From positions 1-45,622 of the forward strand of contig JAVLCF010000003.1 of the NCBI GenBank assembly GCA_031581195.1: DNA of 45,622 bases. The letters run 5' to 3'. The notes below the pieces were generated by a model. That model was given only the letters and a program-made list of their open reading frames with translations. It made no database searches and was not told where the DNA came from. Below are positions 1 to 45,622 of this stretch, piece after piece. This stretch comes from Trueperaceae bacterium (GTDB lineage Bacteria > Deinococcota > Deinococci > Deinococcales > Trueperaceae). Each line of letters starts with the position of its first letter. Position 1 is the first letter of the stretch. A program made the translations under genes and the position numbers.

Positions 1-527
1 CCCCGCGCGACGGGGGCCGGACCGAACGGCGCCGCCTCCGCGGCCGTCGAGGTGGCGGGCGGCTGCGCGCCCCACGCGCCGCGGAGGGTGCGGGCGGCGC
101 CGCCTCGGTGCGTGAGCGCGAGGCGCCCCGCGACCGGGCCCAGCCCCCCGCGCACCGTGGCGCCTCCGGCCCACGCGACCGGTCCGGACCGGTCGGCGCG
201 GACGCCGAAGCCGCCCTCCACGATCCCCGTCCCCAACGGGCCGGCCGTCGCTGCGTACCGCGCGGCGGCGTCCAACCCGACGGTCGGCCCGACGACGGCG
301 GCGACGTCCAGGACCGCGCCGGAGCGGCGGAGGTCCTCGACGCCGACCCGGAGGGATGCGGCGAACGGGGGCGCGCCGCCCCCCACCGCGACCGTCCCGA
401 CCGCGAGCGCGCCCGTCACGGTCGGCGTCTGCGCCACCGCGAACGGGGTGCAGAGGAGGGCGGCGAGGACCGCGCGCGCCGCCGGCCGCGGGCCGCGCGC
501 CCGGCGCCCGGTGCTGCGATGCGTCAT
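1..527 (-). CDS. Secreted protein of unknown function, N-terminal part (cut by window start)
   Basis: The reading frame runs from an ATG at 527 to the left edge without a stop, giving about 175 residues of an incomplete protein. A GAGG ribosome-binding site lies just upstream. The N-terminus (MTHRSTGRRARGPRP, then a hydrophobic stretch ending in FAVAQ) looks like a signal peptide cleaved after AVAQ, so export is likely. The remainder is rich in Gly, Ala and Val, with alternating short hydrophobic segments (for example GALAVGTVAVGGGAP), as seen in beta-rich or outer-membrane-barrel-like proteins. I do not recognise a family. It diverges from the glycogen phosphorylase gene. Confidence 0.6.
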   Translation of the reverse strand, partial: MTHRSTGRRARGPRPAARAVLAALLCTPFAVAQTPTVTGALAVGTVAVGGGAPPFAASLRVGVEDLRRSGAVLDVAAVVGPTVGLDAAARYAATAGPLGTGIVEGGFGVRADRSGPVAWAGGATVRGGLGPVAGRLALTHRGGAARTLRGAWGAQPPATSTAAEAAPFGPAPVAR

Positions 528-572
528 GCCGTCAGCCTCGCACGCCGGCGGGGGCGGGGGCGGGGCCGGTGG

Positions 573-607
573 TACACTCCGCCCCGGCTGCGCGGCCCGG
601 GCCGCGC
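573..607 (+). promoter_or_regulatory. glgP promoter -10 and 18-bp perfect palindrome in the 5' UTR
   Basis: A -10-like TACACT lies at 573-578. Downstream, 590-607 reads GCGCGGCCC followed by its exact reverse complement GGGCCGCGC, and ends 4 nt before the GGAAGGA ribosome-binding site (612-618). Transcription starting near 585 would put this hairpin or operator at the very 5' end of the message. No clear -35 is seen. Confidence 0.5.
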
Positions 608-624
608 GCCTGGAAGGACGTCCC

Positions 625-3162
625 ATGCACATCCTCGGTCGCTTGACCGTGCTCCCGAACCTGCCCGAACCGCTCGCCCCCCTGCGCGACCTGGCGCACA
701 ACCTGTACTGGACCTGGACGCCGGAGGTGCGGGCGTTGTTCCGCGACCTCGCCCCGGACGTGTGGGAGGCGTCGGGCCACACGCCGGCCCGCGTCCTGCG
801 CGACGTGCCGCAGGCGCGCCTCGACGCCGCGGCGGAGGACGACGCCTTCGTCGCGCGGGTCCGGGCGGCGGACGACGCCTTCCGTCACGCCCTGAGCCGC
901 CCGAGCCCCTACGACGCGGCGCGCGCGGCGGGGGAGACGTACGCGTACTTCTGCGCCGAGTACGGCTGGAGCGAAGCGGTCGCGCTGTACTCCGGCGGGC
1001 TCGGCGTCCTCGCCGGCGACCACACGAAGGCCGCCAGCGACCTCGGCGTGCCGCTCGTCGGGGTCGGCCTCTGGTACCCCGAGGGGTACTTCCATCAACG
1101 CATCGCCGCCGACGGGACCCAGGAGGCGGTCTACCGCCGTCTGGACCCCGCGACGCTCGGCTTCACGCTCGCCACCACGCCCGACGGCGACGTCGCCGAG
1201 GTGCACGTCGAGGCGTTCGGGCGCCCCCTCGCGGTGCGGGCCTGGCGGCTCGACGTGGGCCGCGTCCCGGTGTACCTGCTGGACGTCGATCACGACGGCA
1301 ACGACGCCGAGGATCGGGCGTTGCTGCAGCGCCTGTACGGCGGCGACCAACGCACCCGCATCGCGCACGAGATGATCCTGGGGGTCGGTGGGGTCCGCAT
1401 GCTGCGGGCCTTGGGGATTTCGCCCACGTCGTGGCACATGAACGAGGGGCACAGCGCGTTCATGCCGCTCGAGCGGGCCCGCGAACTCGTCGCGGACGGC
1501 GCGTCGTTCGCGACGGCCCGGGAGCGGGTCGTGGCGAGCACGGCGTTCACGGTGCACACGCCGGTCGCCGCCGGCAACGACGCGTTCGCCTTCGACCTGG
1601 TGAACCAGGCGTTCGGGGGGTGGTGGGGGGCGCTGGGCTTGCGCCAGCACGACTTCCACGAGCTCGGGCGCGCCGACCACGGGTGGGGTCCGGTGTTCAG
1701 CATGACCGCGTTGGCGCTGCGCTTCAGTTCGTTCCGCAACGGCGTCGCGGAGCTGCACGGGCACACGAGCCGGCGGATCTGGTCGGACCTGTGGCCCGAC
1801 GTCCCGACCCACGACGTCCCGATTCGGCACGTCACGAACGGCGTGCACGCCCGCACCTGGATCGCCCCCGAGATCCAGCGGCTGCACGACGCCACGCTCG
1901 GCAGCGACTGGCGCGACCGCCTCGACGACCCCGCGACGTTCGCGCCGGTCCGCGACGTCGACCCGGCGGCGTTGTGGGCGGTCCGACGCGAGATGAAGGC
2001 CCGCTCGGTGCGGCTGTTGCGGCGGCGCGTGCGCGCCCAACGCGTCCGCCAGCAGGCGTCCCCGACCGCGCAGCACGACAGCGACGCGCTGTTCGATCCC
2101 GAGCGCCTCACGATCGGTTTCGCGCGCCGCTTCGCGACGTACAAACGCGCGACGTTGATCTTCCACGACCTGGACCGCTTGGAGCGCATCCTCGCCGATC
2201 CCGACCGCCCCGTGCAGCTGGTGTTCTCCGGGAAGGCGCACCCCGCCGACGCGCCCGGACAGGCGCTCATCGAGCGGATCGACGCGCTGTCGCGCGACCC
2301 GCGCTTCGAGGGCCGCATCCTCTTCGCCGAGGATTACGACATGGCGCTCGGGCGGGCGTTGACGCGCGGCGTCGACGTGTGGCTCAACACCCCCCGCCGG
2401 CCGCTCGAGGCGTCGGGCACGTCCGGCCAGAAGGCGGCGATGAACGGCGTCCTGAACCTGTCGATCCTGGACGGCTGGTGGCCGGAGGGGTACGACGGCC
2501 GGAACGGCTGGGCGATCGGGAACGGCGCCGCGTACGCCGACGACGACCGGATGGACGCCGCCGACGCCGACGCGCTCTACGACCTCCTCGAGCGCGAGGT
2601 GGTGCCCAGCTACTACGACCGCGACGAGGCCGGCGTGCCGCGCACCTGGATGGCGCGCGCCGCCGACGCCATCGCGAGCGTCACGCCGGTGTTCAACGCC
2701 CAACGCATGGTCCGCGACTACGTCGAGGGCGCCTACCGCCCCGCCAGCGCCCGCGACGCGCGCATGGCGGAGGGCGACCACGCCCGCGCCCGCGCGCTCG
2801 CGGCGTGGCGGGAGCGGGTCGAGAGCGGCTGGAGCGACGTGTTCCTCGCGGCCGACACGCCGCACGACGCGGTGCGGCGGATCGGCGACGAGGTCGACGT
2901 CGAGGCGGTCCTGCACGCCCGCAGCCTCGAGGACGTCGAGCTGCGCGTCGAGGTCGTGTACGGCCCCGACGCCGACGGTCTGGAGGAGGCGTTCGACGTC
3001 GTCGCCATGGAGGCCCGCAGCCGCAACACCGACGGGAGCGTCGTGTACGGCGCGCGGTTCGCGCCGCGCGTCAGCGGCCGGCTCGCCTTCGGGGTGCGGG
3101 TGTACCCCGTGCACGAGGACCTCGTGTCGCCCTGGGACGTCGGCGTCCGCTGGGCGTCGTGA
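625..3162 (+). CDS. glgP: Alpha-glucan (glycogen/maltodextrin) phosphorylase, GT35 family
   Basis: The enzyme phosphorolyses alpha-1,4-glucans to glucose-1-phosphate in the cytoplasm. The ATG at 625 is preferred because GGAAGGA precedes it and the protein then begins MHILGRLTVLPNLP, matching the N-terminal DUF3417 domain of Thermus-type phosphorylases; the frame is open further upstream but reads as low-complexity. The 845-residue length fits the short Thermus-type subfamily. Visible landmarks are YSGGLGVLAGDH near residue 130, WHMNEGHSAF near 275, the phosphate-site segment GFARRFATYKRAT, and GTSGQKAAMNG with the pyridoxal-phosphate lysine at Lys603. The C-terminal ~150 residues are the less conserved tail usual in this subfamily. 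It is a single gene with its own promoter. Confidence 0.93.
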   Translation: MHILGRLTVLPNLPEPLAPLRDLAHNLYWTWTPEVRALFRDLAPDVWEASGHTPARVLRDVPQARLDAAAEDDAFVARVRAADDAFRHALSRPSPYDAARAAGETYAYFCAEYGWSEAVALYSGGLGVLAGDHTKAASDLGVPLVGVGLWYPEGYFHQRIAADGTQEAVYRRLDPATLGFTLATTPDGDVAEVHVEAFGRPLAVRAWRLDVGRVPVYLLDVDHDGNDAEDRALLQRLYGGDQRTRIAHEMILGVGGVRMLRALGISPTSWHMNEGHSAFMPLERARELVADGASFATARERVVASTAFTVHTPVAAGNDAFAFDLVNQAFGGWWGALGLRQHDFHELGRADHGWGPVFSMTALALRFSSFRNGVAELHGHTSRRIWSDLWPDVPTHDVPIRHVTNGVHARTWIAPEIQRLHDATLGSDWRDRLDDPATFAPVRDVDPAALWAVRREMKARSVRLLRRRVRAQRVRQQASPTAQHDSDALFDPERLTIGFARRFATYKRATLIFHDLDRLERILADPDRPVQLVFSGKAHPADAPGQALIERIDALSRDPRFEGRILFAEDYDMALGRALTRGVDVWLNTPRRPLEASGTSGQKAAMNGVLNLSILDGWWPEGYDGRNGWAIGNGAAYADDDRMDAADADALYDLLEREVVPSYYDRDEAGVPRTWMARAADAIASVTPVFNAQRMVRDYVEGAYRPASARDARMAEGDHARARALAAWRERVESGWSDVFLAADTPHDAVRRIGDEVDVEAVLHARSLEDVELRVEVVYGPDADGLEEAFDVVAMEARSRNTDGSVVYGARFAPRVSGRLAFGVRVYPVHEDLVSPWDVGVRWAS

Positions 3163-3173
3163 CGGCGGCGTGC

Positions 3174-3179
3174 TAGCCT
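3174..3179 (+). promoter_or_regulatory. -10 box (TAGCCT) for leaderless HD-hydrolase mRNA
   Basis: TAGCCT ends 7 nt before the ATG at 3187, and no Shine-Dalgarno sequence intervenes. The spacing puts the predicted transcription start at the start codon. Confidence 0.5.
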
Positions 3180-3186
3180 CCCGCGC

Positions 3187-3783
3187 ATGAGCGACGCCCC
3201 GACCGCCGGACCCCTGCGCGACGACGCTCTCGCCCTCATGGAGGCGTGGACGCCGTCGGAATCCCTTCGTCGACACATGCGGGCGGTGGAAGCCGCCGTC
3301 GTCGCGTACGCGCACGCCGAGGGCGCCGACGTCGACCTGTGGGCCGCCACGGCGCTCCTGCACGACTTCGATTACGAACGCCATCCCGACCCGGGCCCCG
3401 AGGGCCACCCGTACGTCGGCGTGGCGTACCTCCGCGAGCACGGTTGGCCGGACGCCCTGACCGACGCGATCCTCGGGCACGCCGACTACACCGGCGTGCC
3501 GCGCACGTCGCGCCTCGCGAAGGTGCTCTACGCCTGCGACGAACTGACCGGCCTCGTCACCGCCGCGGTCCTGGTGCGGCCCGACAAGGACGTCCGCCAG
3601 CAGACGGTGAAGAGCCTCAAGAAGAAGTTCAAGGACAAGGCGTTCGCGAAGGGCGTGAACCGCGACGAGGTGCGCCACGGCGCCGAAGCCCTCGGGGTGG
3701 ACCTCTGGGAGCACGCCGCGTTCGTCCTCGAGGCGATGCAGGACCGCGCCGAAGCGCTCGGCCTGGACGGCCGCACCGCCTGA
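3187..3783 (+). CDS. HD-domain hydrolase
   Basis: A 198-residue soluble protein with the HD-superfamily metal ligands: His30, the His59-Asp60 pair in LLHDFDYERH, His98 in LGHADYTG and Asp118 in YACDELTG. Such proteins are metal-dependent phosphohydrolases, often acting on nucleotides or phosphate esters, but the substrate cannot be read from the sequence. A basic stretch (VKSLKKKFKDKAFAKG, about residues 140-155) follows the catalytic core and is common in stand-alone HDIG-type hydrolases. The start is set by the TAGCCT box 7 nt upstream and the good N-terminus. It converges with lepB. Confidence 0.85.
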   Translation: MSDAPTAGPLRDDALALMEAWTPSESLRRHMRAVEAAVVAYAHAEGADVDLWAATALLHDFDYERHPDPGPEGHPYVGVAYLREHGWPDALTDAILGHADYTGVPRTSRLAKVLYACDELTGLVTAAVLVRPDKDVRQQTVKSLKKKFKDKAFAKGVNRDEVRHGAEALGVDLWEHAAFVLEAMQDRAEALGLDGRTA

Positions 3784-3791
3784 CGGACCTT

Positions 3792-3810
3792 CGCCCGCAC
3801 GCGTCGGGCG
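3792..3810. terminator. Possible bidirectional terminator between HD gene and lepB
   Basis: CGCCCG (3792-3797) and CGGGCG (3805-3810) can form a 6-bp stem with a 7-nt loop between convergent genes. There is no U-tract, so this is only a candidate. Confidence 0.25.
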
Positions 3811-3817
3811 GCCGACG

Positions 3818-4750
3818 TCAGGGGGCGGCCGGAACGGCGTCGAACGCCGGGGGCGGCCCCAGCCCCCGCCAGTTCCACGCCCCGTCGCGCCGCGGCGGCC
3901 AAATGACGGCGGTCGCGCGGCCCGCGACGGTGATCGCGTCGATCGGCCCGAAGTACCGCGAGTCCTCGCTCCCGCCGGCGGACGTCTGGCGGTTGTCGCC
4001 CATCACCCAGTAGCTGGATTCGGGCATCACCACCTCGTGCAGGAACGCTCGGCCCTCCGGCGCGTCGTCCGGGACCGGCGCCAACGCCTCGACCACCTCG
4101 CCGTAGTACAGCTGGACGCGGGGGTCGTCCACCGGAACGCCTTCGGGGATGCGTCCGTCGAGCGGTAGTTGCGGGACGGCGGTCCCCCGCATCGTTTGCG
4201 CGAACCCGACGTGCAGGTGCGTCACGACGCCGTCCCGGGCGGTGACGACGGGGAAGTCGATCCGATCGGCCGTGATGTCGCCCGAATCCTCGATGTAGCC
4301 CTGATCGACCGGCACGCCGTTCACGATCGTCACGCCGTCGTCCAGGCGGAAGGTGTCGCCGGACCGCGCGATGACGCGCTTGATGAAGAACGGACGTCGG
4401 TCGCGCTCCTGCGCGGTCGGGGCGTTCGCCGGTTCGCGGACCACGACGATCTCCCCGCGGGCGTACGGCCCCAACGCCCCGGCGCGGCGCAGCCACGTGT
4501 CGTACTTCGGGATGAACACGCGGTCTCCGGTCAGGAGGGCCGACAGGACGCTCCCCCCCGACCGGCCCCCATCGAGGTTCGGGCTCATCGAGACGCCGAC
4601 CACGCCGACGGTGTTGAACACGAACGTGACGACGAGGTACGCGATCGCCAGCGCTTCGGCGTACCCGCGCACCTCCGTGAGGAGTCGGGCGCGCCAACGG
4701 GGGGGCGTCGCGCGCCCGGTGCGGGCGTCGCGCGGGGAGGGCTCGGGCAT
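3818..4750 (-). CDS. lepB: Signal peptidase I
   Basis: A 310-residue membrane protease that removes signal peptides from exported proteins. One transmembrane segment lies at about residues 32-52 (ALAIAYLVVTFVFNTVGVVG). It is followed directly by the catalytic serine motif GVSMSP (Ser54) and the catalytic lysine in FFIKRVIA (Lys124), then the family signature MGDNRQTSAGGSEDSRYFGP near the C-terminus. That signature carries a short insertion (AGG) relative to the usual GDNRxxSxDSR. The region between the Lys and the signature is about 130 residues, longer than in minimal enzymes. The start ATG has a TAGACT box 7 nt upstream that overlaps the patatin gene's stop codon. It is located 10 nt after the phospholipase gene. 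Confidence 0.93.
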   Translation of the reverse strand: MPEPSPRDARTGRATPPRWRARLLTEVRGYAEALAIAYLVVTFVFNTVGVVGVSMSPNLDGGRSGGSVLSALLTGDRVFIPKYDTWLRRAGALGPYARGEIVVVREPANAPTAQERDRRPFFIKRVIARSGDTFRLDDGVTIVNGVPVDQGYIEDSGDITADRIDFPVVTARDGVVTHLHVGFAQTMRGTAVPQLPLDGRIPEGVPVDDPRVQLYYGEVVEALAPVPDDAPEGRAFLHEVVMPESSYWVMGDNRQTSAGGSEDSRYFGPIDAITVAGRATAVIWPPRRDGAWNWRGLGPPPAFDAVPAAP

Positions 4751-4757
4751 GCCGGGG

Positions 4758-4763
4758 AGTCTA
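4758..4763 (-). promoter_or_regulatory. -10 box (TAGACT) for lepB, sharing the patatin stop codon
   Basis: On the minus strand TAGACT lies 7 nt before the lepB ATG, and its first three bases are the TAG stop of the upstream patatin gene (4761-4763). No ribosome-binding site is visible, which is consistent with leaderless expression. Confidence 0.45.
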
Positions 4764-5627
4764 CCGCCTGGCCGCGATCGGGGGCGCCTTCTCGGGACGC
4801 TCGCGCTCGAGCGCGTCGAGGGTGCGTTCGCTGGTCTCGCGACCCAACGCCGCGATCGCTCGGAAGTCGCGAAACGACTCCATGCGGTACTGCGGCATGT
4901 CCATCGCGATGCGGACGTCGGCGGGGTGGAAGGTGTACTGCAGGTCGGTCAGCATCGCCTGCATGACGTCGGTCGAGCGGAGCAGCATCTGCGCCATCGG
5001 GCTGCGCCGCTCGAGGCGCACGGTCGCCGCCATCCGCTCCCACCAACTCCCGTCGTCGTCGGGTGCCGGGTCGAACGCCGACCGGCGGGGCGGCGTCGCG
5101 TCGCTGGCGATCACGTAGTCCGCTTCGAACAGGGCGGCCGCCGCGACCGGGAGGTTGTTCACGATCCCCCCGTCCGCCAGCGTCCGCCCCCCGACGACGA
5201 CCGGCTCGAACGCGCCGGGGAAGCTGCTCGAGGCGCGCACCGCTTCGACGAGGTCGCCCTCGCGGAGGATGACCTCCTCGCCGGTCTCCATGTCGGTCGT
5301 CGTCACCGCCAGGGGCACGTCGAGCGCATCGAACGTCGCGGGAATCCGGTCCTGCAGGAAGCGCCGGAGTTTGTCGCCCTTCAGCAGGCCCGCCCCGAAA
5401 CTCAGGTCGAGGACGTCGCGCCAACCGAGACCGTCGGCGATCGCGTAGATCGCGTCGGCGTCGTGCCCGGCGGCGGACATCGCCCCGAGGATCGCGCCCA
5501 TCGACGTCCCCGCGATCGCGTCCACCCGGATGCCGCGCGCCTCGAGCGCCTGCATCACGCCGATGTGCGCGAACCCGCGGGCGCCGCCCCCGGACAACAC
5601 CAACGCCACGTGGGGTCGTTCGCTCAT
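4761..5627 (-). CDS. Patatin-like phospholipase (RssA/YlbK-type)
   Basis: A 288-residue serine hydrolase of the patatin family, predicted to hydrolyse acyl esters of lipids. It begins with the oxyanion-hole motif LSGGGARGFAHIG (about 11-23). The nucleophile is Ser42 in GTSMG and the dyad aspartate is Asp152 in ADGG. There is no signal peptide, so it is probably cytoplasmic or membrane-peripheral. The C-terminal ~70 residues (from SAFDPAPDDDG on) are charged and typical of this bacterial group. The ATG start has TACCTT 6 nt upstream, suggesting a leaderless message. The next gene is lepB. Confidence 0.88.
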   Translation of the reverse strand: MSERPHVALVLSGGGARGFAHIGVMQALEARGIRVDAIAGTSMGAILGAMSAAGHDADAIYAIADGLGWRDVLDLSFGAGLLKGDKLRRFLQDRIPATFDALDVPLAVTTTDMETGEEVILREGDLVEAVRASSSFPGAFEPVVVGGRTLADGGIVNNLPVAAAALFEADYVIASDATPPRRSAFDPAPDDDGSWWERMAATVRLERRSPMAQMLLRSTDVMQAMLTDLQYTFHPADVRIAMDMPQYRMESFRDFRAIAALGRETSERTLDALERERPEKAPPIAARR

Positions 5628-5633
5628 GCCCGC

Positions 5634-5639
5634 AAGGTA
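5634..5639 (-). promoter_or_regulatory. -10 box (TACCTT) for leaderless patatin mRNA
   Basis: Minus-strand TACCTT ends 6 nt before the ATG. The position where a -35 would be expected is occupied by the arm of a strong hairpin (5642-5669). Confidence 0.45.
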
Positions 5640-5641
5640 GC

Positions 5642-5669
5642 ACCGCCGCCCCCGAACGGGGGCGGCGGT
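5642..5669 (-). terminator. Strong GC hairpin after the degP-like gene
   Basis: A perfect 12-bp stem (ACCGCCGCCCCC at 5642-5653 pairing with GGGGGCGGCGGT at 5658-5669) closes a GAAC tetraloop. It lies 28 nt after the protease stop codon. It lacks a U-run, so it may act as a Rho-assisted or 3'-stabilising structure. Confidence 0.6.
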
Positions 5670-5697
5670 ACCGGGCCGTGCATCGCGGGACCGACGC

Positions 5698-6939
5698 TCA
5701 GCCGTCGTCCTCCTCGGGGACGACCGCCAGCGTGACGTCCACCTCGCGCACGTCGCCGCCGCTCGCGACGCGGAGGGTGACGACGTCGCCCTCGCGAAGC
5801 GCGAACACGGCGCGCTGCAGGTCCTCCGCCGCCTCGACCGGCCGGCCGTCGATCGCCACGACGACGTCCTCGGGGACCGGGAAGGTCGCGCCGTTCACCT
5901 CGATGCCGAAACCGCTACCGCGCAGGCCGGCGCGGTCCGCCGCCCCGCCGGGCGCGACCTCGATGATCGCCACGCCGCGGTCGGGCAGGTCGAGGCGTTC
6001 GCGGATCGCGTCGGGGTACGTCGCGACGTCGCGGACCGTGACGCCCAGGCGGGCGCGGGTGCGGACGCTGACGTAGCCCCCGTCGCGGAGCTCCTCGAGG
6101 GCGCCGGCGAGCGTGGCGGCGGGCACCGCGAAGCCGATGCCGAGCGAGCCCCGTTGCCCGGTCGCGCCGACGTTCGGAATGATCGCGGTGTTCACCCCCA
6201 CGAGTTCCCCCCGTGCGTTCAGGAGCGGCCCGCCGGAGTTCCCGGGGTTGATCGCGGCGTCGGTCTGCACGAGCGGCGACGCGATCTCGCCGACCCCCTG
6301 CAGGGTCCGCCCGAGGGCGGACACGATCCCGGTCGTGACCGTGGATTCGAAGCCGAAGGGGTTGCCGATCGCGATCACCTTCTGCCCCACGCGGGGCGCG
6401 TCCTCGGACAGCGGGATCGGCCGCAGGTCCTGGGGCAGGTCGGCGGCGTCCTCCGGGACCAGCAGGGCCAGGTCGTACAGCGCGTTCGCGCCGACGACCT
6501 CGACGGGCACTTCGGTTCCGTCGGGGAACGACACGCTCAGGTCTGCGCCGTCCCGCTCGACGACCGAGGCGTCCTCCAGCGCGACGTCGACGACGTGGTA
6601 GTTCGTCACGATCGCGCCGGACGCGTCGACGACGAAGCCGCTGCCCGACCCCTGGCGGGGGCGTTCGCGTTGCTCGAACTGCGGCAGGAACTCCCGGAAG
6701 AACGGAGGGATCTGGTCCTCGGGGATGTCCTCCAGCGGGTTCGTGATGCGGCCCTCGACGCGGACGTTCACCGCGACGACGGAGTCGGCGTAGCGCTCGA
6801 CGACGTCGATGGTGTTGCGTTCGCTCTCGAGGAGCGGTGCATACGTGGACGTGGCCTGCGCCAGGGCCGGCCCCCCGAACGTGGCGAGGGTGACGGCGAG
6901 GGCGCCGGCGAGGGCGAGGGTCGAGCGATGTCGGAACAT
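5698..6939 (-). CDS. Periplasmic/extracytoplasmic serine protease, DegP/HtrA (S1C) family
   Basis: A 413-residue exported trypsin-like protease that degrades misfolded envelope proteins. The N-terminus (MFRHRSTLALAGALAVTLATFGGPALAQA) is a signal peptide. The catalytic triad is His115 (TNYHVVD), Asp156 (LYDLALL) and Ser235 (NPGNSGGP). A single PDZ domain follows at roughly 310-405 (RARLGVTVRDV to VTLRV), where two are found in E. coli DegP, so it is closer to DegS/HtrA types but without a membrane anchor. The start is supported by a GAGGAGG ribosome-binding site. It lies downstream of the DUF368 gene on the same strand with a 103-nt gap. Confidence 0.92.
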   Translation of the reverse strand: MFRHRSTLALAGALAVTLATFGGPALAQATSTYAPLLESERNTIDVVERYADSVVAVNVRVEGRITNPLEDIPEDQIPPFFREFLPQFEQRERPRQGSGSGFVVDASGAIVTNYHVVDVALEDASVVERDGADLSVSFPDGTEVPVEVVGANALYDLALLVPEDAADLPQDLRPIPLSEDAPRVGQKVIAIGNPFGFESTVTTGIVSALGRTLQGVGEIASPLVQTDAAINPGNSGGPLLNARGELVGVNTAIIPNVGATGQRGSLGIGFAVPAATLAGALEELRDGGYVSVRTRARLGVTVRDVATYPDAIRERLDLPDRGVAIIEVAPGGAADRAGLRGSGFGIEVNGATFPVPEDVVVAIDGRPVEAAEDLQRAVFALREGDVVTLRVASGGDVREVDVTLAVVPEEDDG

Positions 6940-6963
6940 GGGGCCTCCTCGGTGCGGGGTGTG

Positions 6964-6979
6964 GGTCCGCGAGCGGACC
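6964..6979 (-). promoter_or_regulatory. Short inverted repeat upstream of the degP-like gene
   Basis: GGTCCG and CGGACC (6964-6969 / 6974-6979) form a 6-bp stem with a 4-nt loop, about 25 nt upstream of the protease start and 64 nt downstream of the DUF368 stop. It could be a terminator or an operator; nothing decides between these. Confidence 0.25.
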
Positions 6980-7042
6980 GAAACGTCAGGATGCCATCCG
7001 CGTCTGAGAGGATCACGAGTCCCGCATGAACGACGTGAAGGC

Positions 7043-7978
7043 TCAGCCGCGTGGAGGCGGCGCCGACCCCACGTCCCGCGACCGGGGCCCGGCGCTCGCC
7101 TCCAGCATGACGACCGCAGCGACGCCGAGCGCCAGGAACGTCACACCGAGCGCCGCGTCCGCGAGCGACGCCGGGGCGGCCAGCGGGACGACGAGGCCGT
7201 CCCCCTGCCACGGCCACACCTTCCGCAGGGCCCCCACCAGGAAGCCCGCCAGGAGGCCGAGGGTCGGGTCGGGGTAGCGGGTCAGGACCCACGCGAGGCC
7301 GCGCGCGGCGGCGAGGCCGCCGGCGATCATGCCGAGCGCCAGCGGTACGAGTACGCCCGGGTCGAGGGTGGCGACCGCGTTCAGGACGCGTTCGTACTGC
7401 CCCAGGAGGAGCAGCACGAAGGCGCCCGACACGCCGGGAAGCAGCAACGCCGAGACCGCCGCGGCGCCGGACGCTGCCAGCACCAGCGGCCCTCCGGGCG
7501 CCTCCATCGGGACGAGGCCGGCGAGGCTCCAGGCGACCGCGGCCCCCAGGGCGGCGGCGCCCCACACCCGCGGACCGGGGCGCGCGACCCGTCGGAAGAC
7601 GAGCGGTGCGGACGCCGCGATCAGGCCGAAGAAGGCGCCGTAGACCGCCACCTCGTAGCGGGCGAGGGCGAACGACAGGGCGCCGGCGAGGCCCACGATC
7701 GCGACCGCCATCCCGGCGGCGAGCGCCGCCAGGAAGCCGCCGTCGACCGCGCGCCAGGCGGCGGCCAGGTGGCCGCGCCGCACCGCGGCGCGGAAGGGTG
7801 CGGCGGTGAACGCCGCGAGGGCGCCGATCAGGCGCGGGTAGATCCCGAGGATCAACGCCATCGTGCCGCCCGACACGCCCGGGACGAGGTCGGCGGCGCC
7901 GATCCCCAGGCCCCGCGCAGCGGTGGCGAGGGCCGCGCGGCGCGGGCGGCGGGCGTCGGGGGGGGACGAACGAGGCAC
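7043..7978 (-). CDS. DUF368 membrane protein, probable polyprenyl-phosphate translocase (PopT type)
   Basis: A 311-residue polytopic membrane protein, with about eight to nine hydrophobic segments visible. It carries the duplicated DUF368 signature: VPGVSGGTMALILGIY (about residues 32-47) and LLPGVSGAFVLLLLGQYE (about 190-207). DUF368 proteins were recently shown in other bacteria to recycle undecaprenyl phosphate across the membrane for cell-wall synthesis; the same role here is inferred from family membership. The start is GTG at 7978, chosen because TACGTT lies 7 nt upstream and the following residues form a basic N-terminus. The C-terminus is charged. It is divergent from the DUF3248 gene. 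Confidence 0.85.
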   Translation of the reverse strand: MPRSSPPDARRPRRAALATAARGLGIGAADLVPGVSGGTMALILGIYPRLIGALAAFTAAPFRAAVRRGHLAAAWRAVDGGFLAALAAGMAVAIVGLAGALSFALARYEVAVYGAFFGLIAASAPLVFRRVARPGPRVWGAAALGAAVAWSLAGLVPMEAPGGPLVLAASGAAAVSALLLPGVSGAFVLLLLGQYERVLNAVATLDPGVLVPLALGMIAGGLAAARGLAWVLTRYPDPTLGLLAGFLVGALRKVWPWQGDGLVVPLAAPASLADAALGVTFLALGVAAVVMLEASAGPRSRDVGSAPPPRG

Positions 7979-7985
7979 GGACGGG

Positions 7986-7991
7986 AACGTA
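7986..7991 (-). promoter_or_regulatory. -10 box (TACGTT) for leaderless DUF368 mRNA
   Basis: Minus-strand TACGTT is 7 nt before the GTG start, and no Shine-Dalgarno sequence is visible. Confidence 0.4.
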
Positions 7992-8028
7992 GCACGCGCG
8001 GCGACGGGGGCGCGCCCCGTCCCTGCGG

Positions 8029-8034
8029 TACCCT
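8029..8034 (+). promoter_or_regulatory. -10 box (TACCCT) for leaderless DUF3248 mRNA
   Basis: TACCCT ends 6 nt before the ATG at 8041. Together with the DUF368 box it makes a compact 62-nt divergent control region. Confidence 0.45.
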
Positions 8035-8040
8035 ACGGGC

Positions 8041-8358
8041 ATGAACGACGACGACCTGCGCCGCGGCGACGACGCGCCGGCCGAGGGGACGTCCACCCCG
8101 TCCGACGCCGGTCCGGCGGACGCCGCCCCCGGGGTCACGGCCGATCAGCTCGACGCGCTCGCCGCGAACCTCGTGTGGCGGGTCGGACGCACGTCCGACG
8201 ACGCCCCCGTCACGGTCCGGGTCGGCCTCCCCAGCGCCGCGCACGCGTTCGCCGACCTCCCGAAACTCCGCAACGCCACCGACGCGGAACTGGCCGACGC
8301 GCTCGCGTCCGGCGACGTGCGCGTCGAGTGGGTGTCCCCGAAGGCGCGGGGCGCGTGA
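8041..8358 (+). CDS. DUF3248-like protein (Deinococcota-restricted family)
   Basis: A 105-residue acidic protein of unknown function. The first ~35 residues are low-complexity (Asp, Ala, Pro). The conserved part runs from about residue 36 (LDALAANLVWRVGR) through the segment HAFADLPKLRNATDAELAD to VEWVSPK, which I recognise from memory as the DUF3248 family found in Deinococcus and Thermus; this was not checked. No catalytic motif is evident. Its TGA stop overlaps the GTG start of the next gene (GTGA), so the two are almost certainly translated together. Confidence 0.7.
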   Translation: MNDDDLRRGDDAPAEGTSTPSDAGPADAAPGVTADQLDALAANLVWRVGRTSDDAPVTVRVGLPSAAHAFADLPKLRNATDAELADALASGDVRVEWVSPKARGA

Positions 8359-8861
8359 AGCTCGAACGCCGCGTCGCCTTCGACGTGCCGTCGACGCTGC
8401 CGCCCGACCCGGCGATCGCTTTCGTGCGGGACGTCGAGCGAAGCCTCCGGCACGCCGACTTCCTGGAGCGCTTGGAGGTCGGCGACGACGGCGTCGTGTC
8501 CGCGATGCTGCCGGTGAACGCCGCCCTCTTCGGGCAGCAGCGGCTCCGCTTCCGCAGCCGCGTCGAACCGACCGAGGACGGCGGCGCCCTCGTCGGCCTC
8601 GACCTGGACGACGTGCCCGGCTGGGCGCGCGTCGGTGGGCGCGGCCGCGTCGAGCCGGACGGCGACGGGACCGTGCTGCGCTACGCGTTCGACGTCGAGA
8701 TCCACCTGTCGTTGCCGACCAGCCGGCACTGGGGCGGGCGGGCCCTGCTGCGCATGATCGACGTCACCGCCGACGCCGTCCTCGCCAAGATCCAAGCGTC
8801 GTTCCCCGAAGCGGTGCGGGCCGCCGCCCAGGACGCCGCCCGCGAGGTCGACGCCGCCTGA
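8355..8861 (+). CDS. DUF3809-like / SRPBCC-type protein
   Basis: A 168-residue protein starting with GTG inside the GTGA overlap with the DUF3248 gene. It begins MKLERRVAFDVP and contains PVNAALFGQQRLRFRSR near residue 60, a block I associate with DUF3809 of Deinococcus. The arrangement (N-terminal strand, acidic helix, antiparallel strands, long C-terminal helix from about 125) resembles the START/SRPBCC lipid- or ligand-binding fold, as in CoxG and polyketide-cyclase-like proteins. The ligand is unknown. Pairing with DUF3248 suggests a common role. It converges on mnmE, with 19 nt between the stop codons. Confidence 0.65.
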   Translation: MKLERRVAFDVPSTLPPDPAIAFVRDVERSLRHADFLERLEVGDDGVVSAMLPVNAALFGQQRLRFRSRVEPTEDGGALVGLDLDDVPGWARVGGRGRVEPDGDGTVLRYAFDVEIHLSLPTSRHWGGRALLRMIDVTADAVLAKIQASFPEAVRAAAQDAAREVDAA

Positions 8862-8880
8862 GGGCGGCGCCCCCGGGGGG

Positions 8881-10236
8881 TCACTTCCCGACGCAGAAGT
8901 TCGCGAACACGTGCTCGAGCGTCGCTTCGGCGACGTCGCCGCGTCCCGTCAACGACGCCAGGTCCACCAGCGCGTCCTGGACGTCCATCGCCATCAGGTC
9001 GTCGGGGGCCTCCAGGGCCCGGGCGAGGGCCGCGTCGACGCGGCGGAGGACGTCGACGTGTCGGTCGCTCGTCACCCACACCTCCTCGCCGGTGGCGCTC
9101 CCCACCAGCGCCTCCGCCACGGCGTCCACCAACGCCTCCATGCCGTCGCCCGTGGTCGCGCTGACGGGGAGGGCGGCGGGGAGGCCGCCGCCGGGCGCGG
9201 CGGGGTCCCATGCGGGGGGCAGATCCCCCTTCGAGGCGACCGCGAGCGTCCGCCCCTGCGGGAGGCGGTCCCACAGCGCGCGGTCCTCCGCCTCCAGCGG
9301 GCGGCTCGCGTCCCACAAGCCCAGCACCAGGTCGGCGTTCTCGGCGAGGTCGAGCGCACGCTCGACGCCGACCGACTCGATCGCGTCGGGGCTCTCGCGC
9401 ACCCCGGCGGTATCGATGGCGGTCACCGGGACGCCGCGCAGCTCGAGGGGCGCCTCCAGGTAGTCGCGGGTGGTGCCGGGCACGTCGGACACGATCGAAC
9501 GGTCGAACCCCAGGAGGGCGTTCAGGAGGCTCGATTTGCCGGCGTTCGGGCGCCCAACGATCGCGAGCCGCGCGCCGCGGCGCGCGAGGGCGGCAGCGTC
9601 GGCGGTGGCGAGCAACGCCGCGATGCGCTCGCGGACCCCCATGATGCGCGGGCGCGGGTCGCGGAGCTCGACCCCCTCCTCGGGGTAATCGAGGACCGCC
9701 GTGACGTCGCCGTACGCCGCCGTGAGGGCAGCCTCGAGGTGGAGCAGCTCCTGCGACAGGCGTTCCGTGAGGCCGTCGGCGGCGCTGCGTCGCGCCCGCT
9801 CGCTGCGGGCCTCCACGACCGCGAGGACGCTTTCCGCCTGCACGAGGTCGAGCTTGCCGGCGAGGTACGCGCGGAGCGTGAATTCGCCCGGTCCGGCCGG
9901 TCGGGCGCCGGCGGCGAGGCACGCGTCGAGGACCGCTCGGAGCACCGCCGGCCCGCCGTGCGTCTGCAGCTCCACGGCGTCCTGCCCCGTGTAGCTGTGG
10001 GGGGCGCGGAACGGCAGCAACACCGCGTCGTCGAGCACCGCGCCGTCGCGCGTGACGCGGCCGGTCACGATGCGGCCGGCGGGCCGGGCGCTCGGGGGGC
10101 GACCGCGGCGCGGGCGGAAGACCGCGTCGGCGACGTCGAACGCGTCGGGGCCCGCGACGCGGACGATCCCGATCGCGCCCTCGCCGGCCGCGGTGGCGAT
10201 CGCCGCGATCGTGTCGCCGGAGGGGGGTAACGCCAT
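8881..10236 (-). CDS. mnmE: tRNA uridine-5-carboxymethylaminomethyl modification GTPase
   Basis: A 451-residue GTPase that acts with MnmG to modify U34 of certain tRNAs. It has the N-terminal folate-binding/dimerisation domain (to about 120), a helical domain, the G domain at about 222-380 and the C-terminal FCVGK motif whose Cys is required for modification. G motifs: GRPNAGKS (228-235), GTTRD (254-258) and DTAG (275-278). The G4 motif is SKGD (335-338) instead of NKxD. The ATG at 10236 gives MALPPSGDTIAAIAT, the normal MnmE beginning; the frame is open further upstream but that part is not conserved. A GACCCT sequence 6 nt upstream may be a weak leaderless -10. mnmG is not in the window. 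Confidence 0.95.
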   Translation of the reverse strand: MALPPSGDTIAAIATAAGEGAIGIVRVAGPDAFDVADAVFRPRRGRPPSARPAGRIVTGRVTRDGAVLDDAVLLPFRAPHSYTGQDAVELQTHGGPAVLRAVLDACLAAGARPAGPGEFTLRAYLAGKLDLVQAESVLAVVEARSERARRSAADGLTERLSQELLHLEAALTAAYGDVTAVLDYPEEGVELRDPRPRIMGVRERIAALLATADAAALARRGARLAIVGRPNAGKSSLLNALLGFDRSIVSDVPGTTRDYLEAPLELRGVPVTAIDTAGVRESPDAIESVGVERALDLAENADLVLGLWDASRPLEAEDRALWDRLPQGRTLAVASKGDLPPAWDPAAPGGGLPAALPVSATTGDGMEALVDAVAEALVGSATGEEVWVTSDRHVDVLRRVDAALARALEAPDDLMAMDVQDALVDLASLTGRGDVAEATLEHVFANFCVGK

Positions 10237-10291
10237 GCGGGAAGGGTCGCACGTCGGCCCGCCCGACGTCGTCGCGCACCGTGCGCCTTGG

Positions 10292-10297
10292 TATCCT
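10292..10297 (+). promoter_or_regulatory. -10 box (TATCCT) for the PAP2-truA operon
   Basis: TATCCT lies 21 nt before the PAP2 start codon and is followed by a GAGGAGG ribosome-binding site, so this message carries a short conventional leader. Confidence 0.45.
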
Positions 10298-10318
10298 CGG
10301 CGGCCCGAGGAGGGCGCC

Positions 10319-11179
10319 ATGACCGGCATCGAGTTGCTGCAACGCGTCGCCACGCCGTGGCTGGACCGCGTCGCGATGATCGGGACGCACGTCGGGTCGG
10401 AGGCGTTCTTCGTCGCCGCGTTGAGCGTGACGTACCTGGCGATCGACGCGGGGGCGGGGCGCCGTCTGGCGCTGGCGGTGGTCGTGAGCCAGTGGACGAA
10501 CCAGGCGCTCAAGGGGGTGGTGGACGCCCCCCGCCCGTTCGAGCTGGACCCGTCGCTCCTGCGGCTGCCCGGCGCGGCGGAGACCGCTCCGCACGCGTCG
10601 TTCCCCAGCGGGCACGCGCAGGTGAGCGCCACCTTCTGGACGTTCGCGGCGTGGCACGTCCGCCGTCGCCGCTTCGGACTGCTCGCCGTCGCGGGGGTCG
10701 TGGGCGTCGCCTGGACGCGGCCCTACCTGGGCGTGCACACGGTCCCCGACGTCCTGGCGGGGGTCGGGATCGGCGTCGCGATCGCCGCCGGGGCGGTCGG
10801 TCTGGTGGCGCTCGGCGTCCGCCTCCCAAGCGTCGCGGAGGGGGCCTTGGGCGTCGGCGTGCCGCTCGCCGGTGTCCTGCTGGTGCCGACGCCCGATGCG
10901 GCGCGGTTGGCGGGCGCCTTCGCCGGGGTCGCGACCGCGCCGTTGCTGCGTCGGCACGCGCCGCGCGGGGGTCCGCTGCGGCGGGCGGCGACCGCCGCCG
11001 CCGGGTTGGGCGCCGCGGCCGCCGTCCTGGCCGCCGGGAGCGCGGCCGCACGCCCCCTCGTCGCGGGCGGGGTCCCGCCCGCCGCGGTCGAGGCCGGGGT
11101 GACCCTCGCCGCGGTGTACGGCGCGTGGGTCGCCGCGCCGTGGACCGCCGACGCGCTGCTCGGGGGCGGCCTCCGGTGA
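10319..11179 (+). CDS. PAP2-family membrane phosphatase
   Basis: A 286-residue integral membrane protein with the three PAP2 (acid phosphatase/vanadium haloperoxidase) motifs: KGVVDAPRP (about residues 63-71), FPSGHAQ (about 94-100) and TRPYLGVHTVPD (about 138-149), where Thr replaces the usual Ser of motif 3. The expected activity is dephosphorylation of a lipid phosphate such as undecaprenyl pyrophosphate or phosphatidic acid; which one is not decidable. The C-terminal ~110 residues are additional Ala/Val-rich hydrophobic segments of unknown role. The ATG at 10319 follows a GAGGAGG site. Its stop overlaps truA by GTGA. Confidence 0.85.
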   Translation: MTGIELLQRVATPWLDRVAMIGTHVGSEAFFVAALSVTYLAIDAGAGRRLALAVVVSQWTNQALKGVVDAPRPFELDPSLLRLPGAAETAPHASFPSGHAQVSATFWTFAAWHVRRRRFGLLAVAGVVGVAWTRPYLGVHTVPDVLAGVGIGVAIAAGAVGLVALGVRLPSVAEGALGVGVPLAGVLLVPTPDAARLAGAFAGVATAPLLRRHAPRGGPLRRAATAAAGLGAAAAVLAAGSAAARPLVAGGVPPAAVEAGVTLAAVYGAWVAAPWTADALLGGGLR

Positions 11180-11994
11180 GCGTCGCGCCGGACGGGCGCC
11201 GCGTCGCCCTCACGGTGGAGTTCGACGGGACCGACTTCCGCGGGTGGCAGTCGCAACCCACGGGGGAGCGGACGGTGCAGGACACCCTCGAGGCGGCCCT
11301 GGCGCGCCTCCCGGGCCCGCACGGGCGGGTGCACGCGGCCGGGCGGACCGACGCCGGCGTGCACGCGTTGGCGATGACGGCGCACGTCGACACCCGCAGC
11401 GCCCTCCCGCCGGAGAAGTTGCGGTTGGCGCTCGACGCGCACCTCCCTCGCGACGTGGCGGTCCTGGCGGTCGAGGACGTGCCGACGTCGTTCGAGGCGC
11501 AGTTCGGGGCGACGTACCGGCGGTACCTGTACCGCATGCGGGTCGTGCGCGACGCGCCGCGTGGGGTGGCGCTCGACCGCGCCCGGGTGTTGATGGTGCA
11601 CGTGCCGCTGGACGTCGCCGCGATGCAGCGGGCGGCGCCTGCGTTCCTGGGGACGCGCGACTTCTCCAGCCTCGCGACGCAGGAGACCCGCTCGCGGGTT
11701 CGGACGCTGCTGCTGTGCGAGCTTCGCGAGCGCGACGGGGACCTCGAGCTGCACGTCGCGGCCGACGGGTTCCTGCGCGGCATGGTCCGTGCGATTGCGG
11801 GGACGTTGCTGCGCGTGGGCACCGGCCGGCTCGCGCCGGAGGCGATCCCCGCGATCCTCGAGGCGAAGGATCGGCGGCGCGCCGGCCAGGCGGTCGCGCC
11901 GTACGCGCTGTACTTCGTCGAGGCCGGCTACGCCCCCTGGGATGGGGCGCGCAGCGACGCGCGGTTGGCGCGCCTCCGGGGGCGGCCGGGGTAG
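11176..11994 (+). CDS. truA: tRNA pseudouridine(38-40) synthase
   Basis: A 272-residue TruA enzyme that converts U38-U40 in the anticodon arm to pseudouridine. Signature segments are LTVEFDGTDFRGWQSQP near the N-terminus, the catalytic Asp59 in AGRTDAGVHA, FGATYRRYLYRM, FLGTRDFSSL and FLRGMVRAIAGTLLRVG in the C-terminal half. GTG at 11176 is the start within a GTGA overlap with the PAP2 gene, making translational coupling likely. The TAG stop at 11992-11994 also forms the first three bases of a -10-like box for moaC. Confidence 0.95.
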   Translation: MSVAPDGRRVALTVEFDGTDFRGWQSQPTGERTVQDTLEAALARLPGPHGRVHAAGRTDAGVHALAMTAHVDTRSALPPEKLRLALDAHLPRDVAVLAVEDVPTSFEAQFGATYRRYLYRMRVVRDAPRGVALDRARVLMVHVPLDVAAMQRAAPAFLGTRDFSSLATQETRSRVRTLLLCELRERDGDLELHVAADGFLRGMVRAIAGTLLRVGTGRLAPEAIPAILEAKDRRRAGQAVAPYALYFVEAGYAPWDGARSDARLARLRGRPG

Positions 11995-11997
11995 GCT
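11992..11997 (+). promoter_or_regulatory. -10 box (TAGGCT) for moaC, sharing the truA stop codon
   Basis: TAGGCT ends 6 nt before the moaC ATG. Its TAG is the truA stop codon. No ribosome-binding site is visible, so moaC may be expressed from a leaderless message. Confidence 0.45.
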
Positions 11998-12003
11998 CCC
12001 GGC

Positions 12004-12477
12004 ATGGCAGGCCCCCACTTTCGCGACGGGCACCCGTGGATGGTGGACGTCGGCGCGAAGGCCCCCAGCGCCCGCGTCGCCGTCGCCGAAGCCACCGTCC
12101 GCCTCCCCGCCGACGCCGTGCACGCCCTCGACGCTCCGAATGCGAAGGGCGACCCGGTCGCGGTCGCCGAGCTCGCCGGCATCCACGGATCGAAACGCAC
12201 CGCCGACCTGATCCCGCTGTGTCACCCGCTGCCGCTCGACCGCTGCGAGGTCGTCGCGACCCGCGAAGGGGACGTCGTCCGCTTCACCGCGACCGCGGCG
12301 ACGCACGCCCGGACGGGCGTCGAAATGGAGGCGATGACGGCGGCGAGCGTCGCGGCGTTGACGCTGTACGACATGCTCAAGAGCGTGTCCAAAGGCATCG
12401 CGATCGAGGCGGTGCGGTTGCTGTCGAAGGAGGGGGGAAAGAGCGGGGCATGGTCCGCGTCCGACCGCTCGACGTAA
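12004..12477 (+). CDS. moaC: Cyclic pyranopterin monophosphate synthase
   Basis: A 157-residue MoaC, which makes cyclic pyranopterin monophosphate in the second step of molybdenum-cofactor synthesis together with MoaA. It starts MAGPHFRDGHPWMVDVGAK and carries the family signature LIPLCHPLPL, then METMTA-like MEAMTAASVAALTLYDMLKS and the C-terminal VRLLSKEGGKSG. All expected blocks are present and the length is normal. No other moa gene is near. The GNAT-like gene starts inside its 3' end (28-bp overlap), with an AGGAGGGG site within moaC serving it. Confidence 0.96.
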   Translation: MAGPHFRDGHPWMVDVGAKAPSARVAVAEATVRLPADAVHALDAPNAKGDPVAVAELAGIHGSKRTADLIPLCHPLPLDRCEVVATREGDVVRFTATAATHARTGVEMEAMTAASVAALTLYDMLKSVSKGIAIEAVRLLSKEGGKSGAWSASDRST

Positions 12478-12884
12478 GCGACGGCGACGCCCTCGGCGCG
12501 TTCGCGGACGCGGCGCCCGGCCGGGGCGCGGTCGCGTTCTACGCCCGGACCGGGCACGCCTTCGTCGCCGAGGACGACGCCGGGATCGCCGGGTTCGCCC
12601 TCGCGGCGGCGGTCTGGGACGGGGAGCGCCCCACGGTGCGCCTCGCCCGCCTCGCGCTTCGTGCGCACGCCGAGGCGGACGAGGCGGACGCGGTCCGCGC
12701 CGCGTTGCTGGAGGCGGTCACGAAGAGCGCCTACGACGCGGCGGTGTACGACCTGGTCGCGGAGATCCCCGAGGGCGACGCCGCGACCGCGGCGTGGTTG
12801 GTGGCGGCGGACTGGACGGTCCGTCCGGTGACGACGTTCGTGCGGATCCTGGGGTCGCGCGGTGGGGGGGACCGCGGCGCGTGA
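12450..12884 (+). CDS. GNAT-like / DUF1999-type protein
   Basis: A 144-residue protein overlapping the end of moaC. The layout MVRVRPLDVSDGDAL, then HAFVAEDDAGIAGFALAA, a loop, VRLARLALRAHAEADEADAVRAALLEAVTKSAYDAAVYDLVAEIP and AAWLVAADWTVRP is that of a GNAT N-acetyltransferase fold. It resembles my memory of DUF1999 (TTHA1254) of Thermus. The canonical acetyl-CoA loop Q/RxxGxG/A is not evident, so enzymatic activity is uncertain. It sits between moaC and DUF503 in one transcription unit; the GTGA overlap with DUF503 indicates coupling. Confidence 0.6.
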   Translation: MVRVRPLDVSDGDALGAFADAAPGRGAVAFYARTGHAFVAEDDAGIAGFALAAAVWDGERPTVRLARLALRAHAEADEADAVRAALLEAVTKSAYDAAVYDLVAEIPEGDAATAAWLVAADWTVRPVTTFVRILGSRGGGDRGA

Positions 12885-13192
12885 GCGACGGGGGACTCCC
12901 CGTCACGTGGGTGGGGGTCGCGACGTTCGACGTGCACACCCCGGACGCGCGCAGCAAGAAGGACAAGCGGGGGGTCGTCACGCCGCTCGTCGAGCGGTTG
13001 CGGCGCCGCTACCCCGTGTCGGTGGCGCGCCTCGCGGGCGTCGATCGGCTCGACCGGGAGACGATCGGTCTGGTGGTGATCAACGCCGACGCCGCGCAGT
13101 GCCGCAGCGTGCTCGAGACGGCGACGGCGTACGCCGCGACGTTCGGTGCGCGCGTCGATGCGGTCCGCATCGACGTCGAGCGTTGGGATTGA
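12881..13192 (+). CDS. DUF503 (YlxP-like) protein
   Basis: A 103-residue small alpha/beta protein. The start (after a short GLPVTWVG) ATFDVHTPDARSKKDKRGVVTPLVERLRRRYPVSVARL matches DUF503/YlxP, where the SLKxKR motif is typical. In many bacteria this gene is near rbfA/nusA-infB, and YlxP is thought to bind RNA or ribosomes; function is not established. It starts with GTG in a GTGA overlap with the preceding gene and ends before the promoter of the Asp23 operon. Confidence 0.8.
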   Translation: MSDGGLPVTWVGVATFDVHTPDARSKKDKRGVVTPLVERLRRRYPVSVARLAGVDRLDRETIGLVVINADAAQCRSVLETATAYAATFGARVDAVRIDVERWD

Positions 13193-13212
13193 GCGGCCCG
13201 CCGGGGTAGACT
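13183..13212 (+). promoter_or_regulatory. Candidate promoter of the Asp23-fakA-like operon
   Basis: TTGGGA (13183-13188) and TAGACT (13207-13212) are separated by 18 nt, at the end of the DUF503 gene. The next gene begins 84 nt downstream with its own GGAGGAGG site. Confidence 0.45.
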
Positions 13213-13296
13213 GGCGCCACCCAACCCGGTGGACGCGGTCGGTGTGCGGACGCCGGCACCCGAGCCCTCATCCGCGTCGCCTCGGAGGAGGTCCAC

Positions 13297-13707
13297 GTGA
13301 CGGCAACCCCTTCGCCCGACCCGTCGGGCACGGATTCGACCGACCCCACCCCGCTCGAGACCGCTGCGCCGGTCGATGCGACGCACGTCTCCGACGATGC
13401 GCTCGCGACCCTGATCGGCCTTGCGGCGCACGAGGTGCCCGGCGTCGTCGGGATGGCGCCCGCCGGCTTCGGGGACGGCATCCGCCGCATCCTCGGCGTC
13501 CGCCAGGCGGACGAGGGCGTCGAAATCGATCGCGAGCACGAGGACGACGCCCCCGACGTCGTCCTTCACGTCGTCGTCGCCTACGGCGTGAACATCCCGG
13601 TGGTCGCCGAATCGGTCGAGGAGCGCGTGCGTTACGCCTCCGAGCACTACGGAGGCGTCGAGGTCGCCGACGTCACGGTCCGGGTGGCGGGGGTGTCGCG
13701 TGATTGA
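13297..13707 (+). CDS. Asp23/Gls24 family envelope-stress-like protein
   Basis: A 136-residue protein with a disordered Thr/Pro/Asp-rich N-terminus (about 1-32). An Asp23/Gls24 domain follows (DDALATLIGLAAHEVPGVVGM, VVAYGVNIPVVAESVEERVRYA, VEVADVTVRVAGV). Such proteins associate with membrane partners in Gram-positives. The pairing with a DAK2-domain gene is the same as Bacillus yloU-yloV. The GTG start at 13297 is set by the strong GGAGGAGGT site. The final 8 nt (GTGATTGA) overlap the start of the next gene. Confidence 0.85.
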   Translation: MTATPSPDPSGTDSTDPTPLETAAPVDATHVSDDALATLIGLAAHEVPGVVGMAPAGFGDGIRRILGVRQADEGVEIDREHEDDAPDVVLHVVVAYGVNIPVVAESVEERVRYASEHYGGVEVADVTVRVAGVSRD

Positions 13708-15298
13708 CGCCGCCCAACGCGAACCGGTGACCGCGACGTCGCTCGCGTCGGCCTTCGCCTTCGCGACCGACTGGTTGGGCGTTCACGTCGACGAAGTGAA
13801 CGCCCTGAACGTCTACCCGGTGCCGGACGGCGACACCGGCACGAACATGCACCTCACCATGCAGAGCGTCCGCCGGCAGGTCGCCGACGAGGACCCGCAG
13901 GACATGGATCGCCTCGCGCACGCGCTCGCGTACGGTTCGCTGCTCGGCGCGCGCGGTAACTCCGGCGTGATCCTCTCGCAGATCCTGAAGGGCTTCGCCG
14001 ACGGCATCAAGGGGGCCGACGCGCTGGACGAAACGACCCTCGTCAAGGCGCTGGAGCGCGCGACCGACGCGGCGTACGCCGCGGTCATGAAGCCGGTCGA
14101 GGGCACCATCCTCTCGGTGTGCAAGGCGCTCGGCGAGCGTGCGGCGCAGGTGGAGGGGGGCGAGGGCCCCGTCGCGCTGCTCGAGGTGGCGCACGCCGCG
14201 GGCGAAACCGCGCTCGAGCGGACGCCGGACCAACTGCCGCTGCTCAAGCAGGCCGGCGTCGTCGACGCCGGCGGGTTGGGCCTGCTCCGGATCGTGGAGG
14301 GGCTCATCGCGCACTTCGAACGGCGCGACCTGCCGCCCCCCCCGAAGGTCGAGCGGCGGGCGCAGGAACAGTTCGAGGAGGAGGCGTTCGGGTACTGCAC
14401 CGAATTCCTGCTCTCCGACGTGGACGTCCCCACGAAGGTCATCCAGGAGCTCGTCGCGCCGTACGGCGACTCGTTGTTGGTGGTCGGTGCCGAGGGGTTC
14501 GTCAAGGGCCACATCCACACCGAGGAACCCGAGCGGCTCCTCGCCGAGGTCGGCCGGTACGGCCACATGGTGCGCTCGAAGGTCGACGACATGAGCGAGC
14601 AGCACAGCGAAATCCTGGCCGGCGTCGAGATGACCGAGGCGGAGGCGCCCGCCCTCGCGATGGTCGCGGTCAGCGACGGGTACGGCGTCACGAACGCCTT
14701 CCGTTCGCTCGGGGCGCGCGTGGTCGGTGGGGGGCAGACGAACAACCCGTCGGTGCAGGACATCGCCGACGCCGTCCGTTCGGTCGGCGCGGAGACGGTG
14801 TTGGTGATGCCGAACAACAAGAACATCGTGATGGCCGCCGAGCGCGTCGACGAGTTGGTGCCCGACCGCGACGTGCGGGTGCTGCCCACCCGGACGTTGG
14901 GGCAGGGCCTCGCGGCCGCCGTGGCGTTCCAGGAGGACGGCGACGTCGACGGCGTCGTCGAGGGGATGATGGCGGCGGCGGAGGCGTCCCGCACGCTGGA
15001 GGTGACCCTCGCGAGTCGCGACGCGACCCTCGACGGCGTCGCCGTCACCGAGGGGCAGTTCATCGGGCTTCGCGACGGGACGCTGGTCGTGGCCGCGGAC
15101 GCCGCGGAGGACGTGCTCGCGCGGATGCTCGAGGGGGAGGACGAGGCGGAGGTCGGCACGTTGTTCCACGCCGCGTCGGTCGAGGTGTCGGTGGCGCAGG
15201 CCACCGCGGAGCGCCTCGAGGCGGCGGTCGAGGACCTCGAGATCGAGGTGCATCCCGGCGCCCCCGACCTGTACCCCTACCTCCTCGTCCTCGAGTAG
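13700..15298 (+). CDS. DAK2-domain kinase, FakA/YloV-like fatty-acid kinase subunit
   Basis: A 532-residue protein. The N-terminal DhaL (DAK2) domain has the Mg-ADP-binding motif PVPDGDTGTNM (about 40-50) and ARGNSGVILSQILKGF (about 90-105). A middle domain includes GYCTEFLL and SLLVVGAEGFVKGHIHTEEP, and the C-terminal part carries NNKNIVMAA and ends in YPYLLVLE. This is the full three-domain FakA architecture; with a FakB fatty-acid-binding protein it phosphorylates fatty acids for phospholipid synthesis. No fakB is in the window. The start is GTG at 13700, inside the preceding gene. All domains look intact and the length is typical. Confidence 0.87.
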   Translation: MIDAAQREPVTATSLASAFAFATDWLGVHVDEVNALNVYPVPDGDTGTNMHLTMQSVRRQVADEDPQDMDRLAHALAYGSLLGARGNSGVILSQILKGFADGIKGADALDETTLVKALERATDAAYAAVMKPVEGTILSVCKALGERAAQVEGGEGPVALLEVAHAAGETALERTPDQLPLLKQAGVVDAGGLGLLRIVEGLIAHFERRDLPPPPKVERRAQEQFEEEAFGYCTEFLLSDVDVPTKVIQELVAPYGDSLLVVGAEGFVKGHIHTEEPERLLAEVGRYGHMVRSKVDDMSEQHSEILAGVEMTEAEAPALAMVAVSDGYGVTNAFRSLGARVVGGGQTNNPSVQDIADAVRSVGAETVLVMPNNKNIVMAAERVDELVPDRDVRVLPTRTLGQGLAAAVAFQEDGDVDGVVEGMMAAAEASRTLEVTLASRDATLDGVAVTEGQFIGLRDGTLVVAADAAEDVLARMLEGEDEAEVGTLFHAASVEVSVAQATAERLEAAVEDLEIEVHPGAPDLYPYLLVLE

Positions 15299-15329
15299 GC
15301 GGTCGGGGCGGCGCACCGGCGGCGGCGGA

Positions 15330-15393
15330 CGGGCGCGGGGCGCGAGGGCGACGCGCCCGCCCAGGCCCCCACGCCGGTGCGTGGGCCACCGGC
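15330..15393 (+). terminator. GC hairpins after the fakA-like gene
   Basis: Two inverted repeats lie in the gap: CGGGCGCG (15330-15337) with CGCGCCCG (15352-15359), and GCCGGTG (15373-15379) with CACCGGC (15387-15393). Neither is followed by a U-run, so terminator function is tentative. Confidence 0.35.
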
Positions 15394-15411
15394 CGCGGTT
15401 CGGTCCGCGTC

Positions 15412-15417
15412 TAGGAT
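15412..15417 (+). promoter_or_regulatory. -10 box (TAGGAT) for the lipoprotein gene pair
   Basis: TAGGAT lies 40 nt before the start codon, and a GGAGGAGG ribosome-binding site precedes the ATG at 15458. No -35 is clear. Confidence 0.35.
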
Positions 15418-15457
15418 GAAGGGGTCCCGCTCACGCGGGAGGAACCTGGAGGAGGTC

Positions 15458-16324
15458 ATGCGTCCCGCCACGTCGTCCGCCGTCCGTACCGCCCTCGCCG
15501 CCGCCCTCGCCGCGGTCCTGCTCGCCGCGTGCGAGATCACCATCACGCCCGGCCCCACCTACGAGCGCCCGACCCCCGACGTGGCCGACCTGCGCGACGC
15601 GGCGCCGTTCGACGAGGCGTTCCTGAGCGACGGAGAGACCGCGTCGTGGGAGGTCCGCATCTCCCGCTTCGATGGCGATCAGGTCGTCTTCATGACCGAC
15701 GGCGACGTCCTGCGCCTGCGCGACGCGAGCGGTCGCGTCGTCGCTTCGTCGGTGGTCGCCAACCGGTTCGTGGAGGGGGACGTCGTCCCCTTCGCCGTCC
15801 CGGCGATCACGGTCGAACCGACCGACCCCGGTGCGTGGCGGTGCGAGGCGGGACCGTGCGTGGCGGTGCCCGCGCCCGACGTCCCCGAGGTCGTGACGGT
15901 CGAGGTGGAGCGCTCGGGCTTCGGGAGCGCCTGGACCGACGTCTACGCCGCCGGGATGGCGTTCTACGACCCGGCCGAACCGACGAACGACGATCCCGAC
16001 GGCGCGGTACGCCTCCGGAACGACGCGGTCGCGGCGCACGCGATCGAGACGATCGGGGACGTCGACCGCTTCGTGGTCGACGAGGAAGGCCGGTACGACG
16101 TCGCCCCCGCCTTCGACCTCGACCTGCGCGTCACCGTCCGCGGGGGCGGCGAGGCGCTCGACTACCGCCTGGAGGCCGGCGACCCGCCCGGGTCGGTGTA
16201 CCTGTTCGCGGGGGACACCGTCGTCGTCGAGGCGGACGACGCGGGGCGCGCGGCGACGGCGGACGGCAGCGCGTACGAGATCGCGCACCCCGCCCAAAGC
16301 AGCGAACGGCTCCCACCCGAGTGA
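15458..16324 (+). CDS. Lipoprotein with a PPC-like domain, function unknown
   Basis: A 288-residue predicted lipoprotein. The N-terminus has a hydrophobic core ending in the lipobox LLAAC, so Cys25 or so would be lipidated and the protein anchored outside the cytoplasmic membrane. The C-terminal third (EPTNDDPDGAVRLRNDAVAA, then GDVDRFVVDEEGRYDV) follows the pattern of bacterial pre-peptidase C-terminal (PPC) beta-sandwich domains. An earlier segment (FLSDGETASWEVRI...GDQVVFMTDGD) looks like a second, related beta-domain. No catalytic residues are recognisable. The stop overlaps the next gene by GTGA, so both are probably co-expressed. Confidence 0.7.
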   Translation: MRPATSSAVRTALAAALAAVLLAACEITITPGPTYERPTPDVADLRDAAPFDEAFLSDGETASWEVRISRFDGDQVVFMTDGDVLRLRDASGRVVASSVVANRFVEGDVVPFAVPAITVEPTDPGAWRCEAGPCVAVPAPDVPEVVTVEVERSGFGSAWTDVYAAGMAFYDPAEPTNDDPDGAVRLRNDAVAAHAIETIGDVDRFVVDEEGRYDVAPAFDLDLRVTVRGGGEALDYRLEAGDPPGSVYLFAGDTVVVEADDAGRAATADGSAYEIAHPAQSSERLPPE

Positions 16325-17142
16325 GGCGGCGCGCCCCCCGCCGCGGTGCGGTCCGCGCCCTCCTCGGGGCCTGCGTCGTGGTCGCGACGTCGGGGTGGGG
16401 GACGGCGCAGCCGGACGGCTGTCCCCCCGCCGCGGCGGACCCGGCGGCGCAGGCGTTGCTGGCGATCGAGGGGGCGCTGCCCGACGCGGCGTCGGTCCTC
16501 GCGAAGGGGCCCGACCGGACGCTCCTCGAGCGCGTCCGTGCGGGCGACGACGAGGTCGACCTGTTGGCGGTCGCGAGCGCCGCGTACGGGGTGGCGGTGC
16601 CGCCCGGGACGCCCGACGTGGACGCCTGGCGCGCCTGGACCGACGTCGCGGCGGAGGCCGTCACGGCGTACGCCGTGCTCCTCGAGGCGGCCCCCGGGGA
16701 GGTCGTCGCGCAGGGCACCTACTGGGCCAGCCCGTGGTTGGAACGCCTCACCGTCCGGCGGCTCGACGCGCCGCCCGACGACCCGTACGCGCCCGAGGCG
16801 TGGGCGGCGCTCGGGTCGTGCCGCGTGACGCCGGACGGCTGGATCGCGGTGCCGGCCGCGACGCTGCGCGACGTCGCGGGGAACGCGCCGGAGCGCTACG
16901 CCTACCTCGCGCCGGAGGGCCCCGACGGGCGCGACCTGCCGGGCGTCTGGATCGACGCGGCGGACCTCCCCGACGCGGTGCGGTTCGACCACCCCGCGGT
17001 CCGCGACGCGGACCGCTTCCACGCCTGGTTCGCCGGCCCCCCGCTTCCGTTCCTCGTGTGGGCGTCGGTCGTGCCGCAGGTGCGGTCCAGCGTCGATCCG
17101 GACGCGTTGCTCACGACGGTCCTGGAGATCGCCGGGTTCTGA
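16321..17142 (+). CDS. Secreted protein of unknown function
   Basis: A 273-residue protein starting with GTG in a GTGA overlap. The N-terminus (MRRRAPRRGAVRALLGACVVVATSGWGTAQ) is a signal peptide with a probable AQ-type cleavage site. The mature part has Trp/Tyr-rich segments (VAQGTYWASPWLERLTV, YAYLAPEGPDGRDLPGVWI) and two cysteines, but I recognise no family or active site. Co-translation with the PPC-like lipoprotein suggests that the two work together at the cell surface. It converges with pyrF with only 10 nt between stop codons. Confidence 0.65.
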   Translation: MRRRAPRRGAVRALLGACVVVATSGWGTAQPDGCPPAAADPAAQALLAIEGALPDAASVLAKGPDRTLLERVRAGDDEVDLLAVASAAYGVAVPPGTPDVDAWRAWTDVAAEAVTAYAVLLEAAPGEVVAQGTYWASPWLERLTVRRLDAPPDDPYAPEAWAALGSCRVTPDGWIAVPAATLRDVAGNAPERYAYLAPEGPDGRDLPGVWIDAADLPDAVRFDHPAVRDADRFHAWFAGPPLPFLVWASVVPQVRSSVDPDALLTTVLEIAGF

Positions 17143-17152
17143 CGCGCTCGCG

Positions 17153-18066
17153 TCAGGGGCCGCGTGCAGCGACCGCGTCCCGCACGGCGCGCTGCATGGC
17201 GGCCGCCGCCGTCCGAGCGCTGGCGGCGGGGTCGTCCCCGCCCGCGTGCGTGAGGCTCCGACTGGCGCTCACGACCGCCCCGAACCCGTCGGCGTCGAAG
17301 GCGGCGGCGACGTCGGTCGCGTCCGCCCCCTGCGCACCGTAGCCGGGCACGAGCAGGACCGCGTGGGGGAGACGCGCCCGCGCGCGGGCGAGGGCGTCCG
17401 GATGCGTCCCGCCCACCACCGCCCCGAACGGCCCGTACCCGCGGACGTCGAGGCGTCCCTCCCGCGCGCGGGCGGTCCACAGGTCGGCGACGTGGTCGGC
17501 GACGGAGCGTCCGTCGGCCAGCGCGAGGTCCTGCAGGTCCGCGCCGCCGGGGTTGCTGGTACGGACCAGGGCGAACAGCCCGCGGCCCTCCGCCTCCGCC
17601 GCCGCCGCGAACGGCTCCAGTGCGTCCATCCCGAGGTACGGGTTCACCGTGAGGGCGTCGGCGACGAACGGACCGTCGCGGAGGTACGCGTCGGCGTAGG
17701 CGTCGGCGGTACTGCCGACGTCGCCGCGTTTCGCGTCGAGGATGGCGGGCAGCCCGAGCGTCCGGGCGTCGACCAGGAGTTGCGCGAGGCCGATCCAGCC
17801 GGGGATGCCGAGCCGCTCGAAGAACGCCGCTTGGAACTTCACGCACGCCAGGTGGTCCGCCGCCGCCTCCAGTTGGGCCCGGTGGTAGGCCGTGACGGCC
17901 TTCGCGACCTGCGCGCCGTCCCCCCCGAACCGGTCCGGGTGGGTCGAGGGATGCGCGTGCGGCCGCGGGTCGATCCCCATGCAAACCGCCGTCCCGAGCG
18001 CCTCCATGCGGGCGTGGAGCGCCTCGACGAACGGTGTCCGGGGATCGTCGCCGTCGTCGGGGGGCA

Positions 18067-18067
<1 letters not shown>
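17153..18067 (-). CDS. pyrF: Orotidine 5'-phosphate decarboxylase, type 2
   Basis: A 304-residue decarboxylase forming UMP in the last step of de novo pyrimidine synthesis. The type-2 signature is DAKRGDVGSTADAYA (catalytic Lys/Asp pair). ALTVNPYLGMDALEPF, LFALVRTSNPGGADLQ and LLVPGYGAQGAD are also characteristic. The GTG start at 18067 overlaps the secA TAG stop by one base (TAGTG), so the two genes form one unit with secA first. The frame is open further upstream inside secA, but that part has no PyrF similarity. The final ~35 residues (SRSLTHAGGDDPAASAR) are the usual C-terminal helix. Confidence 0.93.
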
Positions 18068-20874
<2,807 letters not shown>

Positions 20875-20942
20875 GCCGGGGTGAGCTCCCTCCGTGCGGA
20901 GCGACGTCCGGGACGGACCCCGCGCCCCGCTTCACGCCCCGG

Positions 20943-20948
20943 AGTGTA
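20943..20948 (-). promoter_or_regulatory. -10 box (TACACT) for secA
   Basis: Minus-strand TACACT lies 68 nt upstream of the secA ATG, in the 109-nt gap after rsmD. It predicts a leader of about 60 nt; no -35 match is obvious. Confidence 0.4.
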
Positions 20949-20983
20949 GCACCGCGCGCCCGCGCGCCCGTCGGCCGGACGGC

Positions 20984-21535
20984 TCAAGGGCGACGCACCT
21001 CGGTGACGGCGTTGCTGCCGTAGCGGCGGACGCGGGGCGCGGCCGCCCCGAGCCGCGCGAGGGGGCCCTCGAGGGCGGCGGCGGCGTCGAACCGCGTCGG
21101 GTGCTGCAGCAGCCAACGACCGCCGGGCGCGACCCCGCCGGCCTCGAGGACCGCCGCGAAGATCCGCGCGAGGTCGTCGGGGTAGGGCGGCGCGACGAAC
21201 GTCACGCCGTATGCGTCGGGCCGGTCCCGCGCCACGCGCAGCGCGTCCGCCTCGAGCACCTCGACGTCCAGGCCGGCCCGCCGTGCGTTGCGGCGCAGGA
21301 CCGCCGCCGCCGCGCTGGAGCGTTCGACCAGCGTCACCGGGAAGCCGCGGCTGGCGGCCTCGAGACCGATGGCGCCGGTGCCGGCGTACAGGTCCAGGAA
21401 CGGGGTGCGGGGCGCGAACTGCAGCGCGTCGAACACCGCCTCGCGCAAGCGCGAGGGGCTCGGCCGGGTCCCGCGCCGCGGGGTGTCGAGGACGGCGCCC
21501 TTCGCGACGCCCCCGAGGATCCTCAGGTCCTTCAC
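20984..21535 (-). CDS. rsmD: 16S rRNA (guanine-966-N2)-methyltransferase RsmD-like
   Basis: A 183-residue SAM-dependent methyltransferase. It begins with the RsmD block MKDLRILGGVAKGAVLDTP, then RPSPSRLREAVFDAL, the SAM-binding motif FLDLYAGTGAIGLEAASRG and a motif IV that reads FVAPPY, where Asp/Asn is usual before PPY. The role is methylation of G966 in 16S rRNA; the altered motif IV may be a lineage variant. GTG at 21535 is taken as start because it gives the conserved N-terminus. It is divergent from the GNAT gene, with 41 nt between the starts. Confidence 0.87.
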   Translation of the reverse strand: MKDLRILGGVAKGAVLDTPRRGTRPSPSRLREAVFDALQFAPRTPFLDLYAGTGAIGLEAASRGFPVTLVERSSAAAAVLRRNARRAGLDVEVLEADALRVARDRPDAYGVTFVAPPYPDDLARIFAAVLEAGGVAPGGRWLLQHPTRFDAAAALEGPLARLGAAAPRVRRYGSNAVTEVRRP

Positions 21536-21563
21536 GGCTTCACCATCGCACGGAGGCGCGCGG

Positions 21564-21569
21564 TATCGT
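21564..21569 (+). promoter_or_regulatory. -10 box (TATCGT) for leaderless GNAT-protein mRNA
   Basis: TATCGT ends 7 nt before an in-frame GTG at 21577 (an in-frame ATG follows immediately). This spacing is the same as at other leaderless starts in the window. Confidence 0.4.
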
Positions 21570-21576
21570 CCACGCC

Positions 21577-22500
21577 GTGATGCGGACGTTGGCGCCGGAC
21601 GAGTGGGTGTGGTTCCTGTCGCGGAGCCTGCACTACCTCGGGCACGACGACCCGGTGGGGTTGGCGCGCCGCTTCGGGGCGCGGGTGCGCGACGCGCACG
21701 CCGCCGCCCCCCACGCCCTCGTCGAGGGGACCGGCGGCGGGCCCCCGCGCGCCGGCGTCGCGGTCCGGCCCGCACCCCCCGACGCGGTCGACGCCGTCGA
21801 TGCGGTGGATGCGGTCGATGCGACCCGCCGCCTCGGTCCCGTGTGGCGCGACGACGTCGACGCCGGCCACGCGCTGATCGACGCGGTCGTGCGCCGCTCC
21901 CCGCACGACGCCCTCGCCGTCGACCTGGGGCCCTACCCGGACGGTCCGGCGGGCGACCTGCGGCGCTGGTTCGGGGCGCACGGCTTCCACGTCGTGGAAC
22001 GCGACGCGCTCCGCTTCGCGCTGGCGGACACCCCGCCGCTCGGGGCGCCCCTCACCCTCGACGCGTGGACGCAGGACCGCGACGCCACCTTCCGGCGCGT
22101 CTACGCCGACGCCGAAGCGCGCGCCGTATCGGACGGGCACTGGTCGTGGCGGAAGCGCCACGGCGGGACCTTCCGGCCCGACCTGTGGTTCCTGGCGCGC
22201 CCCACCCCCGACCAGGCGCCGGTCGGCTACGCCTTCGTGCACGCCGGGCGCGGCGGCGTCGACGCCGTCTACCGCCTCGAGGCGGCCGGCGTGACGCGCC
22301 GCCACCGCACCGCGAGCGAGATGGCGCACCGCCTCGTCGTCACCGTCCTGCAGGAGCTCGCCGGCCGCAGTCCGCTCGGCTCGGTCCGGACCGACGTCGA
22401 CGCGAGCGACGCGGCGTGGCGCCGCATCCTGGAGGGCGTCGGCTTCGAGGGGGCGCGGCGAACGCGCCGCTTGGAGCGGCCCCCCGGCGCGGTCTCGTGA
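21577..22500 (+). CDS. GNAT-like acetyltransferase-fold protein with internal DAV repeat
   Basis: A 307-residue protein; ATG at 21580 is the alternative start one codon later. It begins VMRTLAPDEWVWFLSRSLHYLG. The C-terminal part (VDAVYRLEAAGVTRRHRTASEMAHRLVV, then TDVDASDAAWRRILEGVGFEGARRTRRLERP) looks like the end of a GNAT domain, with the typical DxxNxxxxxLyexxGF pattern. The N-terminal half may be a second, degenerate copy. Between them is a low-complexity run DAVDAVDAVDAVDAT encoded by a 9-bp tandem repeat. Substrate unknown. It sits divergently next to rsmD. Confidence 0.6.
   Translation: MMRTLAPDEWVWFLSRSLHYLGHDDPVGLARRFGARVRDAHAAAPHALVEGTGGGPPRAGVAVRPAPPDAVDAVDAVDAVDATRRLGPVWRDDVDAGHALIDAVVRRSPHDALAVDLGPYPDGPAGDLRRWFGAHGFHVVERDALRFALADTPPLGAPLTLDAWTQDRDATFRRVYADAEARAVSDGHWSWRKRHGGTFRPDLWFLARPTPDQAPVGYAFVHAGRGGVDAVYRLEAAGVTRRHRTASEMAHRLVVTVLQELAGRSPLGSVRTDVDASDAAWRRILEGVGFEGARRTRRLERPPGAVS
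21781..21825 (+). repeat. 9-bp tandem repeat (five units) within a GNAT gene
   Basis: Five consecutive 9-bp units of the form GAYGCSGTS encode Asp-Ala-Val repeats; the last unit is diverged (GATGCGACC). Units differ at third codon positions, so the array is partly degenerate. Confidence 0.85.
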
Positions 22501-22524
22501 CGGGGGGCGCGCGCGAGGGCGCGG

Positions 22525-22530
22525 TACCCT
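22525..22530 (+). promoter_or_regulatory. -10 box (TACCCT) for leaderless small membrane protein mRNA
   Basis: TACCCT ends 6 nt before the ATG at 22537, and there is no Shine-Dalgarno sequence. Confidence 0.45.
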
Positions 22531-22536
22531 GACGCC

Positions 22537-22893
22537 ATGCACCTCCTGTGGCGCTGGGCGCTGAACGCCGTCGCGCTGTGGTTGACCGTCGAGCTCGACA
22601 TCGGCGCGAGCCTCGCGGGGGACTCGCTGGGGACGCTCCTGATCACCGCGTTGGTGCTCGGCCTCGTCAACGCGGTCCTGCGGCCCGTGTTGATCCTCGT
22701 GACGCTCCCCCTGACGTTCGTGACGTTCGGGGCGTTCCTGTTGGTCGTCAACGCCCTGTCGTTGGCGGTGGTGGCGGCCCTCACGCCGCTCGAGTTGGCC
22801 GGCTTCGGGGGCGCGGTGCTCGCCGCGCTCGTGCTGACGGTCATCGCGTCGCTCCTGGCGCGCGTCGCGCCGCCCACCGCCCCCCGCCGCTGA
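22537..22893 (+). CDS. Small membrane protein, phage-holin-4 superfamily (YvlD-like)
   Basis: A 118-residue protein made of about four hydrophobic segments. The block LVLGLVNAVLRPVLILVTLPLTFVTFGAFLLVVNAL (about 45-80) is the hallmark of the YvlD/phage_holin_4_2 family, widespread chromosomal membrane proteins with no phage context. Its function is unknown; in some bacteria it is envelope-stress-linked. The C-terminus is a short basic tail. It stands alone with its own -10 box and converges with lon. Confidence 0.85.
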   Translation: MHLLWRWALNAVALWLTVELDIGASLAGDSLGTLLITALVLGLVNAVLRPVLILVTLPLTFVTFGAFLLVVNALSLAVVAALTPLELAGFGGAVLAALVLTVIASLLARVAPPTAPRR

Positions 22894-22911
22894 CGCCCCG
22901 GCGGGCGCCGC

Positions 22912-25359
<2,448 letters not shown>

Positions 25360-25424
25360 GACCCGGAGTAGACCCCGTCCGGCGCGCCCGAGCGGTAAGC
25401 CGGCCGACGCGGGCCGCGGCCGGG

Positions 25425-25430
25425 TAGCCT
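25425..25430 (+). promoter_or_regulatory. -10 box (TAGCCT) for leaderless dinB mRNA
   Basis: TAGCCT ends 6 nt before the GTG start at 25437, without a Shine-Dalgarno sequence. I see no LexA-type palindrome nearby. Confidence 0.45.
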
Positions 25431-25436
25431 GAGCGC

Positions 25437-26558
25437 GTGCGGCGGATCGTGCACCTCGATGCCGACGCCTTCTACGCGTCGGTCGAGCAACGCGACGACC
25501 CGAGCCTCCGCGGCGTCCCGGTCGCCGTCGGCAGCGCGTCGGGGCGCGGCGTCGTCATGACCGCCAGTTACGAGGCGCGCGCCTTCGGCGTGCGCAGCGC
25601 GATGCCGTCGGCGGAGGCCGCCCGCCGGTGTCCCGAACTGCGGTTCGTGCCGCCCCGCATGGAGACGTACCGGGCGGTGAGCCGCGAGATCTTCGCGATC
25701 TACCGCACGTACGCCGCCGCCGTGGAGCCGCTCGCGCTGGACGAGGCGTACCTCGACGTGACCGAGCCGTTGCGGGGACCGCCGTCGGGGACGCGCGTCG
25801 CGGAAGCGATCCGGCGGGACGTGCACCGCGAGACCGGCCTTCGCGTGTCCGCAGGGGTGTCGTACTGCAAGTTCGTCGCGAAGCTCGCGAGCGACGACGC
25901 GAAGCCGGACGGCGTGAAGACGGTGCCGCCCGAGGACGCCGAGGCGTACCTCCGCGACCTGCCGGTCCGCCGCATCCACGGCGTCGGGCCGCGCACCGCG
26001 GAACGCCTCGCGGCGTTGGGCGTGGCGACCGCCGGCGACGTCGCGGCGTACGACCCGGACGCCCTCGAGCGGCACTTCGGGAAGGTGGGGCGCGACCTGT
26101 GGCACATGGCGCGCGGCGAGGACGAACGGCCGGTCGACCCCCACCGCGTCCGCAAGTCGGTGTCGTCGGAGACGACGTTCGCGCGCGACCGGAGCGGCGT
26201 CGAGGACCTCGTCGAGGCGCTCCCGGACGTGTGCGCCGACACCGCGCACCGGGCGCGCCGGGCCGGCGTCCGGGGGCGCGGCGTCGTCGTGAAGGTCAAG
26301 GACGACCGCCACCAGGTGCACACCCGCCAGGTGCGGCTGCCCGCGGCGACCGACGCGGTCGAGACGATCCACGCCGTCGCGCGGGACCTGCTGACGACCC
26401 GCGTGCCGCTCGCGCGTCCGGTCCGGCTGTTGGGGGTCGGGTTGACGGCGTTGGAGGTCGGGAACGTGCACCAGCCCCCGCTCTTCGAGGGGCCCGGGAC
26501 GGACCCCACGCCCGCGGGGGCGACGCCGCCCGACGGCGATCCCGAACGCCGGCCCTGA
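25437..26558 (+). CDS. dinB: DNA polymerase IV (Y family)
   Basis: A 373-residue translesion polymerase. Catalytic acidic residues are Asp8 (HLDADAFYASVEQ) and the Asp102-Glu103 pair (LALDEAYLDVT). The steric-gate region YASVE, the thumb/HhH block IHGVGPRTAERLAALGVATAGDVA and the little-finger domain follow. Near the C-terminus QPPLFEG is a plausible beta-clamp-binding motif, then about 25 disordered residues. GTG at 25437 is the only start giving the conserved N-terminus. Length is normal. It is divergent from lon and converges with the beta-CASP nuclease gene (7 nt apart). Confidence 0.96.
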   Translation: MRRIVHLDADAFYASVEQRDDPSLRGVPVAVGSASGRGVVMTASYEARAFGVRSAMPSAEAARRCPELRFVPPRMETYRAVSREIFAIYRTYAAAVEPLALDEAYLDVTEPLRGPPSGTRVAEAIRRDVHRETGLRVSAGVSYCKFVAKLASDDAKPDGVKTVPPEDAEAYLRDLPVRRIHGVGPRTAERLAALGVATAGDVAAYDPDALERHFGKVGRDLWHMARGEDERPVDPHRVRKSVSSETTFARDRSGVEDLVEALPDVCADTAHRARRAGVRGRGVVVKVKDDRHQVHTRQVRLPAATDAVETIHAVARDLLTTRVPLARPVRLLGVGLTALEVGNVHQPPLFEGPGTDPTPAGATPPDGDPERRP

Positions 26559-26565
26559 GGGGCGC

Positions 26566-27954
26566 TCAGAGCGCCGTCGCGCGGCCCTCCTCGACGACCG
26601 CGGCGTCGTGGCCCCGGTCGCCGAGCGTCGCGGCGAACGCGTCGAGCGCGTCCGCTTCGCCGTGCACCAGGCGGACCTTCGCCCCGTGGACCGGCGCCAG
26701 CCACGCGAGCAGGTCGTCGCGGTCGGCGTGGGCGGAGAGCCCCCCGATGGTGTGGATGCGGGCCCGGACCCGAATCGCGTCCCCGAAGATCCGCACGTGC
26801 GTCGCGCCGCCCACGAGGGCCCGCCCGAGCGTCCCGCGGGCCTGGTACCCGACCACGACGACGCGGGTGTCGTCCTTCCAGAGGTGGTGCTTGAGGTGGT
26901 GCAGGATCCGTCCGCCCGTCATCATGCCGGAGCCCGCGACGACGATCAGGGGGCCCTCGCGGTCGTTCAGGGCGCGGCTGGAGGCCGCGTCGGGCGTCGC
27001 CTGGAAGCGCGGGGGCGTGAACGGGTCGCCGTCGCCGGCGAGGGCGCGGACCTCGGGCCGGAAGGCGTCGGGGTGACGGCGGTAGATCTCGGTCATGCGC
27101 GACGCCATCGGGGAGTCGAGCACCACGGGCACCTCCGGCACGGTGCCCTCGCGTTGGAGGCGGTGGATCTCGTAGAGCACCGCTTGCGTGCGCTCGAGCG
27201 CGAAGCTGGGGATCAGGACCCGCCCGCCGGCCGACGCGGCCTGCGCGAGGACGTCGGCGAACTCCGCGCGGGTCGCGGCGCGCGAGCGGTGCGTCCGGTC
27301 GCCGTACGTCGCTTCGCACAGCACCGCCCGGGCGGCGTCGGGCGGGGCGGGGGCGGGATGCAGGAGGCTCTCGCGGTTCCCGAGGTCGCCGGACGCCACG
27401 ATGCGGCCCTCGGGGCCGTCGAGGGCGACCCAGGCGCTGCCGACGACGTGCCCGGCGGGGTGCAGCGTGACGCGGAGGCCGGCGACGTCGGTGGCGGCGC
27501 CGAACGCGACGGTCCGGAATCGATGCAGGGCGGCCTCGACGTCCGCTTCGTCGAACGGTGGGGGGGCGACGGCGTCCTCGCGGCCGGCCCGCCGGGCCTT
27601 GCGGCGGGCGCGCTCCACGTCCTCGCGGGCGATCTTCGCCGCGTCGTGGAGGATGACGTCGGCGACGTCGCGGGTGCCGGGCGCCGCGAGGACCGGGCCG
27701 CGGAAGCCCGCCCGCACGAGCTGGGGGAGGCGCCCGACGTGATCGAGGTGCGCGTGCGTGAGGACGACGGCGTCGAGGGCGGCGGGGTCGAACGGGAACG
27801 GTTCGGCGTTGCGCGCCTCGAGGTCCGCGGGGCCCTGGAAGGCGCCGCAATCGACGAGGAGGCGGGCGCCGGCGTAGGTGAGGTGGTGGCACGAGCCGGT
27901 CACGGTGCCCGCCGCGCCGGCGGAGCGGAGGACGGGGCCGGTGGGGGCGCTCAC
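26566..27954 (-). CDS. Metallo-beta-lactamase/beta-CASP RNA nuclease
   Basis: A 462-residue CPSF-type ribonuclease similar in plan to Thermus TTHA0252. The metal site is HAHLDH (His67, His69, Asp71, His72). The beta-CASP region includes VVLDSPMASRMTEIYRRHP, the glycine-rich VVAGSGMMTGGRILHHLKHHL, and the C-terminal motifs VVVVGYQARGTLGR and IHTIGGLSAHADRDDLLAWL. The expected role is endonucleolytic RNA cleavage in the cytoplasm. It starts with GTG at 27954 in a GTGA overlap with rsmB, so it is the last gene of the SpoVS-YugP-rsmB series. Confidence 0.9.
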   Translation of the reverse strand: MSAPTGPVLRSAGAAGTVTGSCHHLTYAGARLLVDCGAFQGPADLEARNAEPFPFDPAALDAVVLTHAHLDHVGRLPQLVRAGFRGPVLAAPGTRDVADVILHDAAKIAREDVERARRKARRAGREDAVAPPPFDEADVEAALHRFRTVAFGAATDVAGLRVTLHPAGHVVGSAWVALDGPEGRIVASGDLGNRESLLHPAPAPPDAARAVLCEATYGDRTHRSRAATRAEFADVLAQAASAGGRVLIPSFALERTQAVLYEIHRLQREGTVPEVPVVLDSPMASRMTEIYRRHPDAFRPEVRALAGDGDPFTPPRFQATPDAASSRALNDREGPLIVVAGSGMMTGGRILHHLKHHLWKDDTRVVVVGYQARGTLGRALVGGATHVRIFGDAIRVRARIHTIGGLSAHADRDDLLAWLAPVHGAKVRLVHGEADALDAFAATLGDRGHDAAVVEEGRATAL

Positions 27955-29258
27955 GGGGTGGCCGTCCGGCGCAGGCGCGCGACGTAGAAGCCGTCCAGGC
28001 CGTCGGCCGGCAGCGTGAACGTCCCGACGGCGGCCGGGTGGAGCGGGACGTCCGGCGCGAGCGTCGCGAAGGGGGGCGGGTCGGGCGTCAGGTCGCCGCG
28101 GGCGTGCAGGACCTGCGCGACGACGTCCGGGCCCTCCTCGGCGAACAGCGAGCAGGTGGCGTAGACGAGGGTCCCGCCGGCGGCGGTGGCGTCGGCGGCG
28201 ACGTGCAGGAGTCGGCGTTGGGCGTCGGCGAGGGCGGGGAGGTCGGCGACGTCGAACCGGTCGGCGATCTCCGGGTGGCCGCGCAGCGTGCCCGACCCGC
28301 TGCAGGGGGCGTCCAGCAGGACGTAGGGGGCGGGGTCGCGGGCGAGGTCGGCGGCGACGTCGGGCGCGAGGAGGTCGGCGGCGCGGGCGTCGGTCCGTCG
28401 CCCGAGGCGCGCGAGGTTGCGCTGCGCAGCCGCGAGTTTGCCGGGGTCGCGCTCGACGGCCTCGACCCGGGCGCCGCCGGCGGCGAGGACCGCCGCCTTG
28501 ATGCCGCGCCCGCTGGCGAGGTCGAGCACGCGGGCGCCCGTGGGCGCCTGCAGGGCGTGCGCGACGAGGGTGGAGGCGGGGTTCATCGGTTGCACGAGGC
28601 CCCGCCGGAACGCCTCGAGGTCGCCAAGCCGGCCCGCTGGGCGGACGCGACGCGTGCCCGGGACGGGGCCGGGCGCGACGTCCGCGCCGTCGCGGGCGAG
28701 CGCCGCGTCCGCGTCGGGCGCCAGGACCGCCAGCCAGGTCGGGCCGGGCGTCCGCATGGCGGCGGCGGCGGTGGCGGCGCGGTCGTCCCCGAGCGCGGCG
28801 ACGAGGCGCGCGTACGTCGCGTCGGGGAGCGACGCCGCGAGGGCGGGGGAGGGCGCCTCGGGGGGCGCGACGCGGCGCAGGACGGCGTTGACGAGCTTCG
28901 CGAAGCGGGGGGTGCGGCGGCGGGCGACGTCGACCCACGTCGACGTCGCGGCGTGCGCGGGCGTACCCCGCTTCAGTCGGTCGAAGGTTCCGAGCCGGAG
29001 CAGCGTGCGGACGTCGGGGGGGAGGGCGTCGGGGCGGCCGAGGTGCGGGGCGAGGGCGGCGTCGAGCCAGCGGCGCCAGCGCGCTTCGCCGTACGCGAGG
29101 TCGGTGACCGCGGACCGGTCGCGACCGTGGAGGCCGCTGTGGTCGAGGGCGCGCCCGAGGGTACGGGACAGCCGCCCGGTCCGCGCGGCCCGCCGCGCGA
29201 CGTCGAAGGCGACGTCGCGCGGGTCGCGGGGGGCGTCGGCGTGGGGCGCGGCGCCCAC
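27951..29258 (-). CDS. rsmB: 16S rRNA (cytosine-967-C5)-methyltransferase RsmB-like
   Basis: A 435-residue SAM-dependent methyltransferase of the NOL1/NOP2/Sun family. The N-terminal NusB-like RNA-binding domain (RDVAFDVARRAARTGRLSRTL, then LYAYG-like LAYGEARWRRWLD) is followed by the SAM motif VLDLASGRGIKAAVLAAGG. The catalytic blocks are LLDAPCSGSGTLRGHPE and the nucleophile in VYATCSLFAEEGPDVV. It methylates C967 of 16S rRNA if true RsmB. The GTG at 29258 is 8 nt downstream of the YugP stop; the frame is open upstream but that part overlaps YugP in another frame. Confidence 0.88.
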   Translation of the reverse strand: MGAAPHADAPRDPRDVAFDVARRAARTGRLSRTLGRALDHSGLHGRDRSAVTDLAYGEARWRRWLDAALAPHLGRPDALPPDVRTLLRLGTFDRLKRGTPAHAATSTWVDVARRRTPRFAKLVNAVLRRVAPPEAPSPALAASLPDATYARLVAALGDDRAATAAAAMRTPGPTWLAVLAPDADAALARDGADVAPGPVPGTRRVRPAGRLGDLEAFRRGLVQPMNPASTLVAHALQAPTGARVLDLASGRGIKAAVLAAGGARVEAVERDPGKLAAAQRNLARLGRRTDARAADLLAPDVAADLARDPAPYVLLDAPCSGSGTLRGHPEIADRFDVADLPALADAQRRLLHVAADATAAGGTLVYATCSLFAEEGPDVVAQVLHARGDLTPDPPPFATLAPDVPLHPAAVGTFTLPADGLDGFYVARLRRTATP

Positions 29259-29266
29259 GCCGGGGT

Positions 29267-29926
29267 TCAGCGGCGCGCCATGAGGATGAAGTACAGCAGG
29301 TACATCACGCTGCCGGCGGCGGCGGCGACGTACGTCAGCGCGGCGGCGTTCAGGACCGCGCGGGCGCCGCCGGCGTCGTTCTGGGTGACGATGCCGAGGT
29401 CGCGCATCTCCGCGAGTGCGCGGCGCGAGGCGTCGAACTCGATGGGGAGCGTCACCAACTGGAACGCGACCGCCGCGCCGAAAAGCACGATGCCGACGTT
29501 TAGGAGGCCCGACGCGCCGAGCATCAGCCCGAAGATCGCCAGGTAGGGCCCGAACTGCCCCCCGATGTTGGCGACCGGCATCAGGGCACTGCGCCACTGC
29601 AGCGGCGCGTAGGCGTTCGCGTGCTGCAGGGCGTGCCCCACCTCGTGCGCGGCGACCGCCATGCCGGCGACGGAGGCCTGCGAGTGGATCGGGTCGGAGA
29701 GGCGCACGACCCGCTTCGTGGGGTCGTAGTGGTCGCTGAGTTCGCCGCGGACCTGCTCGATGGCGACGGTGTCGTCGAGGCCGTGCTTGCGCAGGATCGT
29801 GCGGGCGGTGTCGCGCCCGGTGAGGCCGGCGGTGTTGGCCTTCTTCGACCAGGTGCCGAAGGTGGAGCGCAGGTACCACTGCGCCCCGAGCGTCAGGACC
29901 ATCATGAGGATGAAGATCGCGAACAT
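29267..29926 (-). CDS. Neutral zinc metallopeptidase, YugP family
   Basis: A 219-residue membrane peptidase of the YugP family. It has an N-terminal transmembrane segment (IFILMMVLTLGAQWYL), the zinc motif in AAHEVGHALQH (His94, Glu95, His98) and two further hydrophobic stretches around residues 115-160, ending in a C-terminal transmembrane segment (VAAAAGSVMYLLYFILM). Substrates are unknown. The ATG is preceded by an AGGAGGT site. A TACCCT box is at 30013-30018 on the minus strand, giving a leader of about 80 nt. rsmB follows after 8 nt. Confidence 0.9.
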   Translation of the reverse strand: MFAIFILMMVLTLGAQWYLRSTFGTWSKKANTAGLTGRDTARTILRKHGLDDTVAIEQVRGELSDHYDPTKRVVRLSDPIHSQASVAGMAVAAHEVGHALQHANAYAPLQWRSALMPVANIGGQFGPYLAIFGLMLGASGLLNVGIVLFGAAVAFQLVTLPIEFDASRRALAEMRDLGIVTQNDAGGARAVLNAAALTYVAAAAGSVMYLLYFILMARR

Positions 29927-30012
29927 CGTGGACCTCCTGGGGGTCGGCGGACGCCGTCCTCGGCCTCGGCGGGGGCGCCGGGGCCGGGCGGGTCGCCCGC
30001 ATCCAGGGATTC

Positions 30013-30018
30013 AGGGTA
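30013..30018 (-). promoter_or_regulatory. -10 box (TACCCT) for YugP-rsmB-nuclease operon
   Basis: Minus-strand TACCCT lies between the SpoVS-like gene and the peptidase gene, about 87 nt before the ATG. The GC-rich stretch between shows no gene. Confidence 0.35.
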
Positions 30019-30059
30019 CGTCGCGCGAGCACGGTGGGGGGCGTCCTGGGCGACCGTCG

Positions 30060-30401
30060 TCAGTCGAGGAGGGCGTCGGCCCAACGAACGATCGGCGCCC
30101 GGCGCGCCTCGGGCGGGGTGCCGGTCGCCTCCACGCCGTTCGGGCGGGCGGCGACGTGGAGGTGCACCGCCGTGCGTTCCTCGCCGTGCAGCTCGAGCGT
30201 CACGAAGCCCGGCGTCGCGGCGAGCTCGAGGCGGTCGTCGGCGAGGTAGCCGCGGGCCACGGCGAGCGCTTTGATCGCCTGGTTGACGGCGGACGCGCCG
30301 ATCGCCTGGACGGCGACGGTGCGGTCGCGCCGGAGGACGCCGGCGATCGCGCCGGCGACGGCGTGGGGCCGGGACGTTGCGGAGACGCGAAGGGTTTCCA
30401 C
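30060..30401 (-). CDS. SpoVS-like (Alba-fold) protein
   Basis: A 113-residue protein. Residues 1-86 (METLRVSATSRPHAVAGAIAGVLRRDRTVAVQAIGASAVNQAIKALAVARGYL and onward) match the SpoVS family, a small nucleic-acid-binding Alba-like fold named for a Bacillus sporulation protein but common in non-sporulating Deinococcota. About 27 extra C-terminal residues (RPNGVEATGTPPEARRAPIV) follow the normal end. GTG at 30401 has a GGAGGTGG ribosome-binding site. It diverges from the ilv operon, whose promoter begins 50 nt upstream. Confidence 0.82.
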   Translation of the reverse strand: METLRVSATSRPHAVAGAIAGVLRRDRTVAVQAIGASAVNQAIKALAVARGYLADDRLELAATPGFVTLELHGEERTAVHLHVAARPNGVEATGTPPEARRAPIVRWADALLD

Positions 30402-30451
30402 GGGCCACCTCCCAAGGGGCCGCGGCGTCCGTCGGCGACGGAACGCGCGCG

Positions 30452-30480
30452 TTGACAGGGACGCTAGCAGGCCGTATACT
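30452..30480 (+). promoter_or_regulatory. Near-consensus promoter of the ilv-leu operon
   Basis: TTGACA (30452-30457), a 17-nt spacer and TATACT (30475-30480). The predicted transcription start at about 30487-30489 coincides with the first codon of a leader peptide. Confidence 0.85.
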
Positions 30481-30488
30481 CCGCCGCA

Positions 30489-30569
30489 GTGAGCAACGCC
30501 GCAGCCCCCGTCCGGACCGTGTCGACCCTCGAGGTCGTAGGCCTAGTCGGGTCGGGACGCGCTGCGTAG
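30489..30569 (+). CDS. Putative ilv operon leader peptide
   Basis: A 26-codon frame: GTG start at 30489, then SNAAAPVRTVSTLEVVGLVGSGRAA and a TAG stop (30567-30569). The block LEVVGLVG holds six branched-chain residues (Leu, Val, Val, Leu, Val, with more Val upstream) and uses GTA (Val) and CTA (Leu), both rare in this GC-rich genome. Rare Leu/Val codons at this position are typical of attenuator peptides of ilv/leu operons. The start codon lies 8 nt after the -10 box, so the message would be leaderless. No protein function is expected. Confidence 0.55.
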   Translation: MSNAAAPVRTVSTLEVVGLVGSGRAA

Positions 30570-30664
30570 TCGTTGCATCACGCCACGCACGAAGCGACGT
30601 CCCGCCGACCGCACCTCGGTGGGACGTTCTCGTGCATCGTCAGGTAGGCCGCCCGCGTACGGGC
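30553..30664 (+). promoter_or_regulatory. Putative attenuator of the ilv-leu operon
   Basis: Within the leader, CGGGACG (30553-30559, inside the leader-peptide frame) can pair with CGTCCCG (30598-30604). That segment can alternatively pair with the downstream arm: ACGTCCCGCC (30597-30606) against GGTGGGACGT (30618-30627), with the outer arms GCACGA (30587-30592) and TCGTGC (30630-30635) extending the second structure. A third hairpin GCCCG-CGTA-CGGGC (30651-30664) abuts the GAGGAGG ribosome-binding site of ilvB. There is no U-run, so control may be translational or Rho-linked. Confidence 0.5.
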
Positions 30665-30676
30665 CGAGGAGGAACC

Positions 30677-32371
30677 ATGAACGGTGCCGAAGTCATCATC
30701 CGCGCGCTGGAACGCCACGGGGTCGAGGTCGCCTTCGGGCACCCCGGGGGCGCGATCATGCCCGTGTACGACGCGATCTACGATGGTGACGTCCGGCACG
30801 TCCTGGTCCGTCACGAGCAGGCCGGCGCGCACGCCGCCGACGCCTACTACCGGGCGTCGGGCAAGCCCGGCGTCGTGATCGCCACCAGCGGTCCCGGCGC
30901 GACGAACCTGGTGACGGGCCTGGCGACCGCGATGATGGACAGCAGCGCCGTCGTCGCGATCACCGGCAACGTCCCCACCAGCCTCATCGGGACCGACGCC
31001 TTCCAGGAGGCGGACGTCTACGGGATCACCGGGCCGGTCACGAAGCACAACTTCCTCGTCAAGTCGGTTCAGGACCTCCCCCGCGTCATCGCCGAAGCGT
31101 TCCACATCGCCACGACCGGCCGGCCCGGCCCGGTCCTGGTCGACGTCCCCAAGGACGTCCAGCAGGCGGTCTTCGAGGGCGACCCCGACGCGCCGGTGGA
31201 GGTGGACCTGCCCGGGTTCCAACCCACCTGGAGCGGGCACGCCGGCCAGATCCGCAAGGCCGCCGAAGCGATCCGCGCCGCGGAGAAGCCGGTGATGATG
31301 GTGGGCGGCGGCGGTCAGGTCGCCGCCCCCGAGGTCATGGCGTTCGCCGAACGCCTCGGGGTGCCGGTCATCACGACCCTCATGGGGATCGGGGCGTACC
31401 CCGCGGGCCGCGACCAGGCGCTGGGCATGCCCGGCATGCACGGCACCGTCACCTCCAACCGCGCGATCACGCACTGCGACCTAATCATCGGGGCGGGCCT
31501 GCGCTTCGACGACCGCGTGACGGGCAAGATCAGTCGCTTCGCGCCGAACGCGACGGTCGTCCACATCGACGTCGACCCGGCGGAGATCTCCAAGCTCGTG
31601 CACGCGCACGTGCCGGTCGTCGGGGACTTGCGCGACGTCCTGCCGCGCCTCGCCGACGAGCTGGGGCCGTTGGACGTCGAGCCGTGGTGGGCGCAACTCC
31701 GCGAGTGGAAGGCGCGCTACCCCGAGCGCTACAAGACCGACAAGCCGCTGGTCAGCCAAGAGGTGATCGAGCTCATGCGCGACGTCGTCGGGCCCGACGC
31801 CATCGTCGCGACCGACGTCGGGCAGCACCAGATGTTCGCCGCGCGCCTGTTCCCCACGCACGCCCCGCGCACCTGGATCACGTCCGGGGGGCTCGGGACG
31901 ATGGGCTTCGGGCTGCCCGCCGCGATCGGTGCGGCGTTCGCGAACCCGGGGACGCCGGTCGTGCTGATCGCGGGGGACGGCAGCATCCAAATGAACATCC
32001 AGGAGCTCGCGACGATCCGCAAGCACGACCTGCCGATCTTCATCGCCATCGCCAACAACGGGGTGCTCGGCATGGTGCGGCAGTGGCAGGAGCTGTTCCA
32101 CGCGCAGCGCTACAGCGAGATCTTCCTCGCCGACAGCAACCCCGACTTCGCGAAGCTGGCCGAGGCGTACGGCATCGAGGGGCACAACGTCTTCGATCGC
32201 GAGACCGCCGCGACCCTCGTGCCCGACGTCGTCGCGCGGGGTGGGCCGGCGCTGCTGAACTTCGTGGTGTACGAATCCGAGAAGGTCTTCCCGATGATCC
32301 CCGCCGGCGCCGGCGTCGACGAAATGATGATCGGCGACCAGGAGCCCGAGACGCCCGAGGCGACCTCGTGA
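30677..32371 (+). CDS. ilvB: Acetolactate synthase, large (catalytic) subunit
   Basis: A 564-residue thiamine-diphosphate enzyme that condenses pyruvate to acetolactate (or with 2-oxobutyrate to acetohydroxybutyrate). The ATG at 30677 follows a GAGGAGG site. Landmarks: the catalytic glutamate Glu47 in VRHEQAGAHAADAYYRASGK, the substrate loop TSGPGATNLVTGLATAMMDS, FAD-type central domain, and the diphosphate/Mg motif GDGSIQMNIQELATIRKHDLP with IANNG. The protein is complete. It starts the ilvB-ilvN-ilvC-leuA-cimA cluster, and its stop overlaps ilvN by GTGA. Confidence 0.97.
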   Translation: MNGAEVIIRALERHGVEVAFGHPGGAIMPVYDAIYDGDVRHVLVRHEQAGAHAADAYYRASGKPGVVIATSGPGATNLVTGLATAMMDSSAVVAITGNVPTSLIGTDAFQEADVYGITGPVTKHNFLVKSVQDLPRVIAEAFHIATTGRPGPVLVDVPKDVQQAVFEGDPDAPVEVDLPGFQPTWSGHAGQIRKAAEAIRAAEKPVMMVGGGGQVAAPEVMAFAERLGVPVITTLMGIGAYPAGRDQALGMPGMHGTVTSNRAITHCDLIIGAGLRFDDRVTGKISRFAPNATVVHIDVDPAEISKLVHAHVPVVGDLRDVLPRLADELGPLDVEPWWAQLREWKARYPERYKTDKPLVSQEVIELMRDVVGPDAIVATDVGQHQMFAARLFPTHAPRTWITSGGLGTMGFGLPAAIGAAFANPGTPVVLIAGDGSIQMNIQELATIRKHDLPIFIAIANNGVLGMVRQWQELFHAQRYSEIFLADSNPDFAKLAEAYGIEGHNVFDRETAATLVPDVVARGGPALLNFVVYESEKVFPMIPAGAGVDEMMIGDQEPETPEATS

Positions 32372-32916
32372 GTGGCGTCTCGACGCGGCGCGTCATCTCC
32401 GTCACGGTCCGCGACGAACCGGGTGTCCTCGTCCGCATCGCCGGCCTCTTCGCCCGTCGCGGCTTCAACATCGCGTCGTTGTCCGTCGCGGAATCCGAAA
32501 CGCCCGGCCTCAGCCGAACGACGTTCGTCGTCGACGGGGACCCCGGCACGATCGAGCAGGTGCAGAAGCAACTCCAGAAGCTCGTGGACGTCCTCAAGGT
32601 CGTCGATCACACCGAAACGAACTTCGTCGATCGGGAGCTCATGCTGATCAAGGTCGCGGTGCGCGGCCCCGACGAACGCGTCGAGCTGCGGCAGATCGCG
32701 CAGGACTTCCGCGCGCGGATCGTGGACGTCGCCCGGCGCGCCCTCGTGTTCGAACTGACCGGCGACGAGGGCAAGATGGACGCCTTCATCGACCAAATGC
32801 AGGACTTCGGCATCGTCGAACTCATCCGCACCGGCCGGGTGGCGCTGCCGCGCAGCGCCGGTCGGGCGGCGCGCGGCGGCGAGGGCGCCGTCCAGGAGCG
32901 GGCCGACGTGACCTGA
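32368..32916 (+). CDS. ilvN: Acetolactate synthase, small (regulatory) subunit
   Basis: A 182-residue regulatory subunit with the N-terminal ACT domain ([38 protein letters not shown]) that binds valine for feedback inhibition, and a C-terminal domain ([24 protein letters not shown] onward, with [12 protein letters not shown]). GTG at 32368 overlaps the ilvB stop. The downstream gap of about 100 nt holds a strong hairpin before ilvC. Confidence 0.96.
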
Positions 32917-32936
32917 CGCCCCCGCCCCGACCCTCC

Positions 32937-32958
32937 GCCCCGGGCGTCCGCCCGGGGC
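32937..32958 (+). terminator. Hairpin between ilvN and ilvC
   Basis: GCCCCGGGC (32937-32945), loop GTCC, GCCCGGGGC (32950-32958): a 9-bp perfect stem, followed by GCGTTCCGTTCCC. It could be a weak terminator or a processing/attenuation site inside the operon. Confidence 0.45.
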
Positions 32959-33019
32959 GCGTTCCGTTCCCCCGTCCCCGTCCCCTCCCGCGGTACCCCC
33001 GCCCCCACGAAGGAGCATC

Positions 33020-34012
33020 ATGGCCACCATCTACTACGACGACGACGCGAACCTGCAGGTCCTGCAGGGCAAGACGATCGCCATCCTGGGGTTCGGCTCG
33101 CAGGGCCACGCCCACGCGCTGAACGCCCACGCCTCCGGCCTGGACGTCGTCGTCGGCCTGCGCGAGGGGTCCGCCTCGCGCGCCGAGGCGGAGGCCGCCG
33201 GCCTGAAGGTCACCGGCATCGCCGACGCCGCGAAGGCCGGCGACCTGGTGATGGTCCTCCTGCCCGACGAGATCCAGGGGGCGGTCTACGCCCAGGAGAT
33301 CGCGCCGAACCTCGCGCCGGGCGACGCCCTGGCGTTCGCGCACGGCTTCAATCGCGTCTTCCACCAGGTCACGCCCCCCGAGGGCGTCGACGTCGTCATG
33401 ATCGCGCCGAAGGGCCCCGGGCACCTGGTGCGCCGCGTGTTCGTCGAGGGGGGCGGCGTGCCCTGCCTCGTCGCGGTGGACGTCGACGCGACCGGGGAGG
33501 CGATGCCGCGCGCCCTGGCGTACGCCAAGGCGATCGGGGGGACGCGCGGCGGGGCGCTGGAGACGACGTTCCGCGAGGAGACCGAAACCGACCTGTTCGG
33601 CGAGCAGGCGGTGCTGTGCGGCGGCGTGAGCGAACTCATGCAGGCCGGCTTCGACACCCTCGTCGAGGCGGGCTACCAGCCGGAGATCGCCTACTTCGAG
33701 TGCGTGCACGAGATGAAGTTGATCGTCGACCTGATCTACGAGGGCGGCTTCGAGACCATGCGGCACTCGATCAGCAACACCGCCGAGTACGGCGACTACC
33801 GGACCGGGAAGCGCATCGTGACGGAGGAGACCCGCGCGGAGATGCGCGACGTCCTCGAGGAGATCCGCAACGGCACGTTCGCGCAGGAGTTCCTGCTCGA
33901 GAACCGCGTGGGGCAGCCGCGCCTCAAGACCGAACGCGCGGCCAGCGACCGCAGCCTGGTGGCGACCGTGGGCAAGCGACTACGCAAGATGATGTCCTTC
34001 ATCGCGTCGTAG
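33020..34012 (+). CDS. ilvC: Ketol-acid reductoisomerase (class I)
   Basis: A 330-residue NADPH-dependent isomeroreductase of valine and isoleucine synthesis. Rossmann motif [12 protein letters not shown] near residue 25, then [40 protein letters not shown], the metal-binding block [15 protein letters not shown] and [17 protein letters not shown]. Length and motifs fit class I. The ATG is preceded by GAAGGAG. leuA follows after 34 nt. Confidence 0.98.
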
Positions 34013-34046
34013 GCACCCCGCACCCCGCCCCCGGGAGGTACGTCCC

Positions 34047-35648
34047 ATGGCCCGCATCAAGATCTTCGACACGACCCTGCGCGACGGCGAGCAGAGCCCC
34101 GGCGTCACGCTCAACCTGCGCGAGAAACGCGAGATCGCGCGCCAGCTCGCGCGGCTCGGCGTGGACGTCATCGAAGCCGGCTTCCCCGTCGCGTCGCCCG
34201 GCGACTTCGAGAGCGTCTCGGAGATCGCGCGGGTCACGGCGGAGGAGAACGCCGACGTCGTCGTCGCCGGCCTCGCGCGCGCGCATCGCGGCGACATCGA
34301 GCGCGCCGCCGCGGCGCTCGAGACCGCCGCGGCGCCGCGCATCCACACCTTCATCGCGACGAGCCCCATCCACATCGAGAAGAAGCTGCAGAGCACGCCC
34401 GACGCCGTGCTCGAGCGGGCGGTGGACGCCGTGAGGTTCGCGAAGTCGTTCGTGGACGACGTCGAGTTCAGCGCCGAGGACGCCGGCCGGAGCGACCCGG
34501 CGTTCCTCGAAGCGATCTTCGCTGCGACCGTGGACGCCGGCGCGACCACCATCAACGTGCCCGACACGGTCGGCTACATGACGCCGTGGGAGTACGGCGC
34601 GTTGATCGAACGCCTGCGGGAGCGGGTGCCGGCGTTGCGCGACGTCGACCTGTCGACGCACTGTCACGACGACCTGGGCCTCGCGGTCGCCAACTCGCTC
34701 GCCGGCGTGCGGGCGGGCGCGACGCAGGTCGAGTGCACCCTCAACGGCATCGGGGAGCGCGCCGGGAACGCCAGCCTCGAGGAGATCGTCATGGCGCTCG
34801 AGACGCGCGCCGACGTGTGGGGGCACGCGACGAACGTGACGACCCGCGAGCTGTACCGCACGTCGCGGATGGTGTCGATGATGACGGGGATGGTGGTGCC
34901 ACCCAACAAGGCGGTCGTCGGCGACAACGCCTTCGCGCACGAGTCCGGCATCCACCAGGACGGCGTCATCAAGGCGGTCGAGACGTACGAAATCATGTCC
35001 GCCGAGACCGTCGGGCGGGACGCCGGCGTGCTCGTCATGGGCAAGCACTCGGGGCGTCGCGCCTTCCGCGCGACGCTGCAGGACCTCGGGTACGCCGCGT
35101 TCGAGGAGGCGGACCTCGACCGCCTGTTCGCGGAGTTCAAGGACCTCGCCGACCGCAAGGCGACCGTCACCAGCGAGGACATCCGCGCACTGGTCGACGC
35201 GGAAACCACCCGCGTGCCGGAGACGTACGCGTTGCGCCGCGTGCAGTTCCAGAGCGGGACCGGCGTCACGCCGGTCGCGACGGTCGAGGTGGAGATCGAC
35301 GGCGAAGCGCGCGAGGAGGCGTCGGTCGGTGACGGGCCGGTCGACGCGATCTACCACGCGATCGAGCGGTTGACGGGCCGCGCGTTGCGGCTCGAGTCGT
35401 ACGAGATCCGCTCGGTCGGTCACGGCAAGGACGCGCTCGGCGAGGTCACCGTCCGCGCCCGCGAAGGGGACCGCGTCGTGCATGCGCGCGGGCTGTCGAC
35501 CGACGTCGTCGAGGCGTCGGCGAAGGCGTACCTGGAGGCCATGAACAAGCTCGCCGCCGGCCTCGGCCGACCCGACGGCGGACCGCGGCCCGACGACGTC
35601 GTCCCGAGCGAACCGGCCGACGACGCGCGCGGCGCCGCAGCGTCGTGA
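34047..35648 (+). CDS. leuA: 2-isopropylmalate synthase
   Basis: A 533-residue enzyme condensing 2-ketoisovalerate with acetyl-CoA, first step of leucine synthesis. N-terminal TIM-barrel signature [17 protein letters not shown], metal site [32 protein letters not shown]-terminal LeuA regulatory domain from about residue 395 ([21 protein letters not shown]) is expected to bind leucine. A GGGAGGT site precedes the ATG. About 20 Asp/Ala/Pro residues form a tail. The TGA overlaps the cimA GTG start. The barrel sequence favours LeuA over homocitrate synthase, but that is by eye. Confidence 0.94.
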
Positions 35649-37297
35649 GCGTCGAGATCTACGACACCACCCTGCGCGACGGGACGCAGGGGATCGGGTT
35701 CGCGTTGACGAGCGCCGACAAGGTCGCCGTCGCCCGGCGCCTCGACGCGTTCGGGGTCGACGCGATCGAGGGGGGCTGGCCGGGCTCGAACCCCCGCGAC
35801 GTCGAGTTCTTCGAGCGGATGCGCGACGTGCCGCTCGCGCGGGCGCGCCTCGCGGCGTTCGGCAGCACCCGCCACAAGGACGTCGCGCCGGAGGACGACG
35901 CCAACCTCGCGGCGTTGGTGGCGGCCGGGACGCCGGTCGTGACGGTGTTCGGCAAGGCGTGGACGCTGCACGTCCGCGAGGCGCTCGGCACCGACCTGGA
36001 GACGAACCTGGCGATGATTCGCGAGTCCGTCGCGTTCCTCGTCGCGCAGGGACGCGAGGTCGTCTACGACGCCGAACACTTCTTCGACGGTGCGCGCGAG
36101 GACGCGGCCTACGCCCACGCGACCCTCGAGGCGGCCGCCGAGGGCGGCGCGTCGCGGCTGGTGGTGTGCGACACGAACGGCGGCACGTTGCCCGACGTCG
36201 TCGCGGACCGCACGCGCGAGGTGGTGGCGCGGTTCGGCGTCCCGATCGGCATCCACGCGCACAACGACGCGGAGCTGGCGGTCGCGAACAGCCTCGCGGC
36301 GGTCTCGGCCGGCGCTCGGCACGTGCAGGGCACGATCGGCGGGTACGGCGAGCGCGCCGGGAACGCCAACCTCGTGTCGATCACCGCGAACCTGGCGTTC
36401 AAGCTCGGCTTCGACCAGCCGCAGGACCTCGCGCACGTCCGCGAGGTCGCGCGGTACGTCGACGAGCGCGCCAACCTATCGCCGAACCCGCGCGCACCGT
36501 ACGTCGGCGACGGCGCCTTCGCGCACAAGGGCGGCGTGCACGTCTCCGCGGTGGCGAAGCGCCCGGAGAGCTACGAGCACCTCCCCCCCGAAGCGGTCGG
36601 CAACGAACGGCGGGTGTTGGTCTCCGACCTCTCCGGCCGCGCCAACGTCCTCGCGATGGGGGAGGGGCCGTTCCCCGCCGGCGACGGTGCGGTGGGGGAC
36701 GGCGCCCGCGAGGTCGTCGCGAAACTCAAGGAGCTCGAGCACCGCGGGTACGCCTTCGAGGGCGCGGAAGCGTCGTTCCGGCTGATGGCGGCGAAGGTGC
36801 GCGGCGAGCACCGTCCCTACTTCGATCTGGGGGGCTTCACGGTGGTGATCGACAAGCGCGACGCCGACCGCGTGCCCCGCGCCGAGGCGTCGATCAAGGT
36901 GGCGGTCGGGGACGCCGAGGAGCACACCGCCGCCGACGGCGACGGACCCGTCCACGCCCTCGACCGGGCGCTCGGCAAGGCGCTCGAGCGGTTCTACCCG
37001 TCGCTCGCCGACCTCGAGCTGGTCGACTACAAGGTGCGGGTGTTGTCGGGGGAGGAGACCGGCACCGCCAGCGTCATTCGCGTGCAGGTGGAGTACGGCG
37101 ACGGCGAGGCGACGTGGGGCACGGTCGGCGCGAGCACCGACATCATCGACGCGTCGTACCAGGCGTTGATCGACGCGATCGAGTACAAGCTCGTCAAGGA
37201 CGGCGTCGCGCCGCGACCGCGCGGGGCGGCGCAGGCCGAGGCGGGCGTCGCCGAGGCCTCCACGAACGCCGCCGGCGAGGGCCCGCCGGTCGCCTGA
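35645..37297 (+). CDS. cimA: (R)-citramalate synthase
   Basis: A 550-residue member of the LeuA superfamily. The N-terminus [19 protein letters not shown] and [15 protein letters not shown] are specific to the CimA/LeuA-like group that condenses pyruvate with acetyl-CoA to citramalate, an entry to 2-oxobutyrate and isoleucine that bypasses threonine. Other landmarks are [14 protein letters not shown] and [17 protein letters not shown]-terminal regulatory domain follows. GTG at 35645 overlaps leuA by GTGA. The last ~30 residues are Ala-rich. A terminator follows at 37320-37360. Confidence 0.92.
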
Positions 37298-37319
37298 CCC
37301 GGGCGGCCCGACGACGGCA

Positions 37320-37360
37320 AACCCGCCTCGCCGCCGACGAATCGAAGGCGGGTTCTTCCT
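37320..37360 (+). terminator. Terminator of the ilv-leu-cimA operon
   Basis: AACCCGCCT (37320-37328) and AGGCGGGTT (37346-37354) form a 9-bp stem with a 17-nt loop, followed by CTTCCT, a modest pyrimidine tail. It lies 22 nt after the cimA stop codon. Confidence 0.7.
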
Positions 37361-37418
37361 TAGGCTTTCAAAACGACGGTTCGGTCGGGCACCGTCCGGG
37401 GTCGGACGCCCCCTTCGT

Positions 37419-37447
37419 TTGACACCCCCGACGCCCTCGGATATCGT
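37419..37447 (+). promoter_or_regulatory. Promoter of gltB
   Basis: TTGACA (37419-37424), a 17-nt spacer and TATCGT (37442-37447). The predicted message has a leader of about 40 nt with a CAGGAGGTCT ribosome-binding site before the GTG at 37493. Confidence 0.75.
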
Positions 37448-37492
37448 CCCACACGGCCTCCCGGCCGTCGCCCCGTGCCCCAGGAGGTCTCC

Positions 37493-40400
37493 GTGCACGA
37501 CGCCCCCCGTTCCGACTTCGAACGCCTCGCATGGCCCCACGAGCGCGACGCCTGCGGCGTCGGGTTCGTCGCCGACCTCCACGGCCGACGCGAACGCCGC
37601 GTCCTCGAGCACGCCCTCGAGGCGTTGCGGAACCTCGCGCACCGCGGGGCCGTCAGCGCCGACGGCCGCACCGGGGACGGCGCCGGCATCCTCACGCAGC
37701 TCCCGTACCGACTGCTGAAGCGCGACCTCGCCGCGCACGGCATCACCGACGTCGAGGACGCCGACCTCGCGGTCGGCATGTTCTTCGTCGCCAACGACGC
37801 GGAGGTGGGCCCGCTGTACGCCGTCATCGAGGACGAGCTCGCGCGCAGCGGCGTCCGCCTCCTCCTGTGGCGCGACCTGCCCCTCGACGACGACGCGCTC
37901 GGGGCGTTGGCGCGGCGGCGCCGACCGGTGTTCAAGCAGGCGATCGTGGCGCGGCCCGACGGGCTCGACCCCCTCGCCTTCGAGCGGCGCTTGTACCTGA
38001 CGCGCAAACGCATGGAGCGCGCCCTCGAGGCGGCCGACCTCGGGCGCGCCTACGTCTCGTCGTTCTCCAGCCGGACGGTCGTCTACAAGGGCCTCATGGT
38101 CGCCGACCAGCTCGACGCCTTCTACCGCGACCTCGCCGACCCGGACTACGAGACGTCGCTGGCGGTGTTCCACCAGCGTTACTCGACGAACACCATCCCC
38201 CGCTGGTCGCTGGCGCAACCGTTCCGGATGTTGGCGCACAACGGCGAGATCAACACCCTGCAGGGCAACGTCAACCTGATGGCGGCCCGCGAGCCGGTGT
38301 TGACCAGCGCGGTGTGGGGCGACGACGTCGCGGACCTCCTGCCGGTCGTGCAGGCGGTCGCCAGCGACTCCGCGGCGCTCGACAACGTCCTGGAGTTGTT
38401 GGCGCTCTCGGGCCGCGACCCGCTGCACGCCCTGGCGATGTTGGTCCCGCCGGCCTTCGAGGGGGACGACGCGATGGACCCCGCCGTGCGTGCCTTCTAC
38501 CGCTACCACGCCAGCGTCATGGAGCCGTGGGACGGCCCCGCCGCCCTCGCGGTGAGCGACGGAACGCGCGCCATCGCCGCCCTCGACCGCAACGGGCTCC
38601 GCCCCCAGCGCTACCACGTCAGCGAATCGGGGCTCGTGGTGGTCGGCAGCGAGGCGGGCATGGTCCCGCTCCCGGCCGACGACATCGTCGAGCGCGGCAA
38701 GCTCGGCCCCGGCGAGATGCTGGCGGTCGACACGAGCGACGGGCGCATCCTCCGCGACGCGGAACTCAAGGCCGAGCTCGCCGCCGCGGAGCCCTACCGC
38801 GCCTGGTTGGGCGCGAACCTCGCGCGGCCCCCCGAACCGGACTCGCTGCAGGCCGACGCGCCCGACGGCGAGGCCCGCACGCGCCTGCAGACGGCCGTCG
38901 GGTACGGCACCGAGGACCTCGAACGGATCTTCGCGCCCATGGCGTTCGACGCCGCCATCCCGCTGGGGTCGATGGGGGACGACACCCCCCTCGCCGCGAC
39001 GTCGGCCAACCCCCAACCGCTGTGGCGCTACTTCAAGCAGCGCTTCGCGCAAGTGACGAACCCGCCGATCGACCCCTACCGCGAGCGGACCGTCATGAGC
39101 CTCGAGACGACGGTCGGGCCGCGCGCCCCGTTGCTGGAGCAGGGCGAAGCGCTCGCGGCGGTCCTGCGGTTCGACGGCCCCCTCGTCGACGCGACGCAAC
39201 TCGCGTGGATCGAGGGGCAGGACCGCTTCGCCACCACCCGCCTGGCGACGACGTTCGCCGTCGCGGGGGGCCCCGAAGCGCTCGAGCCGGCGGTCGAAGC
39301 GCTGTGCGACGCCGCGGCGGATGCCGTCCGTGACGGTGCGGGCCTGCTGATCCTCAGCGACCGCGGCATCGATGCGGACACCGCCGCCATCCCCGCGCTG
39401 TTGGCGACGGCGGCGGTCCATCACCGCCTCATTCGCGACGGACTGCGGACGCGGGCGGCGTTGATCTGCGAGACGGCGGAACCCCGCGAGGACCACCACT
39501 TCGCCGCCCTGATCGGCTACGGCGCGGCGCTGGTGCACCCCTACCTGGCCTTCGCGACGGCGCGCGACGTCGCCGACCACGTCAAGCGAAGCGAGCCCGC
39601 CCCGACGCCGGACGCCGCGGTCCGCAACTACCGCGCGGCGGTCGAGCAGGGCCTCCTGAAGATCATGTCGAAGATGGGCATCTCGACGATCAGCAGCTAC
39701 CGCGCCGCGCAGATCTTCGAGACGGTCGGGCTGGATCGCGCGGTCCTGGACCGCTACTTCCGGGGCACGTTCGGGCACCTCGGGGGGGTGGACCTCACGG
39801 ACCTCGCGCGGGACGTGCTCGCCTTCCACGCCGAAGCGTTCGGCGAGGCGCCGGCCCTGCGCGATCGCGGCGTCTACCGCTTCCGCAAGGCGGGCGAATA
39901 CCACGCCTTCGAACCGGCGGTGTTCAAGGCGCTGCACGTCGCGGTCCGCGAGGACGACGCCGAGGCGTACCAGCGGTACGCCGACCTCGTGCACGACCGC
40001 CCGCCGACCACGATCCGCGACCTGCTCGACGTGAAGCCGCTCGGCGATCCGGTACCGATCGACGAGGTCGAGTCGGTCGATGCGCTCGCGCGACGCTTCA
40101 CGACGCAGGCGATGAGTCACGGGGCGGTGAGTCGCGAGACGCACGAGACGTTGGCGATCGCCATGAACCGGCTCGGCGCGAAGTCGAACAGCGGGGAGGG
40201 TGGCGAGGACCCGGTCCGCTACGAACCCTACGACCGCGACCGGCCCGACCGGTCGGAGGCGGCCTGGCACCCCGTGGCCGGCGATCACGGGGCGAGCGCC
40301 ATCAAGCAGGTCGCCTCGGGCCGGTTCGGGGTCACCGCGCGTTACCTCACGACCGCCCGCGAGATCGAGATCAAGATGGCGCAGGGCAGCAAACCGGGGG

Positions 40401-42061
40401 AGGGCGGCCAGATCCCCGGCGTGAAGGTCGACGAGGAGATCGGGCGGATCCGCCATTCGGTGCCGGGCGTGACGTTGATCAGTCCCCCCCCGCACCACGA
40501 CATCTACTCGATCGAGGACCTCGCGCAACTCATTCACGATCTCGGGCGCGTCAACAAGGAGGCGCGCATCGGCGTGAAGCTCGTCTCCACCCACGGCGTC
40601 GGAACGATCGCGGCGGGGGTCGTGAAGGGGTACGCCGCCAACGTCCAGATCTCCGGCGCGGACGGCGGCACCGGCGCCAGCCCCCTCAGCAGCATCAAGC
40701 ACGCCGGCGTCCCCTGGGAGCTCGGGCTGCACGACACGCAACGCGCGCTCGTGGAGAACGACCTGCGCGGGCGGGTGACGGTCCGCGTCGACGGTGGCCT
40801 CAAGACCGGTCGCGACGTGGTGCTCGGTGCGGTGTTCGGCGCGGAGGAGTTCGGCTTCGGCACCGCCGCGCTCGTCTCCGCGGGGTGCGCGATGTTGCGC
40901 CAGTGCCACCTGAACACGTGCGCGGTCGGCGTCGCGACGCAACGCGAGGACCTCCGCGCGCGCTACAAGGGCGACCCGGAGCACGTCGTGCGCTTCATGC
41001 GTTTCGTGGCGCAGGAGGTGCGCGAGCGACTGGCCGCCCTCGGGGCGCGCCGCCTCGACGAGATCGTGGGGCGCAGCGACCTGCTCGTCGAGCGCGACGT
41101 GCCCCTCCCGCGGGGGGGGAGCGTGGACCTGAGCTCGTTGCTCGACGCGTCGCACGTCACGCCGGACGCGACCCTCCGCAACGTCCACCCCCGCAACGAC
41201 CGTCCGGGCGGCGAACCGCTGGACGAGCGCGTCTGGACCGACGTGTGGCGCGACCTGGAGGAGTTCGGGCGCAGCGACCGCGGTTACGACACCACGAACC
41301 GCGACCGCGTGATCGGGGCGCGCCTGTCGGGCGAGATCGCCCGCGCGTACGGCGCCGAAGGCCTCCCCGAGGGCACCGTCCGCCTGCGCTTCCACGGCCC
41401 CGTCGGCCAGAGTTTCGGGGCGTTCCTCGTGCCCGGCGTCCGCCTGGCGTTGCGCGGCGAAGCGCAGGACTACGTCGGCAAGGGCATGTCGGGCGGCGAG
41501 ATCGTCCTCCGGGCGCTGCACCGCGAGGAGGAGGCCACGCCGCCGGTCCTCCTCGGGAACACGGTCCTGTACGGCGCGACCGGGGGGCGGTTGTTCGCGG
41601 CCGGCGCGGCGGGCGAACGCCTCGCGGTCCGCAACTCCGGTGGGCACGTCGTCGTCGAGGGGTGCGGCGACCACGGGTGCGAGTACATGACGGGGGGGAC
41701 GGTCGTCGTGCTGGGGTCCACGGGGCGGAACTTCGCGGCCGGCATGTCGGGCGGCGTCGCCTTCGTCCTCGACGAGGAGGGCACGTTCGACGGGCGCTAC
41801 AACCCCGCGTCGGTCGACGTCGACCGGCTCGTGGGGGGGCCCGACGAGGAGCTCCTGCTCCGCCTCCTCGAGCGGCACGCCGCCGCGACGCGCAGCCCGA
41901 AGGCGACCCGCATCCTCGCGCGCTGGTCGGCCCTCCGGCACGCCTTCTGGCGGGTCGCCCCCAACGACCTGCCGGGGCGCGACGCGAGCGACGTCGGGAG
42001 TTGGTTCGCGGAGCGTTCGTTGTCGACGGTCGGCCTTCCCGCCTCGACGCGTCCCCGCTGA
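37493..42061 (+). CDS. gltB: Glutamate synthase, large (alpha) subunit
   Basis: A 1522-residue GltB that converts glutamine and 2-oxoglutarate to two glutamates. GTG at 37493 is chosen over an upstream GTG (37475) because AGGAGGT lies between them. The first 20 residues are a propeptide before the glutaminase nucleophile Cys21 (RDACGVGF). Other landmarks are NGEINTLQGN and RNGLRPQRY in the amidotransferase domain, the FMN domain with GGTGASPLSSIKHAG, the 3Fe-4S cysteines at 1132, 1138 and 1143 (CAMLRQCHLNTC), and the C-terminal GXGXG domain. No small subunit gltD lies downstream; the next gene is on the other strand. Confidence 0.97.
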   Translation: MHDAPRSDFERLAWPHERDACGVGFVADLHGRRERRVLEHALEALRNLAHRGAVSADGRTGDGAGILTQLPYRLLKRDLAAHGITDVEDADLAVGMFFVANDAEVGPLYAVIEDELARSGVRLLLWRDLPLDDDALGALARRRRPVFKQAIVARPDGLDPLAFERRLYLTRKRMERALEAADLGRAYVSSFSSRTVVYKGLMVADQLDAFYRDLADPDYETSLAVFHQRYSTNTIPRWSLAQPFRMLAHNGEINTLQGNVNLMAAREPVLTSAVWGDDVADLLPVVQAVASDSAALDNVLELLALSGRDPLHALAMLVPPAFEGDDAMDPAVRAFYRYHASVMEPWDGPAALAVSDGTRAIAALDRNGLRPQRYHVSESGLVVVGSEAGMVPLPADDIVERGKLGPGEMLAVDTSDGRILRDAELKAELAAAEPYRAWLGANLARPPEPDSLQADAPDGEARTRLQTAVGYGTEDLERIFAPMAFDAAIPLGSMGDDTPLAATSANPQPLWRYFKQRFAQVTNPPIDPYRERTVMSLETTVGPRAPLLEQGEALAAVLRFDGPLVDATQLAWIEGQDRFATTRLATTFAVAGGPEALEPAVEALCDAAADAVRDGAGLLILSDRGIDADTAAIPALLATAAVHHRLIRDGLRTRAALICETAEPREDHHFAALIGYGAALVHPYLAFATARDVADHVKRSEPAPTPDAAVRNYRAAVEQGLLKIMSKMGISTISSYRAAQIFETVGLDRAVLDRYFRGTFGHLGGVDLTDLARDVLAFHAEAFGEAPALRDRGVYRFRKAGEYHAFEPAVFKALHVAVREDDAEAYQRYADLVHDRPPTTIRDLLDVKPLGDPVPIDEVESVDALARRFTTQAMSHGAVSRETHETLAIAMNRLGAKSNSGEGGEDPVRYEPYDRDRPDRSEAAWHPVAGDHGASAIKQVASGRFGVTARYLTTAREIEIKMAQGSKPGEGGQIPGVKVDEEIGRIRHSVPGVTLISPPPHHDIYSIEDLAQLIHDLGRVNKEARIGVKLVSTHGVGTIAAGVVKGYAANVQISGADGGTGASPLSSIKHAGVPWELGLHDTQRALVENDLRGRVTVRVDGGLKTGRDVVLGAVFGAEEFGFGTAALVSAGCAMLRQCHLNTCAVGVATQREDLRARYKGDPEHVVRFMRFVAQEVRERLAALGARRLDEIVGRSDLLVERDVPLPRGGSVDLSSLLDASHVTPDATLRNVHPRNDRPGGEPLDERVWTDVWRDLEEFGRSDRGYDTTNRDRVIGARLSGEIARAYGAEGLPEGTVRLRFHGPVGQSFGAFLVPGVRLALRGEAQDYVGKGMSGGEIVLRALHREEEATPPVLLGNTVLYGATGGRLFAAGAAGERLAVRNSGGHVVVEGCGDHGCEYMTGGTVVVLGSTGRNFAAGMSGGVAFVLDEEGTFDGRYNPASVDVDRLVGGPDEELLLRLLERHAAATRSPKATRILARWSALRHAFWRVAPNDLPGRDASDVGSWFAERSLSTVGLPASTRPR

Positions 42062-42074
42062 CCGGCGACGGGGC

Positions 42075-43940
42075 CTACGCGTCGGGCGCGCCGAGCGCGG
42101 CGACGGTGCCGTCGGTCGCCGCAACGATCACCTGGTCGTCGAGGGGGAGGGGGGACGCTTGGATGGGGGCGGCGGCGACCGACGCGCGCCCGACCGGGCG
42201 GCCGTCGCGCGCGTCGAAGCCGGCGACCTCGCCGGTTTCGGTCGCGACCCACACGCGGCCGCGCGCGACGACCGGAGCGCCGGTCACGGCGCCCGGGAGT
42301 GGGCGGACCCACAGTTCGTCGCCGGTCCGCAGCGACAGACAGTGCAGCGCCCCCGACCAGCCGGCCTGGTACACGCGGCCGGCCCACACGGCGGGGGGAC
42401 CGTACACCGCGGCGTCCAACCCGAAACTCCACGCGACGTCGTGCGCGGCGAGGACGAACCCGTGGAGTTCCCCACTGCGTTCCTGGAGGACGACGATGCC
42501 CCCCGACGCGGCGAACGGCGCCGGGACGGCGCCCAAGTGCGCGCGGAAGCGTTCCCGCCCGTCGGTCAGGTCCACCGCCAGGAGCGCCCCGTCGGCGTCG
42601 GCCACCAGCGCGGCCCCGGCGTGCACGAGGGGCGGGACGGCGGCCGGCGCGTCGAGCGTCGCCCGCCAGCGGAGGGCACCGTCGGGCGCGCGGCGCTCGA
42701 GGGCCCCGACGTCGCGAGCCACCAGCACGTCGTCGCCGACGGCGGCGATCCCGACCGCGCCGGCCTCCGCGTCGCGGTGGAGGTGCGCCCCGTCGGGCCA
42801 CGCGAACGTCGATACCGTCCCGTCGCGACTGGCGGCGACCACCGCCTTCGCGGTCGCGAGGGCGGGCGCGGCCGCCTCGTCGGGCAGCGCGAGCGTCGCG
42901 ACCGGCGCCCCGCGGTAGCGGTCGAGGACGACGACCGCGTCCCCGCGCGTGGCGACCAGCAGCCGCCCGTCCCGGGCGGTGAGGCCGGCGGCGCCCTGCG
43001 GGCCCGCGCGCAGGTGCGTCCGCCAGCGCACCGCCGGGGCGTCCGGCCCGGTCGGGCCGGCGGGGTGGACGCCCGTGGCGGCCGCGCCGCCCGCGGGGTG
43101 GGCGGCGGCACGGACGGCGACGTCGGCGGCGACGTCGCGGAGGGCGTCCGCGACGGCGTACCCCGAGGCGGGGCGGTCGGCGGGGTCCTTGGCGAGGAGG
43201 GCGGCGACGAGGCGCGCCAGGCCCGGGGGGACCAGCGGATTGACGTCCCGGGCGGAGGCGACGTCGCCGTAGACGTGCTGGTAGAGCACCGCCTGGTCGT
43301 TGTCGGCGTCGAACGCCGCTTCGCCCGTCAGGGTGCGGTGCAGGACCGCCCCGAGGGCGTACAGGTCGGTCGCGGCACCGGTCGTCGCACCGGTCGCCTG
43401 CTCGGGCGCCATGTACTGCGGCGTCCCGAGCGTCGTGCCGGTCCGGGTGAGTTCGCCGTCGCTTTCGGTGAGCTGCACGAGACCGAAATCCATGACCTTC
43501 GGCGCCCCGCGGTCGGTGAGCAGGACGTTGCGGGGGGTGAGGTCGCGGTGCACCATGCCGAGTTCGTGGACGTACCCCAGCGTCTCCGCGACGGTGATCG
43601 CGGCGCGCAGGAACCGCTCCGCGCTCTCCGCGTCGTCCTCCCACGGACCGAGGTCGGTGAAGGGGCCGCCGGTGATGCGTTCCATCGCGAAGTACACGAC
43701 GTCGTCCGTCCCGAGGTCCAGGATCGTGACGATGCCGGGGTGGGAGAGGCGCGCGAGCGCGCGGATCTCCCGGCGGAAGCGTTCCGCGTCGGTTTCGGTG
43801 AGGTGGGGGCGGAGCACCTTCAGTGCGACGCCGCGCTCGAGGTGCCGGTCGTACGCGGCGTAGACGTGCGCCATGCCGCCCTGCCCGAGCGGCCCCTCGA
43901 TCTCGTAGCGGTCCGCGAGCACGTCGCCGACGTCGAACAT
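42075..43940 (-). CDS. Soluble Ser/Thr protein kinase with C-terminal PQQ-like beta-propeller
   Basis: A 621-residue Hanks-type kinase. Kinase domain about 12-265: GQGGMAHVY (19-27), the ATP lysine Lys41 in VALKVL, HRDLTPRN (131-138; Thr where Lys is usual), DFG (151-153) and MAPEQ (177-181). Residues about 300-620 contain repeated blocks of the kind VLDRYRGAPVATL, LLAVDLTDGRERFR, LHCLSLRTGDELWVRPL and VAGFDARDGRPVGR, the pattern of PQQ/WD-like propeller blades. No transmembrane segment or PASTA domain is seen, so the protein appears cytoplasmic. It lies 4 nt after the ribbon-helix-helix-like gene and converges with gltB. Confidence 0.9.
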   Translation of the reverse strand: MFDVGDVLADRYEIEGPLGQGGMAHVYAAYDRHLERGVALKVLRPHLTETDAERFRREIRALARLSHPGIVTILDLGTDDVVYFAMERITGGPFTDLGPWEDDAESAERFLRAAITVAETLGYVHELGMVHRDLTPRNVLLTDRGAPKVMDFGLVQLTESDGELTRTGTTLGTPQYMAPEQATGATTGAATDLYALGAVLHRTLTGEAAFDADNDQAVLYQHVYGDVASARDVNPLVPPGLARLVAALLAKDPADRPASGYAVADALRDVAADVAVRAAAHPAGGAAATGVHPAGPTGPDAPAVRWRTHLRAGPQGAAGLTARDGRLLVATRGDAVVVLDRYRGAPVATLALPDEAAAPALATAKAVVAASRDGTVSTFAWPDGAHLHRDAEAGAVGIAAVGDDVLVARDVGALERRAPDGALRWRATLDAPAAVPPLVHAGAALVADADGALLAVDLTDGRERFRAHLGAVPAPFAASGGIVVLQERSGELHGFVLAAHDVAWSFGLDAAVYGPPAVWAGRVYQAGWSGALHCLSLRTGDELWVRPLPGAVTGAPVVARGRVWVATETGEVAGFDARDGRPVGRASVAAAPIQASPLPLDDQVIVAATDGTVAALGAPDA

Positions 43941-43944
43941 CGAC

Positions 43945-44160
43945 TCAGGCGTCGTCGCCGTCGAGGTCGTTCAGGAGGGCGGGATCGAGGTCGCCGTCCT
44001 CGACCGCCTTGTTGAGCATCTGAATCCCGAGGCGGACGACCTCCGACTTCGAGACGAGGCGTTCGGGGTTGCTGAGGCGGTAGGCGGTCTTCGTCAGGAG
44101 GGAATCCTGCGCCTCGCTGATGACGACCTGCAGCCGCTTGCTTTTCTCGCGTTTCGGCAC
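43945..44160 (-). CDS. Small ribbon-helix-helix-like DNA-binding protein
   Basis: A 71-residue protein. The short basic N-terminus (MPKREKSKRLQVVISEAQDSLL) forms a probable beta-strand, followed by two helices with the KSEVVRLGIQMLNKA segment. This is the arrangement of CopG/MetJ-type ribbon-helix-helix repressors; the acidic C-terminus is short. The GTG at 44160 follows a GAGGAGG site; the frame is open upstream but the extension is not conserved-looking. The gene is first in a two-gene unit with the kinase and faces murA across a palindrome-rich region, so autoregulation and murA control are plausible. Confidence 0.65.
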   Translation of the reverse strand: MPKREKSKRLQVVISEAQDSLLTKTAYRLSNPERLVSKSEVVRLGIQMLNKAVEDGDLDPALLNDLDGDDA

Positions 44161-44177
44161 GTCGCCTCCTCGGCGGT

Positions 44178-44207
44178 AGTGTAGCGCGACCCACATCGTC
44201 TTGACAA
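44178..44207 (-). promoter_or_regulatory. Promoter of the RHH-kinase operon
   Basis: On the minus strand TTGTCA (44202-44207), an 18-nt spacer and TACACT (44178-44183). The -35 overlaps the murA -35 on the other strand almost completely (TTGACA at 44201-44206). Confidence 0.6.
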
Positions 44208-44254
44208 TGTGCGTCGTCCTGCCTAGCATGATGCTACACACGATGTGTACGTAC
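44192..44254 (+). promoter_or_regulatory. murA promoter with nested palindromes (likely operator)
   Basis: TTGACA (44201-44206), 17-nt spacer, TAGCAT (44224-44229). Around it: CACATCGT (44192-44199) and its inverse ACGATGTG (44240-44247); AGCAT-G-ATGCT (44225-44235) over the -10; TACACA-CGA-TGTGTA (44235-44249) over the predicted start; GTACGTAC (44247-44254). This density of symmetry in a GC-rich genome suggests regulator binding. Confidence 0.6.
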
Positions 44255-44311
44255 CTCCGGGTGCGTGCGCATGCACCCCCCGCCCGCCGCGCCCCCAGGA
44301 GGCCCCCGCCG

Positions 44312-45622
44312 ATGACGCCCCGCAGCGACGACGACGCCGCCCTCGTCCTCCACGGCGGACGCCCCCTCGAGGGACGCACCCGCGTGCAGTCGGCGAAGAA
44401 CTCCGCGCTCTACCTCATCCTCGCGTCGCTCCTCACCGACGAACCGCTCCACCTGCGCGACGTCCCGAAGCTCAGCGACGTCCTCGTCGGCCTCGAGATC
44501 CTCGAGCACGTCGGCGTCGACGTGCGCTGGGACGGTGCGGACCTGCACCTGCACGCCGCCCACGTGCACCGCAGCGACGCCCCGTTCCGCCTCGTCCGCA
44601 AGATGCGCGCCAGCTTCGTCGCCATGGGCGCCCTCCTCGGGCGCGCCGGCCACGCCCGCATCGGGGTGCCCGGCGGGTGCGCCTTCGGGCCCCGCCCGGT
44701 CGACCGCCACATCGCCGCGTTCGAAGCGCTCGGCGTCGACGTCGACGAGGTCGACGGCGACTTCGTCGCCGTCGCTCGCGGCCCGCTCGAGGGCCACGTC
44801 CGCTTCCCCGCCCCCACGGTCGGTGGCACGCAGAACGTCCTCCTCGCCAGCGCCCTCGGCAGCCGCCGCGTCGTCATCGAGAACGCCGCCCTCGAACCGG
44901 AGGTCGGCGACCTCGTCGCCCTCCTCAACGCCATGGGGGCCCGCATCGGCGGGGCCGGCACGTCGGTCCTGACCGTCGAGGGCCGCGACCGGCTGCACGG
45001 CGCGACGTTCACCCCCATCGCCGACCGCATCGAGGCCGGCACCTTCCTGCTCGCGACCGCCGCGACGCGCGGCCGGACCGAACTGCACAACGTCCGCACC
45101 GACCACCTCGGCGCGGTGATCGCGACCCTCGAAGCGACCGGCGTCCTGGTGCACCCCAACGGCGACGGCGTCGTCGTCGACGCCGCCGGTCCGCTCCACG
45201 CCGTCGACGTCGAAGCCACCCCCTACCCGGGCTTCCCGACCGACCTGCAGGCGCCCTTCGGGGCGTACCTCGCGACGCTGCCCGGCGCCGCGAAGGTCCG
45301 CGACGCGGTGTACCCCGACCGCTTCACGCACGTCCCCGAACTCCGCAAGATGGGCGCCCGGCTGGAGCTCGTCGACCGCACGCTGCACGTCGACGGCGGC
45401 GCCCTTCAGCCCGCCGACGTGCACGCCGCCGACATCCGAGCCGGGGGGGCGTTGGTCGTCGCCGCCCTCGCCGCGAAGGGCACCAGCCGCATCGGCGGCG
45501 TCGCCTTCCTCGACCGCGGCTACGAACGCCTCGACACCCGCCTCCGGGCGCTCGGCGCGCACCTCGAACGCAGCGGCAGTCCCGCCCCCGACCCCGGCGA
45601 CGCGCCGTACCTCCCGGCGCCC
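44312..45622 (+). CDS. murA: UDP-N-acetylglucosamine 1-carboxyvinyltransferase (cut by window end)
   Basis: MurA transfers enolpyruvate from PEP to UDP-GlcNAc, the first committed step of peptidoglycan synthesis. The frame opens at ATG 44312 after a CAGGAGG site and is still open at the edge after 437 codons, close to the usual ~420-residue length, so only the extreme C-terminus may be missing. Active-site residues: Lys29-Asn30 in VQSAKNSALYLI, Cys123 in PGGCAFGPRPVDRH (the PEP-reactive cysteine), and RIEAGTFLLATAA and YPGFPTDLQAPFGAYLA in the two inverse repeats. The 5' UTR of about 75 nt and the shared control region with the RHH-kinase operon suggest regulated expression. Confidence 0.94.
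   Translation, partial: MTPRSDDDAALVLHGGRPLEGRTRVQSAKNSALYLILASLLTDEPLHLRDVPKLSDVLVGLEILEHVGVDVRWDGADLHLHAAHVHRSDAPFRLVRKMRASFVAMGALLGRAGHARIGVPGGCAFGPRPVDRHIAAFEALGVDVDEVDGDFVAVARGPLEGHVRFPAPTVGGTQNVLLASALGSRRVVIENAALEPEVGDLVALLNAMGARIGGAGTSVLTVEGRDRLHGATFTPIADRIEAGTFLLATAATRGRTELHNVRTDHLGAVIATLEATGVLVHPNGDGVVVDAAGPLHAVDVEATPYPGFPTDLQAPFGAYLATLPGAAKVRDAVYPDRFTHVPELRKMGARLELVDRTLHVDGGALQPADVHAADIRAGGALVVAALAAKGTSRIGGVAFLDRGYERLDTRLRALGAHLERSGSPAPDPGDAPYLPAP

Follow-up and report, generated by a model that had tools for sequence, protein, structure and literature searches.

Predicted leaderless attenuator peptides upstream of ilvB in a Trueperaceae bacterium and across an order of Deinococcota

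The region upstream of ilvB in the window (the whole analysed stretch of 45,622 nucleotides from a Trueperaceae bacterium) is, in our judgement, very probably a ribosome-mediated transcription attenuator of the downstream genes ilvBNC-leuA-cimA, of which the leader peptide would be translated from a leaderless message. The first-pass annotation of this DNA, made from the letters of the window, had already proposed an attenuator with a branched-chain amino acid (BCAA) leader peptide in a Deinococcota-like host, and the conserved frame, its codon bias and the covarying terminator arms described herewith uphold this proposal. An ilvB leader of this kind is already known from Actinobacteria, and its counterparts now appear across an order of Deinococcota. 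It would represent a conserved and testable amino-acid switch in a phylum for which leaderless expression is described as common (PMC12340547).

The leader region and its genes in the window

The features of the leader and of the genes behind it are summarized in Table 1. In the segment 29900-31000, the TTGACA-N17-TATACT promoter pointed out in the first-pass annotation proved to be the sole promoter-like match, agreeing with the consensus at 11 of 12 positions (mean of 0.0 matches in 50 shuffles). The exact pattern is present in 2 copies in the 2.45-Mb genome, and with up to two mismatches 25 sites were detected versus 2 for the reversed-pattern control. Since several of these 25 sites precede tRNA genes or 16S rRNA, the sequence probably represents the housekeeping consensus; leaders of the ilvB type follow it at only two of them, the ilvB leader itself and a leuC leader (L172) located at a contig end.

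Table 1. Coordinates of the predicted leader elements and of the downstream genes in the window
Feature	Position	Strand	Remark
Promoter TTGACA-N17-TATACT	30452..30480	+	TTGACA 30452-30457, TATACT 30475-30480
Predicted leaderless leader peptide frame of 26 codons, from GTG to TAG	30489..30569	+	TAG 30567-30569
Putative regulatory codons GTC GTA GGC CTA GTC	30534..30548	+	in-frame CTA/GTA excess
CGGGACG, 5' strand of alternative (antiterminator) pairing	30553..30559	+	covariation across families
Shared arm (hairpin 5' arm, antiterminator 3' strand)	30596..30608	+	holds CGTCCCG 30598-30604
3' arm of terminator-like hairpin	30616..30628	+	holds GGGACGT 30621-30627
U-poor tail TTCTCGTG	30627..30634	+	4 T in 8
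Last hairpin of the first-pass annotation, GCCCG-CGTA-CGGGC, unsupported as functional	30651..30664	+	can be drawn
GAGGAGG, ilvB ribosome-binding site	30666..30672	+	Shine-Dalgarno-like word before ilvB in 67/72 loci
ilvB, acetolactate synthase large subunit	30677..32371	+	TIGR00118, E 2.8e-228
ilvN, acetolactate synthase small subunit	32368..32916	+	
ilvC, ketol-acid reductoisomerase	33020..34012	+	
leuA, 2-isopropylmalate synthase	34047..35648	+	
cimA, citramalate synthase	35645..37297	+	

The GTG at 30489 is positioned 8 nt past the -10 box and opens the frame VSNAAAPVRTVSTLEVVGLVGSGRAA, which had been picked out for its rare GTA and CTA codons; their rarity was confirmed in ilvB, ilvC, leuA and cimA of the window, where GTA is absent and CTA occurs 3 times among 1981 codons. 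The transcript is predicted to start at this GTG or within about 2 nt of it. The genes ilvB, ilvN, ilvC, leuA and cimA would form one transcript, and because all five lie downstream, the pathways to valine, leucine and isoleucine could be under the control of a single leader.

An N-terminally extended IlvB, starting in the frame that is open from 30377, was considered but dismissed: the TIGR00118 alignment begins at residue 1, and in several relatives (G016, G028 and G061 among them) the open frame is only 564-565 aa, leaving no room for an extension. A known RNA family was likewise ruled out: at the gathering score of Rfam 15, neither the window nor any of 15 loci gave a match, and at relaxed E no Rfam leader family appeared at E <=1 in 14 loci or at E <=5 in the window stretch, the only strong match being an unrelated tRNA. 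On the other side, the ilv leader adjoins a divergent spoVS-like gene (30060-30401, minus strand; Pfam SpoVS, E 3.9e-33).

Comparison of ilvB upstream regions

The first-pass annotation had called for an alignment of the relatives, and both a conserved frame of BCAA codons and a covarying stem were found among them. The ilvB gene was found in 107 of 111 genomes examined from the window's order, some of the loci not used below lacking the 5' end. A total of 72 upstream regions were compared, 70 from this order (32 from f1, the family of the window, 3 from f2, 4 from f3, 11 from f4 and 20 from f5) and one each from Thermus igniterrae (L032) and Meiothermus taiwanensis (L038), two loci that may duplicate species already among the 70. 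The latter two were taken from 80 loci, mostly of other phyla, that a scan of genome contigs had yielded. As their leaders are nearly identical to those of f5, we infer that f5 corresponds to Thermaceae; f1 is probably Trueperaceae. Leaderless initiation would thereby be tied to attenuation in Thermus, which is genetically manipulable.

For each locus the best promoter match within 400 nt was taken, so that the presence of a promoter in 72/72 loci is in part due to selection, while the distance to the start codon was left unselected except in L004. The -35 box reads TTGACA in 70 loci and TTGACG in 2, the spacer is 16-18 nt long in all 72, and the -10 box conforms to TANNNT in 70, with one CATACT and one GATACT. 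The first ATG or GTG follows the -10 box by 6-10 nt in 72/72 loci (6 nt in 1, 7 nt in 5, 8 nt in 27, 9 nt in 8 and 10 nt in 31); the single distance of 6 is that of L004, for which the GTG of a BCAA-rich frame was chosen by hand, an ATG 2 nt earlier giving only 11 aa. The leader frames are 16-36 codons long in all loci. Shine-Dalgarno-like words of at least 4 nt precede the leader in 3/72 loci (none in 69/72) and ilvB in 67/72. The message is predicted to be leaderless, the start codon lying too near the -10 box for a Shine-Dalgarno site. This arrangement agrees with that of the leaderless genes of D. radiodurans, in which about 6-7 bp separate the -10 motif from the open reading frame and which are described as common in the phylum (PMC12340547); the genes described there encode proteins, while ours are leader peptides, and the main text of that paper does not contain the terms leader peptide, attenuat- or ilv. 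In the ilvB leaders of f4 and f5 (L121-L151), AAG stands directly 5' of the start codon in 29/31 (as CAAG or TAAG) and GAG in 2, and the 5' untranslated region would be about 3 nt long if transcription began 7 nt past the -10 box.

The codon CTA was identified in 71 of the 72 leaders, L030 carrying neither CTA nor GTA. After counting by frame in the 70 distinct leaders, CTA amounted to 144 of 1563 in-frame codons (9.2%) versus 12/1493 and 7/1493 in the other frames (0.6% taken together); the comparison with the 19/2986 out of frame gives a Fisher p of 3e-48, which overstates the number of independent events because the leaders are related by descent. GTA (75 in frame versus 15 and 1) and ATT (59 versus 9 and 3) behave in the same way, and since the excess of all three codons is frame-specific, the leader frames appear to be read as codons. 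Together the Leu, Ile and Val codons account for 37.8% in frame; the corresponding shares are 13.7% and 8.0% for the two alternative frames and 21.8% for the window genes. Among Leu codons, CTA makes up 50/119 in 32 distinct leaders (f1 plus the two named loci) and 40/1325 in 32 ilvB genes, which come largely from the same loci. The choice of CTA, GTA and ATT indicates strong selection among synonymous codons inside such short frames. The leader had been described as rich in Val and Leu, and codons for both are indeed enriched, but the set also takes in Ile (59 ATT and 48 ATC codons in the 70 leaders).

The peptide sequence itself is poorly conserved between families, as might be expected if the leaderless frame were translated for some other purpose, as a small protein or for feeding ribosomes to ilvB, and were followed by an ordinary hairpin with no response to amino acids. 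We consider this quite unlikely: BCAA codons are concentrated in frame with preference for the rarest synonyms CTA and GTA, the distance from leader stop to ilvB (60-219 nt) is long for reinitiation, and the alternative pairings described below covary. Chance occurrence of promoter, frame and hairpins, or their service for ilvB transcription only, is in turn extremely improbable; taken by itself, the window genome offers a short frame and an antiterminator that pairs only modestly above shuffles, but the same architecture is found in 72/72 loci together with the frame-specific codon bias.

Hairpins and the proposed mechanism

The terminator-like hairpin of the window (30596-30628) consists of 13 pairs, and the 56 nt around it fold at -33.6 kcal/mol (z -5.6). 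The first-pass annotation had noted the absence of a U-run; the tail is indeed U-poor, and a consensus terminator scan of the window region did not report this hairpin, but its 4 T in 8 nt exceed those of nearly all tRNA-gene hairpins of the same genome. In this yardstick, based on 13 of the 14 tRNAs found by aragorn and rough in that several tRNAs sit in arrays, the hairpins behind 12 tRNA genes carry 0-3 T in 8 nt and one carries 5. Because 12/13 thus have fewer T, the U-poor tail is ordinary for the window genome. The closest relative (L003; ilvB protein 96% identical) carries TTTTCGT at the position of the tail.

Between leader stop and ilvB, a hairpin of -11 kcal/mol or better was found in 72/72 loci and of -12 or better in 71/72, the last one being at -11.2; for L114, the hairpin adjoining the leader was used instead of one located 164 nt past the stop. 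The fold of the 75 nt past the leader stop beats 95% of shuffles in 62/72 loci, and the 8 nt past the hairpin include at least 4 T in 63/72 and at least 5 T in 54/72 loci (expectation 1.6). The two terminator arms pair at -21.2 kcal/mol versus -13.6 when exchanged among species (0/2000 permutations), and 0/2000 was also obtained within each of f1, f4 and f5; because the arms were picked for pairing, this comparison shows change with kept pairing and is not an unbiased test.

CGGGACG and GGGACGT had been proposed as competing partners of CGTCCCG, and all three motifs lie where the proposal had placed them (Table 1). The alternative pairing was assessed for the leader-frame end against the 5' arm of the hairpin, an arm that was not picked for such pairing. 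For all loci the own partners pair at -18.4 versus -16.1 for permuted ones (0/2000), and after reduction to a single locus for each of 31 genera at -14.2 versus -12.3 (0/2000). Covariation was detected within f4 (0/2000); it was not detected within f1 (159/2000, or 528/2000 after the same reduction by genus), nor within f5 (1293/2000), where the sequences are alike. In the window the alternative pairing reaches -18.2 kcal/mol, a value matched by 159/2000 shuffled tails, and its shared arm pairs equally well with the leaders of 5 among the 71 other loci. The comparison therefore supports the predicted alternative pairing for the order, while the window is no more than compatible with it.

The first-pass annotation had suggested that control may be translational. 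In this reading, translation of the leader would act by way of the last hairpin to make the ilvB ribosome-binding site more or less accessible, without termination. The hairpin can be drawn beside GAGGAGG, and the U-poor terminator tail of the window would suit such a mechanism. As to function, however, the last 45 nt before ilvB in the window fold no better than shuffles (p 0.76), and in f1 none of the 30 testable loci (of 32) exceeds shuffles at p 0.05. The stem shared among the species is instead the terminator-like hairpin trailed by T in 63/72 loci, which in f1 ends 19-86 nt before ilvB. Control by translation alone is therefore unlikely. In f4 and f5, only 6-33 nt separate the end of the leader hairpin from ilvB, which speaks for the translational reading there, and because of this short distance an added translational effect of the leader hairpin is possible in these two families.

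For the transcription attenuator favoured here, we infer stalling, termination and the response to amino acids as follows. A ribosome needing no Shine-Dalgarno site would translate the leader peptide from a leaderless message, because transcription is predicted to begin at or within about 2 nt of GTG 30489. Under scarcity of charged Val-, Leu- or Ile-tRNA, the ribosome would wait at the rare GTA and CTA codons (30537-30545), leaving CGGGACG free for pairing with the shared arm, and the polymerase would continue into ilvB. When charged tRNAs are plentiful, the ribosome would reach TAG 30567 and cover most of CGGGACG, the shared arm would fold into the terminator-like hairpin, and transcription would end before ilvB. 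This is the classical logic of the enteric ilv and leu attenuators, and the leu leader of E. coli also uses rare CUA codons. The geometry was examined by arithmetic with a footprint of 26 nt centred on the stalled codon, an estimate applied to M. tuberculosis ilvB1 (PMC13236596): on GTA 30537-30539 the footprint would end near 30550, with CGGGACG free, and on TAG 30567 it would begin near 30555, covering most of CGGGACG.

Leaderless ilvB, leu and trp leader peptides have been reported for Streptomyces lividans (PMC8079986) and a leaderless ilvB leader peptide for Corynebacterium diphtheriae (PMC5784534). In these species, a BCAA-codon-rich peptide precedes ilvB with hairpins in between, as found here, but those leaders belong to another phylum, have 13-15 residues as printed (16-36 here) and have the transcript start mapped at the leader start codon, whereas the start is predicted in our case; the strong preference for CTA, GTA and ATT also sets the present leaders apart. 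Attenuation of ilvB by BCAA has been reported in Corynebacterium (ilvB-II motif, PMC10272879) and for M. tuberculosis ilvB1NC (PMC13236596). These systems agree with the attenuator predicted here in an upstream frame of Ile, Val and Leu codons, a terminator and an antiterminator sharing one arm, and a stalling model; they rest on experiments, while the present loci are known from sequence. The ilvB leaders of Actinobacteria had been predicted in 2005, and mutation of the candidate codons in S. coelicolor was, as stated in PMC1262725, without effect, which calls for caution with a purely comparative case. A report of an ilv, leu or trp leader of Deinococcota was not found in the open-licence literature, a result that does not extend to absence from print. 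Earlier publications on leu and trp of Thermus may contain such leaders.

Leaders in front of leuC and trpE

In 31 of 36 upstream regions of leuC, we identified a short frame starting 6-10 nt past a -10 box and carrying one or more CTA codons; the scan was biased towards CTA and missed 5/36 regions, among which a frame is visible by eye in G010 and the leader of G024 lies on another contig. Leaders of this type were absent upstream of ilvD in 9/9 genomes by the same scan. For trpE, 6 of 9 genomes, all of f4 or f5, show a short WW or WWW frame just past a -10 box, with a GC-rich hairpin behind the frame (L177, L179, L180, L182, L183 and L186); the promoter was found by the scan in 4 of the 6, and the -10 box was read by eye in the other 2. 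These frames are probable leaderless trp attenuators. WW is absent from the trpE upstream regions of the three f1 genomes examined, and no trpE leader was seen in the genome of the window. Because CTA leaders precede leuC and Trp leaders precede trpE, this specificity counts in favour of the ilvB attenuator.

A peptide motif, R-[RK]-R-L, recurs in the leuC leaders of f1, which supply all 22 cases among the 31 leaders, and residue 15 of the block is Leu encoded by CTA in 22/22. The codon of the first Arg varies (AGA 5, CGC 5, CGT 4, CGA 4, CGG 3, AGG 1), the Leu at position 4 is encoded by CTG, CTC, TTG or CTT and never by CTA, and the motif is preceded by 3 to 13 residues, the length past CTA being likewise variable. 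Such synonymous change at fixed spacing argues for selection on the nascent peptide. A profile made from 19 leaders matched 27 of the 39 f1 genomes (E <=1.7e-6, one such match each), whereas the 72 genomes outside f1 yielded only six matches, of E 0.007-0.041. In five further genomes (G005, G006, G024, G025 and G027), CTA is found at position 15 in all, with leuC downstream in the 4 in which the contig continues. There also exist f1 leuC leaders lacking R-[RK]-R-L, for instance in G036 and G037.

The leuC leader peptide R-[RK]-R-L-x10-L(CTA) is thus a candidate for a sequence-dependent pausing peptide, in which case it would be a leucine-linked nascent-chain sensor. The wider reading, that ilvB, leuC and partly trpE are controlled throughout an order of Deinococcota by attenuators with all-leaderless peptides, so that sensing depends on 5'-end initiation, and that the f1 member at leuC is a new pausing peptide R-[RK]-R-L-x10-L(CUA), the nascent chain and the rare Leu codon being read together, is offered tentatively, as its two parts together fall somewhat short of an even chance. 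In the genome of the window, the leuC leader (L284, L172) is located on the minus strand of contig C78. In two f1 trpE regions (L181 and L184), separate Trp codons (..PSW....RWRR..) were noticed right after TATACT, and these frames look by eye like a different type of trp leader in f1.
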